NCBI GenBank assembly: GCA_003279105.1
Contig: QCBO01000001.1
Location: 248,001 to 312,000, forward strand
Direction of reading: 5' to 3'
DNA: 64,000 nt
Source: Prochlorococcus sp. AG-347-I19
Lineage (GTDB): Bacteria > Cyanobacteriota > Cyanobacteriia > PCC-6307 > Cyanobiaceae
Part shown: one piece after another, positions 1 to 64,000 of the stretch
How the letters are laid out: the number at the start of each line of letters is the position of its first letter
Position numbering within the stretch: position 1 is the first letter of the stretch
Made by a program: the position numbers and the translations under genes
The notes under the pieces: generated by a model
Databases searched by the model: none
What the model was told of the DNA's origin: nothing
The model's input: the letters and a program-made list of their open reading frames with translations, nothing else

Positions 1-167
1 AAACTGCAATTGTTGGGGTCATTGGAAGTGTTGGTCTAGGTTGGCAATTGCAAGATTCTCTAAGTTCCTTCGCATGGCAAGAAGTTACCATAGTTTTGAT
101 AGCTTATAGCTCCATCGCAATAGTTGGCGAATTAATAAATGGTAAAATCAAAAATAGTTTAACTTGA
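1..167 (+). CDS. phnE: Phosphonate-type ABC transporter permease, C-terminal fragment
   Basis: An open frame enters from the left edge (frame 3) and stops with TGA at 165-167, giving about 54 residues. The fragment contains GVIGSVGLGWQLQD followed by FAWQEV and a hydrophobic stretch. This is typical of the last transmembrane segment of PhnE-type permeases that import phosphonate or phosphite with a PhnD binding protein and PhnC ATPase. Only the C-terminus is visible, so the family call rests on this short motif; the partner genes would lie left of the window. Confidence 0.6.
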   Translation, partial: TAIVGVIGSVGLGWQLQDSLSSFAWQEVTIVLIAYSSIAIVGELINGKIKNSLT

Positions 168-216
168 TTTGTAAGAATAATATGTTAAGTCAAGTAATTA
201 TTTTTTTCCGGTTATA

Positions 217-861
217 GTGATTAGTTTACCAAAACAGCTAGTTGTAATTGGAGATAGCTCAGTTTATGGATGGGGAGATATTGAGGGTGGTGGATGGTGT
301 GAGAGGCTTAGAAAAGATTGGTGCAATAACCACAATGGGCCGGTTATATATCAACTTGGCGTTAGGGGAGATGGGATAGAAAAAGTTTCATCTAGATGGG
401 AAAAAGAATGGTCATCTAGAGGAGAAACGAGAAGAAATAAACCTAAAGCAATCCTACTAAATGTAGGTCTTAACGACACTGCAGCAATTGGTCAGATAAA
501 TGGAAGACATCAATTAGATATAGATGGATTTGAATATGGATTAGAGAGGCTAATTAATGAAATGAACTCTCAAACAAATGTATTTGTTATTGGTCTGACA
601 CCGGTTGACGAAAGCAAAATGCCGTTCGCAGGATGTCTATGGTACTCAAATTATTTTTGTAATTCTTATGAAAGGAGAATGGAGGAAGTATGCCTCAATC
701 AGAATGTCCCATTTCTTCCTACTTTTAGAGAAATGTACTCTGATAAAAGGAGTAAAAATTGGATTACGCATGATGGAATTCATCTAAATTCCGAAGGTCA
801 TTTCTGGCTTTTCCAAAGACTTAAAAGCTGGGAGATTCTTACAAAATGGAAGGAATCCTAG
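217..861 (+). CDS. SGNH/GDSL-type esterase-lipase family protein
   Basis: A 214-residue SGNH hydrolase with a GTG start. The nucleophile block GDSSVYGWG sits at residues 12-20 with Ser14. A block II glycine follows (GVRGDG), then a block III Asn in GLNDTA, and a C-terminal DGIHLNSEGH supplies the Asp-x-x-His dyad. No signal peptide is visible, so it is probably cytoplasmic. The family hydrolyses esters, thioesters or acetyl groups; the substrate cannot be read from sequence. It lies 49 bp after the permease fragment on the same strand and could be co-transcribed. It is convergent with the DUF92 gene. Confidence 0.85.
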   Translation: MISLPKQLVVIGDSSVYGWGDIEGGGWCERLRKDWCNNHNGPVIYQLGVRGDGIEKVSSRWEKEWSSRGETRRNKPKAILLNVGLNDTAAIGQINGRHQLDIDGFEYGLERLINEMNSQTNVFVIGLTPVDESKMPFAGCLWYSNYFCNSYERRMEEVCLNQNVPFLPTFREMYSDKRSKNWITHDGIHLNSEGHFWLFQRLKSWEILTKWKES

Positions 862-877
862 GTCTTTCCAAATATTA

Positions 878-1621
878 TTAATTTAAAAAATATGAATATA
901 AAATAAGAGCAAAGATAGCAAAAACAGAAGCAATACTTGTCTGAATAGCATTTACCAATTCATTACTTAATTTATATTGGTTTTGAAATTTAGCACCAAT
1001 AATACTTTCAGAAAGTGTTGCCAAGAATCCAGAAACTAAAACAACTATAAAATGATATTTTGTAGAAATAATTGATAGACAAAGCATTATAAAAGCCATA
1101 AATATCGACCCCAAAACACTAGCTAATGTTCCTTCAATACTTATTCCTCCTTCAGTTCCTCTATCCACCTTTTTAAGTGAAGTAATTAAGTATGTGTCTT
1201 TACCAAATCTTTTCCCAATTTCGCTACCAAAAGTATCCGCCAACTTTGCAGCAAAACTTGCAGCAAAACCTACTTTAAACATCACTATATTGGCAGCATT
1301 AAATTTGGTCATAATGGCAAGAAATAATCCTGTAGCTGCAGAGCCCCATACATTTTCAGGACCTCTTTTCCCGCCTCTTTTTTCAGCAATTCCTTGTGCT
1401 TTTTTAAATTTAAAACCTATTTTGGTAACTAGAGATCCAAATAATAAGTAAATTACAACTGACATCCATCCTTGCCAAGACAAACATCCCCACAAAATTG
1501 TGCCTAAGATGCCTGCACTTACCCAACCACTTTTAGTCATCAAAGGAATCTTGCAAAATATATAAATCAAAATAAAATTAATGCAAAAACCTATTAAAAA
1601 TTGATTTCTAATTAAATCCAT
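878..1621 (-). CDS. DUF92/VTE6-like integral membrane protein (phytyl-phosphate kinase family)
   Basis: A 247-residue polytopic membrane protein with about six or seven hydrophobic segments. The conserved core reads KRGGKRGPENVWGSAATG, then FAAKLADTFGSEIGK, then TSLKKVDRGTEGGIS, the pattern of the DUF92/TIGR00297 family. Plant VTE6 and its cyanobacterial homologue in this family phosphorylate phytyl phosphate to phytyl diphosphate, salvaging phytol from chlorophyll breakdown. Here the product could feed phylloquinone, whose menB and menD genes lie at the right end of the window. Its 3' neighbour is convergent; rsmE lies 6 bp upstream on the same strand, suggesting one transcript. Substrate is inferred from family. 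Confidence 0.8.
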   Translation of the reverse strand: MDLIRNQFLIGFCINFILIYIFCKIPLMTKSGWVSAGILGTILWGCLSWQGWMSVVIYLLFGSLVTKIGFKFKKAQGIAEKRGGKRGPENVWGSAATGLFLAIMTKFNAANIVMFKVGFAASFAAKLADTFGSEIGKRFGKDTYLITSLKKVDRGTEGGISIEGTLASVLGSIFMAFIMLCLSIISTKYHFIVVLVSGFLATLSESIIGAKFQNQYKLSNELVNAIQTSIASVFAIFALILYSYFLN

Positions 1622-1627
1622 ATTTAT

Positions 1628-2401
1628 TTAATTCGTTAATTTCAAATCAATTCTCCACTGATTTAGAATTGATGATGCATTAATACTAGCTGTCGAAGTT
1701 CTTAAGATAGTGTCGGAAAGTTTAACAAAGGTAATATTATTTTTATTAAAAAAATCAACTTCTTTAGAGGACCAACCTCCTTCAGGACCAATTACATTCC
1801 AAAAAATACCTCCTTTTTTACTTCCAAATTCTTGTTGTTTTTTTAACCATTGATTTAAGTCATATAGTGTTTCTTCTCTAGTTATAGAAATTGAAACTTT
1901 TTCTTGATTATCTATACTTTTTAGCCATTCAATAATATCCATTCCATTTAAAATAGATGGTTTCCATAATCTCTCACTTTGTTCAACTGCTTCTTTGATA
2001 ATTAAATTCCATCTCAAAAGTTTTCTAGAAAAATTTAAATTTTTGTTTACTTGTCTTTCTGAAAATAATGGCTGTATATAATCAATTCCAATTTCAGTAC
2101 ACATTTTTAAAATATCCTCAAACCCATTTTTTGGTATAACAACAGCTATGCCTAATAAGAAAATTTCTTTTTCTTTAAATAAGTAAGGTTTTTTTAATTG
2201 AATTATTTCTAAACAATCATTTTTAACTTTTATAGCTTTCCATAATGAACCCTCTCCGTTACCTATAAATATTTCTTTACCATTTTTTATCCTCATTACT
2301 TTATTTAAATAATGAGCCTCTTCTTTAGAAAGTTCTAAGTTTTTGTTCTTAATATTTTCAATTCTCTCATGGGAAATAATTAATCTTGTTAAGTCTTCCA
2401 T
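1628..2401 (-). CDS. rsmE: 16S rRNA (uracil(1498)-N(3))-methyltransferase
   Basis: A 257-residue RsmE/SPOUT-family enzyme. It has the N-terminal PUA-like RNA-binding part (HYLNKVMRIKNGKEI near residues 30-44). The C-terminal knotted SAM-binding domain shows FWNVIGPEGGWSSKEVDFF and the signature LSDTILRTSTA that forms the trefoil loop. The family methylates N3 of U1498 in 16S rRNA after 30S assembly. Length matches the family's usual 240-260. It lies between a DUF3531 gene 9 bp upstream and the DUF92 gene 6 bp downstream, all on the minus strand, so the three probably form one operon. Confidence 0.92.
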   Translation of the reverse strand: MEDLTRLIISHERIENIKNKNLELSKEEAHYLNKVMRIKNGKEIFIGNGEGSLWKAIKVKNDCLEIIQLKKPYLFKEKEIFLLGIAVVIPKNGFEDILKMCTEIGIDYIQPLFSERQVNKNLNFSRKLLRWNLIIKEAVEQSERLWKPSILNGMDIIEWLKSIDNQEKVSISITREETLYDLNQWLKKQQEFGSKKGGIFWNVIGPEGGWSSKEVDFFNKNNITFVKLSDTILRTSTASINASSILNQWRIDLKLTN

Positions 2402-2410
2402 CTAAAACAC

Positions 2411-2854
2411 TTAATCTTTAAAAACTAAATCTTCATGTTCTTCAATTGCCCAATCATTATTTTCACCCCCAATAATTAACTCTTCAATTTTTACATAATT
2501 ATTTGAAATCTCATTCAAAGAATTAATTAATATATCTATTGAAATGGAATCTGAAGTTCCAAAATCAACCCAACATCTTCCCCAAAGGTTTTGATATTCC
2601 ATAATTCCTAAATTATGCATTAAGGCTGGAAGAGATGAATTTTTCTGTTCATTATCGTAGGACATCCAACTTAGATCGGAACCCTCTTCATGAGTTTGTA
2701 AATTTTCAGAATTAAATCCACCTAAACGACCTAAAACGTACCAACTATCAAAAACACCATCTAAATAATTTTTTTCATCTTGAGTTGGTGATTCTGAAAA
2801 CCTGATCCATATCCAACAATTAAAAGGATCAACTTCCCTAAAAATAATATTCAT
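2411..2854 (-). CDS. DUF3531 family cyanobacterial protein
   Basis: A 147-residue soluble acidic protein beginning MNIIFREVDPFNCWIWI and containing the aromatic-rich LDGVFDSWYVLGRLGGFN. This matches the cyanobacterial and plastid family DUF3531, whose function is not established. No signal peptide or membrane segment is seen. It is the first gene of a minus-strand run leading into rsmE (9 bp apart). Its start faces the ABC ATPase gene across an 83-bp divergent gap, which must hold both promoters. Confidence 0.75.
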   Translation of the reverse strand: MNIIFREVDPFNCWIWIRFSESPTQDEKNYLDGVFDSWYVLGRLGGFNSENLQTHEEGSDLSWMSYDNEQKNSSLPALMHNLGIMEYQNLWGRCWVDFGTSDSISIDILINSLNEISNNYVKIEELIIGGENNDWAIEEHEDLVFKD

Positions 2855-2937
2855 ATTGACTAATATCTTTTTAGATCTATAGCTATTATAAGTAAGTTAT
2901 TACTAGATTCAAATTCATACCTATAACTTAATTAATA

Positions 2938-3585
2938 ATGCTTGATTTAAAGAAAATATCTTATCAACCCCAAACTGGTGAAAGAAAAATAATAGACAAT
3001 TTAAATTTAAAAGTTCATGAAAATGAAATCATTTTAATTTGTGGCAATAGTGGTTCTGGGAAAACAACATTACTCGAAATAATAAGCGGATTAACAAATC
3101 CACAAAAAGGAAAAATTACTTGGAAAAATAAAATTTTGTCTTCTAGACAAAGAAGATGGTTTTGTGGAGTAGTATTCCAATTTCCTGAAAGATATTTTAT
3201 AGGTACAACAATTGGGAAAGAATTAAAAATAGGCCATAAATCTTTAAGAGAAAAAAATATAGAAATAGTTTTAAATAAAGTTGGTTTGAAAAAAATTAAC
3301 CTGACCCAACCACCAGAACAACTAAGTGGCGGACAACAAAGGCGCTTAGCTGTAGCAGTTCAACTACTAAGAAACCCCTCAATTCTTTTACTTGATGAAC
3401 CAACTGCTGGGTTAGACTATTCAATGAGAAATGATGTAAAAAATTTAATTCTTGATTTAAAAAATAAAAATACAATTATTATTGTTACTCATGAACCTGC
3501 ATTATTTGAGGGGATTCCTTCTAGGATATTATTCTTGGAAAAAGGGAAAATCAAAAATTTTGTGAAAGAAAGTTATGCAGGATAG
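2938..3585 (+). CDS. ABC transporter ATP-binding protein
   Basis: A 215-residue single ABC ATPase. Walker A is GNSGSGKTT at about residues 36-44 with Lys42. The signature is [11 protein letters not shown], Walker B is [12 protein letters not shown], and the switch His sits in IVTHEPALF. Length fits a stand-alone nucleotide-binding subunit. The Q-loop region (FQFPERYF) resembles energy-coupling-factor or cobalt-type ATPases, but no permease is adjacent, so the substrate is unknown. The stop codon overlaps the hslO start by 11 bp, so the two are translationally coupled. Confidence 0.85.
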
Positions 3586-4483
3586 GATAGTTCGGGCTAC
3601 GGCAGCAAATGGAGGAATAAGATTAGTTGCGGTCTTAACAACAGAATCTTCTCTAGAGGCAAAAAAAAGACACGATCTTTCTTATTTAACCACCTGTATC
3701 TTAGGAAGAGCATTTAGTGCTTCACTGCTTTTAGCAAGCTCTATGAAGATAATGCATGGGAGAGTTACTTTAAGAGTTAGATCTGACGGACCTTTAAAAG
3801 GATTACTAGTTGATGCAGGTAGAGATGGAAAAGTTAGGGGTTATGTAGGGAATCCTAATTTAGAATTAGACCTAGTCAAAATCGGTAATAATAAATATTC
3901 TTTTGATTTTACAAAAGCATTAGGTACAGGATATTTAAATGTAATTAGAGATAGTGGATTTGGAGAACCCTTTACAAGCACTGTTGAATTAGTAAATGGA
4001 AATATTGCTGAAGACTTAGCTTCATATTTATATCATTCAGAGCAAACTCCCTCTGCTGTTTTTATTGGAGAAAAAATTCAAAATAAAAGTGTTATTTGTA
4101 GTGGTGGCTTATTAGCTCAAGTTTTACCTAAAAAAGATACTGACCCTCTACTTGTCTCACTACTTGAAGAAAGATGTAAAGAAATCAATTCTTTCAGCGA
4201 AGACCTATTTAAGTCAAAAGATAATCTTCTTTCGTTAATTAGAAATATATTTCCCGATATTGACGACAAATCGATCTCTGAAAAAGCTCGCTCCCAAGAA
4301 GTAAGTTTTAAATGCAAGTGCTCTAAACAAAGAAGTTTAAATGCGATGAAAATGCTTGATAAAAGAGAGTTAGAGGATATCCTCAAGAAAGATGGCAAAG
4401 CAGAGTTGGTTTGTGAATTTTGTAAGAATAAATATCTTATAAATTATGAAGAAATTAAGTCGATGATAGAGAATCAATCATAA
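3575..4483 (+). CDS. hslO: Redox-regulated chaperone Hsp33
   Basis: A 302-residue Hsp33 beginning [20 protein letters not shown], the family's characteristic N-terminus. The C-terminal zinc-binding redox switch is present as CKC (about residue 247) and CEFC (about residue 281). Family members are holdases activated when these four Cys oxidise, protecting unfolding proteins during oxidative stress. It overlaps the upstream ABC ATPase by 11 bp and ends 6 bp inside the convergent CPP1-like gene. Length is normal for the family. Confidence 0.95.
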
Positions 4484-5152
4484 AAAAATTACGCCCAGCC
4501 ATAAAATAACCATTGCTGGAATACTTTGAATTTTTTGTATTGATAAAGAGTTGTTTGATACTTCCTGAATGAAAGAATTATTTTCAAGCAATCCACCAAA
4601 TATTAATCCTATCGAAAGAAAGGTAACACTCCAACCCAGAGAACCTATAAATCTTTTCCCCGATTTAATTTGGGTATAGGTAAGTATTAATGTTGAGATA
4701 GAAAGTAAAAGTCTATTATTAGAGTCTGGACTAATAAATAACAAAATTAAAAATAATAGACCAACAGATATTTTTATTGAAAGATTATCAAATGAAGGGG
4801 TGGTTATTTTTGGCAGAGTATACTGACTTGAATTCTTAGAGTTATTATTTAAATTTTTTATCTTAGATAACAGTGGAAAATTATTATTGGAAAATTGATT
4901 AATTTGTTTTTCTTTTTTTGAGGCACTCACAGCTTCATAGCTTACATTTCCTGATTGCCTAGCTTTCAAACTACCCATGAGTAATTGATCAAAGGAAGAT
5001 TCTATTTTCGCTTTTAAAATTAAATCTTCACCCGCCTCTTTAACTTTGATATCTCTAGCCTTCTGAATATCCTCAAAAGCAGCACCTTCTTTTACACCTA
5101 AAATTTCATAAGGTGATTTTTCGTTATTGTTTTTACTACTGTTTGAATCCAA
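4478..5152 (-). CDS. CPP1-like (DUF3353) J-domain-like membrane protein
   Basis: A 224-residue protein. The N-terminal part ([20 protein letters not shown]) looks like a degenerate J domain without the HPD motif. The C-terminal half, from about residue 125, has three or four transmembrane helices. This matches the CPP1-like family of cyanobacteria and plastids; in plants CPP1 is reported to stabilise protochlorophyllide oxidoreductase and assist import. A membrane chaperone role in pigment or membrane protein biogenesis is an inference. Its 3' end overlaps hslO by 6 bp on the opposite strand. Confidence 0.8.
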
Positions 5153-5203
5153 AATTTTTTATTAATAATAACAGATTAACTAATTTTATAATCCATTAAG
5201 ACT

Positions 5204-6841
5204 TTATAAAACAATTGGTTCGACTCCACTAACAACAGGTGCAACTTTGTTTAAATTTAATTGATTATTGTCTTCAACGAATTGATTTAGATTCCACTCA
5301 TTTTTGAAAAGAATAACTGGTCTATTCCAACAATCTTTAACTATTTTACAATTGAATATTCTGCCTAGTTTTTCAATGGCTGGCCATCCATCAGAAATCC
5401 ATCTAGCCAATTGATATGGCATTGCTTCAAGATTTGCATCTACACCATATTCACTTTTTAATCTGTGAGTTACTACCTCCAACTGCAATTGACCAACGGC
5501 TGCGAGTATAGGATCTCTTTTGCTCTCATCAAAGTCATAAAGAATCTGAACAGCACCTTCTTCTCGAAGTTCATTAACACCCTTTCTAAAGTTCTTAAAT
5601 GCTGAGGGATTTGGATTTCTTAGCCAGCTGAATATTTCAGGACTAAAGGATGGTATGCCCTCATATTCCAAATGAGCACCAGTATAAAGAGTATCTCCAA
5701 TAGAAAACATGCCTGGATTATTTAAACCAATTACATCTCCGGGATAGGCATCATCAACTACTTCTCTATCTTGCCCAAATATTTTTTGTGGTCTTGATAA
5801 TCTAATTGTTTTCCCAGTTCTAGAGTGTTTAACTGACATATCTTTTTCAAATTTGCCACTACAAACTCTTATAAAAGCAACCCTATCTCTGTGCTTTGGA
5901 TCCATATTTGCCTGAAGCTTAAAAACAAACCCACTAAATTCCTCGCTTGCAGGTTCAATATCCCCTTTATTACTATTTCTTGAAGTTGGTTTTTGTGCCA
6001 TTTTTAAAAAACTATCTAAAAAAGGTCTTACACCAAAATTAGTCATAGCAGATCCAAAGAAAACTGGGGTTAAAGAGCCATTAAAAACTTTTTCTTTTTC
6101 AAATTTCGATCCTGCCTCATCAAGAACCTCCAATTCTTCAAGTGAGTTTTCAAGTAAATTTCTCTCTACATATTTTGATAGCTCTTCATCTTCAAGACTT
6201 AATCTTTTCTCTTTCGATTGTTTCCCTCTCACGGCTTTATCAAATAAAATCACCTCTCTAGAAAATCTATCAATAACCCCCCTAAATTCCTCGCCACTCC
6301 CAATTGGCCAGTTAATAGGTAAGGTATTTAATCCAAGTTCTGATTCAATTTCATCAAGTAAAGAAAATGGCTCTCTCCCGGGTCTATCCATTTTATTTAT
6401 GAAAGTAAATATTGGTATTTTTCGCATCTTGCAAACTTCAAACAATTTTCTAGTTTGAGGTTCTAGTCCTTTAGCAGCATCTTCCAACATAACTGCATTA
6501 TCAGCAGCAGCTAATGTTCTATAAGTATCTTCGGAGAAATCTTGGTGTCCTGGTGTATCTAATAGATTGATTACTGATCTTTCATATTCAAATTGCAATA
6601 CAGTTGATGTAATAGAAATACCTCTTTGTTTCTCAAGTTCCATCCAGTCTGAGGTGGCTTTTCTCTGATTACCTCTAGCTTTTACTGCTCCTGCCTGTTG
6701 AATGGCACCTCCATACAAAAGAAGCTTCTCAGTAAGAGTCGTTTTCCCCGCATCTGGATGTGAAATAATAGCAAAATTTCTTCTTTTATTTACCGCATCC
6801 AGTATTTCTTTATTATTTAGAATTTTAGTACCTAAGCTCAT
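5204..6841 (-). CDS. prfC: Peptide chain release factor 3
   Basis: A 545-residue translational GTPase. It has G1 [12 protein letters not shown] near residue 27, the switch RGISITS, G3 [14 protein letters not shown], and G4 [10 protein letters not shown]. The RF3-specific C-terminal domains include [15 protein letters not shown] and [27 protein letters not shown]3 recycles RF1/RF2 from the ribosome after peptide release. Length is close to the usual 525-545. It is a monocistronic-looking minus-strand gene, 51 bp from the CPP1-like gene and 31 bp from the methyltransferase gene upstream. Confidence 0.95.
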
Positions 6842-6872
6842 TTATATAATATAAGGACCTTTCACTAAGTTC

Positions 6873-7568
6873 CTAAACCTTACCATAGACTATTAAATAA
6901 TTATCACCTTCTTCAAATACATCTAAAGAGGATAGATCATTCTCTAAAGTAAAAATTTTTAACTCTTTAAAAGTATAAGAAGCTCTCAAAGATGCATAAT
7001 AATCATTTGTTAAAATCTTGTTAAATTTTTTGGAACATTGGGCTTTGAGTTCTAAAGCAGACTTTTCATCTAATGGCCTTTTTAAATCCTTGTGAAAATT
7101 CACAGTGATATCACTAGACAAACTTTTTATGGTGTTGAAGAAATCTTCTAGATTGGTAATGTGATGAATCAAACTATTGCTTACAAGTAAGCTAATTCTT
7201 TTTTTAAATAAAAATTTATTTGCTTTAATGTCTTTGATGTCAGAACAAATATAGCGTAATTTTCTTAATTTTTTTTGATTAGTAGAAGTACTTTTATTAT
7301 ATTCTGCTCTCAAAATCATCTCTTTAGAACCATCTATTCCAACTACTTCCGTATTAGGCCATTTTATTGCTAACTTCTCCGAAATATTTCCTGGGCCGCA
7401 TCCTAAATCAACTATTAAATCTTTTTCACCTAAAGAAATATTTTTTCTCAAAAGATAATGATTTATTTGATTAATTAGATTAACTTCCCCTTCTGAAAAA
7501 TCAGCTTCGTCATAAGAAATGACCTGCTCTTTTTCTACCATTAATTCAGGTTCAGGGATTCTTTCCAT
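6873..7568 (-). CDS. Class I SAM-dependent methyltransferase
   Basis: A 231-residue protein with a Rossmann methyltransferase core. Motif I is LIVDLGCGPGNISEKL (about residues 48-63). The acidic motif II ending is VVGIDGSKEMI, and a post-I segment RYICSDI precedes SNSLIHHITNLEDFF. The methyl acceptor cannot be deduced. It sits immediately upstream of prfC on the same strand (31 bp) and divergent from nrdJ. RF3 does not itself require methylation, so the pairing need not be functional. Confidence 0.8.
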   Translation of the reverse strand: MERIPEPELMVEKEQVISYDEADFSEGEVNLINQINHYLLRKNISLGEKDLIVDLGCGPGNISEKLAIKWPNTEVVGIDGSKEMILRAEYNKSTSTNQKKLRKLRYICSDIKDIKANKFLFKKRISLLVSNSLIHHITNLEDFFNTIKSLSSDITVNFHKDLKRPLDEKSALELKAQCSKKFNKILTNDYYASLRASYTFKELKIFTLENDLSSLDVFEEGDNYLIVYGKV

Positions 7569-7703
7569 ATCCTTTTTTTAAACAAAGATTTCATATTAAA
7601 CATAATTCTACACAAACCGTTAAATAGTGGTAAGAATGGTTGCAGACGCCACAGGTAGAGTTATTCTTCCAGTACGGGTTATTTACATACGTTTTTTTTT
7701 ATC

Positions 7704-10037
7704 GTGACTGTTGCACCAAATAAAGCTTCTTCAGAGAGCAATTCCAATAATCTTAAAAAAGATGATTTTCCAAAGACTGCGCCAGCTGCTTATCCAGTTT
7801 TTTTCAGATCTTACAGTAGAAAAACTTCATCTGGCAAAAGGGAGAACTGGAGCGAAGTAGGCGAAAGGAATTTATCGGGATTAAAAGAATTAGGAAAACT
7901 TTCTGATGAAGAATTGATCCTAATGAAAGAGATGCAAAGTAACCAAAAAGCCCAACCTTCAGGAAGATGGTTATGGATAGGCGGAACCCCTTGGATTAAT
8001 AAGAACCCAAATTTCTCAGGAGCATACAACTGCACCTCAACAAACTTAATTGATTGGGAAGCCTTCGCATTAATGATGGACTTAGCAATGATGGGATGTG
8101 GAACAGGTGCAATAATTGAGCCTCATTTTATAAATAATTTACCTACGGTAATTAACAAAATAAATATCAAATCAGTCAGTGAAGTTGGAATAACTCCTAA
8201 AGATCAAAGACAAGAAAAGTCATCAATAGAAATCAAAGGAAAAGATCTTCACATCAAAGTTGGAGATAGCAGAAGAGGCTGGGTAGATAGCTATAAATAT
8301 CTTCTTGAGGCATCAAGTAATCAAAATCTTGAAAGAGAAATTGATGTTTACATAAATTTGGAAGATATTAGACCTGCTGGAGAATCATTAAAAGGTTTTG
8401 GTGGGATGGCAAATCCTATTAAATTGAAAGATCTCTATTCCAGAGTCGCATCACTTCTTGGAAAGGCAATAGGCAGAAAATTAAGTACAGTAGAATGTTG
8501 TTTATTAATTGATGAAGCTGCAGTAACTATAGTTGCTGGAAATATAAGAAGAAGTGCTGGAATGAGACAATTTGCTTCAGATGATAAGGAAGCAGCATCG
8601 GCAAAAGAAAATTTATGGAGTCAAGATGAGAATGGTAATTGGAGAATAGATCCTGAAAAAGATGCCCTCAGAATGGCTAATCATACTAGGGTTTACCATA
8701 CAAAACCCACTTACCAAACTGTTTTGGATGCTGTAACAAAACAATTCCACTCAGGTGAAGGAGCTATTCAATTTGCTCCAGAAGCAATCGCAAGGTCTAA
8801 TGCAGATATTCTCAAAGATGACGAATTGAGAAAGGAATTTATTGAAATCTACTCAGAGCAAGGTAAGGATGAAGCGAGGAATTGGATAAATAGTAGTTAT
8901 GGTCCTTTTTCTGAAGAAGAGTTGGACCACAGGATGAGCCGATATGGACTTAACCCTTGTGGTGAAATCTTGGGAAATGATTTCCACTGCAATTTGGCTG
9001 AAGTTCATTTGAATCAGATAGATCCTGAAAATTTTGAAGAGCAAAATAAAGCTTTTAAGGCAGCAGCTCTTTCTGTAGCATGCTTACTTAATCATGAATT
9101 TGAAGTTGAGCGTTACAGAAAAAGTAGGGAATATGATCCTATTGTAGGAGTAAGTTTCACTGGATTATTTGATTTTTGTGTCCATGCCTTTGGGACGCCA
9201 TGGTTGAAATGGTGGGAAGCAGGAAGGCCAAATAGCGAAGAAGGAAAGGCCTTCAAAGAAAAGGAAGCTAAATTTTTAGATTCTTGGAGAAAGATAGTAA
9301 AAGAAACTGTATGGGAATATTGTGATAAGCACAATCTAAGAAGACCAAATAGATGCACAACAGTTCAGCCAGCTGGAACTAAAAGTCTTCTTACAGGAGC
9401 AGCTCCAGGATGGCATCCTCCAAAGGCTCAAAGATTTATAAGAAGAATAACTTTCAGAAAAAATGACCCAATAGCTTTAGCTTGCATGGATTATGGTTAC
9501 TCAGTTGTTCCATCTCAATCAGATAAAGATGAAAATGGTTGCTTGCTCGATAATCCATTTGATCCAAGATGTACAGAATGGTTAGTTGAAATCCCTACAG
9601 AAGTTAGTTGGGCAAATATAGAAGGTGCAGACCAAATAGACATCAATAATTTCTCGGCACTAGCTCAATTTGATTTTTACATGCAAGTGCAGAAATTTTA
9701 CACAGAGCATAATACCTCTGCAACCGTAGAATTTAGAGAAAATGAAATCGAGGATCTAGCTAAGGCTATTCATAATGCAATAGAAAATAATGAGGGATAT
9801 ATTTCAGCGGCATTGCTAGCTAGATTTAGTGCTAACGCTACTTTCCCTAGATTACCCTTTGAACCAATAAGTAAAGATGAGTATATATCATTGCAAAATA
9901 AAGTAATAGAAAGGAAAGTTAATAATGATTTCTTTGATGCCCTTAATAAATATGATGTTGGAGAACTATCTGAAGCAGGACCAGCAGGTTGTGATTCAGA
10001 TAAGTGCTTGCTTCCTCTTGCTAAACCAAAAGATTAA
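7704..10037 (+). CDS. nrdJ: Adenosylcobalamin-dependent ribonucleoside-triphosphate reductase (class II)
   Basis: A 777-residue class II reductase with a GTG start. The active-site half-cystine lies in SGAYNCTSTNL. The radical Cys and general-base Glu lie in NPCGEI (about residue 418), followed by a phosphate-binding PAGTKSLLTGAAPGWH. A C-terminal redox pair CDSDKC is the swinging-arm dithiol that re-reduces the active site. The enzyme makes dNTPs for DNA synthesis using B12, without needing oxygen or an iron tyrosyl centre. No second reductase is visible here. The 135-bp divergent gap upstream shows no B12-box match, so I did not call a cobalamin riboswitch. Confidence 0.95.
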   Translation: MTVAPNKASSESNSNNLKKDDFPKTAPAAYPVFFRSYSRKTSSGKRENWSEVGERNLSGLKELGKLSDEELILMKEMQSNQKAQPSGRWLWIGGTPWINKNPNFSGAYNCTSTNLIDWEAFALMMDLAMMGCGTGAIIEPHFINNLPTVINKINIKSVSEVGITPKDQRQEKSSIEIKGKDLHIKVGDSRRGWVDSYKYLLEASSNQNLEREIDVYINLEDIRPAGESLKGFGGMANPIKLKDLYSRVASLLGKAIGRKLSTVECCLLIDEAAVTIVAGNIRRSAGMRQFASDDKEAASAKENLWSQDENGNWRIDPEKDALRMANHTRVYHTKPTYQTVLDAVTKQFHSGEGAIQFAPEAIARSNADILKDDELRKEFIEIYSEQGKDEARNWINSSYGPFSEEELDHRMSRYGLNPCGEILGNDFHCNLAEVHLNQIDPENFEEQNKAFKAAALSVACLLNHEFEVERYRKSREYDPIVGVSFTGLFDFCVHAFGTPWLKWWEAGRPNSEEGKAFKEKEAKFLDSWRKIVKETVWEYCDKHNLRRPNRCTTVQPAGTKSLLTGAAPGWHPPKAQRFIRRITFRKNDPIALACMDYGYSVVPSQSDKDENGCLLDNPFDPRCTEWLVEIPTEVSWANIEGADQIDINNFSALAQFDFYMQVQKFYTEHNTSATVEFRENEIEDLAKAIHNAIENNEGYISAALLARFSANATFPRLPFEPISKDEYISLQNKVIERKVNNDFFDALNKYDVGELSEAGPAGCDSDKCLLPLAKPKD

Positions 10038-10125
10038 ATTTTGAATAATTTGTAAATAAAAAATATAAAATAGTTTTTAAAAATTTAATTTATGGCTACC
10101 TCTTAAATAGGGACATAAATTATTT

Positions 10126-10383
10126 ATGACATTAAGCTTAAATATTGGGAATTTGTTTAATGATTCCTCCAGTCATGCATTGGTGGATGAGCTAAGAAAA
10201 AGAACATCAGAAGAGGATATCTTAGATTTTGAGGAAAAATTTAACTCCAAAAACGAAAAAAATCTACACGTATATATATGTAGATTTCTAAAAAATAGAT
10301 CAATCTCAAGAGGACTAGCCTCTAAATGGTTAATAACCATAATTGAAAACAAAGAATCAAAAATTGATGCTTTGCAAAAATAA
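10126..10383 (+). CDS. Small conserved hypothetical protein
   Basis: An 85-residue charged, mostly helical soluble protein (EEDILDFEEKFNSKNEK in the middle). There is no signal peptide, membrane span or recognised domain. The ATG start lies 88 bp after nrdJ on the same strand, so it may ride on the nrdJ transcript. It ends 5 bp before the stop of a convergent small membrane protein gene. Codon use and composition look like the surroundings, which supports a real gene, but function is unknown. Confidence 0.6.
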   Translation: MTLSLNIGNLFNDSSSHALVDELRKRTSEEDILDFEEKFNSKNEKNLHVYICRFLKNRSISRGLASKWLITIIENKESKIDALQK

Positions 10384-10388
10384 AATAT

Positions 10389-10583
10389 TTAGGTCAGCCC
10401 TGATAGTTTCCATAGAGCAATTCCAAAAATTGAGAATCCCATAATAAAAGTAAAAGCCAAAGCATTTACCAATTGGACCTTATCATTCATTCTGTTTGCG
10501 AATGGTAATAATTGAGCAAATAATGGAGTCTCTTCAACTATTGCAGATTTTTTTACTGTAGGTTTTTTGCTTCTAGAAAACAT
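10389..10583 (-). CDS. Small single-span membrane protein, possibly divergent Hlip-like
   Basis: A 64-residue protein with a basic N-terminus (SRSKKPTVKK) and one transmembrane helix at about residues 40-61 (LAFTFIMGFSIFGIALW). The stretch FANRMNDKVQLVNALAF has the spacing of a high-light-inducible protein helix (ExxNGRxAM). However, the Glu and Gly-Arg that bind chlorophyll are replaced by Asn and Asp-Lys, so pigment binding is doubtful. I call it only a small thylakoid- or plasma-membrane protein; Hlip ancestry is a guess. It is convergent with the 85-residue gene, 5 bp apart. Confidence 0.6.
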   Translation of the reverse strand: MFSRSKKPTVKKSAIVEETPLFAQLLPFANRMNDKVQLVNALAFTFIMGFSIFGIALWKLSGLT

Positions 10584-10756
10584 AAAACAAATTTTTATAA
10601 TCTTAAGAATTTTACATTTAAAAGTTCATTAAATAAAAAATACTTCTCAAAAACGAACAAAATGTAACCTGTGAGAAATTAAGCCGGGATTATGATAAAT
10701 ATTTTTATCAGAAACCTAATCTATCATTAATATATTAAGTTTATTTATTAAAAACC
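10584..10756. other. Intergenic region upstream of two divergent small transcripts
   Basis: This A/T-rich spacer lies between the start of the minus-strand 64-residue membrane protein gene and the promoter of the DUF4278 transcript. It must hold the promoter of the former. I see no ORF longer than a few codons, no tRNA-like fold and no strong terminator in it. Together with the leader downstream the gene-free stretch is about 306 bases. Confidence 0.4.
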
Positions 10757-10786
10757 TAGACAAATAATTTTAATGGATGTTATTAT
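10757..10786 (+). promoter_or_regulatory. Candidate promoter of the DUF4278 transcript
   Basis: TAGACA at 10757-10762 (one mismatch to TTGACA) and TATTAT at 10781-10786 are separated by 18 bp. Seven bases after the -10 box, the predicted start at about 10793 is exactly the first base of a stem-loop. The coincidence of good spacing and a structured 5' end supports a sigma-70-type promoter for a roughly 240-nt transcript ending at the terminator at 11006-11033. Confidence 0.5.
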
Positions 10787-10792
10787 AAATTT

Positions 10793-10889
10793 GTAGCAAC
10801 CGCTACCAAAACGTTCAACTTGCGTATAGCAAGCCGCAAATCGACTTAAGCCATGGAACGGGGACTTAAGCGAAACCGGAGCTAAAAAA
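10793..10889 (+). ncRNA. Structured 97-nt leader of a short transcript (possibly Yfr6-like)
   Basis: The leader holds two compact stem-loops: GTAGC-AACC-GCTAC at 10793-10806 and CTTGC-GTATA-GCAAG at 10819-10833. TTGCG (10820-10824) can alternatively pair with CGCAA (10835-10839), so two folds are mutually exclusive. GACTTAAG then occurs twice, 20 bp apart, at 10843 and 10863; its self-complementary CTTAAG core allows the copies to pair. The leader runs straight into a 33-codon ORF and a strong terminator. From memory, the Prochlorococcus short RNA Yfr6 was described with a 33-codon ORF; identity with this locus is unverified. Confidence 0.5.
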
Positions 10890-10991
10890 ATGACTCTAAT
10901 TTACAGAGGACAAAAGTACGTCCAGAACAAAGAAGCAGCTAAAAAGCAGCACAATGAACTAACTTATAGAGGAAAAACTTACACAAGCTAG
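10890..10991 (+). CDS. 33-residue DUF4278-type small protein
   Basis: ATG at 10890 opens a 33-codon frame ending at TAG 10989-10991. The product carries two copies of an aromatic motif, LIYRGQKY at residues 3-10 and LTYRGKTY at residues 24-31, joined by a lysine-rich linker. TYRG is the hallmark of the short cyanobacterial DUF4278 proteins of unknown function. It has its own promoter, a structured 97-nt leader and a strong intrinsic terminator, so it is probably a highly expressed monocistronic unit. Confidence 0.75.
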   Translation: MTLIYRGQKYVQNKEAAKKQHNELTYRGKTYTS

Positions 10992-11005
10992 TTTTTTTAA
11001 CCATT

Positions 11006-11033
11006 AAAAAAAGCCACTGAAAGTGGCTTTTTT
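11006..11033 (+). terminator. Intrinsic terminator after the DUF4278 gene
   Basis: A perfect stem GCCACT (11013-11018), loop GAA and AGTGGC (11022-11027) is followed by six T. A preceding A-run extends the stem, so it could also work on the other strand. It lies 14 bp after the stop codon of the 33-residue gene. Confidence 0.85.
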
Positions 11034-11122
11034 ATTATCCATTCTTAGACTAAACAATAACTTAATACTTCTCACAAGCATTAAAATAATATGATTCAAT
11101 TGCATTTATATATTAGATAACA

Positions 11123-11272
11123 ATGGCAGACCAAAAACCCTTATTTAAAGCACCTTATGACATAAAAGATGTTAGTGCTCTTTTCGCCATAGTTGCCTTC
11201 GTTTTAATAATCGCTGCCATAGTTGGGAATAACTTATTTGGTTTATTTCAACAAAATGTCAACTTTGGGTGA
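11123..11272 (+). CDS. 49-residue single-span membrane protein
   Basis: ATG at 11123 opens a 49-codon frame closed by TGA at 11270-11272. The product starts MADQKPLFKAPYDIKDVS and then has one strongly hydrophobic helix (about residues 19-43) ending NLFGLF. The soluble, charged N-terminus and single helix resemble small photosystem-associated subunits, but I cannot match it to a named one. It stands alone between the DUF4278 terminator and the tRNA-Ser gene on the same strand. Confidence 0.65.
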   Translation: MADQKPLFKAPYDIKDVSALFAIVAFVLIIAAIVGNNLFGLFQQNVNFG

Positions 11273-11425
11273 TTTTTTATGGCCTAAATTTTTGGACTAA
11301 ATGTGACTAATAATTGACTGTTATAACGACTTAACCCCTCATTTTTAAATAAAATTCCTCTCTCAGACAAGTTTCTTGAAATAAATTTTTAATCTTTGAA
11401 TTTATAGACTATGACTAATTTCTTA

Positions 11426-11434
11426 TGTTATAGT
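11426..11434 (+). promoter_or_regulatory. Extended -10 promoter element of tRNA-Ser
   Basis: TGTTATAGT is an extended -10 box (TG, one base, then TATAGT at 11429-11434). It lies 30 bp before the mature tRNA 5' end, leaving a short precursor leader. No convincing -35 is visible at 17 bp, which is common for extended -10 promoters. Confidence 0.45.
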
Positions 11435-11464
11435 TTTGAAGTTCAACAAAACTGAATAGCCTCT

Positions 11465-11551
11465 GGAGGGGTGGTCGAGTGGTTTAAGGCTCTAGTCTTG
11501 AAAACTAGCGTGTCTGCAAGGGCACCGTGGGTTCGAATCCCACCCCCTCCG
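11465..11551 (+). tRNA. tRNA-Ser(UGA)
   Basis: An 87-nt class II tRNA. The acceptor GGAGGGG (11465-11471) pairs with CCCCTCC (11544-11550), and G11551 is the discriminator. The anticodon stem CTAGT/ACTAG surrounds a loop with TGA. A long variable arm and GTTCGAATC T-loop follow. CCA is not encoded. Its 3' end is the attachment site of the downstream island: CACCCCCTCCGT at 11541-11552 recurs at 14423-14434. Confidence 0.97.
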
Positions 11552-11552
11552 T
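11536..11552 (+). repeat. attL-like direct repeat within the tRNA-Ser 3' end
   Basis: The 17-bp segment AATCCCACCCCCTCCGT covers the T-loop/acceptor end of tRNA-Ser and matches 14418-14434 at 16 of 17 positions (C/A at 11540). Tyrosine recombinases commonly integrate at tRNA 3' ends and leave such copies at both borders. Confidence 0.8.
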
Positions 11553-11694
11553 ATTTAGAAAACCTGCATATGGTGTCATATTCCACCATAAGCAGACAGT
11601 ATTAATTTATCTTAGATATAAAGCCATATTTGAAAGATTTAAGAAACTTAGCCTCGTCATAGCCCTCCATAAACAACCAGATAGGGACAATTAT

Positions 11695-11742
11695 TTACTG
11701 GGGGATTTACTGTGGGATTTGTTAAAAATTACTGGGGGATTG
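11695..11742 (+). repeat. Left tandem repeats, possible integrase arm sites
   Basis: Three copies of TTACTGGGGGATTT-like units lie at 11695-11708, 11707-11720 (one G to T change) and 11729-11742 (last base G). The first two overlap by two bases, giving a 12-bp period. The same unit recurs twice near the right border of the island. G-tract direct repeats just inside tRNA-linked islands often serve as recombinase arm-binding sites; that role is inferred. Confidence 0.75.
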
Positions 11743-11778
11743 AATTCGATCTAAAAGTCGAATTAAAATAATAAAAAA

Positions 11779-12798
11779 TTGGCATTTTTGGTGGCTCAAA
11801 GCAAAAAGATTTCTGAATATAAATTTCCAATAGAATTATTTGTGGTGGGTAACAAATACAGCAGAGATGATATTAATCAAAGATTAGATAAAGGAAGAAT
11901 AGATGGATTTAAAGGTATAACTGAATTTTCAAATTGCTTTGCATTGGTCGTAACTCTCGAAAAAAAAGATAAGCCTAAAAATCAAAAGTATAAAGATTTC
12001 TTTAAAAACAAAAGAGAGTTTTTCTGGGAAAGTCAACAACCAGGAATCACAAATAAATTCGGCTCAACAAATACACCAGAAATGAGCTGCTTACTTAATA
12101 GAGAAAAACCATCAATATTATTTGCAAGAATAATTGACAAGACTAAAGGGAAAACTAATAAATTTATTTATTGTGGAGAAATAGAAGTCGAAAGTTTTGA
12201 TAATGGCGCAAATAATCTCAGACCATTTGGAGTTAAATTTACAACTAAGGAAATACCAAAAGAAATTCCTTCAGATTTATCAGATTTAATAAATTGGAAA
12301 CCTTCAAATAATTCATCTCTTATTGAAGCTGAGAACCTCGCTATAACTCATACAGTAGATAAGGATTCAGATATAAATGAATCTGAAGGTCAGGGGATAT
12401 TAACTAACCAAAAACTTAAAATAGCTATAGAAAATTATGCTATGGAAAAAGCTTTTGAACATTATAAATCTCAGGGCTATGCAACATTTGACGTGTCCAA
12501 TAAAAGAAATTTAGGATACGACATTAGGTGTGAAAGACCAGGATCAACAAAATATGTGGAGGTGAAAGGGAGTCATAAAAGTGGTTGGTGTGTATTAGTG
12601 ACTAAACAAGAAGTTGATAATGCAAAGAAACAACCTGTGGATCTATTTATTGTTAATAAAATAAAATACAGATGGATCGATGAAGAAATTGAATATGAAT
12701 GTTTTGAAGGAGAAATAAGAATTATGTCGCCCTGGAAACCAAATCCAAATAAGTCTTCTCTAAAGGTTATTAATTATAATTTCTGCCCAGATAAATGA
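11779..12798 (+). CDS. DUF3427-like plus DUF3883 nuclease-fold protein, candidate restriction enzyme
   Basis: A 339-residue protein. Residues about 26-175 (NKYSRDDINQ, YKDFFKNKREFFWESQ, ILFARI, FIYCGEI) resemble the DUF3427 domain found at the ends of defence-associated helicases. Residues about 215-330 match DUF3883, a restriction-endonuclease-like fold: Glu223, Gly-Tyr-Asp248, then Glu261-Val-Lys263 and a Gln277 segment, the E/D/ExK constellation of Mrr-like nucleases. I infer a stand-alone DNA-cleaving enzyme that may read modified or foreign DNA. There is no ATG; TTG 11779 is used, with TTG 11788 or GTG 11791 as alternatives. It is first in the island operon and overlaps the next gene by 4 bp (ATGA). 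Confidence 0.7.
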   Translation: MAFLVAQSKKISEYKFPIELFVVGNKYSRDDINQRLDKGRIDGFKGITEFSNCFALVVTLEKKDKPKNQKYKDFFKNKREFFWESQQPGITNKFGSTNTPEMSCLLNREKPSILFARIIDKTKGKTNKFIYCGEIEVESFDNGANNLRPFGVKFTTKEIPKEIPSDLSDLINWKPSNNSSLIEAENLAITHTVDKDSDINESEGQGILTNQKLKIAIENYAMEKAFEHYKSQGYATFDVSNKRNLGYDIRCERPGSTKYVEVKGSHKSGWCVLVTKQEVDNAKKQPVDLFIVNKIKYRWIDEEIEYECFEGEIRIMSPWKPNPNKSSLKVINYNFCPDK

Positions 12799-13199
12799 AA
12801 CGCTTACTACTTGCACTTCTATTATTTTCTAATCCTGCAGTTGCTGAAGAGGATCCTATCTATTACGTCCACGTCAGACCTCCTTCCTCTTACTCAGGCA
12901 CAATTGGTCCAAATGGTTTTTTTCACTATTTCACTAATTCTGCTGTAAGTGCATCTGCTGACGGATGTGATATGCGAATTGATGGGGCTTGTTTTATAAA
13001 AACTGATATTCCTGCAAAAATTATTAGGAAAGGAATATTGAAAGCTGGTTCTAAATTTTGGTGTTCAGAAGATCATATACAAGCTCGAAAAAAAGCCGAC
13101 CCAAAACCTGTACTTCGGCGTGGTGGTGGTTATATGGATTATGGATATGGAATCTGTACTAAAAATGGTTGGGTAACTAAAAGTTTGGACGATTTATAA
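12795..13199 (+). CDS. Signal-peptide protein with four cysteines, island cargo
   Basis: A 134-residue protein starting MKRLLLALLLFSNPAVAEE, a clean signal peptide with an AVA cleavage site, so it is exported. The mature part has four Cys (in GCDM, ACFI, WCSE and ICTK), enough for two disulfides, and an RRGGGYMDYGYG stretch. No known domain is recognised. The start overlaps the nuclease stop (ATGA). The stop codon abuts the ATG of the next gene, which begins with nearly the same 20 bases. Confidence 0.65.
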   Translation: MKRLLLALLLFSNPAVAEEDPIYYVHVRPPSSYSGTIGPNGFFHYFTNSAVSASADGCDMRIDGACFIKTDIPAKIIRKGILKAGSKFWCSEDHIQARKKADPKPVLRRGGGYMDYGYGICTKNGWVTKSLDDL

Positions 13200-13700
13200 A
13201 TGAAACGCTTACTATTCGCAGCGATAATATTATTTTTACCCTTTCCTTCTTTTGCCGGTTTCCCAGAAGGAGAAAGTGGATATGATCTTAAAAAAATTGA
13301 AGAGTCATTCAGATTACCCTGTGATGAGATAGGTAATGATGATTGCATTGCCAGAGCTTTTGGTATGGGAGCTTGCACTTGGATGTTTGAGATAAATAAA
13401 GACAAAGAACCTGATGAAGCTTTAAGGATTGCTGATCAAGTATTAATTGCTCTTTTAAAGGGAAATGAACTTGAAATAAACGATATTTTTGAGAAAAATG
13501 GCTCAATTAAAAAAAATATAAAAAAAGAAGCCATCTACAGAATTAATTTCTGCAAGGAGGAAACAAAAAAAGCTATTCCAAAATTAATTAAAAAATTACC
13601 CGAGGGTGTTGTATTAGATGAAGAGAGAATTAATAATTTAACTAGTGTATTTCCTCTCCAATACCTTACTATGTTTGAACAGATGAAAAAGGGATTTTAA
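13200..13700 (+). CDS. Second signal-peptide protein of the island
   Basis: A 166-residue protein starting MKRLLFAAIILFLPFPSFAG, a second signal peptide. The mature part is helical, with Cys in LPCDEI, DDCIAR, GACTWM and NFCKEE, again four. No domain is recognised. It begins directly after the preceding stop and ends in TAATG, overlapping the GIY-YIG gene by one base. The paired Cys content and shared leader suggest the two secreted proteins act together or belong to a family that reuses the same export leader. Confidence 0.65.
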   Translation: MKRLLFAAIILFLPFPSFAGFPEGESGYDLKKIEESFRLPCDEIGNDDCIARAFGMGACTWMFEINKDKEPDEALRIADQVLIALLKGNELEINDIFEKNGSIKKNIKKEAIYRINFCKEETKKAIPKLIKKLPEGVVLDEERINNLTSVFPLQYLTMFEQMKKGF

Positions 13701-14311
13701 TGGAAGGGACAGTATATGTATTAACAAATCCTGCAATGCCAGATTTGGTAAAAATTGGAAAAACCACTAGAGATGTTCAGCTAAGACTTGCTGATTTATA
13801 TACAACCGGAGTTCCATACCCCTTTGAATGTGAATATGCGGCAAAAGTAACAGACTTAGATAAGACTGAAAAAGCATTTCACATCGCATTTAAAGATAAA
13901 AGAGTAAACCATAAAAGGGAATTTTTTAAAATTGACCCTATACAAGCCATTGCAGTCTTAGAGTTAATGGCAATTGAAGATATGACGCCAGTAGTTCAAA
14001 AAGAAGCTGAAAATGTTGACATTGAAGTTAAAGCATCAGTAGAAAAATTTAAAAAAGATAGATTGCCTGTTGTTAATTACTTTGAAATGGGTTTAAAAGT
14101 CGGAGATGTATTTACCTATGAATTTGATCAAAATATAACTTGCAAAGTAAAAGATAATAGAAAGGTTGAATATGAAGGACAAGATTATTATTTAACTGGA
14201 TTAACGAAAAAATTAATGGATACAGATAAAGCAATTAGAGGTAGTAAATACTGGTATTGCAAAGGGAAAAATATCGTAGATATCTATAACGAAACCTATA
14301 TCAAAGATTAA
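13700..14311 (+). CDS. GIY-YIG (T5orf172-like) protein with RAMA-like C-terminal domain
   Basis: A 203-residue protein. Residues 4-80 form a T5orf172/Mug113-type GIY-YIG nuclease domain: VYVLTN at 5-10, VKIGKTTRDVQLRL at 17-30 with Arg29, a Glu in DKTEKAFHIAF and REFFKI. Residues about 130-203 (GLKVGDVFTYEF, VEYEGQDYYLTGLTKKL, RGSKYWYCKGKN) resemble RAMA or DUF4357 domains that accompany restriction enzymes and are thought to read modified DNA. I infer a DNA-acting enzyme. It is last in the island operon and coupled to the gene before it by TAATG. Confidence 0.65.
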   Translation: MEGTVYVLTNPAMPDLVKIGKTTRDVQLRLADLYTTGVPYPFECEYAAKVTDLDKTEKAFHIAFKDKRVNHKREFFKIDPIQAIAVLELMAIEDMTPVVQKEAENVDIEVKASVEKFKKDRLPVVNYFEMGLKVGDVFTYEFDQNITCKVKDNRKVEYEGQDYYLTGLTKKLMDTDKAIRGSKYWYCKGKNIVDIYNETYIKD

Positions 14312-14328
14312 TTTTTAAGGGATAAAAT

Positions 14329-14354
14329 TTACTGGGGGATTTACTGGGGGATTT
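14329..14354 (+). repeat. Right tandem repeats of the island
   Basis: Two perfect TTACTGGGGGATTT units lie at 14329-14342 and 14341-14354, overlapping by two bases exactly as in the left cluster. The orientation is the same at both ends. They sit 18 bp after the last island gene and 64 bp before the tRNA-end copy, the expected place for arm-type sites. Confidence 0.75.
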
Positions 14355-14417
14355 AGTTGATCTAATTCAAAAAATATCGCCATAGACAGTCATAGGCAAT
14401 CATTCGGGCTGAATGAA

Positions 14418-14434
14418 AATCACACCCCCTCCGT
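14418..14434 (+). repeat. attR-like copy of the tRNA-Ser 3' end
   Basis: AATCACACCCCCTCCGT matches the tRNA-Ser end at 11536-11552 with one mismatch, including a perfect 12-bp CACCCCCTCCGT. No tRNA precedes it, so it is a border duplication and not a second gene. Confidence 0.8.
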
Positions 14435-14506
14435 TCAAATAGAAAGAACCGAATAATATAAACGCCCTTTTGAAACGTTCTTGTTAGTATTAATTTTATT
14501 TGGATT

Positions 14507-14707
14507 ATGAGTAAAGGATTTGCTTCAGATAATTTAATAACCAAAAAGTCGAAAAAAAAAGTTATTTCAAATGAACCGCAAGGCAGATTAATATCTTGGT
14601 CTCCTTGGCCTCCTGCAAATTTTCAAACACGATATCCTGCTTTCCCTTTTGTTCTTACAATATTGATTATAGTAATAGGTCAATGGTATCTTTCTCTACT
14701 CAGATGA
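14507..14707 (+). CDS. Small single-span membrane protein
   Basis: A 66-residue protein with a lysine-rich N-terminus (KKSKKK), a proline/tryptophan stretch (SWSPWPPANFQTRYPAFPF) and one C-terminal transmembrane helix (VLTILIIVIGQWYLSLL). It starts 72 bp to the right of the island border, so it is the first chromosomal gene after the insertion. No named family is recognised; the topology is that of a small membrane-anchored accessory protein. Confidence 0.55.
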   Translation: MSKGFASDNLITKKSKKKVISNEPQGRLISWSPWPPANFQTRYPAFPFVLTILIIVIGQWYLSLLR

Positions 14708-14760
14708 CCCGAAACTGATTTTTTATTTAAATTAGGATGAATTAAGTTTGAGAATTTATT

Positions 14761-15345
14761 TTGTTTTTTTCAATTTTATTATTTGCCCACTTTCAAGCGG
14801 CAATAATCCCAATATTATTAGGTATTAGATCGATCAATAAATTCAAACATATAAGTAAGAACAAATTGATACCTTTCGGTTTTGTTTTTTTAGGATTGGC
14901 ATCGATTTCTGAAATGATAGATCATACTCAAACGTCTTGGATTTATGTAGATCACTCCTCTTTATTTAATTGGTTATTTTATTCTTTCCTATCTTTAGGT
15001 CTAACATGTTTATCAATATCAGTTATAAAAAATAAATTTATTCAAAAAACTAATTTTTGCATTTCTTTATGTTCAATAATCTCATATTTTTTATTTGATA
15101 AAACTATTGCTCTCCTTTTTCAAGTAATAATAAGTATCCTGCTAATTATAAATTGGCAAAGAGTTTTTAAAGATTGGCTTTTTATTCTTTACCCAATATT
15201 TGGTATTTTATTTACGACTTTCTTTGGCTCAAGGCTCTCAATTAGTGGCGATCAATTTTGGCATGTTTTAATAGGCCCATCTGGAACAATTAGCGTTCTT
15301 ACCTTTTATTTAGTATTAAAGAGGTCAGACAAAAAATTTACTTAA
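14761..15345 (+). CDS. Polytopic membrane protein of unknown function
   Basis: A 194-residue very hydrophobic protein with about six transmembrane helices. Motifs include FGSRLSISGDQFWHVLIGPSG near the C-terminus and a His in DHTQTSWIYVDHSS. An in-frame stop at 14749 leaves TTG 14761 (or ATT 14758) as the start. It lies 53 bp after the previous gene and 7 bp before the next, suggesting a small operon. I do not recognise the family. Confidence 0.6.
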   Translation: MFFSILLFAHFQAAIIPILLGIRSINKFKHISKNKLIPFGFVFLGLASISEMIDHTQTSWIYVDHSSLFNWLFYSFLSLGLTCLSISVIKNKFIQKTNFCISLCSIISYFLFDKTIALLFQVIISILLIINWQRVFKDWLFILYPIFGILFTTFFGSRLSISGDQFWHVLIGPSGTISVLTFYLVLKRSDKKFT

Positions 15346-15352
15346 GATTCTT

Positions 15353-15682
15353 ATGAAAATATTTGTATTTGTAAGTTTTATAGTGTGCTTAGTCACAATA
15401 ATCTCTCCAGTTGAAATCTTTGCTGATACAGCACTTGATGTTTACATGAATGATTTTTATTCTAAATCGAATGAAGCTAGCCAGATTCTTAAAGAAATCG
15501 AAAATAGTTTAAAAGAGGGATCAAGAAAAAAAGTATGCTCTAGGCAAAGAGAGGCAGCAAGATTAGGGCTACTAGCTAATAAATCATTAATTAAAGCCTT
15601 TGAAATAGAGGGAGCAAATCCGCCAATGCAAGCGATAAAGGCAAGTCAACAAAGATGGGAATCTATTCTGAATGAGTGCTGA
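15353..15682 (+). CDS. Exported small helical protein
   Basis: A 109-residue protein with a signal peptide (FVFVSFIVCLVTIISPVEIFA, cleavage near residue 25). The mature part is helical and charged, with two Cys (KVCSRQ and the final NEC). It starts 7 bp after the upstream membrane protein gene on the same strand. Function is unknown; it is likely periplasmic or lumenal. Confidence 0.6.
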   Translation: MKIFVFVSFIVCLVTIISPVEIFADTALDVYMNDFYSKSNEASQILKEIENSLKEGSRKKVCSRQREAARLGLLANKSLIKAFEIEGANPPMQAIKASQQRWESILNEC

Positions 15683-15709
15683 AGAAAATCAGTAAATCCA
15701 TAAATCTTT

Positions 15710-16144
15710 TTAAATTTGCATTCTTACAGATTTACTAATTAAGGGAATTTCAGGTTCAACTCCAAAAATACATTGAGAAATTGAATAAATAAAAATACAT
15801 AGTGTAAATATAAAAATTATTGAGCCTAATTCAACTATGGGAAATATTCTCAAGAGATAAGAAATTATTATTAAAGCAATATCAATTAATAAAGCTTGGC
15901 ATGCGTTAAATCTAACGAAATAGGGAACATTTGGATTTCTTACTAATCCAGCAAACAAAATTATAAATAATAAAAAACTACCAAAAGGCAAAGATTTTTC
16001 AATTATTGCTATCGGAAAAGTTAGTAATAATAGTATTTTTAAAAAAGAATATTTATAGAACAAAAAATATCCAAAAGGTATTGATGCCTTTAATGGCAAA
16101 GTATACAAAAATACTGATGAGAGTCTTTGGAATATCTGATTCAA
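15710..16144 (-). CDS. Tic20-family protein (Ycf60-like)
   Basis: A 144-residue membrane protein with four predicted helices. The Tic20 signature NPNVPYFVRFNACQALLIDI sits near residue 74. Plastid Tic20 is part of the inner-envelope import channel; the cyanobacterial role is not established. Length is typical of the short cyanobacterial members. It is convergent with the preceding secreted-protein gene (27 bp) and divergent from gloA. Confidence 0.85.
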   Translation of the reverse strand: MNQIFQRLSSVFLYTLPLKASIPFGYFLFYKYSFLKILLLLTFPIAIIEKSLPFGSFLLFIILFAGLVRNPNVPYFVRFNACQALLIDIALIIISYLLRIFPIVELGSIIFIFTLCIFIYSISQCIFGVEPEIPLISKSVRMQI

Positions 16145-16277
16145 TATATTATTGAAATTTCGTATTTGTATTTTAACCTAATTTTTTGAAGATAATAAAA
16201 AGACTTACTTTCGAAAAAATCAACTTTGGCAGATGGTTATTAAATATTAGATAATTGATTCAGGTTCATAATTCAAA

Positions 16278-16667
16278 ATGCGTATCCTACATACAATGTT
16301 GAGGGTTGGAGATTTAGATAAATCCATTGATTTCTACGTCAATAGATTAGGAATGAATTTATTGCGAAAAAAGGATTACCCTCATGGAAAATTCACTTTG
16401 GCATTTGTTGGTTATGGCTCAGAAAAAGAAAACTCAGTAATTGAATTAACTTATAACTGGGACAAAAAGTCTGAAGACTATGAGCTTGGAGATAAATATG
16501 GTCATATAGCTATTGGAGTAAAAGATATTCATCTAATTTGCCAAGGATTAGAAAAAAATGGTTGCAAAATAACAACCAAACCTAAAACAATGAAAAACAG
16601 TACTACTGTCTTGGCTTTTGTTGAGGATCCTGATGGTTATAAAATTGAACTTATTGAAAGAGATTAA
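16278..16667 (+). CDS. gloA: Lactoylglutathione lyase (glyoxalase I)
   Basis: A 129-residue glyoxalase I starting [20 protein letters not shown]. The two beta-alpha-beta-beta-beta modules carry the metal ligands: His5, Glu in VIELTYNW, His in YGHIAIGV and Glu in GYKIELIE. The enzyme isomerises the hemithioacetal of methylglyoxal and glutathione to S-lactoylglutathione. Length matches the bacterial nickel-type enzymes. It appears to be a single-gene unit. Confidence 0.93.
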
Positions 16668-16879
16668 AAGCTCAGAAGTTTTTAATTAAAAAAACAAATA
16701 ACTAAAATTTAAAAAGATTGAGTTATCAAATATATCGTTTTCAATTAGCTAAAAAATACCTCTAAGATCACTTTGGATTGATTCTGCAGTTTCAATTATT
16801 GTAAAAGATTATTACTAAGACAAGGAATTATTAAAAACTAAATTTTAACTTAAACAATCTATATTAATTCTAATTAGAA

Positions 16880-16898
16880 TATATAGACATTCTATATA
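16880..16898. repeat. Inverted repeat upstream of the RHH-like gene (possible operator)
   Basis: TATATAGA-CAT-TCTATATA is a perfect 8-bp inverted repeat with a 3-bp spacer, ending 34 bp before the ATG at 16933. It would suit a dimeric ribbon-helix-helix repressor acting on its own promoter. The A/T richness means chance cannot be excluded. Confidence 0.4.
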
Positions 16899-16932
16899 GA
16901 TTTATATATCATAGAATTATCTTATAAAGCTT

Positions 16933-17430
16933 ATGCCTAGTAATTGGTCAAAAATAAGAGATGAATGGCTTGATAGAACCGCGGTTGCGAAAGATGATGC
17001 CAAATGGGCATTAGAAGCTTTAATTAATTCAGAAGAAGAGTTATTTGAAATAGAACAAAAAATAAAGAATAAAGAGGACGCTATAAGCCAAGTAAAATTT
17101 TTGAAGAAAAAGGTTAAAGAAACTATTTCCTCTAAAGAAATTAGTCTCGATGATATTGCATTAAATACTTCAAATTCAAACAAAGTACAGATCTCAGTGC
17201 CATCAAATCTTACTTATCTTTTGAAAGTTTGGGCCGCAGCAGAAGGAAGAGATCTATCAAGTGTTGCTTTTCAATGTTTAGAAACTGGTATAAGGGAAAT
17301 GAAAAGCAAAGGTTCAATACCTTCAATAGCAGTAAATAGATATGACTCGGCCTGTCAAAAAAGGATTGCACTAGCAGAAGTAAACAATCTATTGGAGAAA
17401 TACGAATTAGCTCAGGATGAAATCAAATAA
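16933..17430 (+). CDS. Coiled-coil protein with ribbon-helix-helix-like C-terminal region
   Basis: A 165-residue protein. The N-terminal half is a charged coiled coil (about residues 30-75). A segment KVQISVPSNLTYLLKVWAAA then has the strand-helix-helix pattern of CopG-like DNA-binding domains, followed by LSSVAFQCLETGIREM. I infer a DNA-binding or scaffold protein, with moderate doubt because the RHH motif is usually N-terminal. It is followed after 2 bp by another small gene, and a perfect inverted repeat lies just upstream. Confidence 0.55.
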   Translation: MPSNWSKIRDEWLDRTAVAKDDAKWALEALINSEEELFEIEQKIKNKEDAISQVKFLKKKVKETISSKEISLDDIALNTSNSNKVQISVPSNLTYLLKVWAAAEGRDLSSVAFQCLETGIREMKSKGSIPSIAVNRYDSACQKRIALAEVNNLLEKYELAQDEIK

Positions 17431-17432
17431 TT

Positions 17433-17825
17433 ATGAATAATAAAAAAATCATTAAAGGATACAAAACATTAATATCATCAAGATTTAATGTAGATACTTC
17501 TTTAGATAAATCTAAAGATGGAATAATTTATACTCTTTATTCTGATGCATTTAATTCACTTAAAGTTGGTTTTGCTGAAAATGATAAGGTACTAGAAAAA
17601 AAATTATCAAGTGAAGCATTGATATTATTGGATATGAAAAAAGGCAAAAAGAAAGATCTATGTTTATTAATAACCACTCTAAATGAACTTGGCATCAAAT
17701 ATTCAGACAATTTTTATTTCAAATACTCAGGTTCTTTAATGAAACATTTATCCACTTTAGGTTGGCCTGTTGGAAGATCACTTTATAAACAAAGAAAGAT
17801 TAAAAAAGAACTTGTATGTGCATAA
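17433..17825 (+). CDS. Hypothetical protein, possibly degenerate GIY-YIG fold
   Basis: A 130-residue basic protein. The segment IIYTLYSDAFNSLKVGFAEND resembles the strand pair of T5orf172-type GIY-YIG proteins, but the catalytic Arg and Glu are not evident. The C-terminal half has a conserved-looking YSGSLMKHLSTLGWPVGRSL. It begins 2 bp after the RHH-like gene and so is co-transcribed with it. Its 3' end abuts a convergent gene. Function unknown. Confidence 0.5.
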   Translation: MNNKKIIKGYKTLISSRFNVDTSLDKSKDGIIYTLYSDAFNSLKVGFAENDKVLEKKLSSEALILLDMKKGKKKDLCLLITTLNELGIKYSDNFYFKYSGSLMKHLSTLGWPVGRSLYKQRKIKKELVCA

Positions 17826-17827
17826 AT

Positions 17828-18301
17828 TTAAATGTAATCGCACTCTAAAGTTTCTCTGGTTTCTCTATTTGTAATTGGATTAGTTCCAGTAGCACTTTCA
17901 CAAAATTTCCTAATAATATCTTTTGGCAAAAAAACATTTGTGAAGTCTGCGCCTTGGATTTTTACATTTTCAAACTGTGTACTATAAGCAAATGAATCCT
18001 CTAAGTTAGTATTTGATAAATCTGTTCCATCTAAAATAGCCGAATCTAAAGTTACTTCTCTTAAATTGGAGTTACTTAAATTAGTATCTTTCAATTTTGC
18101 TCCATAAAGAGTAGCATTTTGGAGCTCACACTCTGATAAATTTGCATCTTGTAAATCAGTCAAATAGAAAGTTGCCCCTTTTAAGTCAGAGCCAGAAAAA
18201 TCAGCTCCTATTAAGGATTGTTTACCATAATCCAATGCAGCGAAGCTTCTAGAAGGGAGAGTTAAAACAACTATTAAAAAAGTTAAAATTATAAATCTCA
18301 T
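17828..18301 (-). CDS. Exported pentapeptide-repeat protein
   Basis: A 157-residue protein with a signal peptide (FIILTFLIVVLTLPSRSFA) followed by about eighteen A(D/N)LxX-type pentapeptides between residues 32 and 125, such as ADFSG, SDLKG and ANLSE. These predict a right-handed quadrilateral beta-helix in the periplasm or thylakoid lumen. Two Cys in the C-terminal tail (FCES, LECDY) may form a disulfide cap. The biochemical role of such lumenal pentapeptide proteins is unknown. Confidence 0.85.
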   Translation of the reverse strand: MRFIILTFLIVVLTLPSRSFAALDYGKQSLIGADFSGSDLKGATFYLTDLQDANLSECELQNATLYGAKLKDTNLSNSNLREVTLDSAILDGTDLSNTNLEDSFAYSTQFENVKIQGADFTNVFLPKDIIRKFCESATGTNPITNRETRETLECDYI

Positions 18302-18408
18302 TTGTTTGAGTAGTATTTCAATAAATTCTAACTTCTTAAGCTGAAATCTAAAAATTAATTATTTACTGAATGCTATATTTATTGAAATAGCAAATCACGA
18401 AATAGGTT

Positions 18409-20049
18409 TTGGATATAAGTCCTTATGATGCAATTGTTGTTGGTTCTGGAGCTACAGGAGGAATAGCAGCACTTACATTGGCAGAACAAGGGATCAAAGT
18501 TTTAGTAATAGAAGCAGGGCCACAAGTTAAAAGGGATGAAGCTAGTAATCATGAGCCAAAAAGTACATTAAAAAGATTATCAGGAGTCATAACAAAAAAA
18601 CATGCCAATCAGTGCCAACATCCTGGTTATTGGAAAAATAATCCTGACTTATATTCAAATGAATTGAAGCATCCTTATGACTTCCCAAAAAAAAAGCCAT
18701 TTCTTTGGACACAAGGTAAACAATATGGAGGGAGATCATTAACTTGGGGAGGCATAACATTAAGACTTTCCTCAGAAGACTTTAATCCGGCTAAAAAAGA
18801 CGGATTCGGACCAAACTGGCCTATTTCATACGAAGAAATTTCCCCGCACTACGATTTTATTGAAAATTTCTGCGGAATTTATGGACGAAAAGATGATATC
18901 AAGGAGGTCCCAAACGGTAAATATATTGGTGAAATTCCTCTTACAGAAAACGAAAATGTTTTTGGCAGCAAAGTTAAATCAAAATTAAACTATCCATTTA
19001 TCCAATCAAGAGGATTTGACCGTAATTCATCTGTAAAAGAAAAAAATTGGCCCAAGTCCTCTAGCGTAGGAAGCTCTTTAAAAAAAGCTTTAGATACTGG
19101 AAATGTACAAATAATCTCCAATTACCTAGTGGAGTCTTTTGAGATTAACAAGATAACAGAGCTTGCCTCAAAACTAACGATTGTAAACCTAGAAAATGGA
19201 CACAAAGAAGTATTGGATTGTGATTTGATTCTTCTTTGCGCATCAACAATTTCAACACTGAGAATACTACTGAACTCAGAATACAAATCAAATTCCGCAG
19301 GGTTTAAAGATAATTCTGGGAAATTAGGTAAATACCTAATGGATCACATATCTATTTGTAGATTTTTTTCAGTTCCAAAAGCAAAAAACTCAGATAAATC
19401 ACTAGATAATCCTCCCGATCTTTCTGGAGCAGGCAGCTTCTTTATTCCTTTTGGTTCAAATTTACCAGAAATTGACGACATAAATTTTCATAGAGGTTAT
19501 GGAATCTGGGGGGCAATTGATAGATTAGGGATACCTAAATTTTTACAAAAAGACGCAAAAAAATCCATTGGCTTTCTTATCGCCCATGGTGAAGTCCTTC
19601 CTAGAGAGAAAAACTCAGTTTCTCTCTCAAGAAAAACAGATGAATGGGGAATACCAATTCCCTACATTGAATTCGAATGGAGTGAGAATGAGTTAAGTAT
19701 GGCAAAACATATGGAAAAAATAATACAAAAATCAGTCAAAGCTGCAAATGGGAAAATAAAAAATATTGATGAACTAATAAATATTCCCTTAGGGAGTTTA
19801 TTTACAAAAAATTTAATGGCACTTTCAGATAGTCCTCCTCCACCTGGATATTATATTCATGAGGTAGGGGGAGCACCAATGGGGTTTAATGAAGAAAATA
19901 GCGTAGTTGATAAATTTAACAGATTGTGGACATGTAAGAATGTACTGGTACTAGATGGAGCATGCTGGCCAACCTCATCTTGGCAAAGCCCTACACTTAC
20001 AATGATGGCCTTGAGTAGAAGAGCCTGTTTAAATATTAAAAAGATTTAG
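18409..20049 (+). CDS. GMC-family FAD-dependent oxidoreductase
   Basis: A 546-residue flavoprotein. The N-terminal dinucleotide-binding motif is VVGSGATGGIAALTLAEQG. A second GMC segment is QGKQYGGRSLTWGGI. The C-terminal block HEVGGAPMG, then VLDGACWPTSSWQSPTLTMM, carries the active-site His and flavin contacts. GMC enzymes oxidise alcohols or sugars; the substrate is not readable. Start TTG 18409 places the Rossmann motif at the usual distance. The 3' end overlaps the convergent DUF2811 gene by 14 bp. Confidence 0.85.
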   Translation: MDISPYDAIVVGSGATGGIAALTLAEQGIKVLVIEAGPQVKRDEASNHEPKSTLKRLSGVITKKHANQCQHPGYWKNNPDLYSNELKHPYDFPKKKPFLWTQGKQYGGRSLTWGGITLRLSSEDFNPAKKDGFGPNWPISYEEISPHYDFIENFCGIYGRKDDIKEVPNGKYIGEIPLTENENVFGSKVKSKLNYPFIQSRGFDRNSSVKEKNWPKSSSVGSSLKKALDTGNVQIISNYLVESFEINKITELASKLTIVNLENGHKEVLDCDLILLCASTISTLRILLNSEYKSNSAGFKDNSGKLGKYLMDHISICRFFSVPKAKNSDKSLDNPPDLSGAGSFFIPFGSNLPEIDDINFHRGYGIWGAIDRLGIPKFLQKDAKKSIGFLIAHGEVLPREKNSVSLSRKTDEWGIPIPYIEFEWSENELSMAKHMEKIIQKSVKAANGKIKNIDELINIPLGSLFTKNLMALSDSPPPPGYYIHEVGGAPMGFNEENSVVDKFNRLWTCKNVLVLDGACWPTSSWQSPTLTMMALSRRACLNIKKI

Positions 20050-20293
20050 AGGGTGTAAATAATTGATTTAAATAAATTTCTGAGACAGAATTATCTGTAC
20101 AACCGTTTTGGACGAGAAAAGTAGCTAATGCTGAATTTATAAGCTTATATTGATCCCAAGTCGGGTTACTTAATACGAAATCTTTCATAGTGTTATAAAG
20201 AGTTTCTGAAAGCTCTGTTTCTAATGAAACTTTATTTGAAGAGCACTCTACGAGTTTCTTATCAGTTAAATTTGTTTGGTTGATTTGATGCAT
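20036..20293 (-). CDS. DUF2811 family small protein
   Basis: An 85-residue protein containing VSLETELSETLYNTMKDFV and LINSALATFLVQNGC, followed by a short tail (IYLNQLF). This matches the cyanobacterial DUF2811 family, which looks like a helix-rich small regulator but has no assigned function. It overlaps the GMC oxidoreductase end by 14 bp on the opposite strand. Confidence 0.7.
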   Translation of the reverse strand: MHQINQTNLTDKKLVECSSNKVSLETELSETLYNTMKDFVLSNPTWDQYKLINSALATFLVQNGCTDNSVSEIYLNQLFTPSKSF

Positions 20294-20456
20294 TAATTTA
20301 TTTTTCTACCTCAACAATAATGATATTTTTCACTAAAAATATCAAGAAAAATCTTCTGGTAAACTTTTCAAATTATCAAATAAGACTCATGTTATAAGTG
20401 GGTTTTTAAAAAACTTCTTTTTCAAATAAGGAAATTGAATAGATCCTAAAAAAAAG

Positions 20457-20489
20457 TCAACATTAATGTTGAAGTCCTGTTTTTTTTTG
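20457..20489 (+). terminator. Palindrome plus T-tract, possible terminator
   Basis: TCAACATTAATGTTGA (20457-20472) is a perfect 16-bp palindrome, flanked on the left by an A-run and on the right, after AGTCCTG, by nine T (20480-20488). The 7-base gap before the T-run is not canonical, so it could instead be an operator for a dimeric regulator. Confidence 0.35.
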
Positions 20490-20514
20490 AAAAATACCGC
20501 CATTTCTAATCCAG

Positions 20515-20556
20515 TGTGGATTTGGACGTGGAAAACAACCTGCAAATTGTGGAAAA
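20515..20556 (-). promoter_or_regulatory. Cluster of three DnaA-box-like nonamers
   Basis: TGTGGATTT (20515-20523), CGTGGAAAA (20527-20535) and TGTGGAAAA (20548-20556) lie in one orientation within 42 bp. The last is the exact complement of TTTTCCACA, the DnaA-box sequence described for cyanobacteria. No dnaA or dnaN gene is nearby, so this is not obviously oriC; it could titrate DnaA or regulate a neighbour. Confidence 0.4.
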
Positions 20557-20674
20557 TCTAGCTCAAAATACTTTCACGATTTTATATTAAGAATACTTAT
20601 ATATACTGAGTCTATTAAGACTAACTCGAGAAAGAGACAGGTGATTCATTGATTTCAACGGATTTTCTTAAGAT

Positions 20675-21805
20675 TTAGTCTTTATTAGGCAAGCGAAGCG
20701 TGACAGGTCCTAAAGGGTGTTTTGAATTTGGATAAATACTATGGTGATGGTGATGGTGATTATGTTCATGTTGATGAGCCTCTACATGTTCATGTTCTAA
20801 GTAATCACTTCCTCCTATGACTGATTTTTCTTGATTATGAGTTGGTATTTGATTTTGTATTTCGCAAGCACCATTACATTCAGGATCACATAAATCACAG
20901 CTGATACCCAAGCCCTCTACATGGTCATGATGACTTTCTTGGACCATTCCAACTTCTTTTTCAAAGCCAAATAAATTTGATCTATATTTACAAGTTGAGC
21001 AATTCATAAAATTATTACCTTCGTTATTAAGAATCTCTTCAATCCTTTCTACAAAAGTGTCAACCACATAAGACTGTGACGAAAGATATTTTGCATGTAT
21101 AAATGAAATATTTGGATTATTAATCGCAACTAAATCACTTTGCCTTTTTATTCTCGTAACAAGGACACCTGAGAAAAGGAAATAAGGGAAAACAATTATA
21201 TTTTTATAACCAAGTCTCACAACATTTTTCAAGCCAGGTTCAACAAGGGGGAAAGTTACTCCAGAAAAAACTGTTTCCCCCCACCCTAAACCAATACCCT
21301 CTACGATCATTCTCGTAATTTTTGAAACATTGGAATTCGCATCCGGGTCAGAAGAGCCTCTACCCACAACAACTAATAATGATTCTTCAGGTTTGAGATT
21401 ATTATTTTGTTTAAATACATCTTTTACTCTTTCACAAGCTGCACTAATCATTAAATTATTAATACCTAATTCCCTTCCATAAATTATTTCAATTCCTGTT
21501 TTACTTGAATAATTCATAAGCAGGCTAGGTATATCATTTTTTACATGGCCAGCAGCGAAAAGCATTGCAGGTATTGCAATTACTTTTTTTATAGAAAGAT
21601 CTTTTAATTTGTCTAAAGCATCAACAATCGAAGGTTTAGCAAATTCCAGGAAACCATATTCAACTAAAAAGTTTGGATATCTTTTTTGGATGAAATTAGT
21701 TAATTCTTGAAATTCAGTAATGGCTAGTTTATTTCTACTCCCATGTCCACAGATAAGTATCGCGACTTGATTATTTAACTTCAAATCTAAATTATCCAAA
21801 TTCAA
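20675..21805 (-). CDS. CbiX-type sirohydrochlorin chelatase with His-rich tail
   Basis: A protein of about 376 residues with two CbiX/SirB-type chelatase halves. The first has AILICGHGSRNKLAI and LFAAGHVKNDIPSLL with the metal-site His; the second has LVVVGRGSSDPDAN and FPYFLFSGVLV. A C-terminal extension carries CSTC, CDLCDPECNGAC and a long His run, likely metal-binding. The family inserts Co or Fe into sirohydrochlorin for B12 or siroheme; B12 is needed by the NrdJ encoded here. No ATG exists; TTG 21805 avoids overlap with the divergent gene, and TTG 21880 is the longer alternative. Confidence 0.8.
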   Translation of the reverse strand: MNLDNLDLKLNNQVAILICGHGSRNKLAITEFQELTNFIQKRYPNFLVEYGFLEFAKPSIVDALDKLKDLSIKKVIAIPAMLFAAGHVKNDIPSLLMNYSSKTGIEIIYGRELGINNLMISAACERVKDVFKQNNNLKPEESLLVVVGRGSSDPDANSNVSKITRMIVEGIGLGWGETVFSGVTFPLVEPGLKNVVRLGYKNIIVFPYFLFSGVLVTRIKRQSDLVAINNPNISFIHAKYLSSQSYVVDTFVERIEEILNNEGNNFMNCSTCKYRSNLFGFEKEVGMVQESHHDHVEGLGISCDLCDPECNGACEIQNQIPTHNQEKSVIGGSDYLEHEHVEAHQHEHNHHHHHHSIYPNSKHPLGPVTLRLPNKD

Positions 21806-21846
21806 ATTATTACTTATACCATAATAGTAAAGAACAATATCATGTA

Positions 21847-23127
21847 GTGAAAAATAATAATAACTTGCTTGAAGTTCCAAATATCAACTCAAAGGATGCA
21901 AAATTAAAGAAATTAATTTATGACGTGGATGAATCCTTATTTAATGAGGATAACTATTCTTACGAAAAATTCGAGCACCTTTGCGTATGTAGTGGAGGTA
22001 CAACTTCTAGCTGCGCAAAAAATGGTTTTACAACTCTTGATCTAAGAAAAAATCACAGCAAAATTCATCTAGATAGAAAAACCAATTTAGTAACAATTGG
22101 AGGTGGCGTAATAATGGGGGATCTGTTAAATCATTTACAAAAATATAATCGAAGTTTTCCAATCGGACTTTCTAAACTTCCTGGAGCAGGCTATATACTT
22201 ACTGGTGGAGTAAGCCCGCTCAGTAGAGCCTATGGATTAGCCATTGATAATATTGAATCAATAAAAGGTTTCTTGGGAAATGGAACATTTATCTCTTTAA
22301 AAAAAAATCAAATCAATCCAGAAGAACAATTGATTTGGGAAGCAATTAAAGGCGCAGCACCATTCTTCTCAATTATTACCGAATTAGAACTTAAGACTAT
22401 CCAATCTAATCCAATAAAGGTTATTGAAGGATTTATAAATCCAAATGAACTTTCAGAAATAATAAAACTATCAGAGAAATTTCCAGAAAATATTAGTCTT
22501 CAATGGATTTATGCCCAAAAAATATATATATATATTTTTGCTGAACTCAAAAATAATTTAGAGGATAAAAGAACGGAAGAATACTTAATGCTTCTAGACA
22601 AATTTCCCGCTCTAGAAAAACAATTTTATGAGAACTTTAACGAAATTAATTTTTTTCCAAAGGAATTGAATTTATATGAGCTGAATGCAAATAACCATTC
22701 TGAGGTAATTAGTCTTCTTGGAGAAGATTTAAAAAATGATATCCCAATTTTCATAAAATGCTTGAATGAAATAATGGATAATAAACCCAATAATTCCTGT
22801 TATATTGCTTCTCAACAATTAGGTTGCAAAACTAAAAAGTTAAATCATGGCTCAAGCTTTTTTGTTCATAGAAAAAGTACTTGGAAACCATGGATATATG
22901 CATCATGGAAAAAAAATGATCTTCAAGAGAAAGAAGTCGCTCTGGAATGGATTTATAAATCGTGGAGCAAGCTAAAAAGGTTTTATCCAAATATTCACTT
23001 AGCCCAATTACATAATCATTTGAATTCTCATGAAGAAGAAATTACATTAGCCTTTGGAAATAGAATAAAAGAATTAAAAACTTTAAAGAATATTTTTGAT
23101 CCACAAGGTATTTTGCCTCCTTTATGA
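21847..23127 (+). CDS. FAD-binding oxidoreductase (PCMH/BBE-like)
   Basis: A 426-residue flavoprotein. An N-terminal PCMH-type FAD domain is visible: VCSGGTTSSCAKNG, LVTIGGGVIMGDLLNHL, PGAGYILTGGVSPLSRAYG. The C-terminus ends LKNIFDPQGILPPL, the closing motif of berberine-bridge-like oxidases. The substrate is unknown. It starts with GTG 41 bp from the proposed CbiX start on the other strand and is followed 30 bp later by the SulP transporter gene on the same strand. Confidence 0.75.
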   Translation: MKNNNNLLEVPNINSKDAKLKKLIYDVDESLFNEDNYSYEKFEHLCVCSGGTTSSCAKNGFTTLDLRKNHSKIHLDRKTNLVTIGGGVIMGDLLNHLQKYNRSFPIGLSKLPGAGYILTGGVSPLSRAYGLAIDNIESIKGFLGNGTFISLKKNQINPEEQLIWEAIKGAAPFFSIITELELKTIQSNPIKVIEGFINPNELSEIIKLSEKFPENISLQWIYAQKIYIYIFAELKNNLEDKRTEEYLMLLDKFPALEKQFYENFNEINFFPKELNLYELNANNHSEVISLLGEDLKNDIPIFIKCLNEIMDNKPNNSCYIASQQLGCKTKKLNHGSSFFVHRKSTWKPWIYASWKKNDLQEKEVALEWIYKSWSKLKRFYPNIHLAQLHNHLNSHEEEITLAFGNRIKELKTLKNIFDPQGILPPL

Positions 23128-23157
23128 GCTAACTTCATAATTATAAAGAAACTTAAA

Positions 23158-24723
23158 ATGTCGAATTTCTCAAAATATTTATCTAAAAATTGGTTAGATG
23201 ATCCAAAGTCAAATATTCTCTCTGGCTTAGTTGTTGCTTTTGCAATGATCCCAGAAGCAATTGCATTTTCAGGTATAGCTGGTGTAGATCCTAAAGTTGG
23301 CCTTTTTGGTGCATTTTGCTTATCTATAACAATTTCGATTGTTGGAGGAAGAAGGGGGATGATCACTTCAGCCACAGGTTCAACAGCTCTTTTAATGACA
23401 GGTCTTGTTGCTTATGGAGAATCACAAGCCCCTGGATTAGGAGTCCCATATCTTATTGCAGCTGGAATATTAACTGGAATATTTCAAATTCTTTGGGGAT
23501 ATTTAAGACTTGCCTACCAAATGCGATTCGTGCCAACAGGAGTATTAAGTGGATTTGTAAATGCACTGGCACTTTTAATATTTCAAGCACAACTACCTCA
23601 GTTAGGAATAGGTATAGAAGAATCAAGAGGATTAGTTGAACAAACTATAAGTCAATATCCAACTAACTCTCAGATTCCTGTAGTTTGGATTCTTGTAATT
23701 CTAGGATTATTAGTTATCTATGGTCTCCCAAAAATCACAAAAGTAGTCCCATCTCAACTTATCGCAATAGTAGTAATTACTCTTATAAGCATATTCTTTA
23801 ATCTAGATATCCCAACAGTTAGCGATTTAGGTAAATTACCTGATGGATTACCAAGTATTTCTCTTCCTTTTGGATCAATAGAAAATGGGAAAGTTCCTTT
23901 TAGTCTTGAAACATTAGGGATAATTTTACCGACTTCACTTGCGATATCTCTCGTGGGTTTAATGGAAACCTTTTTAACTCAAGATATTTTAGATGATGTA
24001 ACTGATACAAGTTCTAATAAAAATAAAGAAGCAAGAGGACAGGGAATAGCAAATATTGCGGCATCCTTATTTGGTGGAATGGCAGGCTGTGCCTTAGTTG
24101 GGCAATCTGTCATGAATACTGAAAATGGTGGTAAATCTAGATTATCAACCCTCTCCTCGGGTATATCTCTACTAATTATGATTATCTTGTTGAAGCCTTG
24201 GATTGGAGCAATACCAATGGCTGCTTTAGTAGCAATAATGATAACGATCGCAATAAGTACAGCCGATATAAATGGAATAAAAAATATTAGAAAGATACCT
24301 AAAAGCGATACTGCAGTAATGCTTATGACTTTTGCAGTTACAATGCTTACAAAACCTCATAATCTTGCACTTGGAGTTATAGCAGGAGTTGCATTAGCTG
24401 CAATTCTTTTCAGCAGAAAAGTCGCAAAAGTAATAACTGTCTCAAGAGCTAAAGAAAATAATTTGACTACCTACACAGTAAAAGGACAATTATTTTTTGT
24501 AAGTAAAATTTATTTTTTACAAGGATTTGATATTCATGAACATCCTGAAAATATTGTAATTGATATGTCTTTTGCTCATATTTGGGATCAAAGTGGAGTT
24601 GTTGCTCTTGAGCAAATTATTAGAAAATTCCAGAATGGTGGTTCTAAAGTTGAAATTATAGGATTAAATAAAGAAAGTCTTAACTTATTTGAAAGACTAG
24701 GCGGTATGGAAAGCGCTCATTAA
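23158..24723 (+). CDS. SulP-family anion transporter with STAS domain
   Basis: A 521-residue transporter with ten to fourteen membrane segments. The N-terminal SulP signature NILSGLVVAFAMIPEAIAFS is at about residues 18-37, followed by TSATGSTALLMTG. A C-terminal STAS domain (VIDMSFAHIWDQSGVVALE) regulates family members. Some cyanobacterial SulP proteins (BicA type) are sodium-dependent bicarbonate importers, others carry sulfate. Family gives anion transport in the plasma membrane; bicarbonate is plausible but not proven here. It ends 5 bp before the convergent metA stop. Confidence 0.88.
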   Translation: MSNFSKYLSKNWLDDPKSNILSGLVVAFAMIPEAIAFSGIAGVDPKVGLFGAFCLSITISIVGGRRGMITSATGSTALLMTGLVAYGESQAPGLGVPYLIAAGILTGIFQILWGYLRLAYQMRFVPTGVLSGFVNALALLIFQAQLPQLGIGIEESRGLVEQTISQYPTNSQIPVVWILVILGLLVIYGLPKITKVVPSQLIAIVVITLISIFFNLDIPTVSDLGKLPDGLPSISLPFGSIENGKVPFSLETLGIILPTSLAISLVGLMETFLTQDILDDVTDTSSNKNKEARGQGIANIAASLFGGMAGCALVGQSVMNTENGGKSRLSTLSSGISLLIMIILLKPWIGAIPMAALVAIMITIAISTADINGIKNIRKIPKSDTAVMLMTFAVTMLTKPHNLALGVIAGVALAAILFSRKVAKVITVSRAKENNLTTYTVKGQLFFVSKIYFLQGFDIHEHPENIVIDMSFAHIWDQSGVVALEQIIRKFQNGGSKVEIIGLNKESLNLFERLGGMESAH

Positions 24724-24728
24724 AAAAG

Positions 24729-25619
24729 TTAATTAAGGCTAACTTGTTGATAACAAAACCAAAGCCATTGTTGAAAAAGCAAATTCCTATGAGATCTCCA
24801 AGCTGTTTTTGAACTATTTATATCAAAATTTTTAGGAGGGGGAACATCTCCCTTTTCTTTGTCTCTTTCAATTTCACTAATAATCCTATGCACTGTATAT
24901 TCTGGATGACCTAAATGCATAAGTTGTTTTTGATCATTAGATTCAAATATTGTATATCCGACGTTTTCTCCATAAGCTAACAAATTCAATTTCCCTTCTT
25001 TTTGGGCCTTCTCCATTTCCAAATCAGGTAATCCCGCAAATCTACTTTGAGGACATATAAATTCATCATCTTGTGTACCCATCAAAGGGTGTCCAGGAAC
25101 AAGACTTTTTAAAGGGAATACCCCAAATAATTTCCTATCAAAAACTTGCTTATCAACCCCTGCCAAATAAGCTAGCGCAAAGCCCGCCCAACATAATCCA
25201 AGTGTACTCGCGCAAGAATTTCTGGCTTCATTTACAATTTTCACAAATTCATCCCAATACTTAACCTTCTCAAAGGGTAGGTGCTCAATAGGTGCTCCAG
25301 TAATAATGATTCCATCTAACGGTTCTGGATTATTTGCTTCTTCCCAAGTAATGTATAGATTATTTAGATGATTAAGATCCCATGTTTTATAAGTGTGTGT
25401 TTCAAGCTTTATCCAAACTGGCTCAATTTGAAGAGGAGATAAACCAAGTGGATGTAGTAAGTTAAATTCATACTGCTTGCCAAGAGGCATTATATTTAAA
25501 ATACCAATCCTAAGAGGACGTATATCCTGTCTTTCTGCCAATTCTGGTTCTATCCAAGATATATGATTTTTCTCAACATCACTAATCTTGTGATAGTTAC
25601 TAGGAATTATTAAAGCCAA
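24729..25619 (-). CDS. metA: Homoserine O-acyltransferase (MetA family, probably acetyl-specific)
   Basis: A 296-residue MetA-family enzyme activating homoserine for methionine synthesis. The catalytic Cys143 lies in LGLCWAGFALAYL. The acyl-CoA selectivity loop reads ITGAPIEHLPFEKV with Glu112. In this family a Glu here favours acetyl-CoA, while the enterobacterial enzyme has Gly and uses succinyl-CoA. That fits the adjacent O-acetylhomoserine sulfhydrylase 13 bp upstream on the same strand. The two form a direct-sulfhydrylation operon. Slightly shorter than the E. coli enzyme. Confidence 0.9.
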   Translation of the reverse strand: MALIIPSNYHKISDVEKNHISWIEPELAERQDIRPLRIGILNIMPLGKQYEFNLLHPLGLSPLQIEPVWIKLETHTYKTWDLNHLNNLYITWEEANNPEPLDGIIITGAPIEHLPFEKVKYWDEFVKIVNEARNSCASTLGLCWAGFALAYLAGVDKQVFDRKLFGVFPLKSLVPGHPLMGTQDDEFICPQSRFAGLPDLEMEKAQKEGKLNLLAYGENVGYTIFESNDQKQLMHLGHPEYTVHRIISEIERDKEKGDVPPPKNFDINSSKTAWRSHRNLLFQQWLWFCYQQVSLN

Positions 25620-25632
25620 TAAATCTCCTTTC

Positions 25633-26976
<1,344 letters not shown>

Positions 26977-27032
26977 CTATTATCTATTTAACTTAAAAAA
27001 GTCCAAAAAAAAAACAAAAAAAAGATAAATAT

Positions 27033-27692
27033 TTATAAATCCTTTTTTAATGAGGGGTAATTATCTTTCATATATAAACTCAGTTCCTCTTTTATCGCAG
27101 ATCTGAGTTTTTCTATATTTGCAGAATCAATTATTGGAAAAGTTTTATTTGCCTCAGGATCTTTTTCAGTAATTGACTTCCAATTCTTACCAACATCTTT
27201 TTCAGAGTTATTTAAAACCTCATCAAAGTTGAGAACCTTATCATTGTTTTTAGCGTCAAATTCGCTAAAAGCTTTACTTATGAGCTGTTTTCTATTTTCG
27301 AATAGATTCTTGGCTTTTAAAGTATCTGGAAGACCCATAACTGGTTGCAATTCCTTAAGAAGTTTTATTTCCTCTTCGATCAAGACTGTCCAAACACCAT
27401 ATTTATTTTTGGGGAGATTGGAATTACTAAAAATATTAATTTCATCTAGGTAAAAATTTAACCATAAGTAATATGATTTTTCTTCAATAGTTTTTTTAAC
27501 TGATATTTTTTTATTTTGGATCTTTGGAAGCAACTTTTCTGCTTTCTTTAAAAACTGTCTGTCTTCTCTCTCTAAATTTATTAATCCCCATCTTTGACTA
27601 TAATCCCATAAATCTTCGTATCTTGTTAAATCTTCTTGATTCCAACCAAGAGCTTTCAGTTCATGAGAACGATGTGATAATTCCTTTTTCAA
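27033..27692 (-). CDS. Conserved hypothetical soluble protein
   Basis: A 219-residue charged, helix-rich protein starting MKKELSHRSHELKALGWNQ. The central part has ERDDR-like charge clusters and KYGVWTVLIEEEIKLLKELQP; an acidic DAKNNDKVLNFDEV resembles one EF-hand-like loop but lacks the full pattern. No signal peptide or membrane helix is seen. It stands between metY and a dehydrogenase-like gene on the same strand with gaps of 71 and 93 bp. Function is not recognised. Confidence 0.55.
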   Translation of the reverse strand: MKKELSHRSHELKALGWNQEDLTRYEDLWDYSQRWGLINLEREDRQFLKKAEKLLPKIQNKKISVKKTIEEKSYYLWLNFYLDEINIFSNSNLPKNKYGVWTVLIEEEIKLLKELQPVMGLPDTLKAKNLFENRKQLISKAFSEFDAKNNDKVLNFDEVLNNSEKDVGKNWKSITEKDPEANKTFPIIDSANIEKLRSAIKEELSLYMKDNYPSLKKDL

Positions 27693-27785
27693 AAAAAACC
27701 TTTTAAAAACATAACAATTCTAACCCTGCAATCAAGATTAGTAAATAAACGAAGAACTTAGCTTTTTAGTAAATTTAATAAATAA

Positions 27786-29291
27786 TTAATTATGAAAATA
27801 ATTATTGATAATTTTCAATACATTTATATAGCTTGGATATTTTTTAGAAATTTGATTACTATATTCATTTTTAATATCATTTTCCTCTTTATTAATAAAC
27901 AATTTCTTGTAAAGATTTTCAATATCATTAAAAAGATAATCTCCTTTTAATTTTTCATTTAGTTCTAAAGATAATTCAGATTTAACAGATTCTTGGCAAA
28001 AATTAGTGATCTCTTCTGAACTAATTAAAACCTTATAAATTTCTTTTTTTTCTTCTGAATTAGCATTAAAGCATAAATAAATAAGATTAATCATTGAACA
28101 ATTATTATTTTTGATTTTGAATTCTTTATAAATGTCTGGCCAAAATTTTAAAGATTTTAGACCTTCTAAACCTCCTTGACTGAGAGAGTATTTATTACAC
28201 CAATTTACAAATTCTGAGACATCTTTTGGACATCTATTGAGTTGCAAAAGCATATCTGATAAAACTTGTCCTGCTTGAAAATTCCGTGTTGGTTTTCCTT
28301 CAGTTGGTAGAGTCATACTTCCTAAGACATCAGCCTTAACGGCATTTAATTGAGAAAATGTATAATCTCCTTTTTCGCAAAATTTATCATTAATTATTTC
28401 CCTTGCACTAATTATTTCTTGACCATAACCAAGTTCTTTTAATGAAAGATATTTATTCTCTAATTTATTTTCTTTTCTAACTTTTATTGATACTGATGCG
28501 GCCTGATCTAAACATTGAGTTAACAAAATCGTATTAATGCTAGGCAGCATTCCAGGCTTATCGGAATGAAAGTTATTTACAAAACCTGCAAATATTGATG
28601 AGATATTTTTTATTGATTTTATATATTGACATTCAATATTGTGAACTCCAGGAGAAACTTGAATTTTCGGTGATAATTGATTCAAAATGCGTGCTCCTAT
28701 TAATGCTGTTAGCGCATCAGGATGGCAGAAATTTGCAGTAAAACTATCATTAGGATTTCGTAAAGCTCCGTGACGATGAAATCCTGTAAAAAAAGCTAAA
28801 TTTGGATATTTATTACAAAGAATAAAAGGGTTTTTATTTTTATTATCAATACAAAAAGAACCGACTAGACAGCCAAGAACCACATTTTCTCTTTTTAAAT
28901 TTTTTCTAAGTTCTAAAGCATTTTTAACATCATCTTGTATGTGATTACTATTTGAAGCAAGAATAACCATTTCACATTTCAAAAGAAGATCTTTTAGATC
29001 AAAAGACTTTATTTTCCCCTCTGAAGAATAATTTCCCATTCTCTTAATCTTTTCAATAATCTCATTATCCATATCAGAAATAACATCATTTGAGAAAGCA
29101 CCTAACAAATCTCTATCTTCCCTAGGAGCCAAGAGAATATTATTTGATTTTCCATGCATAGCACAGTTGTATGCTAGTGATGCAGGATATAAACCAACAC
29201 TGTAAAATCCAACTTTGCTATTCTCTATATCTTCAATCAATGAATAAAAATATTTTTCATCTTTGATGTTTTCTACGAAATTATTCTTCAT
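27786..29291 (-). CDS. Putative NAD(P)-binding dehydrogenase-like protein
   Basis: A 501-residue protein. The N-terminal third resembles a Rossmann domain of the glycerol-3-phosphate or opine dehydrogenase type: GFYSVGLYPASLAYNCAMHG, then a beta strand MVILASNSNHIQDDV. The classical GxGxxG is altered to GLYPAS, so cofactor binding is uncertain. The middle GVHNIECQYIKSI and IFAGFVNNF resemble the helical substrate domain. It is divergent from the glucosylglycerol-phosphate phosphatase-like gene across 160 bp to the chosen start. A link to compatible-solute metabolism is a context guess only. Confidence 0.5.
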   Translation of the reverse strand: MKNNFVENIKDEKYFYSLIEDIENSKVGFYSVGLYPASLAYNCAMHGKSNNILLAPREDRDLLGAFSNDVISDMDNEIIEKIKRMGNYSSEGKIKSFDLKDLLLKCEMVILASNSNHIQDDVKNALELRKNLKRENVVLGCLVGSFCIDNKNKNPFILCNKYPNLAFFTGFHRHGALRNPNDSFTANFCHPDALTALIGARILNQLSPKIQVSPGVHNIECQYIKSIKNISSIFAGFVNNFHSDKPGMLPSINTILLTQCLDQAASVSIKVRKENKLENKYLSLKELGYGQEIISAREIINDKFCEKGDYTFSQLNAVKADVLGSMTLPTEGKPTRNFQAGQVLSDMLLQLNRCPKDVSEFVNWCNKYSLSQGGLEGLKSLKFWPDIYKEFKIKNNNCSMINLIYLCFNANSEEKKEIYKVLISSEEITNFCQESVKSELSLELNEKLKGDYLFNDIENLYKKLFINKEENDIKNEYSNQISKKYPSYINVLKIINNYFHN

Positions 29292-29451
29292 TTTTGGAAA
29301 CTCTTGATAAATTTTTTAATTTCTTACCTATACCAACATTTTTCTACATTAAAGCAATTTTTGACCATAGCAAATTATTTATTGAAAATATTGAGTTTTT
29401 TAATTTATAATTTCTGAGAAAGTGGAAATTAAAAGGAAAATAATTATAAAT

Positions 29452-30672
29452 ATGGAATATAAGGCAAGTTATTCAAATGAACAAAATCAATTAATTTCTT
29501 CTAAAAATATCTTATTTATTCAAGACATTGACGGAGTTTGTATCCCATTAGTTAAAGATCCAATGACTAGAGAATTAGAATTAAAATATATCTATGCAGT
29601 AAAAGAATTTGCCGAGGAATTCTTTGTATTAACTTGCGGGGAACATGAAGGTCCAAGAGGAGTTAACAGAATAATAGAGAGGAGTTTAATGAGCACTACT
29701 GAGCCTAAAAACAAAGAACTATATTTAAGAGGTTTAGCTGCCTGTGGAGTAGAGTATCAAGACAACAATGGTGAAATAAGTTTTGAAGGAGTCTCAGAAA
29801 AAGAACTAAATTTTTTATCAAAAGTACCTAGTTTAATAAGACCAAAATTTAATTTCATAGTTAAAGATATTTTTCCTGAACTTAGCCCAGAAGATATCAA
29901 TTTTCACGCGGTAAAATCAATTTGTGAAACTCGCTTCTCGCCAACGATTAATTTCAATAGTCTATTTGATTTAGTTCATGAAGATTCTGATAAAAGAAAG
30001 CTTATTCAAATTAGTTTTGAAAAAATGATGAATGAAATCATTTTAAAAGCTGAATCCGAAGGCCTCAAAAACTCATTTTTCCTTCATATTTCACCAAATT
30101 TAGGTAATAAAAATGGCAGAGAAACAATTAAACTTTCTTCTCCAGATGATATTGGATCAACAGACATACAATTACTTATTAAAGGAGCAGTTAAAGATTC
30201 TGGAGTTTTATTTCTTTTAAATAAATTTATTGCGGATAAAACTGGTAAAGCTCCTTTTGGGAGAAATTTTAATTTTAGAAACTCTCCAAATTCTGTTAAG
30301 GAAAAAATTGATTTATGCAAAAGAACTATTCAAAAAGAAGATATGCCTTTGATTGTAGGAGTTGGTGACACAGTCACATCAAAAAAAAATAATGATGAAA
30401 AAAGTTATTCAAGAGGAGGAAGTGACAGGTCTTTTCTAGAATTAATACAAATACTAGGTGATGAATTTGGGATTAAGAATAAAATAATTTTTGTAGATAG
30501 TAGTTCTGGTGAAGTTGAAAGACCCTCTACAAAAAAAACTGGTTTAATAGGGATCAGTGATGTTAATGACAATTTAAAATTTGACATAATTTTTAAAAAT
30601 GGTCCCAAAGAATACATAAGTTGGTTTATTGAACTTGCTAATAAAAGATCAAACTTTAAAAAAAATAGTTGA
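29452..30672 (+). CDS. stpA: Glucosylglycerol 3-phosphate phosphatase-like protein (StpA/GgpP family)
   Basis: A protein of about 406 residues from ATG 29452; GTG 29422 would give 416. The N-terminal FIQDIDGVCIPLVKDPMTREL holds a HAD-like DxDGVC motif. It is followed by FVLTCGEHEGPRGVNRIIE, and later by IVGVGDTVTS and SRGGSDRSFLELI, matching cyanobacterial StpA. StpA dephosphorylates glucosylglycerol phosphate, the last step of a salt-stress solute pathway. No glucosylglycerol-phosphate synthase gene lies in the window, so the solute acted on (glucosylglycerol or glucosylglycerate) is open. Confidence 0.7.
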   Translation: MEYKASYSNEQNQLISSKNILFIQDIDGVCIPLVKDPMTRELELKYIYAVKEFAEEFFVLTCGEHEGPRGVNRIIERSLMSTTEPKNKELYLRGLAACGVEYQDNNGEISFEGVSEKELNFLSKVPSLIRPKFNFIVKDIFPELSPEDINFHAVKSICETRFSPTINFNSLFDLVHEDSDKRKLIQISFEKMMNEIILKAESEGLKNSFFLHISPNLGNKNGRETIKLSSPDDIGSTDIQLLIKGAVKDSGVLFLLNKFIADKTGKAPFGRNFNFRNSPNSVKEKIDLCKRTIQKEDMPLIVGVGDTVTSKKNNDEKSYSRGGSDRSFLELIQILGDEFGIKNKIIFVDSSSGEVERPSTKKTGLIGISDVNDNLKFDIIFKNGPKEYISWFIELANKRSNFKKNS

Positions 30673-30712
30673 CTTTTAAATTTTCGAATGACAATTTATT
30701 AATAATAGATTT

Positions 30713-31645
30713 ATGAAAGAAAAATTCCCCCCAATATATAAAGAACCTATAGAAACATTGCAAATTAATATAGGTTATAAATGCAATCAGGCTTGTAAGC
30801 ATTGTCATGTCAATTCGAGTCCCCTAAGGACTGAAAAGATGTCCAATGAAATGATATCTCTTATTCCAAAGATAATTCAAAAATACAAAATCAAGACTTT
30901 AGATATTACAGGTGGTGCGCCAGAACTTCACCCAGAATTTAAAAATCTAATAACCAGTTTGAGCACAAAACAAATTGATATTATTGACAGGTGCAATTTG
31001 ACAATTTTCTTTGAAGAAGGTTATGAAGATCTTCCTCAATTTCTTGCAAAGAATAAAGTGATAGTTACTGCTTCACTACCGTGTTATGAAAAAAATAATG
31101 TTGATTTTCAAAGGGGTTTTGGGGTTTTTGAAAAAAGTATTAATGCTATAAAAATTCTTAATGATTTAGGCTATGGAAAAAAAGAAAATGGATTACAGTT
31201 AAACCTTGTTTACAATCCTGTAAGCCCAATTCTTCCTCCTTCTCAGGAAATATTGGAGAAGGATTATAAAAAAATACTATTCGAAAAATACAATATCGTT
31301 TTTAATAATTTATACACAATAACTAATATGCCGATAAATAGATATGAAGAATCTCTTAGAAGAGAAGGGAAACTAGAGACTTATTACAAATTACTAAAAG
31401 AAAATTTTAATGAAAAGAATTTAGAAAATCTTATGTGTAAAAAGACAATTAGTGTTAATTGGTTAGGAGAAATTTATGATTGTGACTTTAACCAACAAAT
31501 AAATTTCCGAGAGGATAAAGGACCAAAGACACTTTTTGATCTATTGGATGAATCATTTACTTTTGACTACGGGGTAGCTGTAAAAGAACATTGTTTTGCT
31601 TGCACTGCAGGTGCTGGGTCAAGTTGTGGAGGGACTTTAAGTTAA
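30713..31645 (+). CDS. arsS: Radical SAM protein of the arsenosugar biosynthesis (ArsS) family
   Basis: A 310-residue radical SAM enzyme. The iron-sulfur motif is CNQACKHCHVNSSP (Cys-x3-Cys-x2-Cys, about residues 24-31), followed by LDITGGAPELHPEF. The auxiliary C-terminal cysteines lie in MCKKTISVNWLGEIYDCDF and CFACTAGAGSSCGG. This pattern is the ArsS family, which adds a 5'-deoxyadenosyl group to dimethylarsenite to form arsenosugars. ArsM, the methyltransferase partner, is not in the window. The gene ends 6 bp before the convergent Fur-family gene. Confidence 0.82.
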   Translation: MKEKFPPIYKEPIETLQINIGYKCNQACKHCHVNSSPLRTEKMSNEMISLIPKIIQKYKIKTLDITGGAPELHPEFKNLITSLSTKQIDIIDRCNLTIFFEEGYEDLPQFLAKNKVIVTASLPCYEKNNVDFQRGFGVFEKSINAIKILNDLGYGKKENGLQLNLVYNPVSPILPPSQEILEKDYKKILFEKYNIVFNNLYTITNMPINRYEESLRREGKLETYYKLLKENFNEKNLENLMCKKTISVNWLGEIYDCDFNQQINFREDKGPKTLFDLLDESFTFDYGVAVKEHCFACTAGAGSSCGGTLS

Positions 31646-31651
31646 AACCTA

Positions 31652-32107
31652 CTAAATGCAATTAGGACAAATAGCTCTTACATTTAAAGAGGATTCAATT
31701 AGTTTAAACCCATTAACTTTTGCTGCGACTTTGCCTGCTTCTAAAACTTCTTCATTTTCGAATTCTTCTGTTCTTCCACACCTAATACAAATCAAATGAT
31801 GATGGTCCGGTGTGTCGTTACTAAGCAATTCATATCTGTGTCCACCCTCACTGAGTTCTAATTCATGAAGCAAACCCATTTGTACTAAAAGTCTTAAAGT
31901 TCTATAAATTGTTGCTAGTGAAACTTTGGAGCTTGTTTTAACTAACTTTTCATGAACCTCTTCAGCACTAAGATGCTTTCCAGAGCCAATATTTTCAAAT
32001 AAATTAAGAACCTTAAGCCTTTGAGGAGTTAACCTCTTCCCATCTTTATGTAAACCGTCTCCAAGAGGAGATGTGATGACATTGTATTGAGAGGATAATG
32101 ACAACAA
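31652..32107 (-). CDS. Fur-family transcriptional regulator
   Basis: A 151-residue metalloregulator. The N-terminal winged helix has KRLTPQRLKVLNLFE and SKVSLATIYRTLRLL. The dimerisation domain has HRYELLSNDTPDHHHLICIRCG with the regulatory His cluster, and a structural zinc site of CIRC and the final CPNC. Which metal or signal it senses (Fur, Zur or PerR) is not decided by these motifs. Start is TTG 32107 with TTG 32104 next. It is divergent from the isochorismatase gene across 114 bp. Confidence 0.9.
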   Translation of the reverse strand: MLSLSSQYNVITSPLGDGLHKDGKRLTPQRLKVLNLFENIGSGKHLSAEEVHEKLVKTSSKVSLATIYRTLRLLVQMGLLHELELSEGGHRYELLSNDTPDHHHLICIRCGRTEEFENEEVLEAGKVAAKVNGFKLIESSLNVRAICPNCI

Positions 32108-32221
32108 TTAACCCACGGCTATTCTCAATAATAACTCTAGATGAGAGTAAAACAACTTTTTGATTTAAAATGTTTACTAAAGTTGTTCAAAATACTATGT
32201 TGAATATATCTTTAAATACAA

Positions 32222-32791
32222 ATGATGAAGGGGCATGAAAAATCTTCTGACACACCATCACCAAAAGAGAATGCTTTACTAATCATAGATGTTCAGGAAA
32301 AAATTATAAGAGCAATATTTAAAAAGGATTCAATAACCAAAAACATCAAAAAGCTAATAGAAGCCTACCAAATTTTAGAAGAAAACATTTTTTTATCTGA
32401 ACAGAACCCAATCAAATTGGGTGCAACGATACCTGAATTATTGCCCAAAAATGGATTTAGAAAATTTGAAAAAATGGATTTCAGTCTAGCTAAATTAGAA
32501 GAATTTTTAAAAGAACTTAAAGATAAGAAAATTAGTAATTTGATAGTTTGTGGGATCGAAACGCATATTTGTATTCAACAAACAGTCTTAGATTGTTTAC
32601 AAAAAGGATTTGAAGTTATTCTCATATCAGATGCCATGGGAAGTCGAAATAGGGTAGATCATGAAATAGCATTACAAAGAATGACTAAGAGTGGGGCGAT
32701 CTTAACAACAACTGAATCAATAATTTTTGAATTATGCAAAACTGCGGATAGAAAAGAATTTAAAGAAATTAGAAACATAATAATGAGTTAA
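32222..32791 (+). CDS. Isochorismatase-family cysteine hydrolase
   Basis: A 189-residue alpha/beta hydrolase of the isochorismatase superfamily. The catalytic Asp lies in ALLIIDVQEK. The conserved cis-peptide and nucleophile region is LIVCGIETHICIQQTVLDCL, with Cys after the Thr-His. SDAMGSRNRVDHEIAL completes the fold. It most resembles YcaC-type hydrolases, whose substrate is unknown; true isochorismatase activity is unlikely at this size. It is divergent from the Fur-family gene, so the two could share regulation. Confidence 0.82.
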   Translation: MMKGHEKSSDTPSPKENALLIIDVQEKIIRAIFKKDSITKNIKKLIEAYQILEENIFLSEQNPIKLGATIPELLPKNGFRKFEKMDFSLAKLEEFLKELKDKKISNLIVCGIETHICIQQTVLDCLQKGFEVILISDAMGSRNRVDHEIALQRMTKSGAILTTTESIIFELCKTADRKEFKEIRNIIMS

Positions 32792-32867
32792 AGAAAAATA
32801 AATACTGGTTTGTTGTTGAGAGATAATTTAAAATTTTATTAGAGATAAATTTTGGGTTTATTTGAAT

Positions 32868-33899
32868 ATGAAATTAGTTACTGAAAACTTCCTTCTGGCA
32901 ATATCTATTTTTTTTATTGGAACTTTATTGTCGATAATAATTTCTAAACTTTCAAAAATATTTTTTAAAAAGATTTCCAAAAGAACAAAAACAAATTTCG
33001 ATGATTTTATTTTTGATGTAATCTCTGGAATTATAAAACCTATAGGTTTCCTGCTTTCATTTTATTTTTCAATTGACTATTTTTTTGCTAATGAAATAAC
33101 TTTCATCTCTGTCTTATTGAATATTCTGAAATTATTTATATTAATAATCATCATAAAAGCTCTCAACAAAGTTTTAATAAGATCTTTAACAGAATCGACC
33201 TCGAAAATTAATGATTCCTCAATTAGTTCAATGGTATCTTCACTAACTCCATTGATAAAAGCATTAACATGGACTATTGGTTCAATATTTTTCTTACAAA
33301 ATATAGGTGTTCAAATGACTGCTATATGGGCTTTACTAAGTGCCGGGGGTATTGGAGCAGGATTAGCTTTGAAAGATCCAGTTCAGGAGTTTTTTGAATA
33401 TATAACAATTTTGCTTGATAAACCTTTTCAAAAAGGTGAGTTTATAAAATCTGATGGAGTCCTCGGAATGGTTGAGAGAGTGGGAGTACGATCCTCAAGG
33501 ATAAGAAGTATTAATGGAGAAGTAATAGTAATGAGCAACAGCGCCCTAACAAATGGAATAATTTCAAATTACGCACAAATGGAAAAAAGGAGGTTAGTGC
33601 ATAAATTAGGAGTTGTTTATGAAACCTCTCCAAAACTTATGAAATTGATTCCAATAATAATTGAAAAAATAGTTGAAGAGACAAAAGATGCTTCTTTTGA
33701 TAGATGTCATTTCACAGATTTCGGCGACTTCAGTCTTAATTTCGAACTTGTTTATTACATCCCAACAAATAATTATCTCGCTGCAATGGAAGCTCAACAA
33801 TCTATAAACTTAAGAATTATTGAGGAATTTGCAGTTAATAATATAGAGTTTGCATTCCCAACACAAACCTTAAATATTGAAAGTAATAAAGCCAAATGA
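32868..33899 (+). CDS. MscS-family mechanosensitive channel
   Basis: A protein of about 343 residues from ATG 32868 (TTG 32862 is two codons upstream). Three or four N-terminal helices precede the pore helix LLSAGGIGAGLALKDPVQEFF, the glycine/alanine-rich TM3 of MscS. The beta domain shows KGEFIKSDGVLGMVERVGVRSSRIR and NGEVIVMSNSALTNGII. The channel releases solutes on osmotic downshock. The 3' end overlaps the convergent SDR gene by 30 bp. Confidence 0.9.
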   Translation: MKLVTENFLLAISIFFIGTLLSIIISKLSKIFFKKISKRTKTNFDDFIFDVISGIIKPIGFLLSFYFSIDYFFANEITFISVLLNILKLFILIIIIKALNKVLIRSLTESTSKINDSSISSMVSSLTPLIKALTWTIGSIFFLQNIGVQMTAIWALLSAGGIGAGLALKDPVQEFFEYITILLDKPFQKGEFIKSDGVLGMVERVGVRSSRIRSINGEVIVMSNSALTNGIISNYAQMEKRRLVHKLGVVYETSPKLMKLIPIIIEKIVEETKDASFDRCHFTDFGDFSLNFELVYYIPTNNYLAAMEAQQSINLRIIEEFAVNNIEFAFPTQTLNIESNKAK

Positions 33900-34871
33900 T
33901 CTACAAATCTCTTCACTTAAAATCCAGAGTTTTGAAGCCAACTCAGAATTATTTGCCTCATCACTAACCTTACTTTCAACTAATTTATGTTTTTTAAAAG
34001 ATATAAGTTTATTACTTAAATGAACGTAACCAATATTATTTAAATTTGAATCAAAAACAATTTCAGAAAGTATCTTACCAGCATTTTCAATACTTTCAGA
34101 AATTCCTAAAATATTTTTTGCAGCTTTAGAAAAAATTAAATATCCAAAGAGATTAAAACGTTTACTATATCTAAAGAAACCGGAATCATCATTTGGTATT
34201 ACTAGACCAGGAGCCCAAGTAATTACAGAAATTTTACTGGAGGAAATTTTCAATTTTTTTTCAAGTTCTTTAGCAAACAAAATATTACATAACTTACTAT
34301 TTTTATAAGCTTCATCAGCATTAAAATTTAAAAATTTCCCAGTTACTTTTTTTCTAAAATCAACTAGTTTATTAAGTCCCGCTTTCTTTCCTACATTGCC
34401 ACCTGAACTTTTGGGGTCGTGAACATCTGATGATGTAATAATGATTCTAGATTCTTCTTTATCTCTAACAAAATCTTTTAGGATATTCACCAAGTAAAAA
34501 TGTGCAAGATGATTTACCGCAAAAGTTAGTTCTATGCATTGTTTTGATACTTTAGGGTAAAAAGAGCCTGTATATTGTAATCCTGCATTTAAAACAACTA
34601 CATCTAAAAATATCTTTTTAGTAATAAAGTAATCTTTAATTTTTTTAATATTCTCTAAATCAGAAAGATCACAATTTTCAATAATATTTAAATATTTACT
34701 GAGGTAATTTTTATCAAAATATTTCTCAATTGTTTTAAGAAATTCATTCTTTCTTAATTCAGATTTTATTACAACGTATAAATTATTTTTCGTCTTTAGT
34801 AAATTAATGATGGCAAAAAGCCCTATGCCCGAATTACCTCCAGTAATTAAAATATTTTTATTTTTAATCAT
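33870..34871 (-). CDS. Short-chain dehydrogenase, protochlorophyllide-reductase/retinol-dehydrogenase-like
   Basis: A 333-residue SDR. The cofactor motif is ITGGNSGIGLFAI, the core NAG motif is VVLNAGLQYTG, and the catalytic Tyr/Lys is AYKNSKLCNILFAKEL. The long C-terminal region and SSDVHDPKSSGGN resemble light-dependent protochlorophyllide oxidoreductase and retinol dehydrogenases. The sequence is diverged, so true POR activity is doubtful and the substrate unknown. It overlaps the mscS 3' end by 30 bp on the opposite strand. A 225-bp A/T-rich gap to the lycopene cyclase gene holds both promoters. Confidence 0.75.
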   Translation of the reverse strand: MIKNKNILITGGNSGIGLFAIINLLKTKNNLYVVIKSELRKNEFLKTIEKYFDKNYLSKYLNIIENCDLSDLENIKKIKDYFITKKIFLDVVVLNAGLQYTGSFYPKVSKQCIELTFAVNHLAHFYLVNILKDFVRDKEESRIIITSSDVHDPKSSGGNVGKKAGLNKLVDFRKKVTGKFLNFNADEAYKNSKLCNILFAKELEKKLKISSSKISVITWAPGLVIPNDDSGFFRYSKRFNLFGYLIFSKAAKNILGISESIENAGKILSEIVFDSNLNNIGYVHLSNKLISFKKHKLVESKVSDEANNSELASKLWILSEEICRSFGFITFNI

Positions 34872-35096
34872 TTAAATTGTTATATTTTTTTTATAATAAA
34901 AAGAATATTATAAGTATTTTTTATTTTGTAATCTTATAAATTATTGTTAAAACACTGAAAACTTAGTCACTAGTAATTGAGTAATTTGATTATTATTAAT
35001 CTACTCTCATTACAAGTATTGGATGAAATATATAACCCTAAACGAAGAAGTAATAATTTGTTCCGTAAATTTCCTTAATCATAAGATTTATATTTA

Positions 35097-36380
35097 ATGT
35101 CAAAGGAAAGCATGCCAGATGTTCTTGTTTTGGGTGCAGGGCCTGCAGGTATGGCAATTGCATCAGCTTTAGGAAAGGAAAAATTAGATGTTGAAGTGCT
35201 TTCTCCAAATGGACCAGATGAGCCTTGGCCAAACACATATGGTATTTGGGGGGAAGAAGTTGATCAACTCGGGCTTCAGGATTTACTTGAATATAGATGG
35301 AAGAATACCGTAAGTTTTTTTGGTCATGGAGCTTTAGAAGAACAGGACGACGAGAATAAAGCCACGGAACATTCACTAGATTATGGACTATTTGATAAGA
35401 AGAAACTCCACAATTTTTGGTTTAATGAATGTAATAAGTCTTTTATTAAATGGCATCAAGGCTTTGCAAGTAAAATACATTATGAAAAATATAAAAGTAC
35501 AGTAACCACAAAAGATGGCAAGACTTATTCTGCAAGATTAGTAGTAGATGCGACAGGATATGATCCTGTTTTTCTTAAATTAAAATCGTGTGGTCCTTTA
35601 GCAGTACAAACTTGTTATGGGATAGTGGGTAATTTTAGTAAACCTCCACTGAAAAAAGGGCAGTTTGTATTAATGGATTATAGAAATGACCATCTTAATG
35701 AAGAGCAAAGAAAAGAACCGCCCACTTTTCTTTATGCCATGGATATGGGGAATGGGAAATATTTTCTTGAAGAGACATCTCTTGGTTTAGTAAATCCTCT
35801 AACAATGGAAAATTTAAAAGAGAGACTAGAGAAGAGGCTCTCTTATAGAGACATATCAATCACAAGCATGCAACACGAAGAGCTGGGTTTGTTTTTACCA
35901 ATGAATATGCCAATACCAGATTTCAAACAACAAATACTCGGATATGGTGGTGCTGCTTCAATGGTACATCCTGCATCCGGATATTTAATAGGAAATGTTT
36001 TAAGAAGAGCTCCACTTGTGGCAAAAGCAGTTTCAAAAGCAATTAAAAACAAAAATCTTAGTGCCTACCATATTGCTAGAAAAGGTTGGGAAACTTTATG
36101 GTCAAAAGAATTAATTAGAAAGAAATCACTTTACCAATTTGGATTAGAAAAACTCATGAGGTTTGATGAAAAACTATTGAGAGAATTTTTTGGCAGTTTT
36201 TTCCAACTACCTAAAAATCAATGGTATGGTTTTCTAACTGATACCCTTTCCCTAAGAGAGATTGTTTATGCGATGTGGATAATGTTTATTAAGGCTCCAT
36301 GGAGTGTAAAGAAAGGTCTTATGATTATGCATGGTAGAGAATTTAAGATGTTACTTAGGATAATATTCCCAAATATATAG
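35097..36380 (+). CDS. crtL: Lycopene cyclase, CrtL type
   Basis: A 427-residue plant-type lycopene cyclase. The N-terminal dinucleotide motif is VLGAGPAGMAIASAL. Family blocks follow: PWPNTYGIWGEEVD, DYGLFDKKKL, FLYAMDMG, and GYGGAASMVHPASGYLI. It cyclises lycopene to beta- and/or epsilon-ionone ends. Prochlorococcus has two such enzymes, one a beta cyclase and one reported to make both ring types; sequence alone does not tell me which this is. It is followed by an SDR gene after 7 bp. Confidence 0.88.
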   Translation: MSKESMPDVLVLGAGPAGMAIASALGKEKLDVEVLSPNGPDEPWPNTYGIWGEEVDQLGLQDLLEYRWKNTVSFFGHGALEEQDDENKATEHSLDYGLFDKKKLHNFWFNECNKSFIKWHQGFASKIHYEKYKSTVTTKDGKTYSARLVVDATGYDPVFLKLKSCGPLAVQTCYGIVGNFSKPPLKKGQFVLMDYRNDHLNEEQRKEPPTFLYAMDMGNGKYFLEETSLGLVNPLTMENLKERLEKRLSYRDISITSMQHEELGLFLPMNMPIPDFKQQILGYGGAASMVHPASGYLIGNVLRRAPLVAKAVSKAIKNKNLSAYHIARKGWETLWSKELIRKKSLYQFGLEKLMRFDEKLLREFFGSFFQLPKNQWYGFLTDTLSLREIVYAMWIMFIKAPWSVKKGLMIMHGREFKMLLRIIFPNI

Positions 36381-36387
36381 TCTAAAA

Positions 36388-37095
36388 ATGAGAAATATAC
36401 TAATAAGTGGAGCCAATAGAGGTATTGGACTAAATATTGCACATAAAGAATTAAAAGAAGGAAATAGAATTAGTGTCGGAATAAGAGATTTAGAAGCATT
36501 AAAAGGAAGTATTATTGATCCAAATAAATGGCCAAAAGGAAGAATTATAATTAACGAATATGATGCATTAAACAAAATATCAGCCGAAAATTGGATAAAG
36601 AATACTTTGGATGAATTTGGAGAATTTGATTCAGTAATAAATTGTTCTGGAGTATTATCGAAAGTTCCTTTTTTATTCAAAGATGGCGATGAAGAAGATA
36701 TTTTAAATACACTAAATATTAACTTTTTGGCAATTTGGAATTTATGTAGGCTTTCTTGGGATCATTTATGCGCCTCAGGCAGAGGAAGAATTATTGTTTT
36801 AGTTTCAATGAGTGGGAAAAGATCTAAAGGAGATTTAGCAGCTTATTCTTCTTCAAAGTTTGCTTTGATGGGATTATGTCAAACAATGAAAAATAAAGGT
36901 TGGGATAAAAATATAAGGATTACAGCGATTTGCCCAAGTTGGGTTAATACAGAAATGGCTCAAAATATCTCTACCCTAGACAAATCGAGCATGACACAAC
37001 CTGAAGATATTGCTGAAATATGCTCAACGATTCTGAAGTTACCTACCCAATCAGTTCCATTTGAAATTGCCCTAAATTGTAATTATGAAATCTAG
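36388..37095 (+). CDS. Short-chain dehydrogenase/reductase
   Basis: A 235-residue classical SDR. It has ISGANRGIGLNIA for cofactor binding, VINCSGVL replacing the NAG motif, catalytic Ser in VLVSMSGKR and AAYSSSKFALMGL with the Tyr-x3-Lys pair. The C-terminus includes CPSWVNTEMAQ. Substrate unknown. It lies 7 bp after the lycopene cyclase and is probably co-transcribed; a carotenoid role would be a guess. Its stop overlaps the convergent GIY-YIG gene by 4 bp. Confidence 0.82.
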   Translation: MRNILISGANRGIGLNIAHKELKEGNRISVGIRDLEALKGSIIDPNKWPKGRIIINEYDALNKISAENWIKNTLDEFGEFDSVINCSGVLSKVPFLFKDGDEEDILNTLNINFLAIWNLCRLSWDHLCASGRGRIIVLVSMSGKRSKGDLAAYSSSKFALMGLCQTMKNKGWDKNIRITAICPSWVNTEMAQNISTLDKSSMTQPEDIAEICSTILKLPTQSVPFEIALNCNYEI

Positions 37096-37634
37096 CCTAA
37101 TTTTAAAATCAAGTAAGCCATTGAGAGCATTGCAATTGCTATAAATAAACCTTTTATTCGATTAGTTAACAATGAAAAAAGAGATAAATCTTCAGAAAAG
37201 TATCCGCCAAAACTACCTGTTGTAAATAATATAAACATTGGTAAAGATGCCATTCCGAAAGAATAAGATATAGATTTTACAAATCCAAAATTTAAATAAT
37301 TGAAAACAAAGAAACTCAATGAAAACAATAAAAAAGATGCAAATAGAGTTATGGAAACTTCAGCATCTAAAGTGTGAGGTAAGCTACCCTTTAATTCAAA
37401 TTGCTTTTTACATTCTCTAATTTGTCTTTTAGAAAGCTTTAAATAACCAGTTTCAGGAATTCTTTGCGACTTATATTTTCTTAGTAATCTTGCTTCAAGA
37501 GTTTCTGGCTCCTTTGTCATAATTGATGTTAATAATTCATCTGGCTTTAATTTCTTAATTTTCTTTTCAAGATTATCCGTTTTCCCAATCCTATAAAGGT
37601 CCCCTACTCTAATAAGGTAAACATATCCCGTCAT
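37092..37634 (-). CDS. GIY-YIG-like domain fused to transmembrane helices
   Basis: A 180-residue protein. Residues 3-75 have a GIY-YIG/Mug113-like fold: GYVYLIRVGDLYRIGKTDNL, then a Glu in ETLEARLLRKY. The Arg expected after the second motif is Lys (LEKKIKKL), so nuclease activity is doubtful. Residues about 92-178 form three hydrophobic helices. The fusion would place the domain on the cytoplasmic face of a membrane. It overlaps the SDR gene by 4 bp convergently and is divergent from the GST gene. Confidence 0.65.
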   Translation of the reverse strand: MTGYVYLIRVGDLYRIGKTDNLEKKIKKLKPDELLTSIMTKEPETLEARLLRKYKSQRIPETGYLKLSKRQIRECKKQFELKGSLPHTLDAEVSITLFASFLLFSLSFFVFNYLNFGFVKSISYSFGMASLPMFILFTTGSFGGYFSEDLSLFSLLTNRIKGLFIAIAMLSMAYLILKLG

Positions 37635-37708
37635 TTGCGTTGTAAAATTAATACTATTCCTATTTAAATAATACTAAAAGAAATAGATTAATTAAAAGTT
37701 TTTACAAT

Positions 37709-38368
37709 ATGAAAAACGATATTTTATATTCATTTCGAAGATGTCCATATGCAATTCGTGCAAGATGGGCTCTATTAATTTGTGAAATAAAAGTAGAGAT
37801 AAGAGAAATTAATTTAAAAAATAAACCTCCGGATTTTTTAAATAATTCAAAGACCAAAACTGTTCCAATACTTATAAAAAAAAATAGTGAGGTTATTGAA
37901 GAAAGTCTTGAAATCATCCAGTGGGCTCTCTCAGAATCAAAAAAGGAAAATTTCAAATTAATTTATTTTCCTGAGAATAAAAAAGAGGATATTTTTGAAA
38001 TAATTAATGAAAACGATAACGAATTCAAATATCATTTAGATCGATTTAAATATGCCACAAGATATAAAAATAGTGATGAAGAATTTCATTTCACAAATGC
38101 GATTAAATTTATAAAGAGATGGAACGAACTTCTTGCAGAAAACAAATACTTTTTTGGAGATAATCCCACAATCGCTGATTGGTCTATTTGGCCTTTTGTT
38201 AGACAATTTAGAATCGCTTGCGAAAGTCAAAAAAGAACAAATTATTTTGAATCCCCGATAAAACACTGGTTAGATTCATTTGAGAAAAATAGAGAATTTA
38301 AATCCTTGATGTACAAATACGAATTATGGGAACCATATTCTAGAAAGAATTATTTTCCATCTAATTAA
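37709..38368 (+). CDS. Glutathione S-transferase-like protein
   Basis: A 219-residue protein with a thioredoxin-like N-terminal GST domain (YSFRRCPYAIRARWALLI, residues 8-25, with RCPYA at the active site). VPILIKK and VIEESLEIIQWAL supply the cis-Pro and glutathione-contacting Glu-Ser. A helical C-terminal domain follows (FGDNPTIADWSIWPF). The CPYA motif suggests an omega/glutaredoxin-2-like class with a catalytic Cys. The target is unknown. Its stop overlaps the convergent 85-residue gene by 4 bp. Confidence 0.82.
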   Translation: MKNDILYSFRRCPYAIRARWALLICEIKVEIREINLKNKPPDFLNNSKTKTVPILIKKNSEVIEESLEIIQWALSESKKENFKLIYFPENKKEDIFEIINENDNEFKYHLDRFKYATRYKNSDEEFHFTNAIKFIKRWNELLAENKYFFGDNPTIADWSIWPFVRQFRIACESQKRTNYFESPIKHWLDSFEKNREFKSLMYKYELWEPYSRKNYFPSN

Positions 38369-38622
38369 CTTTCCAACAACTTCCTTTTCTCAATTATTCT
38401 TGCTAACTCCAAAAAATATCCTGCAGTCCTAAATTTGCCTATATTTTTTTCCTTAAAATCAAGATCGCTCCTAATTTCTGCAGTCTCCGCCATAAGCAAA
38501 TCTAAATCATTTGATCCAAGACTATACAATTCACCAAGTTCGATTTCCCTTCCGAGCAAATGACTCCTAAACCACTTCCCTTTATTTTCTTGCGGTGGAA
38601 TATCGTAAGGAGTAAATGACAT
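38365..38622 (-). CDS. Small conserved hypothetical protein
   Basis: An 85-residue soluble acidic protein, MSFTPYDIPPQENKGKWF onward, with a helical middle (DLDLLMAETAEIRSDLDF) and a C-terminal RTAGYFLELARIIEKRK. No domain is recognised. It starts 36 bp from the gltS-like stop, on the same strand but downstream of it, so it may be read through from gltS. Its 3' end overlaps the GST gene by 4 bp. Confidence 0.6.
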   Translation of the reverse strand: MSFTPYDIPPQENKGKWFRSHLLGREIELGELYSLGSNDLDLLMAETAEIRSDLDFKEKNIGKFRTAGYFLELARIIEKRKLLES

Positions 38623-38658
38623 TAAAATAAAATTTAGGCTTACACCATTCTAGTGTTC

Positions 38659-40047
38659 TTATTGAAACTTTTTCATCTCTACTTTATTAAAAATCAATGC
38701 AATAAAAAGAATTGCGAATGTAATTAGGGCACAAATTTCTGTCCAATAATCTAACCCAATTTTTGAAATCATTAAAGGTGCAAGAACTGTGAATAGTCCC
38801 CCGGAAAGGATTAACTGAGCGAATAGCTGTTTTGACGTAAAAATTGGTAAAGTCTTAGAAATATTTTTAGGATCTGCAAGCCTTAAAAGAAGTAACCCAG
38901 ATGCTACTACACCTGTTGAATTTCCAAACTCTATCAAACTTTTTTCAAACCAATAATCATCAAAAATAAAGTATGCGAAATAAGCAATGCAGATTAAATT
39001 CCAAAATAATCCGAAAATAGTAAACACTAAAATAAGTATCCAATTATCAAAAACAACTGCAATATCTAAACTCGCCATTGCTGTAAAAATCAATAAGTCT
39101 GTGGATAAAATACCAATCTCCCTTTGCAGAATATTTGAAATAAATTCTGTGTTTTTGGTTTTCTCTAAAATATATCTAATAAGGAGCGAACCTATAAGGA
39201 TAAAGGGGAATACTGGTAGTGAAAAAATAATTTCCTTCGAAAAATCACCAAAAGAACTTGAAATATACTTTAAAAATTTAAGTAGCAAAACACCAAAAGA
39301 AATTGCCAACCCAGAGAATCCAAGATTTATTATAAAAATTCTTAAATCTGTAAATATTCCTTTCTTATTTTTTTCCTTTAGAGTATCTTTTTGTTCAAGA
39401 ATTTCCTCAGTATCTGAAAGTCCTAAGCTTCTACCAAGAAAAACAAATATACTACCCAATATTGAAGAAGATAAAAGACCCATGGTTGCCATAGCCAAAC
39501 CAAGATCTAAACCATTTTGGAAGCCTAGTTTATTAAAGCTTTCACCGATTATTGATGCAGCTCCATGACCACCCTCAAAACCTACTTCTATTAAACAACC
39601 CATTAGAGGATTTGCATTCATAGATGGAGGTAGAAAATATTTTACAACAAGACCACCGACAAAAAATTGTCCGAAACCTAGTGAAAGAGCTAATAGAAAT
39701 TGATTAAAAATTGGTTTAACTAAACCATTTATATTCGGGATAGGTCTTCCCATCATTAAAGTTGCGAAGACTAATGATAAAAGAGGAGTAGGAAAATTAC
39801 TCCAAACATTGATTGTTTCTTTTGGCAAAAAGTGTATCGCTCCAAATGGACCAATAGATATACCTAAAATTCCTGATAATACTGCTATCGGCAATCCAAA
39901 TCTCTCGAGTTGAACAGCTAGTTTAAATTTTCTCCCAAAAATCAACAAAAAAAATATAATTAATAATCCCAAAAAACTTATCAATAGAGAATTTGAAAAA
40001 ATATCTTCATTCTGTAGAGAAAAAATATTCAATGATTTCCAAAACAT
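38659..40047 (-). CDS. GltS-like sodium:glutamate symporter family protein
   Basis: A 462-residue polytopic membrane protein with about twelve helices. The family's re-entrant-loop signature appears as GFEGGHGAASIIGESF in the first half, and the second half repeats it weakly as FGNSTGVVASGLLL. GltS proteins couple sodium to glutamate uptake. The match is moderate, so substrate could be another dicarboxylate. It lies downstream of pcbA on the same strand, separated by pcbA's terminator, so it has its own promoter in the 89-bp gap. Confidence 0.75.
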   Translation of the reverse strand: MFWKSLNIFSLQNEDIFSNSLLISFLGLLIIFFLLIFGRKFKLAVQLERFGLPIAVLSGILGISIGPFGAIHFLPKETINVWSNFPTPLLSLVFATLMMGRPIPNINGLVKPIFNQFLLALSLGFGQFFVGGLVVKYFLPPSMNANPLMGCLIEVGFEGGHGAASIIGESFNKLGFQNGLDLGLAMATMGLLSSSILGSIFVFLGRSLGLSDTEEILEQKDTLKEKNKKGIFTDLRIFIINLGFSGLAISFGVLLLKFLKYISSSFGDFSKEIIFSLPVFPFILIGSLLIRYILEKTKNTEFISNILQREIGILSTDLLIFTAMASLDIAVVFDNWILILVFTIFGLFWNLICIAYFAYFIFDDYWFEKSLIEFGNSTGVVASGLLLLRLADPKNISKTLPIFTSKQLFAQLILSGGLFTVLAPLMISKIGLDYWTEICALITFAILFIALIFNKVEMKKFQ

Positions 40048-40090
40048 ATAATTATAAATCTAAATTAATAAACAAAATTTTTCAAATAAA

Positions 40091-40112
40091 AAAGGCCCTA
40101 TTAAGGGCCTTT
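40091..40112 (-). terminator. Intrinsic terminator of pcbA
   Basis: AAAGGCCCT-ATTA-AGGGCCTTT is a perfect 9-bp stem with a 4-base loop, flanked on the minus-strand 3' side by a run of T (A-run at 40088-40093 on the plus strand). It begins 25 bp after the pcbA stop codon. Confidence 0.9.
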
Positions 40113-40136
40113 AGTATTAATGTTTAATTAAAGAAT

Positions 40137-41195
40137 TTAATCCTTAAGAGTAATTGTGGCACTATCAATATTACTAATAGCATTAGTAACTCTCTTGAAA
40201 TCAAAGCCTAAAGCTCTTAATGCATGCCATAGGTGACCTTGAATAAAGAAGAAACCAAAGTAGTAATGTACATTTGCTAACCATGCCCTTGATGTAAACT
40301 CACCATCAGGAAGATCAACAGTATCAACCCAATATGGAGAAATACTAAACTTCAACTCAAGTGGTTCACCAAAAAACTCAACTGGATATACAGTTGTATT
40401 TGAAGCGCTCCAGAAAGCAGCAATAATTGCCATCCAACCTATACCTGCTAAAGACCATGAAAGTACGGCTTCTGCGGATAAAAGACCTTTACCTTTGAAT
40501 TTAGTAAATTCTCCAACTTGCTTGGTAGCAATATGCCATGCACCACCAGTTATTAAAACAAATGCTAGGAACGCATGTCCACCCATAACATCTTCTAAAC
40601 TATCTATCAGAAGAAAATCAGTCTGGTGATTCCAAATTTCAGCAAGATTCAAGTCATATTCGACTTGCCTCACAGCTCCAATTGCTGGATCATAAACACC
40701 GTGAACTCGAGCCCATTCAACAAGAAGAATAACAGCAAATCCAAGAATTATTAAGTGATGTCCTAGGATAAAAGTCAATTTATCTGGGTTATCCCATTCG
40801 ATATTAAATTTTCTAGCTCTTGCAACTTCAGAATCTTCTAAATTTCCCGGAAGAAGTAAAGAATGTAAAAGTCCACCAGCAGCTAAAACCATAGAGGAGA
40901 CGAGGTGTACTATTGCTATTGCGAGGACAGGCTTTGTATCTCCCATCATTACTCCATCAGCATCAAACCCAATTCCTAGGGTCGCCAAATGAGGAAGTGC
41001 GATAAGAGGTTGGTGTCCCATTGGAACACTTGGATCAAATCGTGAAAGTTCAAAAAGGGTGAAAGCACCAGCCCAGAAAACAATTAATCCTGCATGAGCT
41101 ACATGAGCAGCGATAAATTTTCCTGAGCGATTTGCTACACCTGAATTTCCAGCCCACCACCCGTAAGTGGTATCTGGATTACCGTAGGTTTGCAT
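40137..41195 (-). CDS. pcbA: Divinyl chlorophyll a/b-binding light-harvesting protein Pcb
   Basis: A 352-residue CP43-like antenna protein with six transmembrane helices and many His ligands, for example [48 protein letters not shown] and [19 protein letters not shown]. It lacks the large lumenal loop of CP43, as all Pcb/IsiA proteins do. It is the main antenna of Prochlorococcus, surrounding photosystem II in high-light strains. A long 326-bp upstream region and a strong terminator suggest a highly expressed single-gene transcript. Confidence 0.95.
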
Positions 41196-41521
41196 TTAGG
41201 AAATGATTAGCTTAAACGTATTGAGAATACTTTAATTTTCATCAAACAGTTGAATTCACAACAAAATTGTAAAAATTAGTAATCCTATAAAAAAAAAATA
41301 AAAAAATCTAAAAATAATCTTTTTGTATTGTAGTTAGATCTCAACAGTAAAATTATTGCTATAGAAAAGATTACATATCAAATGAAGAGAGTTTTTAGTT
41401 TAATTTATTTTTATTAAATTTCTTTTTGCTGACATTAAACGATGTTTTGTTTCATTAAACCATCCAATTTATTGCTTCATTCTCAAACAATTATTAAATA
41501 TGGGATAAGACATCTAATATT
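41196..41521. other. pcbA upstream region
   Basis: This 326-bp A/T-rich stretch separates the pcbA start from a small plus-strand ORF. It must hold the pcbA promoter and a long leader. I see no ORF of useful size and no RNA-gene fold. An A/T-tract (41288-41310) with ten consecutive A could bend DNA or act as an UP element, but I cannot place a confident -10/-35 pair. Confidence 0.4.
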
Positions 41522-41698
41522 ATGACTACTTCTCAAGAGTCTTCTAGAAAATTTTCACTAGAAATGAAATCTGAAGTTCATTACAAAAAGGCCGCGAAAT
41601 CATACAGAAAATCAAAACAATATATAAATATGATTAACTTATATCCAACTTTGCAAAACACTCTACTTGAGTGTAAGGATGAGAATCTAATAGAATAG
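41522..41698 (+). CDS. 58-residue lysine-rich hypothetical protein
   Basis: ATG at 41522 opens a 58-codon frame closed by TAG at 41696-41698. The product is basic in the middle (HYKKAAKSYRKSKQYINM) and acidic at the end (KDENLIE), probably one or two helices. No membrane segment or domain is recognised. The ORF stands alone between the pcbA upstream region and a convergent DNA-binding-like gene; coding status is likely but not certain. Confidence 0.45.
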   Translation: MTTSQESSRKFSLEMKSEVHYKKAAKSYRKSKQYINMINLYPTLQNTLLECKDENLIE

Positions 41699-41742
41699 AG
41701 ATTCTATATATAATTCCAAATCAATCAAATATATATTTTCTT

Positions 41743-41976
41743 TTATGCTGCAATATTATAATTTTCTTCAGAATAAAATTTATTAATTATTTTTTTGCAC
41801 ATTTTTATATTGTAAAGCGCTTTGGGTTTCCAAGGTTTTTTTTGACCGAGTGGAGAGCTTTTCCAATGAATCCCAGGCTTGAGTATTCCATTTTCACGTA
41901 AAAAAGAAAGTTTAATTTCAGTTATTCCTAGTTTTTCTGCGGTCAACTCTGATGAGCTCCATATATCCCCTAACAT
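41743..41976 (-). CDS. Small putative DNA-binding protein (MerR/excisionase-like)
   Basis: A 77-residue basic protein. The N-terminal ELTAEKLGITEIKLSFLRENG resembles a winged helix-turn-helix of the excisionase/MerR type, followed by a Trp-rich wing (GIHWKSSPLGQKKPWKPKAL). Such small proteins act as phage excisionases or simple regulators. No integrase is adjacent. It lies 44 bp from the convergent 58-residue ORF. Confidence 0.5.
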   Translation of the reverse strand: MLGDIWSSSELTAEKLGITEIKLSFLRENGILKPGIHWKSSPLGQKKPWKPKALYNIKMCKKIINKFYSEENYNIAA

Positions 41977-42113
41977 TGAATTAAGTTAATAATATTAATC
42001 CTTGATAACGTTAATTTTATTTTTTTGAAAGGGGTAAAACTTTTAATTAATTATTAAGTAACAAAAAAGCCTTGTATTAATAAAGAAAAAAGATCTGAAT
42101 GATTTATTTCAAA

Positions 42114-42413
42114 TTAAGAAATATTAAATAAAGAATCATCATTTATAAATATCTCATCGATACCTTCTCCTTTATTGATGGATTTATAGTTAACGTATTC
42201 TTCTGTAATCGATTGAAGCTTTGGAAGATTGATCCAACCCTTGTACCAATTTCCACTTTTTATTAATTCTTCGTAAGTAGTTTTTAAATTAATTTCAGAA
42301 TCAAGTACAGAAACCATCGAAAAAATCATATTTCCTTGTTCTCTAGTCTCATTTACTAAAACAAAATGTCTTAATCCTTTAATGGGTTTATTAGAAGTCC
42401 AGAAATTTTCCAT
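42114..42413 (-). CDS. TIGR02450-like Trp-rich protein
   Basis: A 99-residue protein. MENFWTSNKPIKGLRHFVLV, then a linker to MVSVLDSEINLKTTYEELI and NWYKGWINLP, follow the layout of the TIGR02450 Trp-rich family: an N-terminal Trp-Thr, a His-Phe-Xaa-Val strand and a C-terminal Trp-Xaa-Xaa-Gly-Trp. The family has no assigned function. It is 2 bp downstream of a small membrane-anchored gene and belongs to the hisS transcript. Confidence 0.55.
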   Translation of the reverse strand: MENFWTSNKPIKGLRHFVLVNETREQGNMIFSMVSVLDSEINLKTTYEELIKSGNWYKGWINLPKLQSITEEYVNYKSINKGEGIDEIFINDDSLFNIS

Positions 42414-42415
42414 AA

Positions 42416-42706
42416 TTATTTTTTCTTAATGTTTTTCTTCGAATTTTCTCTAGATATTTTTTTATACTCTTTTCTAATTTCCTCTAATAAAAGTTTTCTT
42501 CTACCCATATAGTTAAACGAGTCTTCTTTTGATAAGTTATAACGCTCTTTTTTGGTTAAATTCATCCAATTATTAAGATTCTTCTTATTGAAAGTTGTTA
42601 AATTTTTAGCCTTAAAGCCTTTTTGTTTTTTATTTAATTTAAGAAATTTTCTTAAATTAAATAAAATAATTATCAAAAGAAAAATTATTACCAACATCAA
42701 CAGCAT
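42416..42706 (-). CDS. Small membrane-anchored basic protein
   Basis: A 96-residue protein with one N-terminal transmembrane helix (LLMLVIIFLLIIILFNL). A strongly basic, probably helical cytoplasmic part follows (NWMNLTKKERYNLSKED, then YMGRRKLLLEEIRKEYKK). No family is recognised. Its ATG overlaps the hisS stop by one base and it is followed after 2 bp by the Trp-rich gene, so the three are one operon. A ribosome or tRNA-synthetase tether is imaginable but unsupported. Confidence 0.6.
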   Translation of the reverse strand: MLLMLVIIFLLIIILFNLRKFLKLNKKQKGFKAKNLTTFNKKNLNNWMNLTKKERYNLSKEDSFNYMGRRKLLLEEIRKEYKKISRENSKKNIKKK

Positions 42707-43986
42707 TATTTCACAAGCAAGTTTTTATTAATCCAATTTTCTAATTTAATACTATTATCAAAAGATATAACCTCTTCTTTATTTTCATTACCTGATTGAT
42801 CAAAGAGTCTTATTAAAAATTCTCTTTTAGCTGCCTCATCATCACCAATGACAATAATACTTTTAGATTTTAGTTTATTTGCCTTTTTAAATTGTTTAGA
42901 AAATGAGGATCCACTTAAATCTAACTCAACTATTAAATCATAATTTCTTAATTTTCTAGATAAATCCATAGCTAGTGATCCAGCAATTAAGCCTTGATTA
43001 ATAATATAAATATCAGTATTTCTTGGAACTTCAAGCTCTTTCCCTGCTAGTAAAATTAATCTTTCTAGACCAATAGCGAATCCAATTGCCGGGGTATTTG
43101 GACCTCCCATTTGTTTTATTAAATCGTCGTATCTTCCTCCCCCGCAAACTGTAGCTTGGGAACCTAAAGCCCCACTAGTGATTTCAAAGGCAGTATGAGT
43201 GTAATAATCTAAACCTCTTACTAAATTAAAATTTTCCACGTAAGGTATTTTTAAAAAATCTAATTGTTTTTTTAAGTCTAAATATCTACTATGACTTTTC
43301 TCAGACAAAAAATTAAATAATCTTGGTGCATTTTCAAGAACTTTTTTAGTTTGAATATTCTTTGAGTCCAAAATTCTTAAGGGATTTTTAGTAATCCTGT
43401 TCTGAGAATCTAAATCTAGAGAATTTTTATTTGTTTCTAACCATTTTAAAAAAGATTTTTGAAAATTTGATCTGTCATTAGTATCACCTAACGTATTTAT
43501 TTCAAGATTGAGTTCTTTTATTCCTAATTTACCTAAGATATCCCAAGCTAAAGCAATAATTTCAACATCACTTCTAACTGAATCATATCCTATAAACTCA
43601 ACACCTAGTTGATGAAACTGTCTTTGCCTCCCCGCTTGAGGTCTTTCGTATCGAAACATAGGACCCATGTACCAAAGCTTTTGAAGAGGATTAGATGATA
43701 TTCCATTTTGTATTAACGCTCGTGCGACTGAGGCTGTTCCTTCAGGTCTTAGAGTGCAAGATCTCTCCCCCCTATCAAGAAATGTATACATTTCCTTACT
43801 GACAACGTCTGTTCCTTCACCAATTCCTCTTATAAACAATTCGGTCATTTCCAATATTGGTGTTCTTATTTCTTTGATGGAAGCTCTAGAAAGCTGTTCT
43901 AATAAAATTTTTTCAACGTTTTGCCACTTTATTAATTGATCAGGAAATAGGTCTACTGTTCCTCTAAGGTTTTTTAAGTTATTCAA
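42706..43986 (-). CDS. hisS: Histidyl-tRNA synthetase
   Basis: A 426-residue class II synthetase. Motif 2 reads MGPMFRYERPQAGRQRQFHQLGVE. The histidine-specific blocks are LVRGLDYYTHTAFEI and GGGRYDDLIKQMGG, and motif 3 is AIGFAIGLERLIL. The anticodon-binding C-terminal domain follows. Length is typical. It leads an operon with two small genes overlapping or 2 bp apart. Confidence 0.96.
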   Translation of the reverse strand: MNNLKNLRGTVDLFPDQLIKWQNVEKILLEQLSRASIKEIRTPILEMTELFIRGIGEGTDVVSKEMYTFLDRGERSCTLRPEGTASVARALIQNGISSNPLQKLWYMGPMFRYERPQAGRQRQFHQLGVEFIGYDSVRSDVEIIALAWDILGKLGIKELNLEINTLGDTNDRSNFQKSFLKWLETNKNSLDLDSQNRITKNPLRILDSKNIQTKKVLENAPRLFNFLSEKSHSRYLDLKKQLDFLKIPYVENFNLVRGLDYYTHTAFEITSGALGSQATVCGGGRYDDLIKQMGGPNTPAIGFAIGLERLILLAGKELEVPRNTDIYIINQGLIAGSLAMDLSRKLRNYDLIVELDLSGSSFSKQFKKANKLKSKSIIVIGDDEAAKREFLIRLFDQSGNENKEEVISFDNSIKLENWINKNLLVK

Positions 43987-44084
43987 AGTTCTAAAAAATA
44001 ATTCAAAATTTTTAATTCATCTAGAAATTAATCTTTGATTGGTTATTTTGTGAGACAATTTTAATTTAACATTTAGAAAAACTA

Positions 44085-44507
44085 TTGGGAATTAATAAAG
44101 GTAAAGAGAATCAACATTGCGGTGCAAAACCAAAAAAAATTGCTTTTGGAATCGCACCTCTTGGTATAGTTTCAATAGGAATAGTGCCAATGGGAGTAAT
44201 AAGTATAGGGGTAGTCCCAATGGGTGTATTTTCTTTTGGTGCAGTCGCAATGGGAATAGTCAATTTATCAGTTGTCGGGATGGGAATTATCTCTGCCGGT
44301 GTTACTACTATGGGGATATGGGAGTATTCACCTAATTCTCATAAAAATTATCATAATCATTCCAAACAAATTTCAAATTTAAATAAGGAAAATATGATGT
44401 CAGATCTATTTAACACTAAACAAGAGGCTGAAAAGGCTGCTTCAAAATACGGATGTATTGGAGCACATAAAATGGGTAATAAATGGATGCCTTGTAAGAT
44501 GCACTAA
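44085..44507 (+). CDS. DUF3721 protein with twelve-fold glycine pentad repeat
   Basis: A 140-residue protein with TTG start. Residues about 19-78 are twelve consecutive pentads of the form xxxG(I/V): IAFGI, APLGI, VSIGI, VPMGV and so on, with a ten-residue super-period alternating S-I-G and P-M-G types. Such G-I repeats predict a compact membrane-buried or beta-roll structure. The C-terminal part (LFNTKQEAEKAASKYGCIGAHK, then GNKWMPCKMH) matches DUF3721, a small cyanobacterial domain with two Cys. Fusion of the two is unusual. Function unknown. Confidence 0.65.
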   Translation: MGINKGKENQHCGAKPKKIAFGIAPLGIVSIGIVPMGVISIGVVPMGVFSFGAVAMGIVNLSVVGMGIISAGVTTMGIWEYSPNSHKNYHNHSKQISNLNKENMMSDLFNTKQEAEKAASKYGCIGAHKMGNKWMPCKMH

Positions 44508-44537
44508 ATATTTTCTTAGTCAAAAATCAAATAAATA

Positions 44538-45317
44538 TTAATTCAAAATCTCAACTCTAAAATCAAGATTTTTTGCCTCATCAGTAGTTAATTTTCTTGA
44601 CCAAGCTCCTTGCACAGGACTATTCCATCTGAACCCAGCATTTTTAGCTAAAGACCTTTCTTCATAACTAACCAAAGCCTTGTATAGAAACCTCGGTTCA
44701 GTAGCTTTAAGTAAAAGTTCCTCTAAGTTGTTGCATTTTTTGAAGACCTCAGATATATAAATGCAATCAGATAAAGCTCTATGTAAATTCCAAACTGGTA
44801 TTGAAAAAGATAAGGCCAGATCAGTCACTGAAGGTCTTGTTTTTAGTGATTTTTGAAAAGACCAATTAATATCCTCCAAACTACATATCCATTTCTTATT
44901 AAGCTTAGGCAATCTTCCTTTTCCAAACCATTTCTTATCAAACTCCACATTATGAGCAACGATGAAATCTGAAGAATCAACAAGTTTTAGAAAGAAATTC
45001 AATCCATCTTCCCATGGTTGAGAGATATTAGTTACTTCTGCAGATATACCATTTACATGTTCGGCTTCATTATTATTAATTGGAAATAAAAAAGAAACTT
45101 GTGAAAGTACACACTTAAAAGATACATCAAACAATATGCAACCTATTTCTATCACTTCATCTTTATTTTCGTCTAAACCAGTTGTTTCAGTATCAAGAAT
45201 TAAAATTTTTTCAATTTTTTTATTTTTATTCTTTACTCTCTCTTCAGAGGGATTGGTGTTAATTTGATCACGAAGAAAATCCATTTGATTTAATTCTTTT
45301 TTGTTAAATAATTCCAA
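44538..45317 (-). CDS. DEDDh-family 3'-5' exonuclease
   Basis: A 259-residue protein with the DnaQ-like exonuclease core. ExoI is ILILDTETTGLDENKDEVIEIG, ExoII is FIVAHNVEFDKKWF and ExoIII is HRALSDCIYI, so all DEDDh catalytic residues are present. A C-terminal tail (SLAKNAGFRWNSPVQGAWSRKL) is typical of cyanobacterial versions. It could proofread, or act in RNA or DNA turnover; it is not the polymerase epsilon subunit by itself. It is convergent with the DUF3721 gene and divergent from the DUF1350 gene. Confidence 0.85.
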   Translation of the reverse strand: MELFNKKELNQMDFLRDQINTNPSEERVKNKNKKIEKILILDTETTGLDENKDEVIEIGCILFDVSFKCVLSQVSFLFPINNNEAEHVNGISAEVTNISQPWEDGLNFFLKLVDSSDFIVAHNVEFDKKWFGKGRLPKLNKKWICSLEDINWSFQKSLKTRPSVTDLALSFSIPVWNLHRALSDCIYISEVFKKCNNLEELLLKATEPRFLYKALVSYEERSLAKNAGFRWNSPVQGAWSRKLTTDEAKNLDFRVEILN

Positions 45318-45432
45318 TTAACTCAAAATACTTTCATTTATCTTGACGCATTTAATAAATATTTCTTTTAAATTAATATAAATTAAAAAACAGGCTAGAA
45401 AATATTTTTGCAACTTTTTTAGTTTATGAAAG

Positions 45433-46152
45433 ATGACTTTTACAAAATTTCAATTTAACAATTTCTGTTATTGGCCTTCAAATCCAAAAAAAATTGTTGA
45501 ATTTATTGGTGGAAGTTATTTAGCTTCTAAGCCAGATTTAACTTATAGAAGATTTATAGAGAGTTTAATTAATAAAAATTATGCAGTACATGCATATAAA
45601 TACACACCACAATTTGATCACCAACAACTTGCTATCAAAGCATGGAAAGATTTTAAGAATTGCCGAATATCTTTATCCAAGAGAATAGGGGCATCAATTC
45701 CTTCAATAAGAATTGGTCATAGCCTAGGCTGTAAACTTCATTTAATTTCTCCTGATGGAGGAAGAAATTGCGAAAAATTCATATCTATTAGTTTTAATAA
45801 TTTTAGTGCTAACAAATCAATTCCATTATTGAAACAAATTTCTCAAAAATTAGAATTCAATAGTGAATTTAGCCCAAGTCCCGAAAGAACTTTGCGATTA
45901 ATTGAAAAAACATATAGTCAAAAAAATAACTTCCTAATAAAATTCAACTCAGACGAATTAGATCAAACAGATAAATTATTTTGTTGTCTAAAAGCAAGAA
46001 AAGAAGATAATTCTAAGGGGATAATGCTAAAAGGTACACATACCATAATTGCAAGCGCAGGACTAAGAGAAAATTTTTTAGGAGATTGGGCCGATGATGA
46101 ATTCAAAAGAAATACTATAAAAAAAATTTCTAATTTAATTGATCAATCTTAA
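45433..46152 (+). CDS. DUF1350 family protein (alpha/beta-hydrolase-like)
   Basis: A 239-residue protein starting MTFTKFQFNNFCYWPSNPK and reading FIGGSYLASKPDLTYRRFIE. It carries a nucleophile-elbow-like IGHSLGCKLHLI, the pattern of the cyanobacterial and plant family DUF1350. Hydrolase activity is inferred from the GHSLG motif; no substrate is known. Its stop codon directly abuts the convergent acs stop codon (46152/46153). Confidence 0.78.
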   Translation: MTFTKFQFNNFCYWPSNPKKIVEFIGGSYLASKPDLTYRRFIESLINKNYAVHAYKYTPQFDHQQLAIKAWKDFKNCRISLSKRIGASIPSIRIGHSLGCKLHLISPDGGRNCEKFISISFNNFSANKSIPLLKQISQKLEFNSEFSPSPERTLRLIEKTYSQKNNFLIKFNSDELDQTDKLFCCLKARKEDNSKGIMLKGTHTIIASAGLRENFLGDWADDEFKRNTIKKISNLIDQS

Positions 46153-48135
46153 TTAGGATAATTCTTTCAATTTTTCTAAAACAGAACTATCTTCCAGAGT
46201 GCTTATATCCCCACTAATTTTTTCTCCAGCAGCCAAAGATCTCAAAATTCTCCTCATAATTTTTCCACTGCGTGTTTTCGGAAGAGAGTCTGAAATTATA
46301 ATTTTTTCAGGTTTTGCGATAATTCCAATTTCATTAACAACATGTTTCTTTAGATTCTCTACTAATTCTGAAGAAACTTTCACGTCTTTCTCGAGAGATA
46401 CAAAAGCAACTATAACTTCACCTTTTAAATCATCTTTTTTGCCAACGACTGCAGATTCTGCAACTGATTTATGACTTACCAAAGCAGATTCTATTTCCAT
46501 TGTTCCTAACCGATGTCCTGAAACACTTATGACATCATCAACTCTTCCCATAATCCATATATAACCATCTTCATCAATACGTGCTCCATCTCCAGCAAAA
46601 TAAACATTTTTTTCTCCTTTGAAGGAAATATATTCCCAATAACTCTCCAAATATCTCTCTGAGTTTCCGTGAATTGTTCTCATCATTCCTGGCCATGGTT
46701 TCTTAATAATTAAATAGCCACCATCATTCTCTTTAACCTTATTTCCATTCTTATCAACGATTTCAACTTCAATTCCTGGCAGAGGGAAAGTAGCTGAACC
46801 TGGTTTTGTAGCAACGACTCCCGGTAAGGGACTTATCATCACACCACCAGTCTCTGTTTGCCACCAAGTATCAACAATAGGACATTTATTTTTACCAATA
46901 ACATCTTTGTACCACATCCATGCTTCAGGATTAATTGGTTCTCCAACTGTGCCCAAGAGTCTAAGACTCTCAAGATTATATTTATCAGGGATTTCACGTC
47001 CAGACTTCATAAATGCTCTTATTGCAGTTGGTGCAGTATAAAAAATAGAAACTTTATATTTTTGAACAATTTCCCAAAAAGCCCCTAAATTTGAGGGTCT
47101 TGGCACGCCCTCATACATCAAGGTTGTAGCACCATTAGATAAAGGCCCATAAACTATATAACTATGGCCTGTAATCCAACCAACATCAGCAGTACACCAG
47201 TAAATGTCGTCATCTTTCAAATCAAAAATCCATTTAAATGTTAAATGGGACCAAAGATTGTAACCACCTGTTGTGTGCACTACACCTTTGGGCTTTCCAG
47301 TAGAGCCTGAAGTATAGAGAATAAAAAGTCTGTCCTCGCTATTAATGACTTCTGGTTCACACTGATCTTTTTGATCTTTTAATAATTCGTGCCACCATAA
47401 ATCTCTATCATCATCCATCAAAATATTTTTTTTGGTTCGTTGAACAACAACTACTTTTTCAACAACTTTATCTGCTCCACTTTCAATGGCAGCATCAACT
47501 GCTTTCTTAAGTTCAATTACCTTATCTTTTCTAAAGCCACCATCAGCAGTAACAACAAATTTAGCGTTTCCATCAATCAACCTATCTTTTAAAGCTTCTG
47601 AAGAAAATCCTCCAAAGACAACTGAATGAGGCGCGCCAATTCTTGCACAAGCTAACATCGCAAACATCGCTTCTGGAATCATCGGCATATAAATACATAC
47701 CAAATCTCCTTTTTTTACACCAATTGCTTTTAATGCATTAGCTGCTTTACATACCACTTTTAGAAGTTCTTCGTAAGTATATTTTTTGCTATCTCCCGGT
47801 TCGCCTTCCCATATCAGTGCAGTCTTTCCTCCAAGCCCTCTCTTAATGTGTCTATCTAAGCAGTTATATGTAATATTGAGTTTCCCTTCTTTGAACCATT
47901 CGAAAAAAGGCGCATTTTCGTTTTCTAATACAGTTTGAAATGGTTCAAACCAATCTAATTCAGATTTGGCAAAAGATTCCCAAAATTGAATAGGATTATC
48001 TGATGCTTGTTTTTTTAGACTTAGTAATTCTTCTTGAGAACTAATATTTGAGTTTTCTGCAAATTTTTTTGATGGAGGGAAAATTCTCTTTTCTTCAAGT
48101 ATGTTATTGATTGAATTTTTTTTATCTAATGACAT
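46153..48135 (-). CDS. acs: Acetyl-CoA synthetase
   Basis: A 660-residue AMP-forming ligase. The phosphate-binding motif is [17 protein letters not shown]. The central [15 protein letters not shown] and the hinge [22 protein letters not shown] are present. The C-terminal [15 protein letters not shown] carries the acetylation-regulated catalytic Lys. It activates acetate to acetyl-CoA. Length matches the family's 640-660. It appears to be transcribed alone. Confidence 0.96.
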
Positions 48136-48229
48136 TAAATAAATATATGCTTAATAAATTTAGTCGAAAAAATTAGGGTTTTCAAAAATTTTAATATTAA
48201 TTAAGCTCAAAGATTTATTTCTAGTAGAT

Positions 48230-49201
48230 CTAAAAAATACGGCTTAGGACAAATTCTGGAAGAGCCATTAAAGCTCTTTTATATTCGGAATCAGGAAGCC
48301 AGACTATAGCTTCTTTAGAAAGCATTGCAAAATCCTCAGCTAGTTTCCTTGAACTTTCAATAGCTTTAGAGTTCATGATGATATTAAGTGCATCATCTAA
48401 ATCATCTTTTTCAGCAAGTTCTCTGTTTATAAGAACTGACAGTTGTTTATTTTCTTCTAAGGCATATAAAACTGGGGCGGTAAGATAACCACTAGCAAGA
48501 TCACTTACAGCAGGTTTTCCAAGTTGTTTATCATTTCCAGTAAAGTCAAGAATGTCATCTACAACTTGGAAGGCCAAACCAATATTTTTGCCAAAATCGT
48601 ACAAGGAGGTTAAGTTTTCTTCATTAATCCCACTCAAAACTCCAGCTGCTTTGCAACTATTTGCTATTAGTGATGCTGTTTTACAATAACTTTTATTGAT
48701 GTATTTGGAAAAAGATTGAGCTGAATCAAATCTATTTAAATTTTGTTTAATTTCACCCTCTGCTAGATCCATTATTACTCTACTAAGTAATTTAACTACA
48801 TTTACATTGTCAAGATTTGCTAGATGCCAACTTGCTTGAGCGAATAAAAAGTCTCCAGCCAAAACAGCTACTCTGGTATTAAATCTACTATGAACTGTAT
48901 CAACTCCTCTTCTTGTAGACGCCTCATCAACAACATCATCATGGACTAATGAGGCTGTATGAATCATCTCAGTTATTTCAGCAAGCCTTTTATGTTTGGT
49001 TGTCAAGCAAAATTCAGGAGATACGGCTTTTGAAATCAATAAAACTATTCCAGGTCTCAACCTTTTCCCCCCAGCACTAAAAAGGTGTTCTGCTGCGGCT
49101 TGAAGAATTGGGTGACCAGCTCCTATTAAATTTTTCAGTTCTAAAATAAGATCATCAAGATCATTTTCGACTGGTTGTAGTAGCTTTGTTACTGTGTTCA
49201 T
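48230..49201 (-). CDS. sds: Long-chain trans-prenyl diphosphate synthase (solanesyl type)
   Basis: A 323-residue polyprenyl synthetase. The first Asp-rich motif is LVHDDVVDEASTRRG and the second is FQVVDDILDFTG. The KRLRPGIVLLISKA segment binds the allylic substrate. Length and cyanobacterial context favour a solanesyl diphosphate synthase making the plastoquinone side chain; the chain-length residues before the first motif were not used to prove it. It follows murI by a 27-bp gap on the same strand. Confidence 0.9.
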   Translation of the reverse strand: MNTVTKLLQPVENDLDDLILELKNLIGAGHPILQAAAEHLFSAGGKRLRPGIVLLISKAVSPEFCLTTKHKRLAEITEMIHTASLVHDDVVDEASTRRGVDTVHSRFNTRVAVLAGDFLFAQASWHLANLDNVNVVKLLSRVIMDLAEGEIKQNLNRFDSAQSFSKYINKSYCKTASLIANSCKAAGVLSGINEENLTSLYDFGKNIGLAFQVVDDILDFTGNDKQLGKPAVSDLASGYLTAPVLYALEENKQLSVLINRELAEKDDLDDALNIIMNSKAIESSRKLAEDFAMLSKEAIVWLPDSEYKRALMALPEFVLSRIF

Positions 49202-49228
49202 GATTTGCCTCTTTTATATCTTAAGGAA

Positions 49229-50023
49229 TCAAACATTACTTCGGAGGTTAACCAACCTAATTTCTTTATTAATTTCGAGCCAAAATTTTACTTTATTGGA
49301 AAACTCATCTCTTTCTGAAGTAACAAAAAATTTTACATTTTCGAAAGAAATACTCTCATACCGGTCAGTTTCTGGAATATTAAAAGATTTATTAAATTTT
49401 TTTATTAATGCTACCGATGGATCAATAATTTTTATATTTGAATCTAACTTTTTTCTTAAAAAGTCATAAATTAAAGGATAGTGACTACATCCAAGAATTA
49501 ATTCTTCAATATTTTTGTCTATTAGTGGTCTTAAGTATAAGTCTGATAGACTATTTAACTTATCAAGATTTAATTTTTCTTTTTCAATTTCTGATACAAA
49601 TTCTGGACATTCTTGCTGAATTATTATCGTATTCTCTTTTTTAGCATTTATAGCTTCCTTGTAATACGATGATCGAACAGTTGTTTGTGTTGCCAGGACA
49701 CCAATTATTTGTTTATCAACTATTTCCGATACTGAGTTTATAAGATCAAAACAAGGGACCTTTAGCTTGTCTTCTAAAATATCAAGCGCACACGCATTTG
49801 TTGTGTTGCAAGCAACTAAAAGTGCATCTAAATTCTTATCAACAAAAAAAGTACAAATCTCCTTTGCAATTTGTCTAATCTCTTTAGAATTTTTGTTCCC
49901 AAAAGGTATTCTTTTTGTATCCGCTAAATAAAAAACTTCTACATCTTTACGAGTTTTTATTAAAGAATTAAGGATAGTAAAACCACCTATTCCGCTATCA
50001 AATATACCTATTTTAAGTTTCAC
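49229..50023 (-). CDS. murI: Glutamate racemase
   Basis: A 264-residue racemase. It has IGIFDSGIGGFTIL at the N-terminus, the first catalytic Cys in VACNTTNACALDIL and the second in LILGCSHYPLIYDFL. It supplies D-glutamate for peptidoglycan. Length is normal. Its start overlaps the preceding amidase stop by 4 bp, placing it in a cell-envelope operon read from 51932 toward 48230. Confidence 0.95.
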   Translation of the reverse strand: MKLKIGIFDSGIGGFTILNSLIKTRKDVEVFYLADTKRIPFGNKNSKEIRQIAKEICTFFVDKNLDALLVACNTTNACALDILEDKLKVPCFDLINSVSEIVDKQIIGVLATQTTVRSSYYKEAINAKKENTIIIQQECPEFVSEIEKEKLNLDKLNSLSDLYLRPLIDKNIEELILGCSHYPLIYDFLRKKLDSNIKIIDPSVALIKKFNKSFNIPETDRYESISFENVKFFVTSERDEFSNKVKFWLEINKEIRLVNLRSNV

Positions 50024-51105
50024 CCTACTTTATCTAGATATTCGAGGATGCCTTTTGCAATTGCATAGGCTAATCTTTTTCGATGGGTTATTTTCTCTAA
50101 TCTTCTTGCATCTAATCTTCCCGTTAAAAATCCAATCTCTACAAGGACTGCGGGCATCCTAGTATTTTTAATTACATAAAATCGACCTTGTTTAACTCCT
50201 CGGTCAGGACTCCCAGGGGAAACTCTTAAAATTTGTTTTTGAATTCCTTTCGCGAGTAATCTTCCTCTCCACCCTCTGTAATAAAAAGTTTCCAATCCAT
50301 TTATGTCTCTTCTTTTACCTCTTGAGGCATTTGCATGAATACTTACAAAAATATCTGCATCCGTATTATTAGCAATGGAAACTCTTGGAGGTAAATCCAA
50401 ATCAGCTTCATTTGTTCTAGTCAACCTTACTTTGACACCTTTTTCAGAAAGTAAATTTTTAACTATTTTTGAAACCTCTAGGACAACATCTGTTTCTCTA
50501 ATACCACCTATACCTATCGCTCCTGGATCAGGTCCTCCATGCCCTGGATCGATTACAACCTCAAACTTGTTTCGTTTCACCTCTGGTAGTTTCAAATAAC
50601 CATAATTGTTTTTCTTCTTATGAATTACATTTTGATTTACTTTGATATTTCCTCTTTTCTTTTCAACTAAACCTTCACCAATCTTTTTAAATGAATATTT
50701 TGAGTTAAATAGTTTAATTCTCCATCTATTTTGATCTAAGCCAACCATTTGCCAAGTCAAAGGTTTCAAATAAGTTTCTTCCTTAAATTCAATTACTAGT
50801 CTTGTTTTACCCTTATCTGGTTTACCTAATCTAATTTCTTTTATTGGGCCATTACCTTTTATTGTTCTAGGATTTATTAATTCTCCTGGAAAATCTACCC
50901 AGAATCTATCTCCCGATATTTGGTTAGCCTTCTGAAAGTATGCCTTTAAATTTGTATTTGATTTAGTTCTTAATTCTAAAACCCCATTGGCATTTATAGC
51001 CCATGCTGCAAGAGCACTTGAAGATTTAACTGGAAGGATTAAAGAATTTAAAAATAAAAAAACGGATAAATAACGAAAAAGTTTATTATCTAAAAACTTT
51101 ATCAT
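50020..51105 (-). CDS. N-acetylmuramoyl-L-alanine amidase with AMIN domain
   Basis: A 361-residue exported amidase. An N-terminal hydrophobic signal segment (FLFLNSLILPVKSSSALA) is followed by an AMIN-like beta domain (about residues 40-140). The C-terminal zinc amidase_3 domain has VVIDPGHGGPDPGAIG, a Glu in RETDVVLEVSK, IFVSIHANAS and VLVEIGFLTG. It cleaves the bond between MurNAc and the stem peptide during cell separation. Start and stop overlap the nitrilase gene by 1 bp and murI by 4 bp. Confidence 0.92.
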   Translation of the reverse strand: MIKFLDNKLFRYLSVFLFLNSLILPVKSSSALAAWAINANGVLELRTKSNTNLKAYFQKANQISGDRFWVDFPGELINPRTIKGNGPIKEIRLGKPDKGKTRLVIEFKEETYLKPLTWQMVGLDQNRWRIKLFNSKYSFKKIGEGLVEKKRGNIKVNQNVIHKKKNNYGYLKLPEVKRNKFEVVIDPGHGGPDPGAIGIGGIRETDVVLEVSKIVKNLLSEKGVKVRLTRTNEADLDLPPRVSIANNTDADIFVSIHANASRGKRRDINGLETFYYRGWRGRLLAKGIQKQILRVSPGSPDRGVKQGRFYVIKNTRMPAVLVEIGFLTGRLDARRLEKITHRKRLAYAIAKGILEYLDKVG

Positions 51106-51932
51106 TAGTTTGAAAACAATTTGTTTTTTCTATGTTTAAGGCTTGGCATCTGCTCCCTAATTTTCTTCACTCTTTCTTTATCAGCAGGAGCTATTGCAGC
51201 TCCCTGAGTTTTCCCAGCATCAGATAAAACTGTACCCCAAGGGTCAATTACCATTGCATGTCCATGACTTTGCCTTCTTCCGTAATGAATACCAGTTTGA
51301 GCTGGAGCGACTACATATGCTGTATTCTCAATTGCTCTTGCTTGTAATAGGATTTGCCAATGATCTTTTCCAGTGAATGCTGTAAAAGCTGCGGGAATCA
51401 TAATTAGCTCAGCACCATTGGAAGACAAATATCTATAGAGCTCAGGAAATCTAACGTCGTAACAAATCGATAATCCTATTTTGCATAAACCTGGGACATC
51501 TACGATTGGTGGATACTCTGCTCCAGATAAAATAGTGGATGATTCCTTGTATAAATTTCCATCTGGCAAATCAACATCAAACAAATGAATCTTGTCATAT
51601 TTTGCCAAAATCTGTCCATCTTTACCAAATAAGGCTGACCTATTAAAAGTATGACTATCATCACCAGCAGGGACTGGATACCCTCCTCCCAAAAGAAATA
51701 CTTGATATCTTTGTGACATAGTTTTTAGAAAATTTGTACACTTCTCCGACAATTCAGAAGCTAATCTAAGTTTTTCATCATCTCCTCCTAAAAAAGCGAA
51801 ATTTTCAGGCAATCCTATTAACTCAGCACCTCTTCTAGCAGCTAATTCAATTTGTTCTTCTGCTTCAGTAAAATTTTCTTCAACATTTGAAGTACTCGTA
51901 ATTTGCAATGCAGCTACCAAAAAATCAGTCAA
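51105..51932 (-). CDS. Carbon-nitrogen hydrolase (nitrilase superfamily, Nit1/Nit2-like)
   Basis: A 275-residue nitrilase-superfamily amidase. The Glu-Lys-Cys triad is visible: Glu in LIGLPENFAFLG, Lys in KYDKIHLFDVDLP and Cys in GLSICYDVRFPELYR. The last motif and size favour omega-amidase or deaminated-glutathione amidase, which remove damaged metabolites. It is first in an overlapping operon with the cell-wall amidase and murI. The 30-bp gap to comB upstream suggests comB may be in the same transcript. Confidence 0.88.
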   Translation of the reverse strand: MTDFLVAALQITSTSNVEENFTEAEEQIELAARRGAELIGLPENFAFLGGDDEKLRLASELSEKCTNFLKTMSQRYQVFLLGGGYPVPAGDDSHTFNRSALFGKDGQILAKYDKIHLFDVDLPDGNLYKESSTILSGAEYPPIVDVPGLCKIGLSICYDVRFPELYRYLSSNGAELIMIPAAFTAFTGKDHWQILLQARAIENTAYVVAPAQTGIHYGRRQSHGHAMVIDPWGTVLSDAGKTQGAAIAPADKERVKKIREQMPSLKHRKNKLFSN

Positions 51933-51962
51933 GACTTTACTCCTAATGAACCAATTCGTAAA

Positions 51963-52697
51963 TTATGAGGCACGAATCACACCTCTTTCAACTTGAGCTG
52001 GAACAATATCTAAGCAATCAAGTTCAGAGCAACATTTAAAATCATCCTCATAATCTCCAAGACTTGTCAATCTTTTGCCATGGGTTGCTGTTTTTAAACA
52101 TTTCAAAATATCATTTTTCCAGAAATCCCAAAGCGCCAAAGCAGATTGTAATTCGTCATTCATAATATTAATTTCTAAATCATAGTTCTGTTTTAGGTAC
52201 GAAGCCAAAGCACCCGCAGCTAAAGAATCCTCAAGTGAATAAGAACCTTCCCAACCACTACCAAGTATTAAAACATTTTCACTTTTTAATGAAATGATTT
52301 TTTCGGCAACTGCTTTCCTGTTTGGGAGACCCATAGCAAATAAATGATTAGCATTTTGAACTTTTTGCAATGATTTAGTCCCATTAGTCGTACTCATAAA
52401 TAGTCTTTTACCATTAACGACTTTTTGTGTAACTGATAAAGGAGAATTTCCCAGATCAAAGCCCTCAATCTTCTTTCCGCCTCTCTCTCCAAGCATTAAT
52501 CTTTTTTCAGCTTGCCACTTATTTGCAGATTCTTTTAATAAATCTAAATCTGCAAAAACTTGTATTGAGTCAGCTCCATTTCTTAAAGCCCAAGAAATTG
52601 TAGTTGTAGCTCTTAAAACATCAATGACTACTGCAATCTCAGGACTATTTTCAGGAACATCCTTTGCAACGTGATAATAAGTAAGATTAATAGTCAA
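51963..52697 (-). CDS. comB: 2-phosphosulfolactate phosphatase family protein
   Basis: A 244-residue ComB-family protein. IAVVIDVLRATTTISWAL near residue 22, GERGGKKIEGFDLGNSPL near residue 69 and MSTTNGTKSLQ near residue 101 are the family blocks. ComB dephosphorylates 2-phosphosulfolactate in coenzyme M synthesis. Cyanobacteria do not make coenzyme M, so the true substrate here may be another phosphosulfonate or related acid. It is divergent from aroA. Confidence 0.9.
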   Translation of the reverse strand: MTINLTYYHVAKDVPENSPEIAVVIDVLRATTTISWALRNGADSIQVFADLDLLKESANKWQAEKRLMLGERGGKKIEGFDLGNSPLSVTQKVVNGKRLFMSTTNGTKSLQKVQNANHLFAMGLPNRKAVAEKIISLKSENVLILGSGWEGSYSLEDSLAAGALASYLKQNYDLEINIMNDELQSALALWDFWKNDILKCLKTATHGKRLTSLGDYEDDFKCCSELDCLDIVPAQVERGVIRAS

Positions 52698-52825
52698 AAC
52701 CTTTTTCTGATTTTATTATAGAAAACAGTTACTTAATTTGATTATTTTTTTTTTAAAAACAAACTTATTGATAATATAAAACTAATTTGTTTTTACAGAA
52801 ATTTTATCAAGTAATTAATTTGAAA

Positions 52826-54136
52826 ATGAATAATATCCGCACAATAAAAGGTGGAGTTAATTTAAAAGGAAAAGTAAAAGTACCTGGAGATAAATCTATT
52901 TCTCATAGAGCTCTAATAATAGGAAGTATTGCTAATGGTGAGACGACGATTGAGGGGTTCTTACATTCCGAAGATCCACTTTCAACTGCTGATTGCCTAA
53001 GAAAGTTAGGTGTAAATATACCAGAAATAAAAAAAAATGAGCCTTTTACGATTTCAGGATTAGGTCTTGATGGTTTAAAAGAGCCAAAAGAAATTCTCAA
53101 TTGTGGAAATTCAGGAACCACTATGAGGTTATTAATGGGTTTATTAGCCTCACAAGAAGGTAAGAATTTCATCTTAAGTGGGGACGCTTCTCTTAAGGAA
53201 AGGCCAATGAGAAGAGTTGGCAAACCATTATCTTTGATGGGTGGCAAAATTTACGGAAGGGAAAGGGGTAACAAAGCTCCAATCTCAATTGATGGGAAAA
53301 AACTTAAGGGATGTGTTATTGGAACTCCAGTTGCAAGTGCTCAAGTGAAATCTGCAATATTATTGGCAGGCCTCAATGCTTCTGGAACTACTTCTGTAAT
53401 TGAACCAGCATCTTCAAGAGATCACACTGAAAGAATGCTAAAAGCATTTGGAGCAGACATCAGTATCAGAGGAGAATTGGGCAGGAATGTAGTTATCAAG
53501 TCAGGTAGCAACTTAATTGGTCAGAGAATATTGATTCCTGGAGACATAAGCTCTGCTTCTTTTTGGATGATTGCTGCATCTATTGTTCCAAATTCAGAGG
53601 TTTTAATTCAGAATGTCGGATTAAATCCCACTAGAACAGGGATTTTAAATGTAATGGATTCAATGGGGTGCAATTATGAGATCCTAGATAAATCGACTAT
53701 TGCAGGTGAACCTATTGGGTCTATAAAAGTAAAGACTTCAAATAATTTAAGATCATTCACTATTGAAGGAGATATTCTCCCAAAACTTATAGATGAAATT
53801 CCTATCCTTACTGTGGCTGCCTGTTTTTGTAATGGAGTTTCTGAAATTAAGGATGCACAAGAATTGAGAGTTAAGGAGACAGATCGATTAAAAGTCATGG
53901 CACGACAGTTACAAAAATTCGGCGCTGAAATAACAGAAAAAGAGGATGGGTTAATTATTAATGGGCAGTCAAAATTTCATTCTGCGGAGGTAGATAGTGA
54001 GACAGATCATCGAGTAGCAATGAGTCTTGCTATTGCTTCACTTCTTGCTAAAGGTACCTCAAAAATCATGAGATCTGATGCTGCTAGCGTCTCGTATCCC
54101 ACTTTTTGGGAAGAGCTGGCCAAACTAACTAACTAG
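52826..54136 (+). CDS. aroA: 3-phosphoshikimate 1-carboxyvinyltransferase (EPSP synthase)
   Basis: A 436-residue enzyme from ATG 52826; an upstream TTG 52787 would add 13 unlikely residues. It carries [32 protein letters not shown] and [16 protein letters not shown], the phosphoenolpyruvate and shikimate-phosphate binding blocks. It forms 5-enolpyruvylshikimate 3-phosphate for aromatic amino acids, quinones and folate. Length is usual. The next gene follows by 11 bp on the same strand. Confidence 0.95.
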
Positions 54137-54147
54137 CCTAAAAAAAG

Positions 54148-55056
54148 TTGTTGTCTGAATTAATAGAAGTTTTAACTAAAGATGGTAGTTACTCTTTGAG
54201 AAGTGTGTTTTTTCAAGAGAATTTCCATAGTTTATTGGGCGCATTGGAGGAAACAAAGTCAAAGTTTACAGCTACTTCTAATTTGCAAAGATTTCAGGGC
54301 AAATCTCTTAATGTTTTGGATATATGTTTTGGTTTAGGATACAATTCCGCTTCTTTATTAGATGAATTAATTAAACAAAAATCATATTTAAATTTATATG
54401 CATTGGAGATTGATAAAAAGCCTCTTGAATATTCGCTTAGAAATGAATCTTTCCTTAAATTATGGAATCCAAAAGTCAAAAAAATATTTGAATCACTTTA
54501 TCGAAAAGATTACTTTGAGGATCAATTCTTTAAATGCAGTATTTTGTGGGGTGATGCTAGAAAAAAAATCAACATTATTCCATCCTCTATTAAATTCGAT
54601 CTGATTTATTTAGATGGTTTTTCTCCTCAAAAATGCCCACAAGTATGGACGATTGAATTTTTATCCAAAGTCACAGAAAATCTCAATCCTTATGGTTATT
54701 TAATAACTTATTCTTCATCAGCGGCAGTAAGAAAAACCCTAAGAAATCTTGGTTTAGAAATTTTTACTATTAAGCCAAGTTTTAAAAACAGACCTTTTTG
54801 GAGTCAGGGAACTGTCGCAATATCAAAATTTGATAAGAATAAATTGAAACCAAATTTCAATTTTGAAAAGTTATCTCTAATGGAAGAAGAACATCTCTTA
54901 ACAAAAGCTAGTATTCCATATAGAGATCAAGATTTGAACTCAAGTAAAGAAGATATAATCAGGAGAAGATTAGATGAGCAATTATTCTCAAATCTATTAT
55001 CTACAAATAAATGGAGAGAGAAGTGGGGAATGACGAAATTATCCTTTAAGAGTTAG
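54148..55056 (+). CDS. MnmD-like tRNA methylaminomethyluridine methyltransferase
   Basis: A 302-residue protein (TTG start) with a SAM-binding motif [16 protein letters not shown] and the MnmC N-terminal-domain signature [20 protein letters not shown]. It lacks the FAD oxidase half of fused MnmC, so it matches stand-alone MnmD, which methylates the wobble uridine 5-aminomethyl group. A C-terminal extension (about residues 230-302) is charged and unassigned. It lies between aroA and glmU in one plus-strand run (11 and 25 bp gaps). Confidence 0.82.
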
Positions 55057-55081
55057 ATTTAAAATAGGATTTCAAATAAAC

Positions 55082-56443
55082 ATGTTAAGTGTTGCGATAT
55101 TAGCGGCAGGCAGGGGCACTAGAATGGAAAGCTCATTGCCAAAAGTTTTACATAAAATTTCTGGCAAAAGTCTTCTACAAAGAGTAATTGATTCATGTGT
55201 CGAATTAAAGCCCGATAAGATTTTTGTAATTACTGGACACAAATCAAAAGAAGTACAAAAGTCAATCCCAAACGATAAAAAATTCCATGTTGTTGTTCAA
55301 GAACCTCAATCAGGAACTGGTCATGCTATACAGGTACTTTGTAAAGAAGTAAAAAAACATGAAGGAAAACTTTTGGTACTAAACGGCGATGTGCCACTCA
55401 TTAGGCCTAGCACTCTAAAAAGACTTTTGTGTTTACACGATTCAAGAAATGCTGATGTTTCTTTAATTACTACAAAGAAAAAAAATCCTCATGGATATGG
55501 CAGAGTTTTTTTGAAGGGGAGTTTTATAGAGAGAATTGTTGAAGAAAAAGATTGCAATGATCTAGAAAGAGAAAATCCATTAATCAATGCAGGTGTTTAC
55601 TGTTTTAACTGGGGTAAATTATCAGAAATAATTTATACCTTGCAAAGCAATAATAATCAACAAGAGATTTACTTAACAGATACAATATCTCTGCTAAAAA
55701 ATTCCTCAAGTCTCGAGGTAGAGGATAATGGAGAGCTTCAAGGAATTAATAACAGAATTCAACTTTCAGAATGCGAGGAATGTATTCAGAATTCAATTAA
55801 AGAAAAACATATGCTTAATGGTGTAACTTTTATAAATAAAGCAAGTTGTTCAATTAGTGAAGAAGCTGAAATTGGTAAGGATGTAATCATAGAGGCTAAT
55901 ACACATATAAGAGGAAATACGAAAATAAATAGTCATTGCATTATCGGTCCAAATACTTTTATTGAGAATTCTAATGTCGGATTAAATTGTGAAATTTTAA
56001 ACTCTTCTGTTTATGATTCTCAGATAATGGATCATATAAAAATTGGCCCATATAGTCATTTAAGACCTAATTCCAAAATATCTTCCAATAGCAAAATAGG
56101 TAATTTTGTTGAGATAAAAAATAGTCAACTAGAGGAAGAATCTAAAGTAAACCATCTAAGTTATATTGGTGATTCTATTATTGGAAGATCTACAAATATT
56201 GGAGCAGGCACTATTACTGCAAATTTTGATGGACAGAAAAAACATCAAACAAAAATTGGCAAAAATTCCAGTATTGGAGCAAACACAGTTTTTGTAGCAC
56301 CAATAAATCTAGGGGAATCAGTAACAACAGGTGCTGGTTCAGTGATCACAAAAGACTCTAAGGATAATTCATTAGCGATATCAAGAACTAAGCAAGTAAA
56401 TATAGAGAATTGGAAAAAAAGAAATCCTGATTTAGTTAATTAA
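55082..56443 (+). CDS. glmU: Bifunctional UDP-GlcNAc pyrophosphorylase / glucosamine-1-P acetyltransferase
   Basis: A 453-residue two-domain enzyme. The N-terminal uridyltransferase has [19 protein letters not shown] and [11 protein letters not shown]. The C-terminal left-handed beta-helix shows hexapeptide repeats ([33 protein letters not shown]) and the acetyltransferase loop. It makes UDP-GlcNAc for peptidoglycan and lipopolysaccharide. The 3' end overlaps the convergent murF by 12 bp. Confidence 0.96.
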
Positions 56444-57805
56444 TTCAATAATTTTTTCAAGTTGCCAACATCTGCTCCCCTTTATAAGAATAGAATCACC
56501 TTTTTTTGTAGTTTTGTTTATCTCTTGAGGTACATCTTTAATATTATTTAAAACTAAGAATTTATTCTTATCTTTTAGATAATTGGAGTAAATTTTTTCA
56601 TTTTCTTTATCGCAAATAAATAAACACTTTTTTATTGCCGAATTATTTATTAAGTTGAATATTTCTTTATGGTATTTTTCAGATTCATCTCCCAATTCTT
56701 GCATACTTCCAAATATGAAAAATTTATTTCTCGGTTTTTCAAGTAGGGTTTTAATACATGCTTTTACTGACTCCGGAGAAGCATTATATGATTCATCATA
56801 TATTGTTGTTTTTACTGATTTAAGAATTTTATTTCTTCCACCTAAACTTACAAAATCAAATTTATTAAAACTTGCAAAATCAATGCCTAGCTCTTTAGCA
56901 ACTGCATAAGCAAATAAGAAATTCGAAGCATTGTGAAACCCCTCTGATGAAATTTCAAAGATATTTTCTTCAATTAATATTGTTTTATTCGAAGGATTAT
57001 AAAATCCTCGCAAACTATCATCTTTCTTGAAACTCTCCTTTTGATTTTCTATATTTATTAGTTTTACTTTAATAACTCTACCTTTCCAATATTCTTTTAA
57101 AGTTTTTTCTAGGAATGGATCATTTGCTGGAATTATTACAACTCCCTCGGGATTTAAGAACTTACTAATTTCACACTTTGCATAAGTAATATTTTTTTTT
57201 GAGCCTAACAATCCAATATGAGCTGTACCAATGTTAGTAATAACTGCAATATCGGGTTTACTATATTTAGATAAATTTTCGATCTGTCCAAGACCTCTCA
57301 TCCCCATCTCAAGAACTAAAGCTTTATCTTTTATATCTGTAGCAAGAATAGTAAGACCAACTCCAAACTCATTATTGAAATTTGAATGGGATAATTTAAT
57401 TCTTCCAAGTTTTTTTAAAACTTCACCAATCATTTCTTTTGTTGTTGTTTTACCCACTGAACCAGTTACAGCGATAATAGGGATATTTAATTTTTTTCTT
57501 TTTAGCAGTGCTAATTTTTGAAATGCCTCTAATGTGTCATTTACAACCCAATAAGGAAAATTACTTGGAAGTAATCTCTGCATCCCTTTTTTAATTACTA
57601 CTGATTTAACTCCTTTATCTAAAACATCTGGAAGAAAACTATGCCCGTCAAAATTTTTACCCTTTATAGCTATAAAAAGATCATTTTTTAATAAAGTTCT
57701 ACTATCAATACTTATATTTTTAAAACTTAGAGAATTTCTTTTCCTCTCACTCAGATTTTTAATATCCCCCAAAACGTTGTTTAATTCTGATAAAGAGAAT
57801 TCCAT
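56432..57805 (-). CDS. murF: UDP-MurNAc-tripeptide:D-Ala-D-Ala ligase
   Basis: A 457-residue Mur ligase. [20 protein letters not shown] is the N-terminal nucleotide-sugar block, [16 protein letters not shown] is the P-loop, and [14 protein letters not shown] and [11 protein letters not shown] follow. It adds D-Ala-D-Ala to the muramyl tripeptide in the cytoplasm. Length is normal. It lies 12 bp after glgA on the same strand and overlaps glmU convergently by 12 bp. Confidence 0.95.
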
Positions 57806-57817
57806 TAAAAAATTAAG

Positions 57818-59269
57818 TCATACTTTTTTTAAAGATGGATCAGCCGATTGTCCATAAGAGAATTTTTCAACTTCAGCAAAATCTGGAGATGGTTCTTTTA
57901 TTCCACAAACATCCTTGTACATGATTTCGTATTCGAGTGCGGATCTTTGCCAACTAAACTCTTGGCTCATTGCTCTTTTTTGCAATAATTCCCAACTATC
58001 TTTATGCCTGAAGGCCTCCCATGACCTTACTAAAGATGTATAGAAATCTATGGGTTCAAAGCGATCAAAGCAAAAACCAGTTCCACTATTATTTTCTGGA
58101 TCATGAGGTAAAACCGTGTCAACTAAACCTCCTACTCGCCTTACTATTGGAATAGAACCATATCTCATAGCAAGTAGTTGACTAATCCCACAAGGTTCGA
58201 ATCTGCTTGGCATTAAAAATGCATCAGAACCACCATATATAAGTCTTGATAAAGAATCATCATAGGTAAGAAATACAGAAAATCTTCTTGGGTAATCTAA
58301 TGCAAGTTGCCATAATCCTGACTCTAAATATCTATCGCCAGTCCCTAAAACAACTATTTGAGAATCTGTATATGCTAAAAGTCTTCTTGAAACTTGTAAA
58401 AGTAAGTCAACCCCTTTCTGATCAACTAACCTACTGACCATACCTAAAAGATATTTTTTAGAATTAACTTCAAGACCCATTTCTCTCTGCAGAATTTTTT
58501 TATTTTCAAGTCTATTTTCTATATTCTTAATACTGAATTTTGCAGGTAAAACTGGATCTTTCGCTGGATTCCATTCATCAAGATCTATGCCATTAAGAAT
58601 TCCCCTTAATTTTCCTGAAATGTAATTAAGTAATCCTTCAAGACTTTCCCCATATTCATGGGTTTTAATTTCATCTGCATAAGTCGGAGAAACAGCATTG
58701 ACCCTATCTGCGAATAACATTGCCGCAGCCATTGTGTGGTCTCCATGCATATACCAAGGACACCAAGTCATTTTTTCAAGTTTCCACCTCCAAGGGCCTT
58801 GGTATTTTAAATTATGAATTGTGAAGACAGTACTAATTTCTGGGTCCTGATGCATCCACACAGGAATCATTCCAGTGTGCCAATCATGGCAATGGAGAAC
58901 TTGAGGTTTCCAACAATTCCAGGCAAATTCTGCAGTGGCACTAGCAAAAAATGTAAAGCGCCAGTCCTCATTTTCGCCTCCGTATATTTGGTCAGAGTCA
59001 AATGTTGGATGACCCACTAGGTAAATCACATAATTATGTATGGGATGTTTTGCTTTATATACGGCGAAATCAGTTCCCATTGTATTTGCTCTAAAAACTG
59101 GTTCACTCGATACCTCTAAAAGACTCCACAATTTTCCATATCCTGGAATTATTACCCTTACATCGTGACCAAGTTTTATCAAAGATGGAGGTAACGAACC
59201 AACCACATCTCCCATACCTCCAACTTTGATCATTGGAGCACATTCAGCGGCGGCAAGAAGAATTCTCAT
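57818..59269 (-). CDS. glgA: Glycogen synthase (ADP-glucose)
   Basis: A 483-residue GT5 glycosyltransferase. The ADP-glucose-binding motif is [15 protein letters not shown], with [15 protein letters not shown] in the second domain and [19 protein letters not shown] at the catalytic site. It elongates alpha-1,4-glucan from ADP-glucose, storing carbon during the day. Length is typical for cyanobacteria. It is between menB (36 bp) and murF (12 bp) on the same strand. Confidence 0.95.
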
Positions 59270-59305
59270 TGATAATTATCTAAAAAAGTTCTTTTGAAAA
59301 ATAAA

Positions 59306-60163
59306 CTAGGATGTCCACTTATAATCAGAGAAGTCTGGTGGACGCTTTTCAAGAAAGGCATCTCTACCTTCTTGGGCTTCTTCAGTCGAATAAAATAATT
59401 GAGTCGCATATCCAGATAATTCCTGAATACCCGCAATCCCATCATTCTCCGCATTGAATGAAGCTTTAAGAATACGAATAGCAGTTGGACTATTTCGTAA
59501 AATCTCTCTTGCCCAGATTACACCCTCAGCTTCTAATTCTTCAATCTTTGTAATTGCATTTATCAAGCCCATCTCAAGAGCTTCCTTGGAATTATATTTT
59601 CTACATAAAAACCAAATTTCTTTTGCTTTTCTTTGACCAACAAGCCTTGCTAAATAACTAGATCCAAAACCGGCATCAAAACTACCAACTCTTGGGCCTG
59701 TTTGACCAAATATTGCATTTTCAGAGGCGATACTGAGATCACAAATTAAATGAAGTACCTGTCCTCCTCCAATTGCAAAACCGGGGACTAAGGCAATAAC
59801 CACTTTAGGCAAACTTCTTATTAATCTTTGAAGTTCAAGTACATTTAATCTCTGCTTCCCTTCATCATTTTTATACCCATTTTTACCCCTTACACTCTGA
59901 TCACCTCCAGAGCAAAAAGAATAAATGCCTTTCTTGTCAGGTCCCGCACCTGTAAAGAGAACTACGCCAATAGTTTCATCATTTCTTACGATATCAAATG
60001 CGTCAATGAGTTCATCTACAGTTTGTGGCCTAAATGCATTTCTTTTTTCAGGCCGATTAATTGCAATTCTCGCAATTCCCTCATCTGATTTGTGAAACAA
60101 TATATCCTCATAAGATTTGCACTCTGACCAATTTAAAGTTGTTTTACCAGGTAATACTTTCAT
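59306..60163 (-). CDS. menB: 1,4-dihydroxy-2-naphthoyl-CoA synthase
   Basis: A 285-residue crotonase-fold enzyme. It has [33 protein letters not shown] and [19 protein letters not shown]. The end [16 protein letters not shown] is the MenB-specific C-terminus. It closes the naphthoate ring from O-succinylbenzoyl-CoA, feeding phylloquinone for photosystem I. It is 35 bp from menD on the same strand, upstream, so the two form an operon. Confidence 0.95.
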
Positions 60164-60198
60164 GAAATCTAATTATTCAAAAATAGAAAATGATAAAT

Positions 60199-61962
60199 TT
60201 AACTGCCAATTATTTTTTCTAGCAGGGCATTTTTTTCACAAATTTCATTTTCTGGATCAACATCAACTTTAATTATTACAGATTTCTGGATAGAAATGCT
60301 CCAATCGAATGCCTCTCGTAATTTTTTAAAATTTGCCACGCTTTTAAAGTTTACCTGATAGCCCTCTGCGAGTTTTGGCCAGTTTATTTTTTTTGGCATA
60401 AGAAACAGTTTTTTTAATTCATCTTCTTTTAAATTTTTTTTATAAATACGATTAAATATATTTCCGCCATAATTATTTATTAGAAGAATTGTTAAATTCA
60501 TATCGATTGAATTTTCAATCAGCCAACCGTTTATATCATGAATAAAAGCTAAATCTCCAGTCACAAGAAGTAGAGGATTTTTAATTCTAGAAATACCTAA
60601 TGCAAGAGATAAAGTACCATCTATGCCTGAAGCGCCCCTAAAGCTGAAACAGTTTCTTGTTAAAGTACCATTCTCAGAAAATGTGAGCCAATCTCTAATT
60701 GGGCTACTTGCGGAGAGCATTATAGGATTTTCAGCTGGCCAAAGTTTTGGGACAAGGTTTGCAAGCATATACTCAGTAATTTGATTATCTTGAGTAATTT
60801 TCTCTTTTAAAACCCCTCTAATCTGTTCGCCTTCCTCTATTAGATCTAAAGCCATTGGAGTAAGAGACTTTTTATTTTTTTCGTTAATTGATAATTCTTC
60901 TTGCAATAGAGTAGTAAAATTTGAAAGCCCAAAATCATATTCAAATGATTTTTTTATTGGGTCCAATTTTCTATAGTTTTTTTCTTTTATAAGAATTTGT
61001 ATACCTTCGAAAGTTGTTAAAAATTTCTCCAAATCAATTGAACATGACATGGGGCCAAGCCTCAAAAGTTGATGACAATTTATTGAATTTTTATTTTTTC
61101 TTAAAATTAATTCCCAATTCACAACTAATCCTCTCAAATCAGAATTAACTCCTGAAACAGGATCAGCAAATACTGGCCAACCAGTGATTTCTTGCAATCT
61201 TTCTAAAGATTTATTGAAAGAAATCAAATCATTCATAGAACCTTGATAGGGACCTACCAAAATAATGCCGGATTCATCTAAATTTAAACTTTTTGAAATT
61301 TCTAAGAATTTGTTTTTATCAGATTTTATTTCAACTTCTTGAAATATATATTTTTTCTTTAAATAAATTCTTTCAAAAACCTCCAAAACATTTTTTTTAT
61401 TTAAAAGTGAAATACCTAAAGGCTTATCAATAGGAATATTTAAATGAATAGGACCAGGAAAAGTTAATATTTGTTTCTCAGTAATTCGAACTAAATTCAG
61501 GATTTCGTTTTCTTGTGTTTCATGAAGTCCATTTAGATTTGTACTTAAAACCCTTCTACAGACTGAAGTCAAAAAATCTTCTTGATTTACTGTTTGATTA
61601 GCGCCACAGTCTTTTAATCTTGAGGGTCTATCAGCAGTAAGAAATATAATACTTTTACAAGATCGGTCTGCCTCAACTGCTGCTGGCAATAAGTTACTTA
61701 CGGCAGTCCCTGAAGTGGTAATAACTAAAGAAAGATTACCTGATGCAGCAGAAATCCCAAGAGAGTGGAATCCTGCAGATCTCTCATCTATTGAATTAAA
61801 AATATTTACCAGTCCTAGTTTATTTAATTCTCCAGCAGCTATCGCTAAGGGTGCTGATCTACTTCCTGGACATAGTATTAAATTTTGAACTCCTATTTTT
61901 ATTAAGAGATTCAAAAGTTGTAAACTTCTAAGAAAATTTTTGCATTCAATAGATGATGTCAT
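60199..61962 (-). CDS. menD: SEPHCHC synthase (menaquinone/phylloquinone pathway)
   Basis: A 587-residue thiamine-diphosphate enzyme. It has [19 protein letters not shown], a Glu region ([15 protein letters not shown]) for ThDP activation and the C-terminal cofactor motif [15 protein letters not shown], with [17 protein letters not shown]. It condenses isochorismate and 2-oxoglutarate, the first committed step of the quinone ring. It leads menB in the minus-strand run and is divergent from lepB (50 bp). Confidence 0.95.
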
Positions 61963-62012
61963 AATTTATATAAATGCTTTGGGATTTTCCTTATAACTGA
62001 ATTAAATAAAAC

Positions 62013-62597
62013 ATGTCTACAACTCAAGAAAAAAGAAATTCAATACTAAAGGATTTAAAAAATCTTTTAATCTGGATATCTATAGCACTAATTATACGAT
62101 GGCAGGTTGTAGAGCCAAGATGGATCCCATCAGGTTCAATGCTTCCAACTCTTCAAATACAAGATAAAATTCTTGTTGAGAAGGTAACCCCCAAAATCAC
62201 TTCCAAATCAAATCTTTCAAAATTAAAAAATAAAATAGTTGTTTTTAACGTTCCGCAACAATTAATTAATGCTGGTTATGAAGCAAATACTGCACTAATA
62301 AAAAGAGTAATTGGAATACCTGGAGACAAAGTAGAAGTTAGAGACGGTAACCTTTACATAAATGATATTGCTCAAAAAAAATACGTTTTTGACAAAAATA
62401 TTAATTATTCTATAGGGCCTTTTATTGTCCCAGAAGAGTCATTATGGGTGATGGGAGATAATAGAAATAACAGTATGGACTCACATATTTGGGGATTTTT
62501 ACCCTATGAAAAGGTTATTGGTAAAGCTATTTTTAGATATTGGCCGTTTAATAAAATTGGACCTATTCGGTTCCCTGCCCTTAATAATTTAGATTAA
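62013..62597 (+). CDS. lepB: Signal peptidase I
   Basis: A 194-residue membrane-anchored protease. One N-terminal helix (about residues 14-30) precedes IPSGSMLPTLQ with catalytic Ser42, then ALIKRVIGIPGDKVEV with catalytic Lys97 and VMGDNRNNSMDSHIWG. It removes signal peptides at the outer face of the membrane, including those predicted elsewhere in this window. Length is the short bacterial form. Confidence 0.95.
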   Translation: MSTTQEKRNSILKDLKNLLIWISIALIIRWQVVEPRWIPSGSMLPTLQIQDKILVEKVTPKITSKSNLSKLKNKIVVFNVPQQLINAGYEANTALIKRVIGIPGDKVEVRDGNLYINDIAQKKYVFDKNINYSIGPFIVPEESLWVMGDNRNNSMDSHIWGFLPYEKVIGKAIFRYWPFNKIGPIRFPALNNLD

Positions 62598-62642
62598 TGG
62601 GTACTTGATGTTGTAGGGTTTTTATATCTTGAAGTTGTAGAA

Positions 62643-62978
62643 ATGTTTAATCCAGAATTTCTTGCTACTGAAAATAATGATCCAAACGATGAGAATGATT
62701 TAATCCAATATTTACAAAAACAATCTCCAGAAGTTTTGCAAAGAGTAGCAAAATCTGCTAGTGAAGATATTCAAGAAATTATTAGACATAATGTTCAAGG
62801 TCTTCTTGGAATGCTTCCTTCAGATCAATTTGATGTAAAAATTACATCTTCAAAAGACAACATTGCTAATTTATTATCTTCTGCAATGATGACAGGATAT
62901 TTCTTAAGACAAATGGAGCAAAGAAAAGAGTTGGAACAAACTCTTAAAAATGATGAGAACATGTCTATAGAAGAATAA
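62643..62978 (+). CDS. DUF760 family protein
   Basis: A 111-residue acidic protein with LIQYLQKQSPEVLQRVAKSA and IIRHNVQGLLGMLPSDQFDV, followed by LLSSAMMTGYFLRQMEQRKEL, the whole of the cyanobacterial and plastid DUF760 domain. No function is established, though it is conserved in oxygenic phototrophs. It is 45 bp after lepB and convergent with the DUF4336 gene 6 bp away. Confidence 0.82.
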   Translation: MFNPEFLATENNDPNDENDLIQYLQKQSPEVLQRVAKSASEDIQEIIRHNVQGLLGMLPSDQFDVKITSSKDNIANLLSSAMMTGYFLRQMEQRKELEQTLKNDENMSIEE

Positions 62979-62984
62979 ATGTTT

Positions 62985-64000
62985 TTAAAGATTTACTTCT
63001 TCAGGAATTATTCCTAGTTCAAACAACTTTTTATATAAACCCATCAAAAATTTATTATCCTCAGGAAGTTTGTCCCACTTTTGGGAATTAATTTCATTAA
63101 TTAATTTTTGACAATCTTCTATTGTAAATTTTATAGGGGCCGTAAAATGAGCTGGAATTAAATATTCCATATCTTCAAAACACTTAATATTTTCTAACCA
63201 TTTGAGTAAAACTTCTTTTGAACGCGGAAAAATTAATTTCTGTAAAACTGGCGCAATTTGAATCTTAGGAGTATCTTTACCCATTATCTCAACAAGAGAA
63301 GATTCCCAATCTTCGTCCCATAAAAAGGGATAAATACCGAAATGAGATCTCCAATTCCTCATATCTTTTTTGAATGAATACTTAAATATTTTTTTTAAAG
63401 GTGGAATATTTAATTTACCTGGTTTTAAAAAAGATGAAAACAAGACTAACCTTTTCCATCCTTTTTTTCTATGTTCGATGGAGTCAATCAAAGGTTCATC
63501 TCCTCTCTCTCTAGAATGAAAAAGAAGTGGAGTTGGATCAAAATCAAATATCTCAGGGGGAGTGGAGTCTATTCCGACTATTGCGTCTGTCACATGAAGT
63601 GTTTTCGTAGGATAATGGAAACAGCTTATCTCCTGATATCTTCCAAGTCCTAAATTCAGAGGGCCTAGTGAAGACCATTTAAAGTAGTTTGAATGTGGAG
63701 TACCTTCCTCAAAGAGTATTCTTGATCTTTTTGATGGAATTCCTAAGAAATCGAGTGGTAGATTTATGGGGAAACTCCATTGTCCAGGACAAAGCCAAAT
63801 TTCTGCATCTTGAAAAGTTCTTGAAAGAGCTGGCAGTCCGATTTTATGTTCTAGTCCAGAGGCACTCGGTAGAATTATTGTTTTCACTTTGCCATGAATC
63901 ACAATTAATTTTTCTAACTCATTTATTAATTCTTTTGTCGGAGGCAGTGGATTTATTAGCATCAATCCATTATCAACCTTTATTACTGTCATTCTTATTG
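62985..64000 (-). CDS. DUF4336 family protein, cut by the right edge
   Basis: At least 335 residues of a metallo-beta-lactamase-like cyanobacterial family. It has IILPSASGLEHKIGLPALSR, EIWLCPGQWSFPINLPLDFLG, FHYPTKTLHVTDAI and a C-terminal YLIPAHFTAPI. The codons before ATG 63992 read Ile-Arg with no stop to the window edge, and family members continue with an IRMTVIK-like segment, so the true start lies outside. Hydrolase function is inferred only from the fold. Confidence 0.82.
   Translation of the reverse strand, partial: IRMTVIKVDNGLMLINPLPPTKELINELEKLIVIHGKVKTIILPSASGLEHKIGLPALSRTFQDAEIWLCPGQWSFPINLPLDFLGIPSKRSRILFEEGTPHSNYFKWSSLGPLNLGLGRYQEISCFHYPTKTLHVTDAIVGIDSTPPEIFDFDPTPLLFHSRERGDEPLIDSIEHRKKGWKRLVLFSSFLKPGKLNIPPLKKIFKYSFKKDMRNWRSHFGIYPFLWDEDWESSLVEIMGKDTPKIQIAPVLQKLIFPRSKEVLLKWLENIKCFEDMEYLIPAHFTAPIKFTIEDCQKLINEINSQKWDKLPEDNKFLMGLYKKLFELGIIPEEVNL

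What the first reader, a model, noticed from the sequence alone, without database searches (positions are those of the whole stretch)
11779..14311. Candidate undescribed defence cassette: two nuclease/reader proteins flanking two exported proteins
A tight four-gene operon (overlaps of 4, 0 and 1 bases) encodes a DUF3427-like/DUF3883 protein with an E/D/ExK nuclease constellation and a GIY-YIG protein whose tail resembles RAMA or DUF4357 domains. Both are architectures associated with modified-DNA restriction. Between them are two signal-peptide proteins with four cysteines each. Pairing cytoplasmic nucleases with exported proteins is not a defence layout I recognise. It sits in a mobile island.
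Basis: inference. Interest (0 to 1): 0.78.

Follow-up and report, generated by a model that had tools for sequence, protein, structure and literature searches.

The report
Integrase-free mobile cassette carrying restriction-like genes
In a marine Prochlorococcus, four unrelated small genes, two of them restriction-nuclease-like, ride inside a 2.9-kb mobile DNA cassette that has the landing sites of a tRNA-targeting element but no recombinase of its own, which suggests how these stripped-down cells might swap defence genes cheaply.

Summary
The four ORFs, overlaps and domains are as described. They are not a conserved four-gene system: of 300 family genomes only the window's own holds relatives of both nuclease-like genes. 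The island is an exact 2,882-bp insertion at tRNA-Ser(TGA). Of 60 resolved loci (window included) 31 are empty and 29 hold DNA. The element has no integrase. Its ends carry 12-bp direct iterons, two plus one spaced at the tRNA end, two at the far end. Integrase-bearing elements at other tRNA genes of the genus have the same geometry, so I read the iterons as recombinase arm sites. Elements with 75-90% identical ends carry other cargo or none; I saw no integrase in any window-type element examined. Best reading: a non-autonomous, tycheposon-like cassette moved in trans, with restriction-type cargo. The GIY-YIG protein has a modelled C-terminal domain like those of CcrM and MPND and matches PADLOC candidate PDC-S57. 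Both exported proteins begin in a dispersed repeat (ATGAAACGCTTACTA) found at stop codons of many genes. Defence and mobility are inferred, not shown.

The parts
11464..11552 (+). tRNA-Ser(TGA), the target gene, left intact by the insertion
11536..11552 (+). attL core (tRNA 3' end), copied 16 of 17 at the right end
   Evidence: D14; empty sites
11693..11741 (+). Left iterons (TTACTGGGGGATT type): two in tandem (period 12), a third after a gap; read as arm-type recombinase sites
   Evidence: only such pair found in the 64-kb window; same layout in integrase-bearing elements
11779..12798 (+). P0001, 339 aa, DUF3427 part + NOV_C (restriction-like E/D/ExK constellation)
12795..12809 (+). Copy of the dispersed boundary repeat ATGAAACGCTTACTA overlapping the stop codon of P0001; serves as the start of P0002
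   Evidence: (D3)
12795..13199 (+). P0002, 134 aa, exported-looking small protein, four cysteines
   Evidence: signal peptide by eye
13200..13214 (+). Second copy of the boundary repeat, directly after the stop codon of P0002; serves as the start of P0003
   Evidence: (D3)
13200..13700 (+). P0003, 166 aa, exported-looking protein, four cysteines; relatives in 12 other genomes of 300, in 7 of them long and without inner stops; remnant in the L075 element at the same tRNA
   Evidence: signal peptide by eye
13700..14311 (+). P0004, 203 aa, GIY-YIG (T5orf172) domain with a CcrM/MPND-like C-terminal domain; PADLOC PDC-S57
14327..14354 (+). Right iterons, two in tandem, same sequence as at the left end
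14418..14434 (+). attR core (AATCACACCCCCTCCGT)
   Evidence: similar element-side sequence before the core in L127, L131, L143 and L170
14507..14707 (+). Flanking host ORF (MSKGF...), the anchor of the empty-site test; not part of the element

Best explanation
The four genes are the cargo of a non-autonomous integrative element of 2,882 bp that entered tRNA-Ser(TGA) by site-specific recombination. Each end carries a copy of the tRNA 3' end and, inside it, clustered 12-bp iterons that I take to be the arm-type binding sites of a tyrosine recombinase. A recombinase encoded by another element, not identified for this iteron family, would excise and insert it in trans. Shown: the insertion with empty sites in relatives, shared ends with different cargo, no integrase in the element nor in the other window-type elements examined, and the same end geometry in integrase-bearing elements. 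Inferred: arm-site function, mobility in trans, and function of the cargo. For the cargo, the likeliest reading is that P0004 (GIY-YIG joined to a RAMA-like DNA reader) and P0001 (DUF3427 part joined to a PD-(D/E)XK-like NOV_C domain) are restriction-type proteins that recognise and cut foreign, perhaps modified, DNA, each able to act alone. P0002 and P0003 are exported passengers without a known link to them. Rough split: vehicle 0.85, restriction-type role of the cargo 0.6.
For: Empty versus filled sites: 31 and 29 of 60, joined at the tRNA core. The window's iteron pair is the only one found in 64 kb; 0 of 200 shuffled 3-kb controls and 0 of 1,450 resampled end pairs gave one, against 8 of 29 filled sites with separate matching clusters at both ends. 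Ten of 13 integrase loci with a tRNA in view have such a pair, 115-150 bp from the tRNA end and 66-91 bp from the distal core; the window's left distance is 141 bp. Same-site helper and mini pairs, by eye: L126 (integrase) with L157 and the left end of L158; L244 (integrase, tRNA off the contig) with the right end of L114. Window-type left ends occur in 15 of 266 genomes, the window's included; no integrase-sized ORF in those listed and no integrase match in the eight loci. Left ends are 76-90% and right ends 75-87% identical to the window in L127, L131, L143 and L170, with no cargo match beyond stretches of 18-36 bases. Cargo: PDC-S57 2.5e-73; fold matches; nuclease-type neighbours of some P0004 relatives; an EcoRV-type system and two type I restriction systems in other filled sites at this tRNA.
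Against: No integrase with the window's iteron type was found, so the helper is hypothetical. Of 29 filled sites 21 fail the automated test for separate clusters at both ends, through decay, nesting or another origin. Three integrase loci with a tRNA in view (L225, L235, L241) show no pair, and L239, L240 and L242 among the ten have identical integrases, so the ten are not independent. I recognised restriction- or nuclease-like cargo in only 5 of 29 filled sites; TM2-like and unknown genes are at least as common. The GIY-YIG fold matches score only Z 5.6-6.7, and pTM 0.52 leaves the two domains' arrangement open. No solved structure matches P0001 by sequence and its fold stayed untested. The sites were chosen mostly by flank score, so 31 to 29 is not a population frequency.
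Confidence: 0.72

Rival explanations
1. A dead relic: a full tycheposon-like element at this tRNA lost its integrase in place and is now immobile.
For: No integrase in the element; the only PF00589 match in the 96%-complete genome lies elsewhere, among what look like core genes, and no L126-type integrase is found there. Some copies look decayed (L140, L143).
Against: Window-type left ends occur in 15 of 266 genomes with different cargo and no integrase seen; full iteron sets persist at both ends in the window and in L280.
Confidence: 0.15
2. One reading: a cohesive four-gene defence operon in which exported proteins work with two cytoplasmic nucleases.
For: Tight packing on one strand; two restriction-type proteins in one element.
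Against: Separate distributions; only the window's genome of 300 holds both P0001 and P0004; the starts of the two exported genes are a dispersed repeat that often abuts stop codons, which accounts for the packing.
Confidence: 0.07
3. Gene content at the site changes by homologous recombination in shared tRNA, flank or repeat sequence rather than by site-specific recombination.
For: The flanks are conserved, and the boundary repeat gives short shared stretches at gene boundaries.
Against: Insertions begin at the tRNA 3' end while host flanks differ; conserved arm-like geometry at both ends would have no role.
Confidence: 0.08

Closest known systems
Tycheposons (Prochlorococcus integrative elements; defining paper not held, recalled, and as described in passages of PMC10872708)
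   Same: Insertion at a tRNA gene in Prochlorococcus, variable cargo; end geometry like that of integrase-bearing elements of the genus.
   Different: No tyrosine recombinase; 2.9 kb against the 4-200 kb stated in PMC10872708.
Hitcher elements, MITEs and integrase-less cassette arrays (CALIN), as reviewed in PMC11389934 (passages)
   Same: Recombination sites without the enzyme; thought to be moved in trans.
   Different: Sites are tRNA att cores plus iterons of a presumed tyrosine recombinase, not transposon ends or attC sites.
PADLOC PDC-S57 (candidate defence family)
   Same: P0004 matches PDLC05041 over 2-200 at 244 bits.
   Different: A candidate label only; no paper holding the term was found.
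NOV_C/DUF3883 and DUF3427 proteins; HmaA (PADLOC)
   Same: NOV_C and DUF3427 above Pfam cut-off; C-terminal part of HmaA at 6.6e-7.
   Different: P0001 has no helicase; 339 aa against a profile of 1,176.
CcrM C-terminal domain and the MPND domain (RAMA by recall)
   Same: Fold of P0004 121-203: Z 11.2, rmsd 1.9 over 81 residues (CcrM); Z 8.8, rmsd 2.8 over 80 (MPND-DNA complex).
   Different: Fused to a GIY-YIG domain; 14% identity; binding of modified DNA not tested; SAND domains also match at Z 5.0-5.8.

Membership tests
Tycheposon | Integration at a tRNA gene with a copied tRNA 3' end | tested here: met
Tycheposon | Element-encoded tyrosine recombinase | tested here: not met
   No recombinase among the cargo; one PF00589 match in the genome, outside the window; no L126-type integrase in G000. 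Hence not filed as a tycheposon.
Tycheposon | Other hallmark genes (recalled: replication and satellite genes) | not tested
   The defining paper is not held
PDC-S57 (PADLOC candidate) | Full-length match to the family profile | tested here: met
   2-200 of 203, 244 bits; no curated cut-off is given
PDC-S57 (PADLOC candidate) | Anti-phage activity | not testable with these tools
   needs a plaque assay
GIY-YIG nuclease (T5orf172) | Domain above cut-off with conserved R and E | tested here: met
GIY-YIG nuclease (T5orf172) | GIY-YIG fold | tested here: inconclusive
   Slx1 and HIGLE are the best matches of 1-106, but at Z 5.6-6.7, below the level the tool calls clear; pLDDT block means 75-91 over 1-100
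RAMA domain | Fold of the C-terminal domain like CcrM C-terminus and MPND | tested here: met
   pLDDT block means 91-98 for 131-200; Z 11.2 and 8.8. The RAMA label of these is recalled.
RAMA domain | Match to a RAMA sequence profile | tested here: inconclusive
   None listed by Pfam up to E 1, with filters that drop weak matches
NOV_C/DUF3883 | Profile match above cut-off and conserved acidic/Lys residues | tested here: met
NOV_C/DUF3883 | PD-(D/E)XK fold | tested here: inconclusive
   Model failed, mean pLDDT 34

The most novel reading that the evidence does not exclude
Prochlorococcus islands hold a two-level cassette system. Level one: integrase-free elements bounded by tRNA cores and arm-type iterons, served in trans by recombinases of other elements, each iteron family belonging to its own integrase. 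Level two: inside them, genes are strung together at a dispersed repeat (ATGAAACGCTTACTACTTGCACCGCT) that marks gene 3' ends and is reused as the start of signal-peptide genes, acting as a junction for gene-by-gene shuffling. The system would be integron-like in effect but unrelated in machinery, and would deliver restriction genes to cells that usually carry none or one.
Probability: 0.2. Interest if true: 0.85.

Novelty: new variant of a known kind. Interest (0 to 1): 0.58.

Why it matters
Prochlorococcus genomes are reported to carry typically 0 to 1 restriction-modification systems, many none (PMC8262939, passages). Small cassettes that lack even a recombinase would let a streamlined population share defence genes at little cost. 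Iteron pairs give a sequence signature by which integrase-less elements, which integrase-based searches would miss, can be listed, and they make a direct prediction: the integrase of L126 should bind TGTGTTTGGGA and move L157. The boundary repeat is a separate puzzle that can be tested on existing genomes.

Tried and rejected
Four-gene unit: rejected on distribution. Integrase remnant in ORF 11527-11754: no family match; its stretch overlaps the tRNA and the element's left end. Window iteron pair in viral contigs: 0. P0004 in viral contigs by single sequence: none; by alignment: 20 relatives, 30-46% identical in the best segment. P0001 in viral contigs: none. Solved structures by sequence: nothing convincing. 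P0001 structure: uninformative. Search for an integrase beside the window-type left end in eight further loci: none. The first anchor script used a wrong frame and was redone. Three filled sites under 400 bp (L143, L150, L165) were dropped from the both-end iteron count, because the two ends overlap there. Literature: the listings, and the passages read, showed no paper that describes iteron-bounded integrase-less elements or this repeat in Prochlorococcus; Hackl et al. 2023 and Coleman et al. 2006, the likeliest places, are not held, so prior notice there is possible. I recall a 48-bp island repeat (PRE1) in the latter; whether it is the same was not checked.
Full report
Where it is. The window is G000:C1:248001-312000 of a 1.46-Mb genome. 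The four named contigs that share its tandem iteron are all Prochlorococcus, so I take the host as Prochlorococcus; the genome itself is unnamed.

Four + strand ORFs lie at 11779-12798, 12795-13199, 13200-13700 and 13700-14311 with overlaps of 4, 0 and 1 bases. P0001 has part of DUF3427 and NOV_C; E218, D248, E261 and K263 are invariant in it and three relatives of 33-77% identity. P0004 has T5orf172/MUG113 and matches PADLOC PDC-S57 at 244 bits; R29, E57 and R73-E74-F75-F76 are invariant in 16 sequences. A model made with 14 sequences (mean pLDDT 86, pTM 0.52) matches Slx1 GIY-YIG domains at 1-106 (Z 5.6-6.4) and HIGLE (6.7), and, at 121-203, the C-terminal domain of CcrM (Z 11.2, rmsd 1.9, 81 residues) and the MPND domain (Z 8.8 and 8.5). 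Z under 8 may mean only a common arrangement, by the tool's own note. In plain Foldseek order CcrM and Slx1 also lead, but no E-value is below 0.001. That MPND's domain is a RAMA domain and may read N6-methyladenine is recalled.

The unit does not hold. In draws of 300 family genomes, matches were P0001 6, P0002 6, P0003 13 and P0004 20, the window's own genome included in each. Only G000 has both P0001 and P0004. Two of the six P0001 matches (G031, G002) and three of the 20 P0004 matches (G032, G072, G205) are partial and weak. Other pairs share a genome but not a place: G294 (P0001, P0002, P0003), G211 (P0001, P0003), G282 (P0002, P0003), and G270 (P0004 and a broken P0003 remnant). In the loci around P0003 relatives L056-L064, no other window ORF of the first 26 kb was matched.

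The element. tRNA-Ser(TGA) is at 11464-11552. Its last 17 bases recur at 14418-14434 with one mismatch. I located the flanking ORF in the window, L075 and 60 fetched loci, 62 in all; 60 also had the tRNA in view (L111 and L145 did not and were dropped). The tRNA-to-ORF distance is 71-87 bp in 31 and 127-12,050 bp in 29. The empty sites read straight from the tRNA core into sequence like the window's right flank. The 60 loci were taken, mostly by score, from 99 matching genomes of 121 searched.

The iterons. TTACTGGGGGATT-type repeats lie at 11693-11741 (two in tandem, one after a gap) and 14327-14354 (two in tandem). A detector of tandem 10-mers of period 10-13 that recur 150 bp to 20 kb away found this as the only pair in the window and none in 200 shuffled 3-kb pieces. 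The same run gave pairs in 6 of 20 loci around relatives (L065, L066, L070, L072, L073, L075). Other filled sites have other iteron words in a like layout. A relaxed test gave 11 of 29 filled sites against 0 of 1,450 Markov-resampled controls; three of the 11 (L143, L150, L165) are under 400 bp, so the two ends overlap and one cluster was counted twice. That leaves 8: window, L075, L126, L131, L151, L157, L158 and L159. Twenty-one filled sites fail.

Link to integrases. The 429-aa ORF of L126 is a phage-integrase relative (PF00589 26.6 bits, just under the 27.1 cut-off). Relatives occur in 20 of 200 genus genomes, not in G000. Of 20 fetched loci, 13 had a tRNA in view and 10 of these showed a matching iteron pair; L225, L235 and L241 did not. 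L239, L240 and L242 have identical integrases, so the ten stand for eight. In the ten, iterons start 115-150 bp inside the tRNA end and 66-91 bp before the distal core, and in nine of ten the integrase gene lies 345-619 bp from the distal iterons, in L233 1,484 bp. The printed ends of six of them show the layout. At tRNA-Ser(TGA) itself, L126 shares its iteron word with integrase-free L157 and the left end of L158, and L244 (integrase; same flank, tRNA off the contig) shares its right end by eye with integrase-free L114. I infer arm-type sites; no binding was shown.

The window's family. A 190-bp left-end query matched 15 of 266 genus genomes, the window's included and the last two weakly. Four such elements, L127, L131, L143 and L170, have left ends 76-90% and right ends 75-87% identical to the window's; the compared right pieces hold some flank bases. 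They share no cargo with it beyond stretches of 18-36 bases, some of them outside the element, and L143 has no cargo. L280 (G095) is the closest parallel: intact tRNA, iterons at 2501, 2513 and 2535 and at 4625 and 4637, and four genes, three with exported-looking starts by eye; the family searches put no relative of P0001-P0004 there. No integrase match was found in the eight loci (L283 and L284 without a tRNA match, L285 without the anchor), and one search lists no ORF over 141 aa in L124, L127, L131, L140, L143 and L146.

The cargo. At this tRNA I recognised restriction- or nuclease-type cargo in 5 of 29 filled sites: the window; L075 (D12 methylase and EcoRV-type endonuclease); L157 (GIY-YIG); L151 and L159 (type I systems). 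Six element copies carry a TM2-like 75-aa gene (L124, L127, L131, L140, L146, L170; 20.1 bits, under cut-off), and two more are in L281 and L282, so the site is no dedicated defence island. Not all cargo proteins were given to profile searches. Of 16 family loci of P0004 relatives listed, profiles confirm a nuclease-type neighbour in three: L023 (DUF6998, unknown function in Pfam, PADLOC mREase_II 7.7e-10), L022/L073 (Mrr_cat_2 with helicase, inside an iteron pair) and L032 (HNH, one ORF away). Among viral loci, L250 has a methylase and a ResIII protein and L251 a PDDEXK_11 protein next door; part of that listing was cut. Look-alike neighbours in L025 and L033 had no Pfam match.

The boundary repeat. 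P0002 and P0003 both start with ATGAAACGCTTACTA. AAATGAAACGCTTACTA with up to one mismatch occurs in 92 of 101 genus genomes, often in several copies, while the reversed control gave 3 single hits. Of 115 distinct copies in loci at hand (partly fetched for this repeat), 85 have the stop codon of an ORF of 40 or more codons within 12 bases, mostly at +1 (39) or -3 (21), against 117 of 2,000 random ATGs and 75 of 1,000 ORF-starting ATGs; only 36 begin an ORF of 50 or more codons.

Mechanism and limits. Best reading: an integrase-free, trans-mobilised element with restriction-type cargo. A relic is the main rival. The helper is unknown, the fold of P0001 is untested, and neither movement nor defence has been shown. 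Papers: passages only of PMC10872708, PMC11389934, PMC8262939, PMC7523629, PMC3478194, PMC2518516 and PMC6563490.

Noticed in passing
window 12795-12809 and 13200-13214; copies in loci L056-L231: Dispersed repeat ATGAAACGCTTACTA(CTTGCACCGCT) at stop codons of many genes in Prochlorococcus; 36 of 115 copies start an ORF of 50 or more codons, most with a signal-peptide-like start by eye, the rest do not.
   Followed up: partly
L113, L117, L119, L132, L143, L184, L187-L189, L193: Several copies of that repeat that begin no long ORF run into a second conserved stretch, TTGACAGTCGATCTAAAATAAGGGGCAATTAGCTCC, which looks by eye like a hairpin followed by T's.
   Followed up: no
window 10809-10870: Glutamine-II riboswitch aptamer, 69 bits, upstream of tRNA-Ser and outside the element.
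   Followed up: no
L230 10879-11501; L236 7851-8639; L158: Iteron clusters only 222-788 bp apart sit next to integrase-bearing elements or to each other, like arrays of tiny units.
   Followed up: no
L065, L066, L070, L072: Iteron pairs of other sequence also lie around or near relatives of P0001 and P0002 in other genomes.
   Followed up: no
L107 4489-5658 (G000:C1:390160): The only PF00589 match in the window's genome, 389 aa, lies among genes that look like core genes by eye; whether it is conserved or serves these elements is untested.
   Followed up: no
L073 1866-5722: Another iteron-bounded stretch without a visible integrase carries a P0004 relative beside a 977-aa Mrr/helicase restriction-like protein.
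   Followed up: partly
L026 2100-3368; L067 3618-4988: In other genera a P0004 relative and a P0001 relative each directly follow an ORF that may be an integrase (L026 PF00589 0.0014, below cut-off; L067 no Pfam match).
   Followed up: partly
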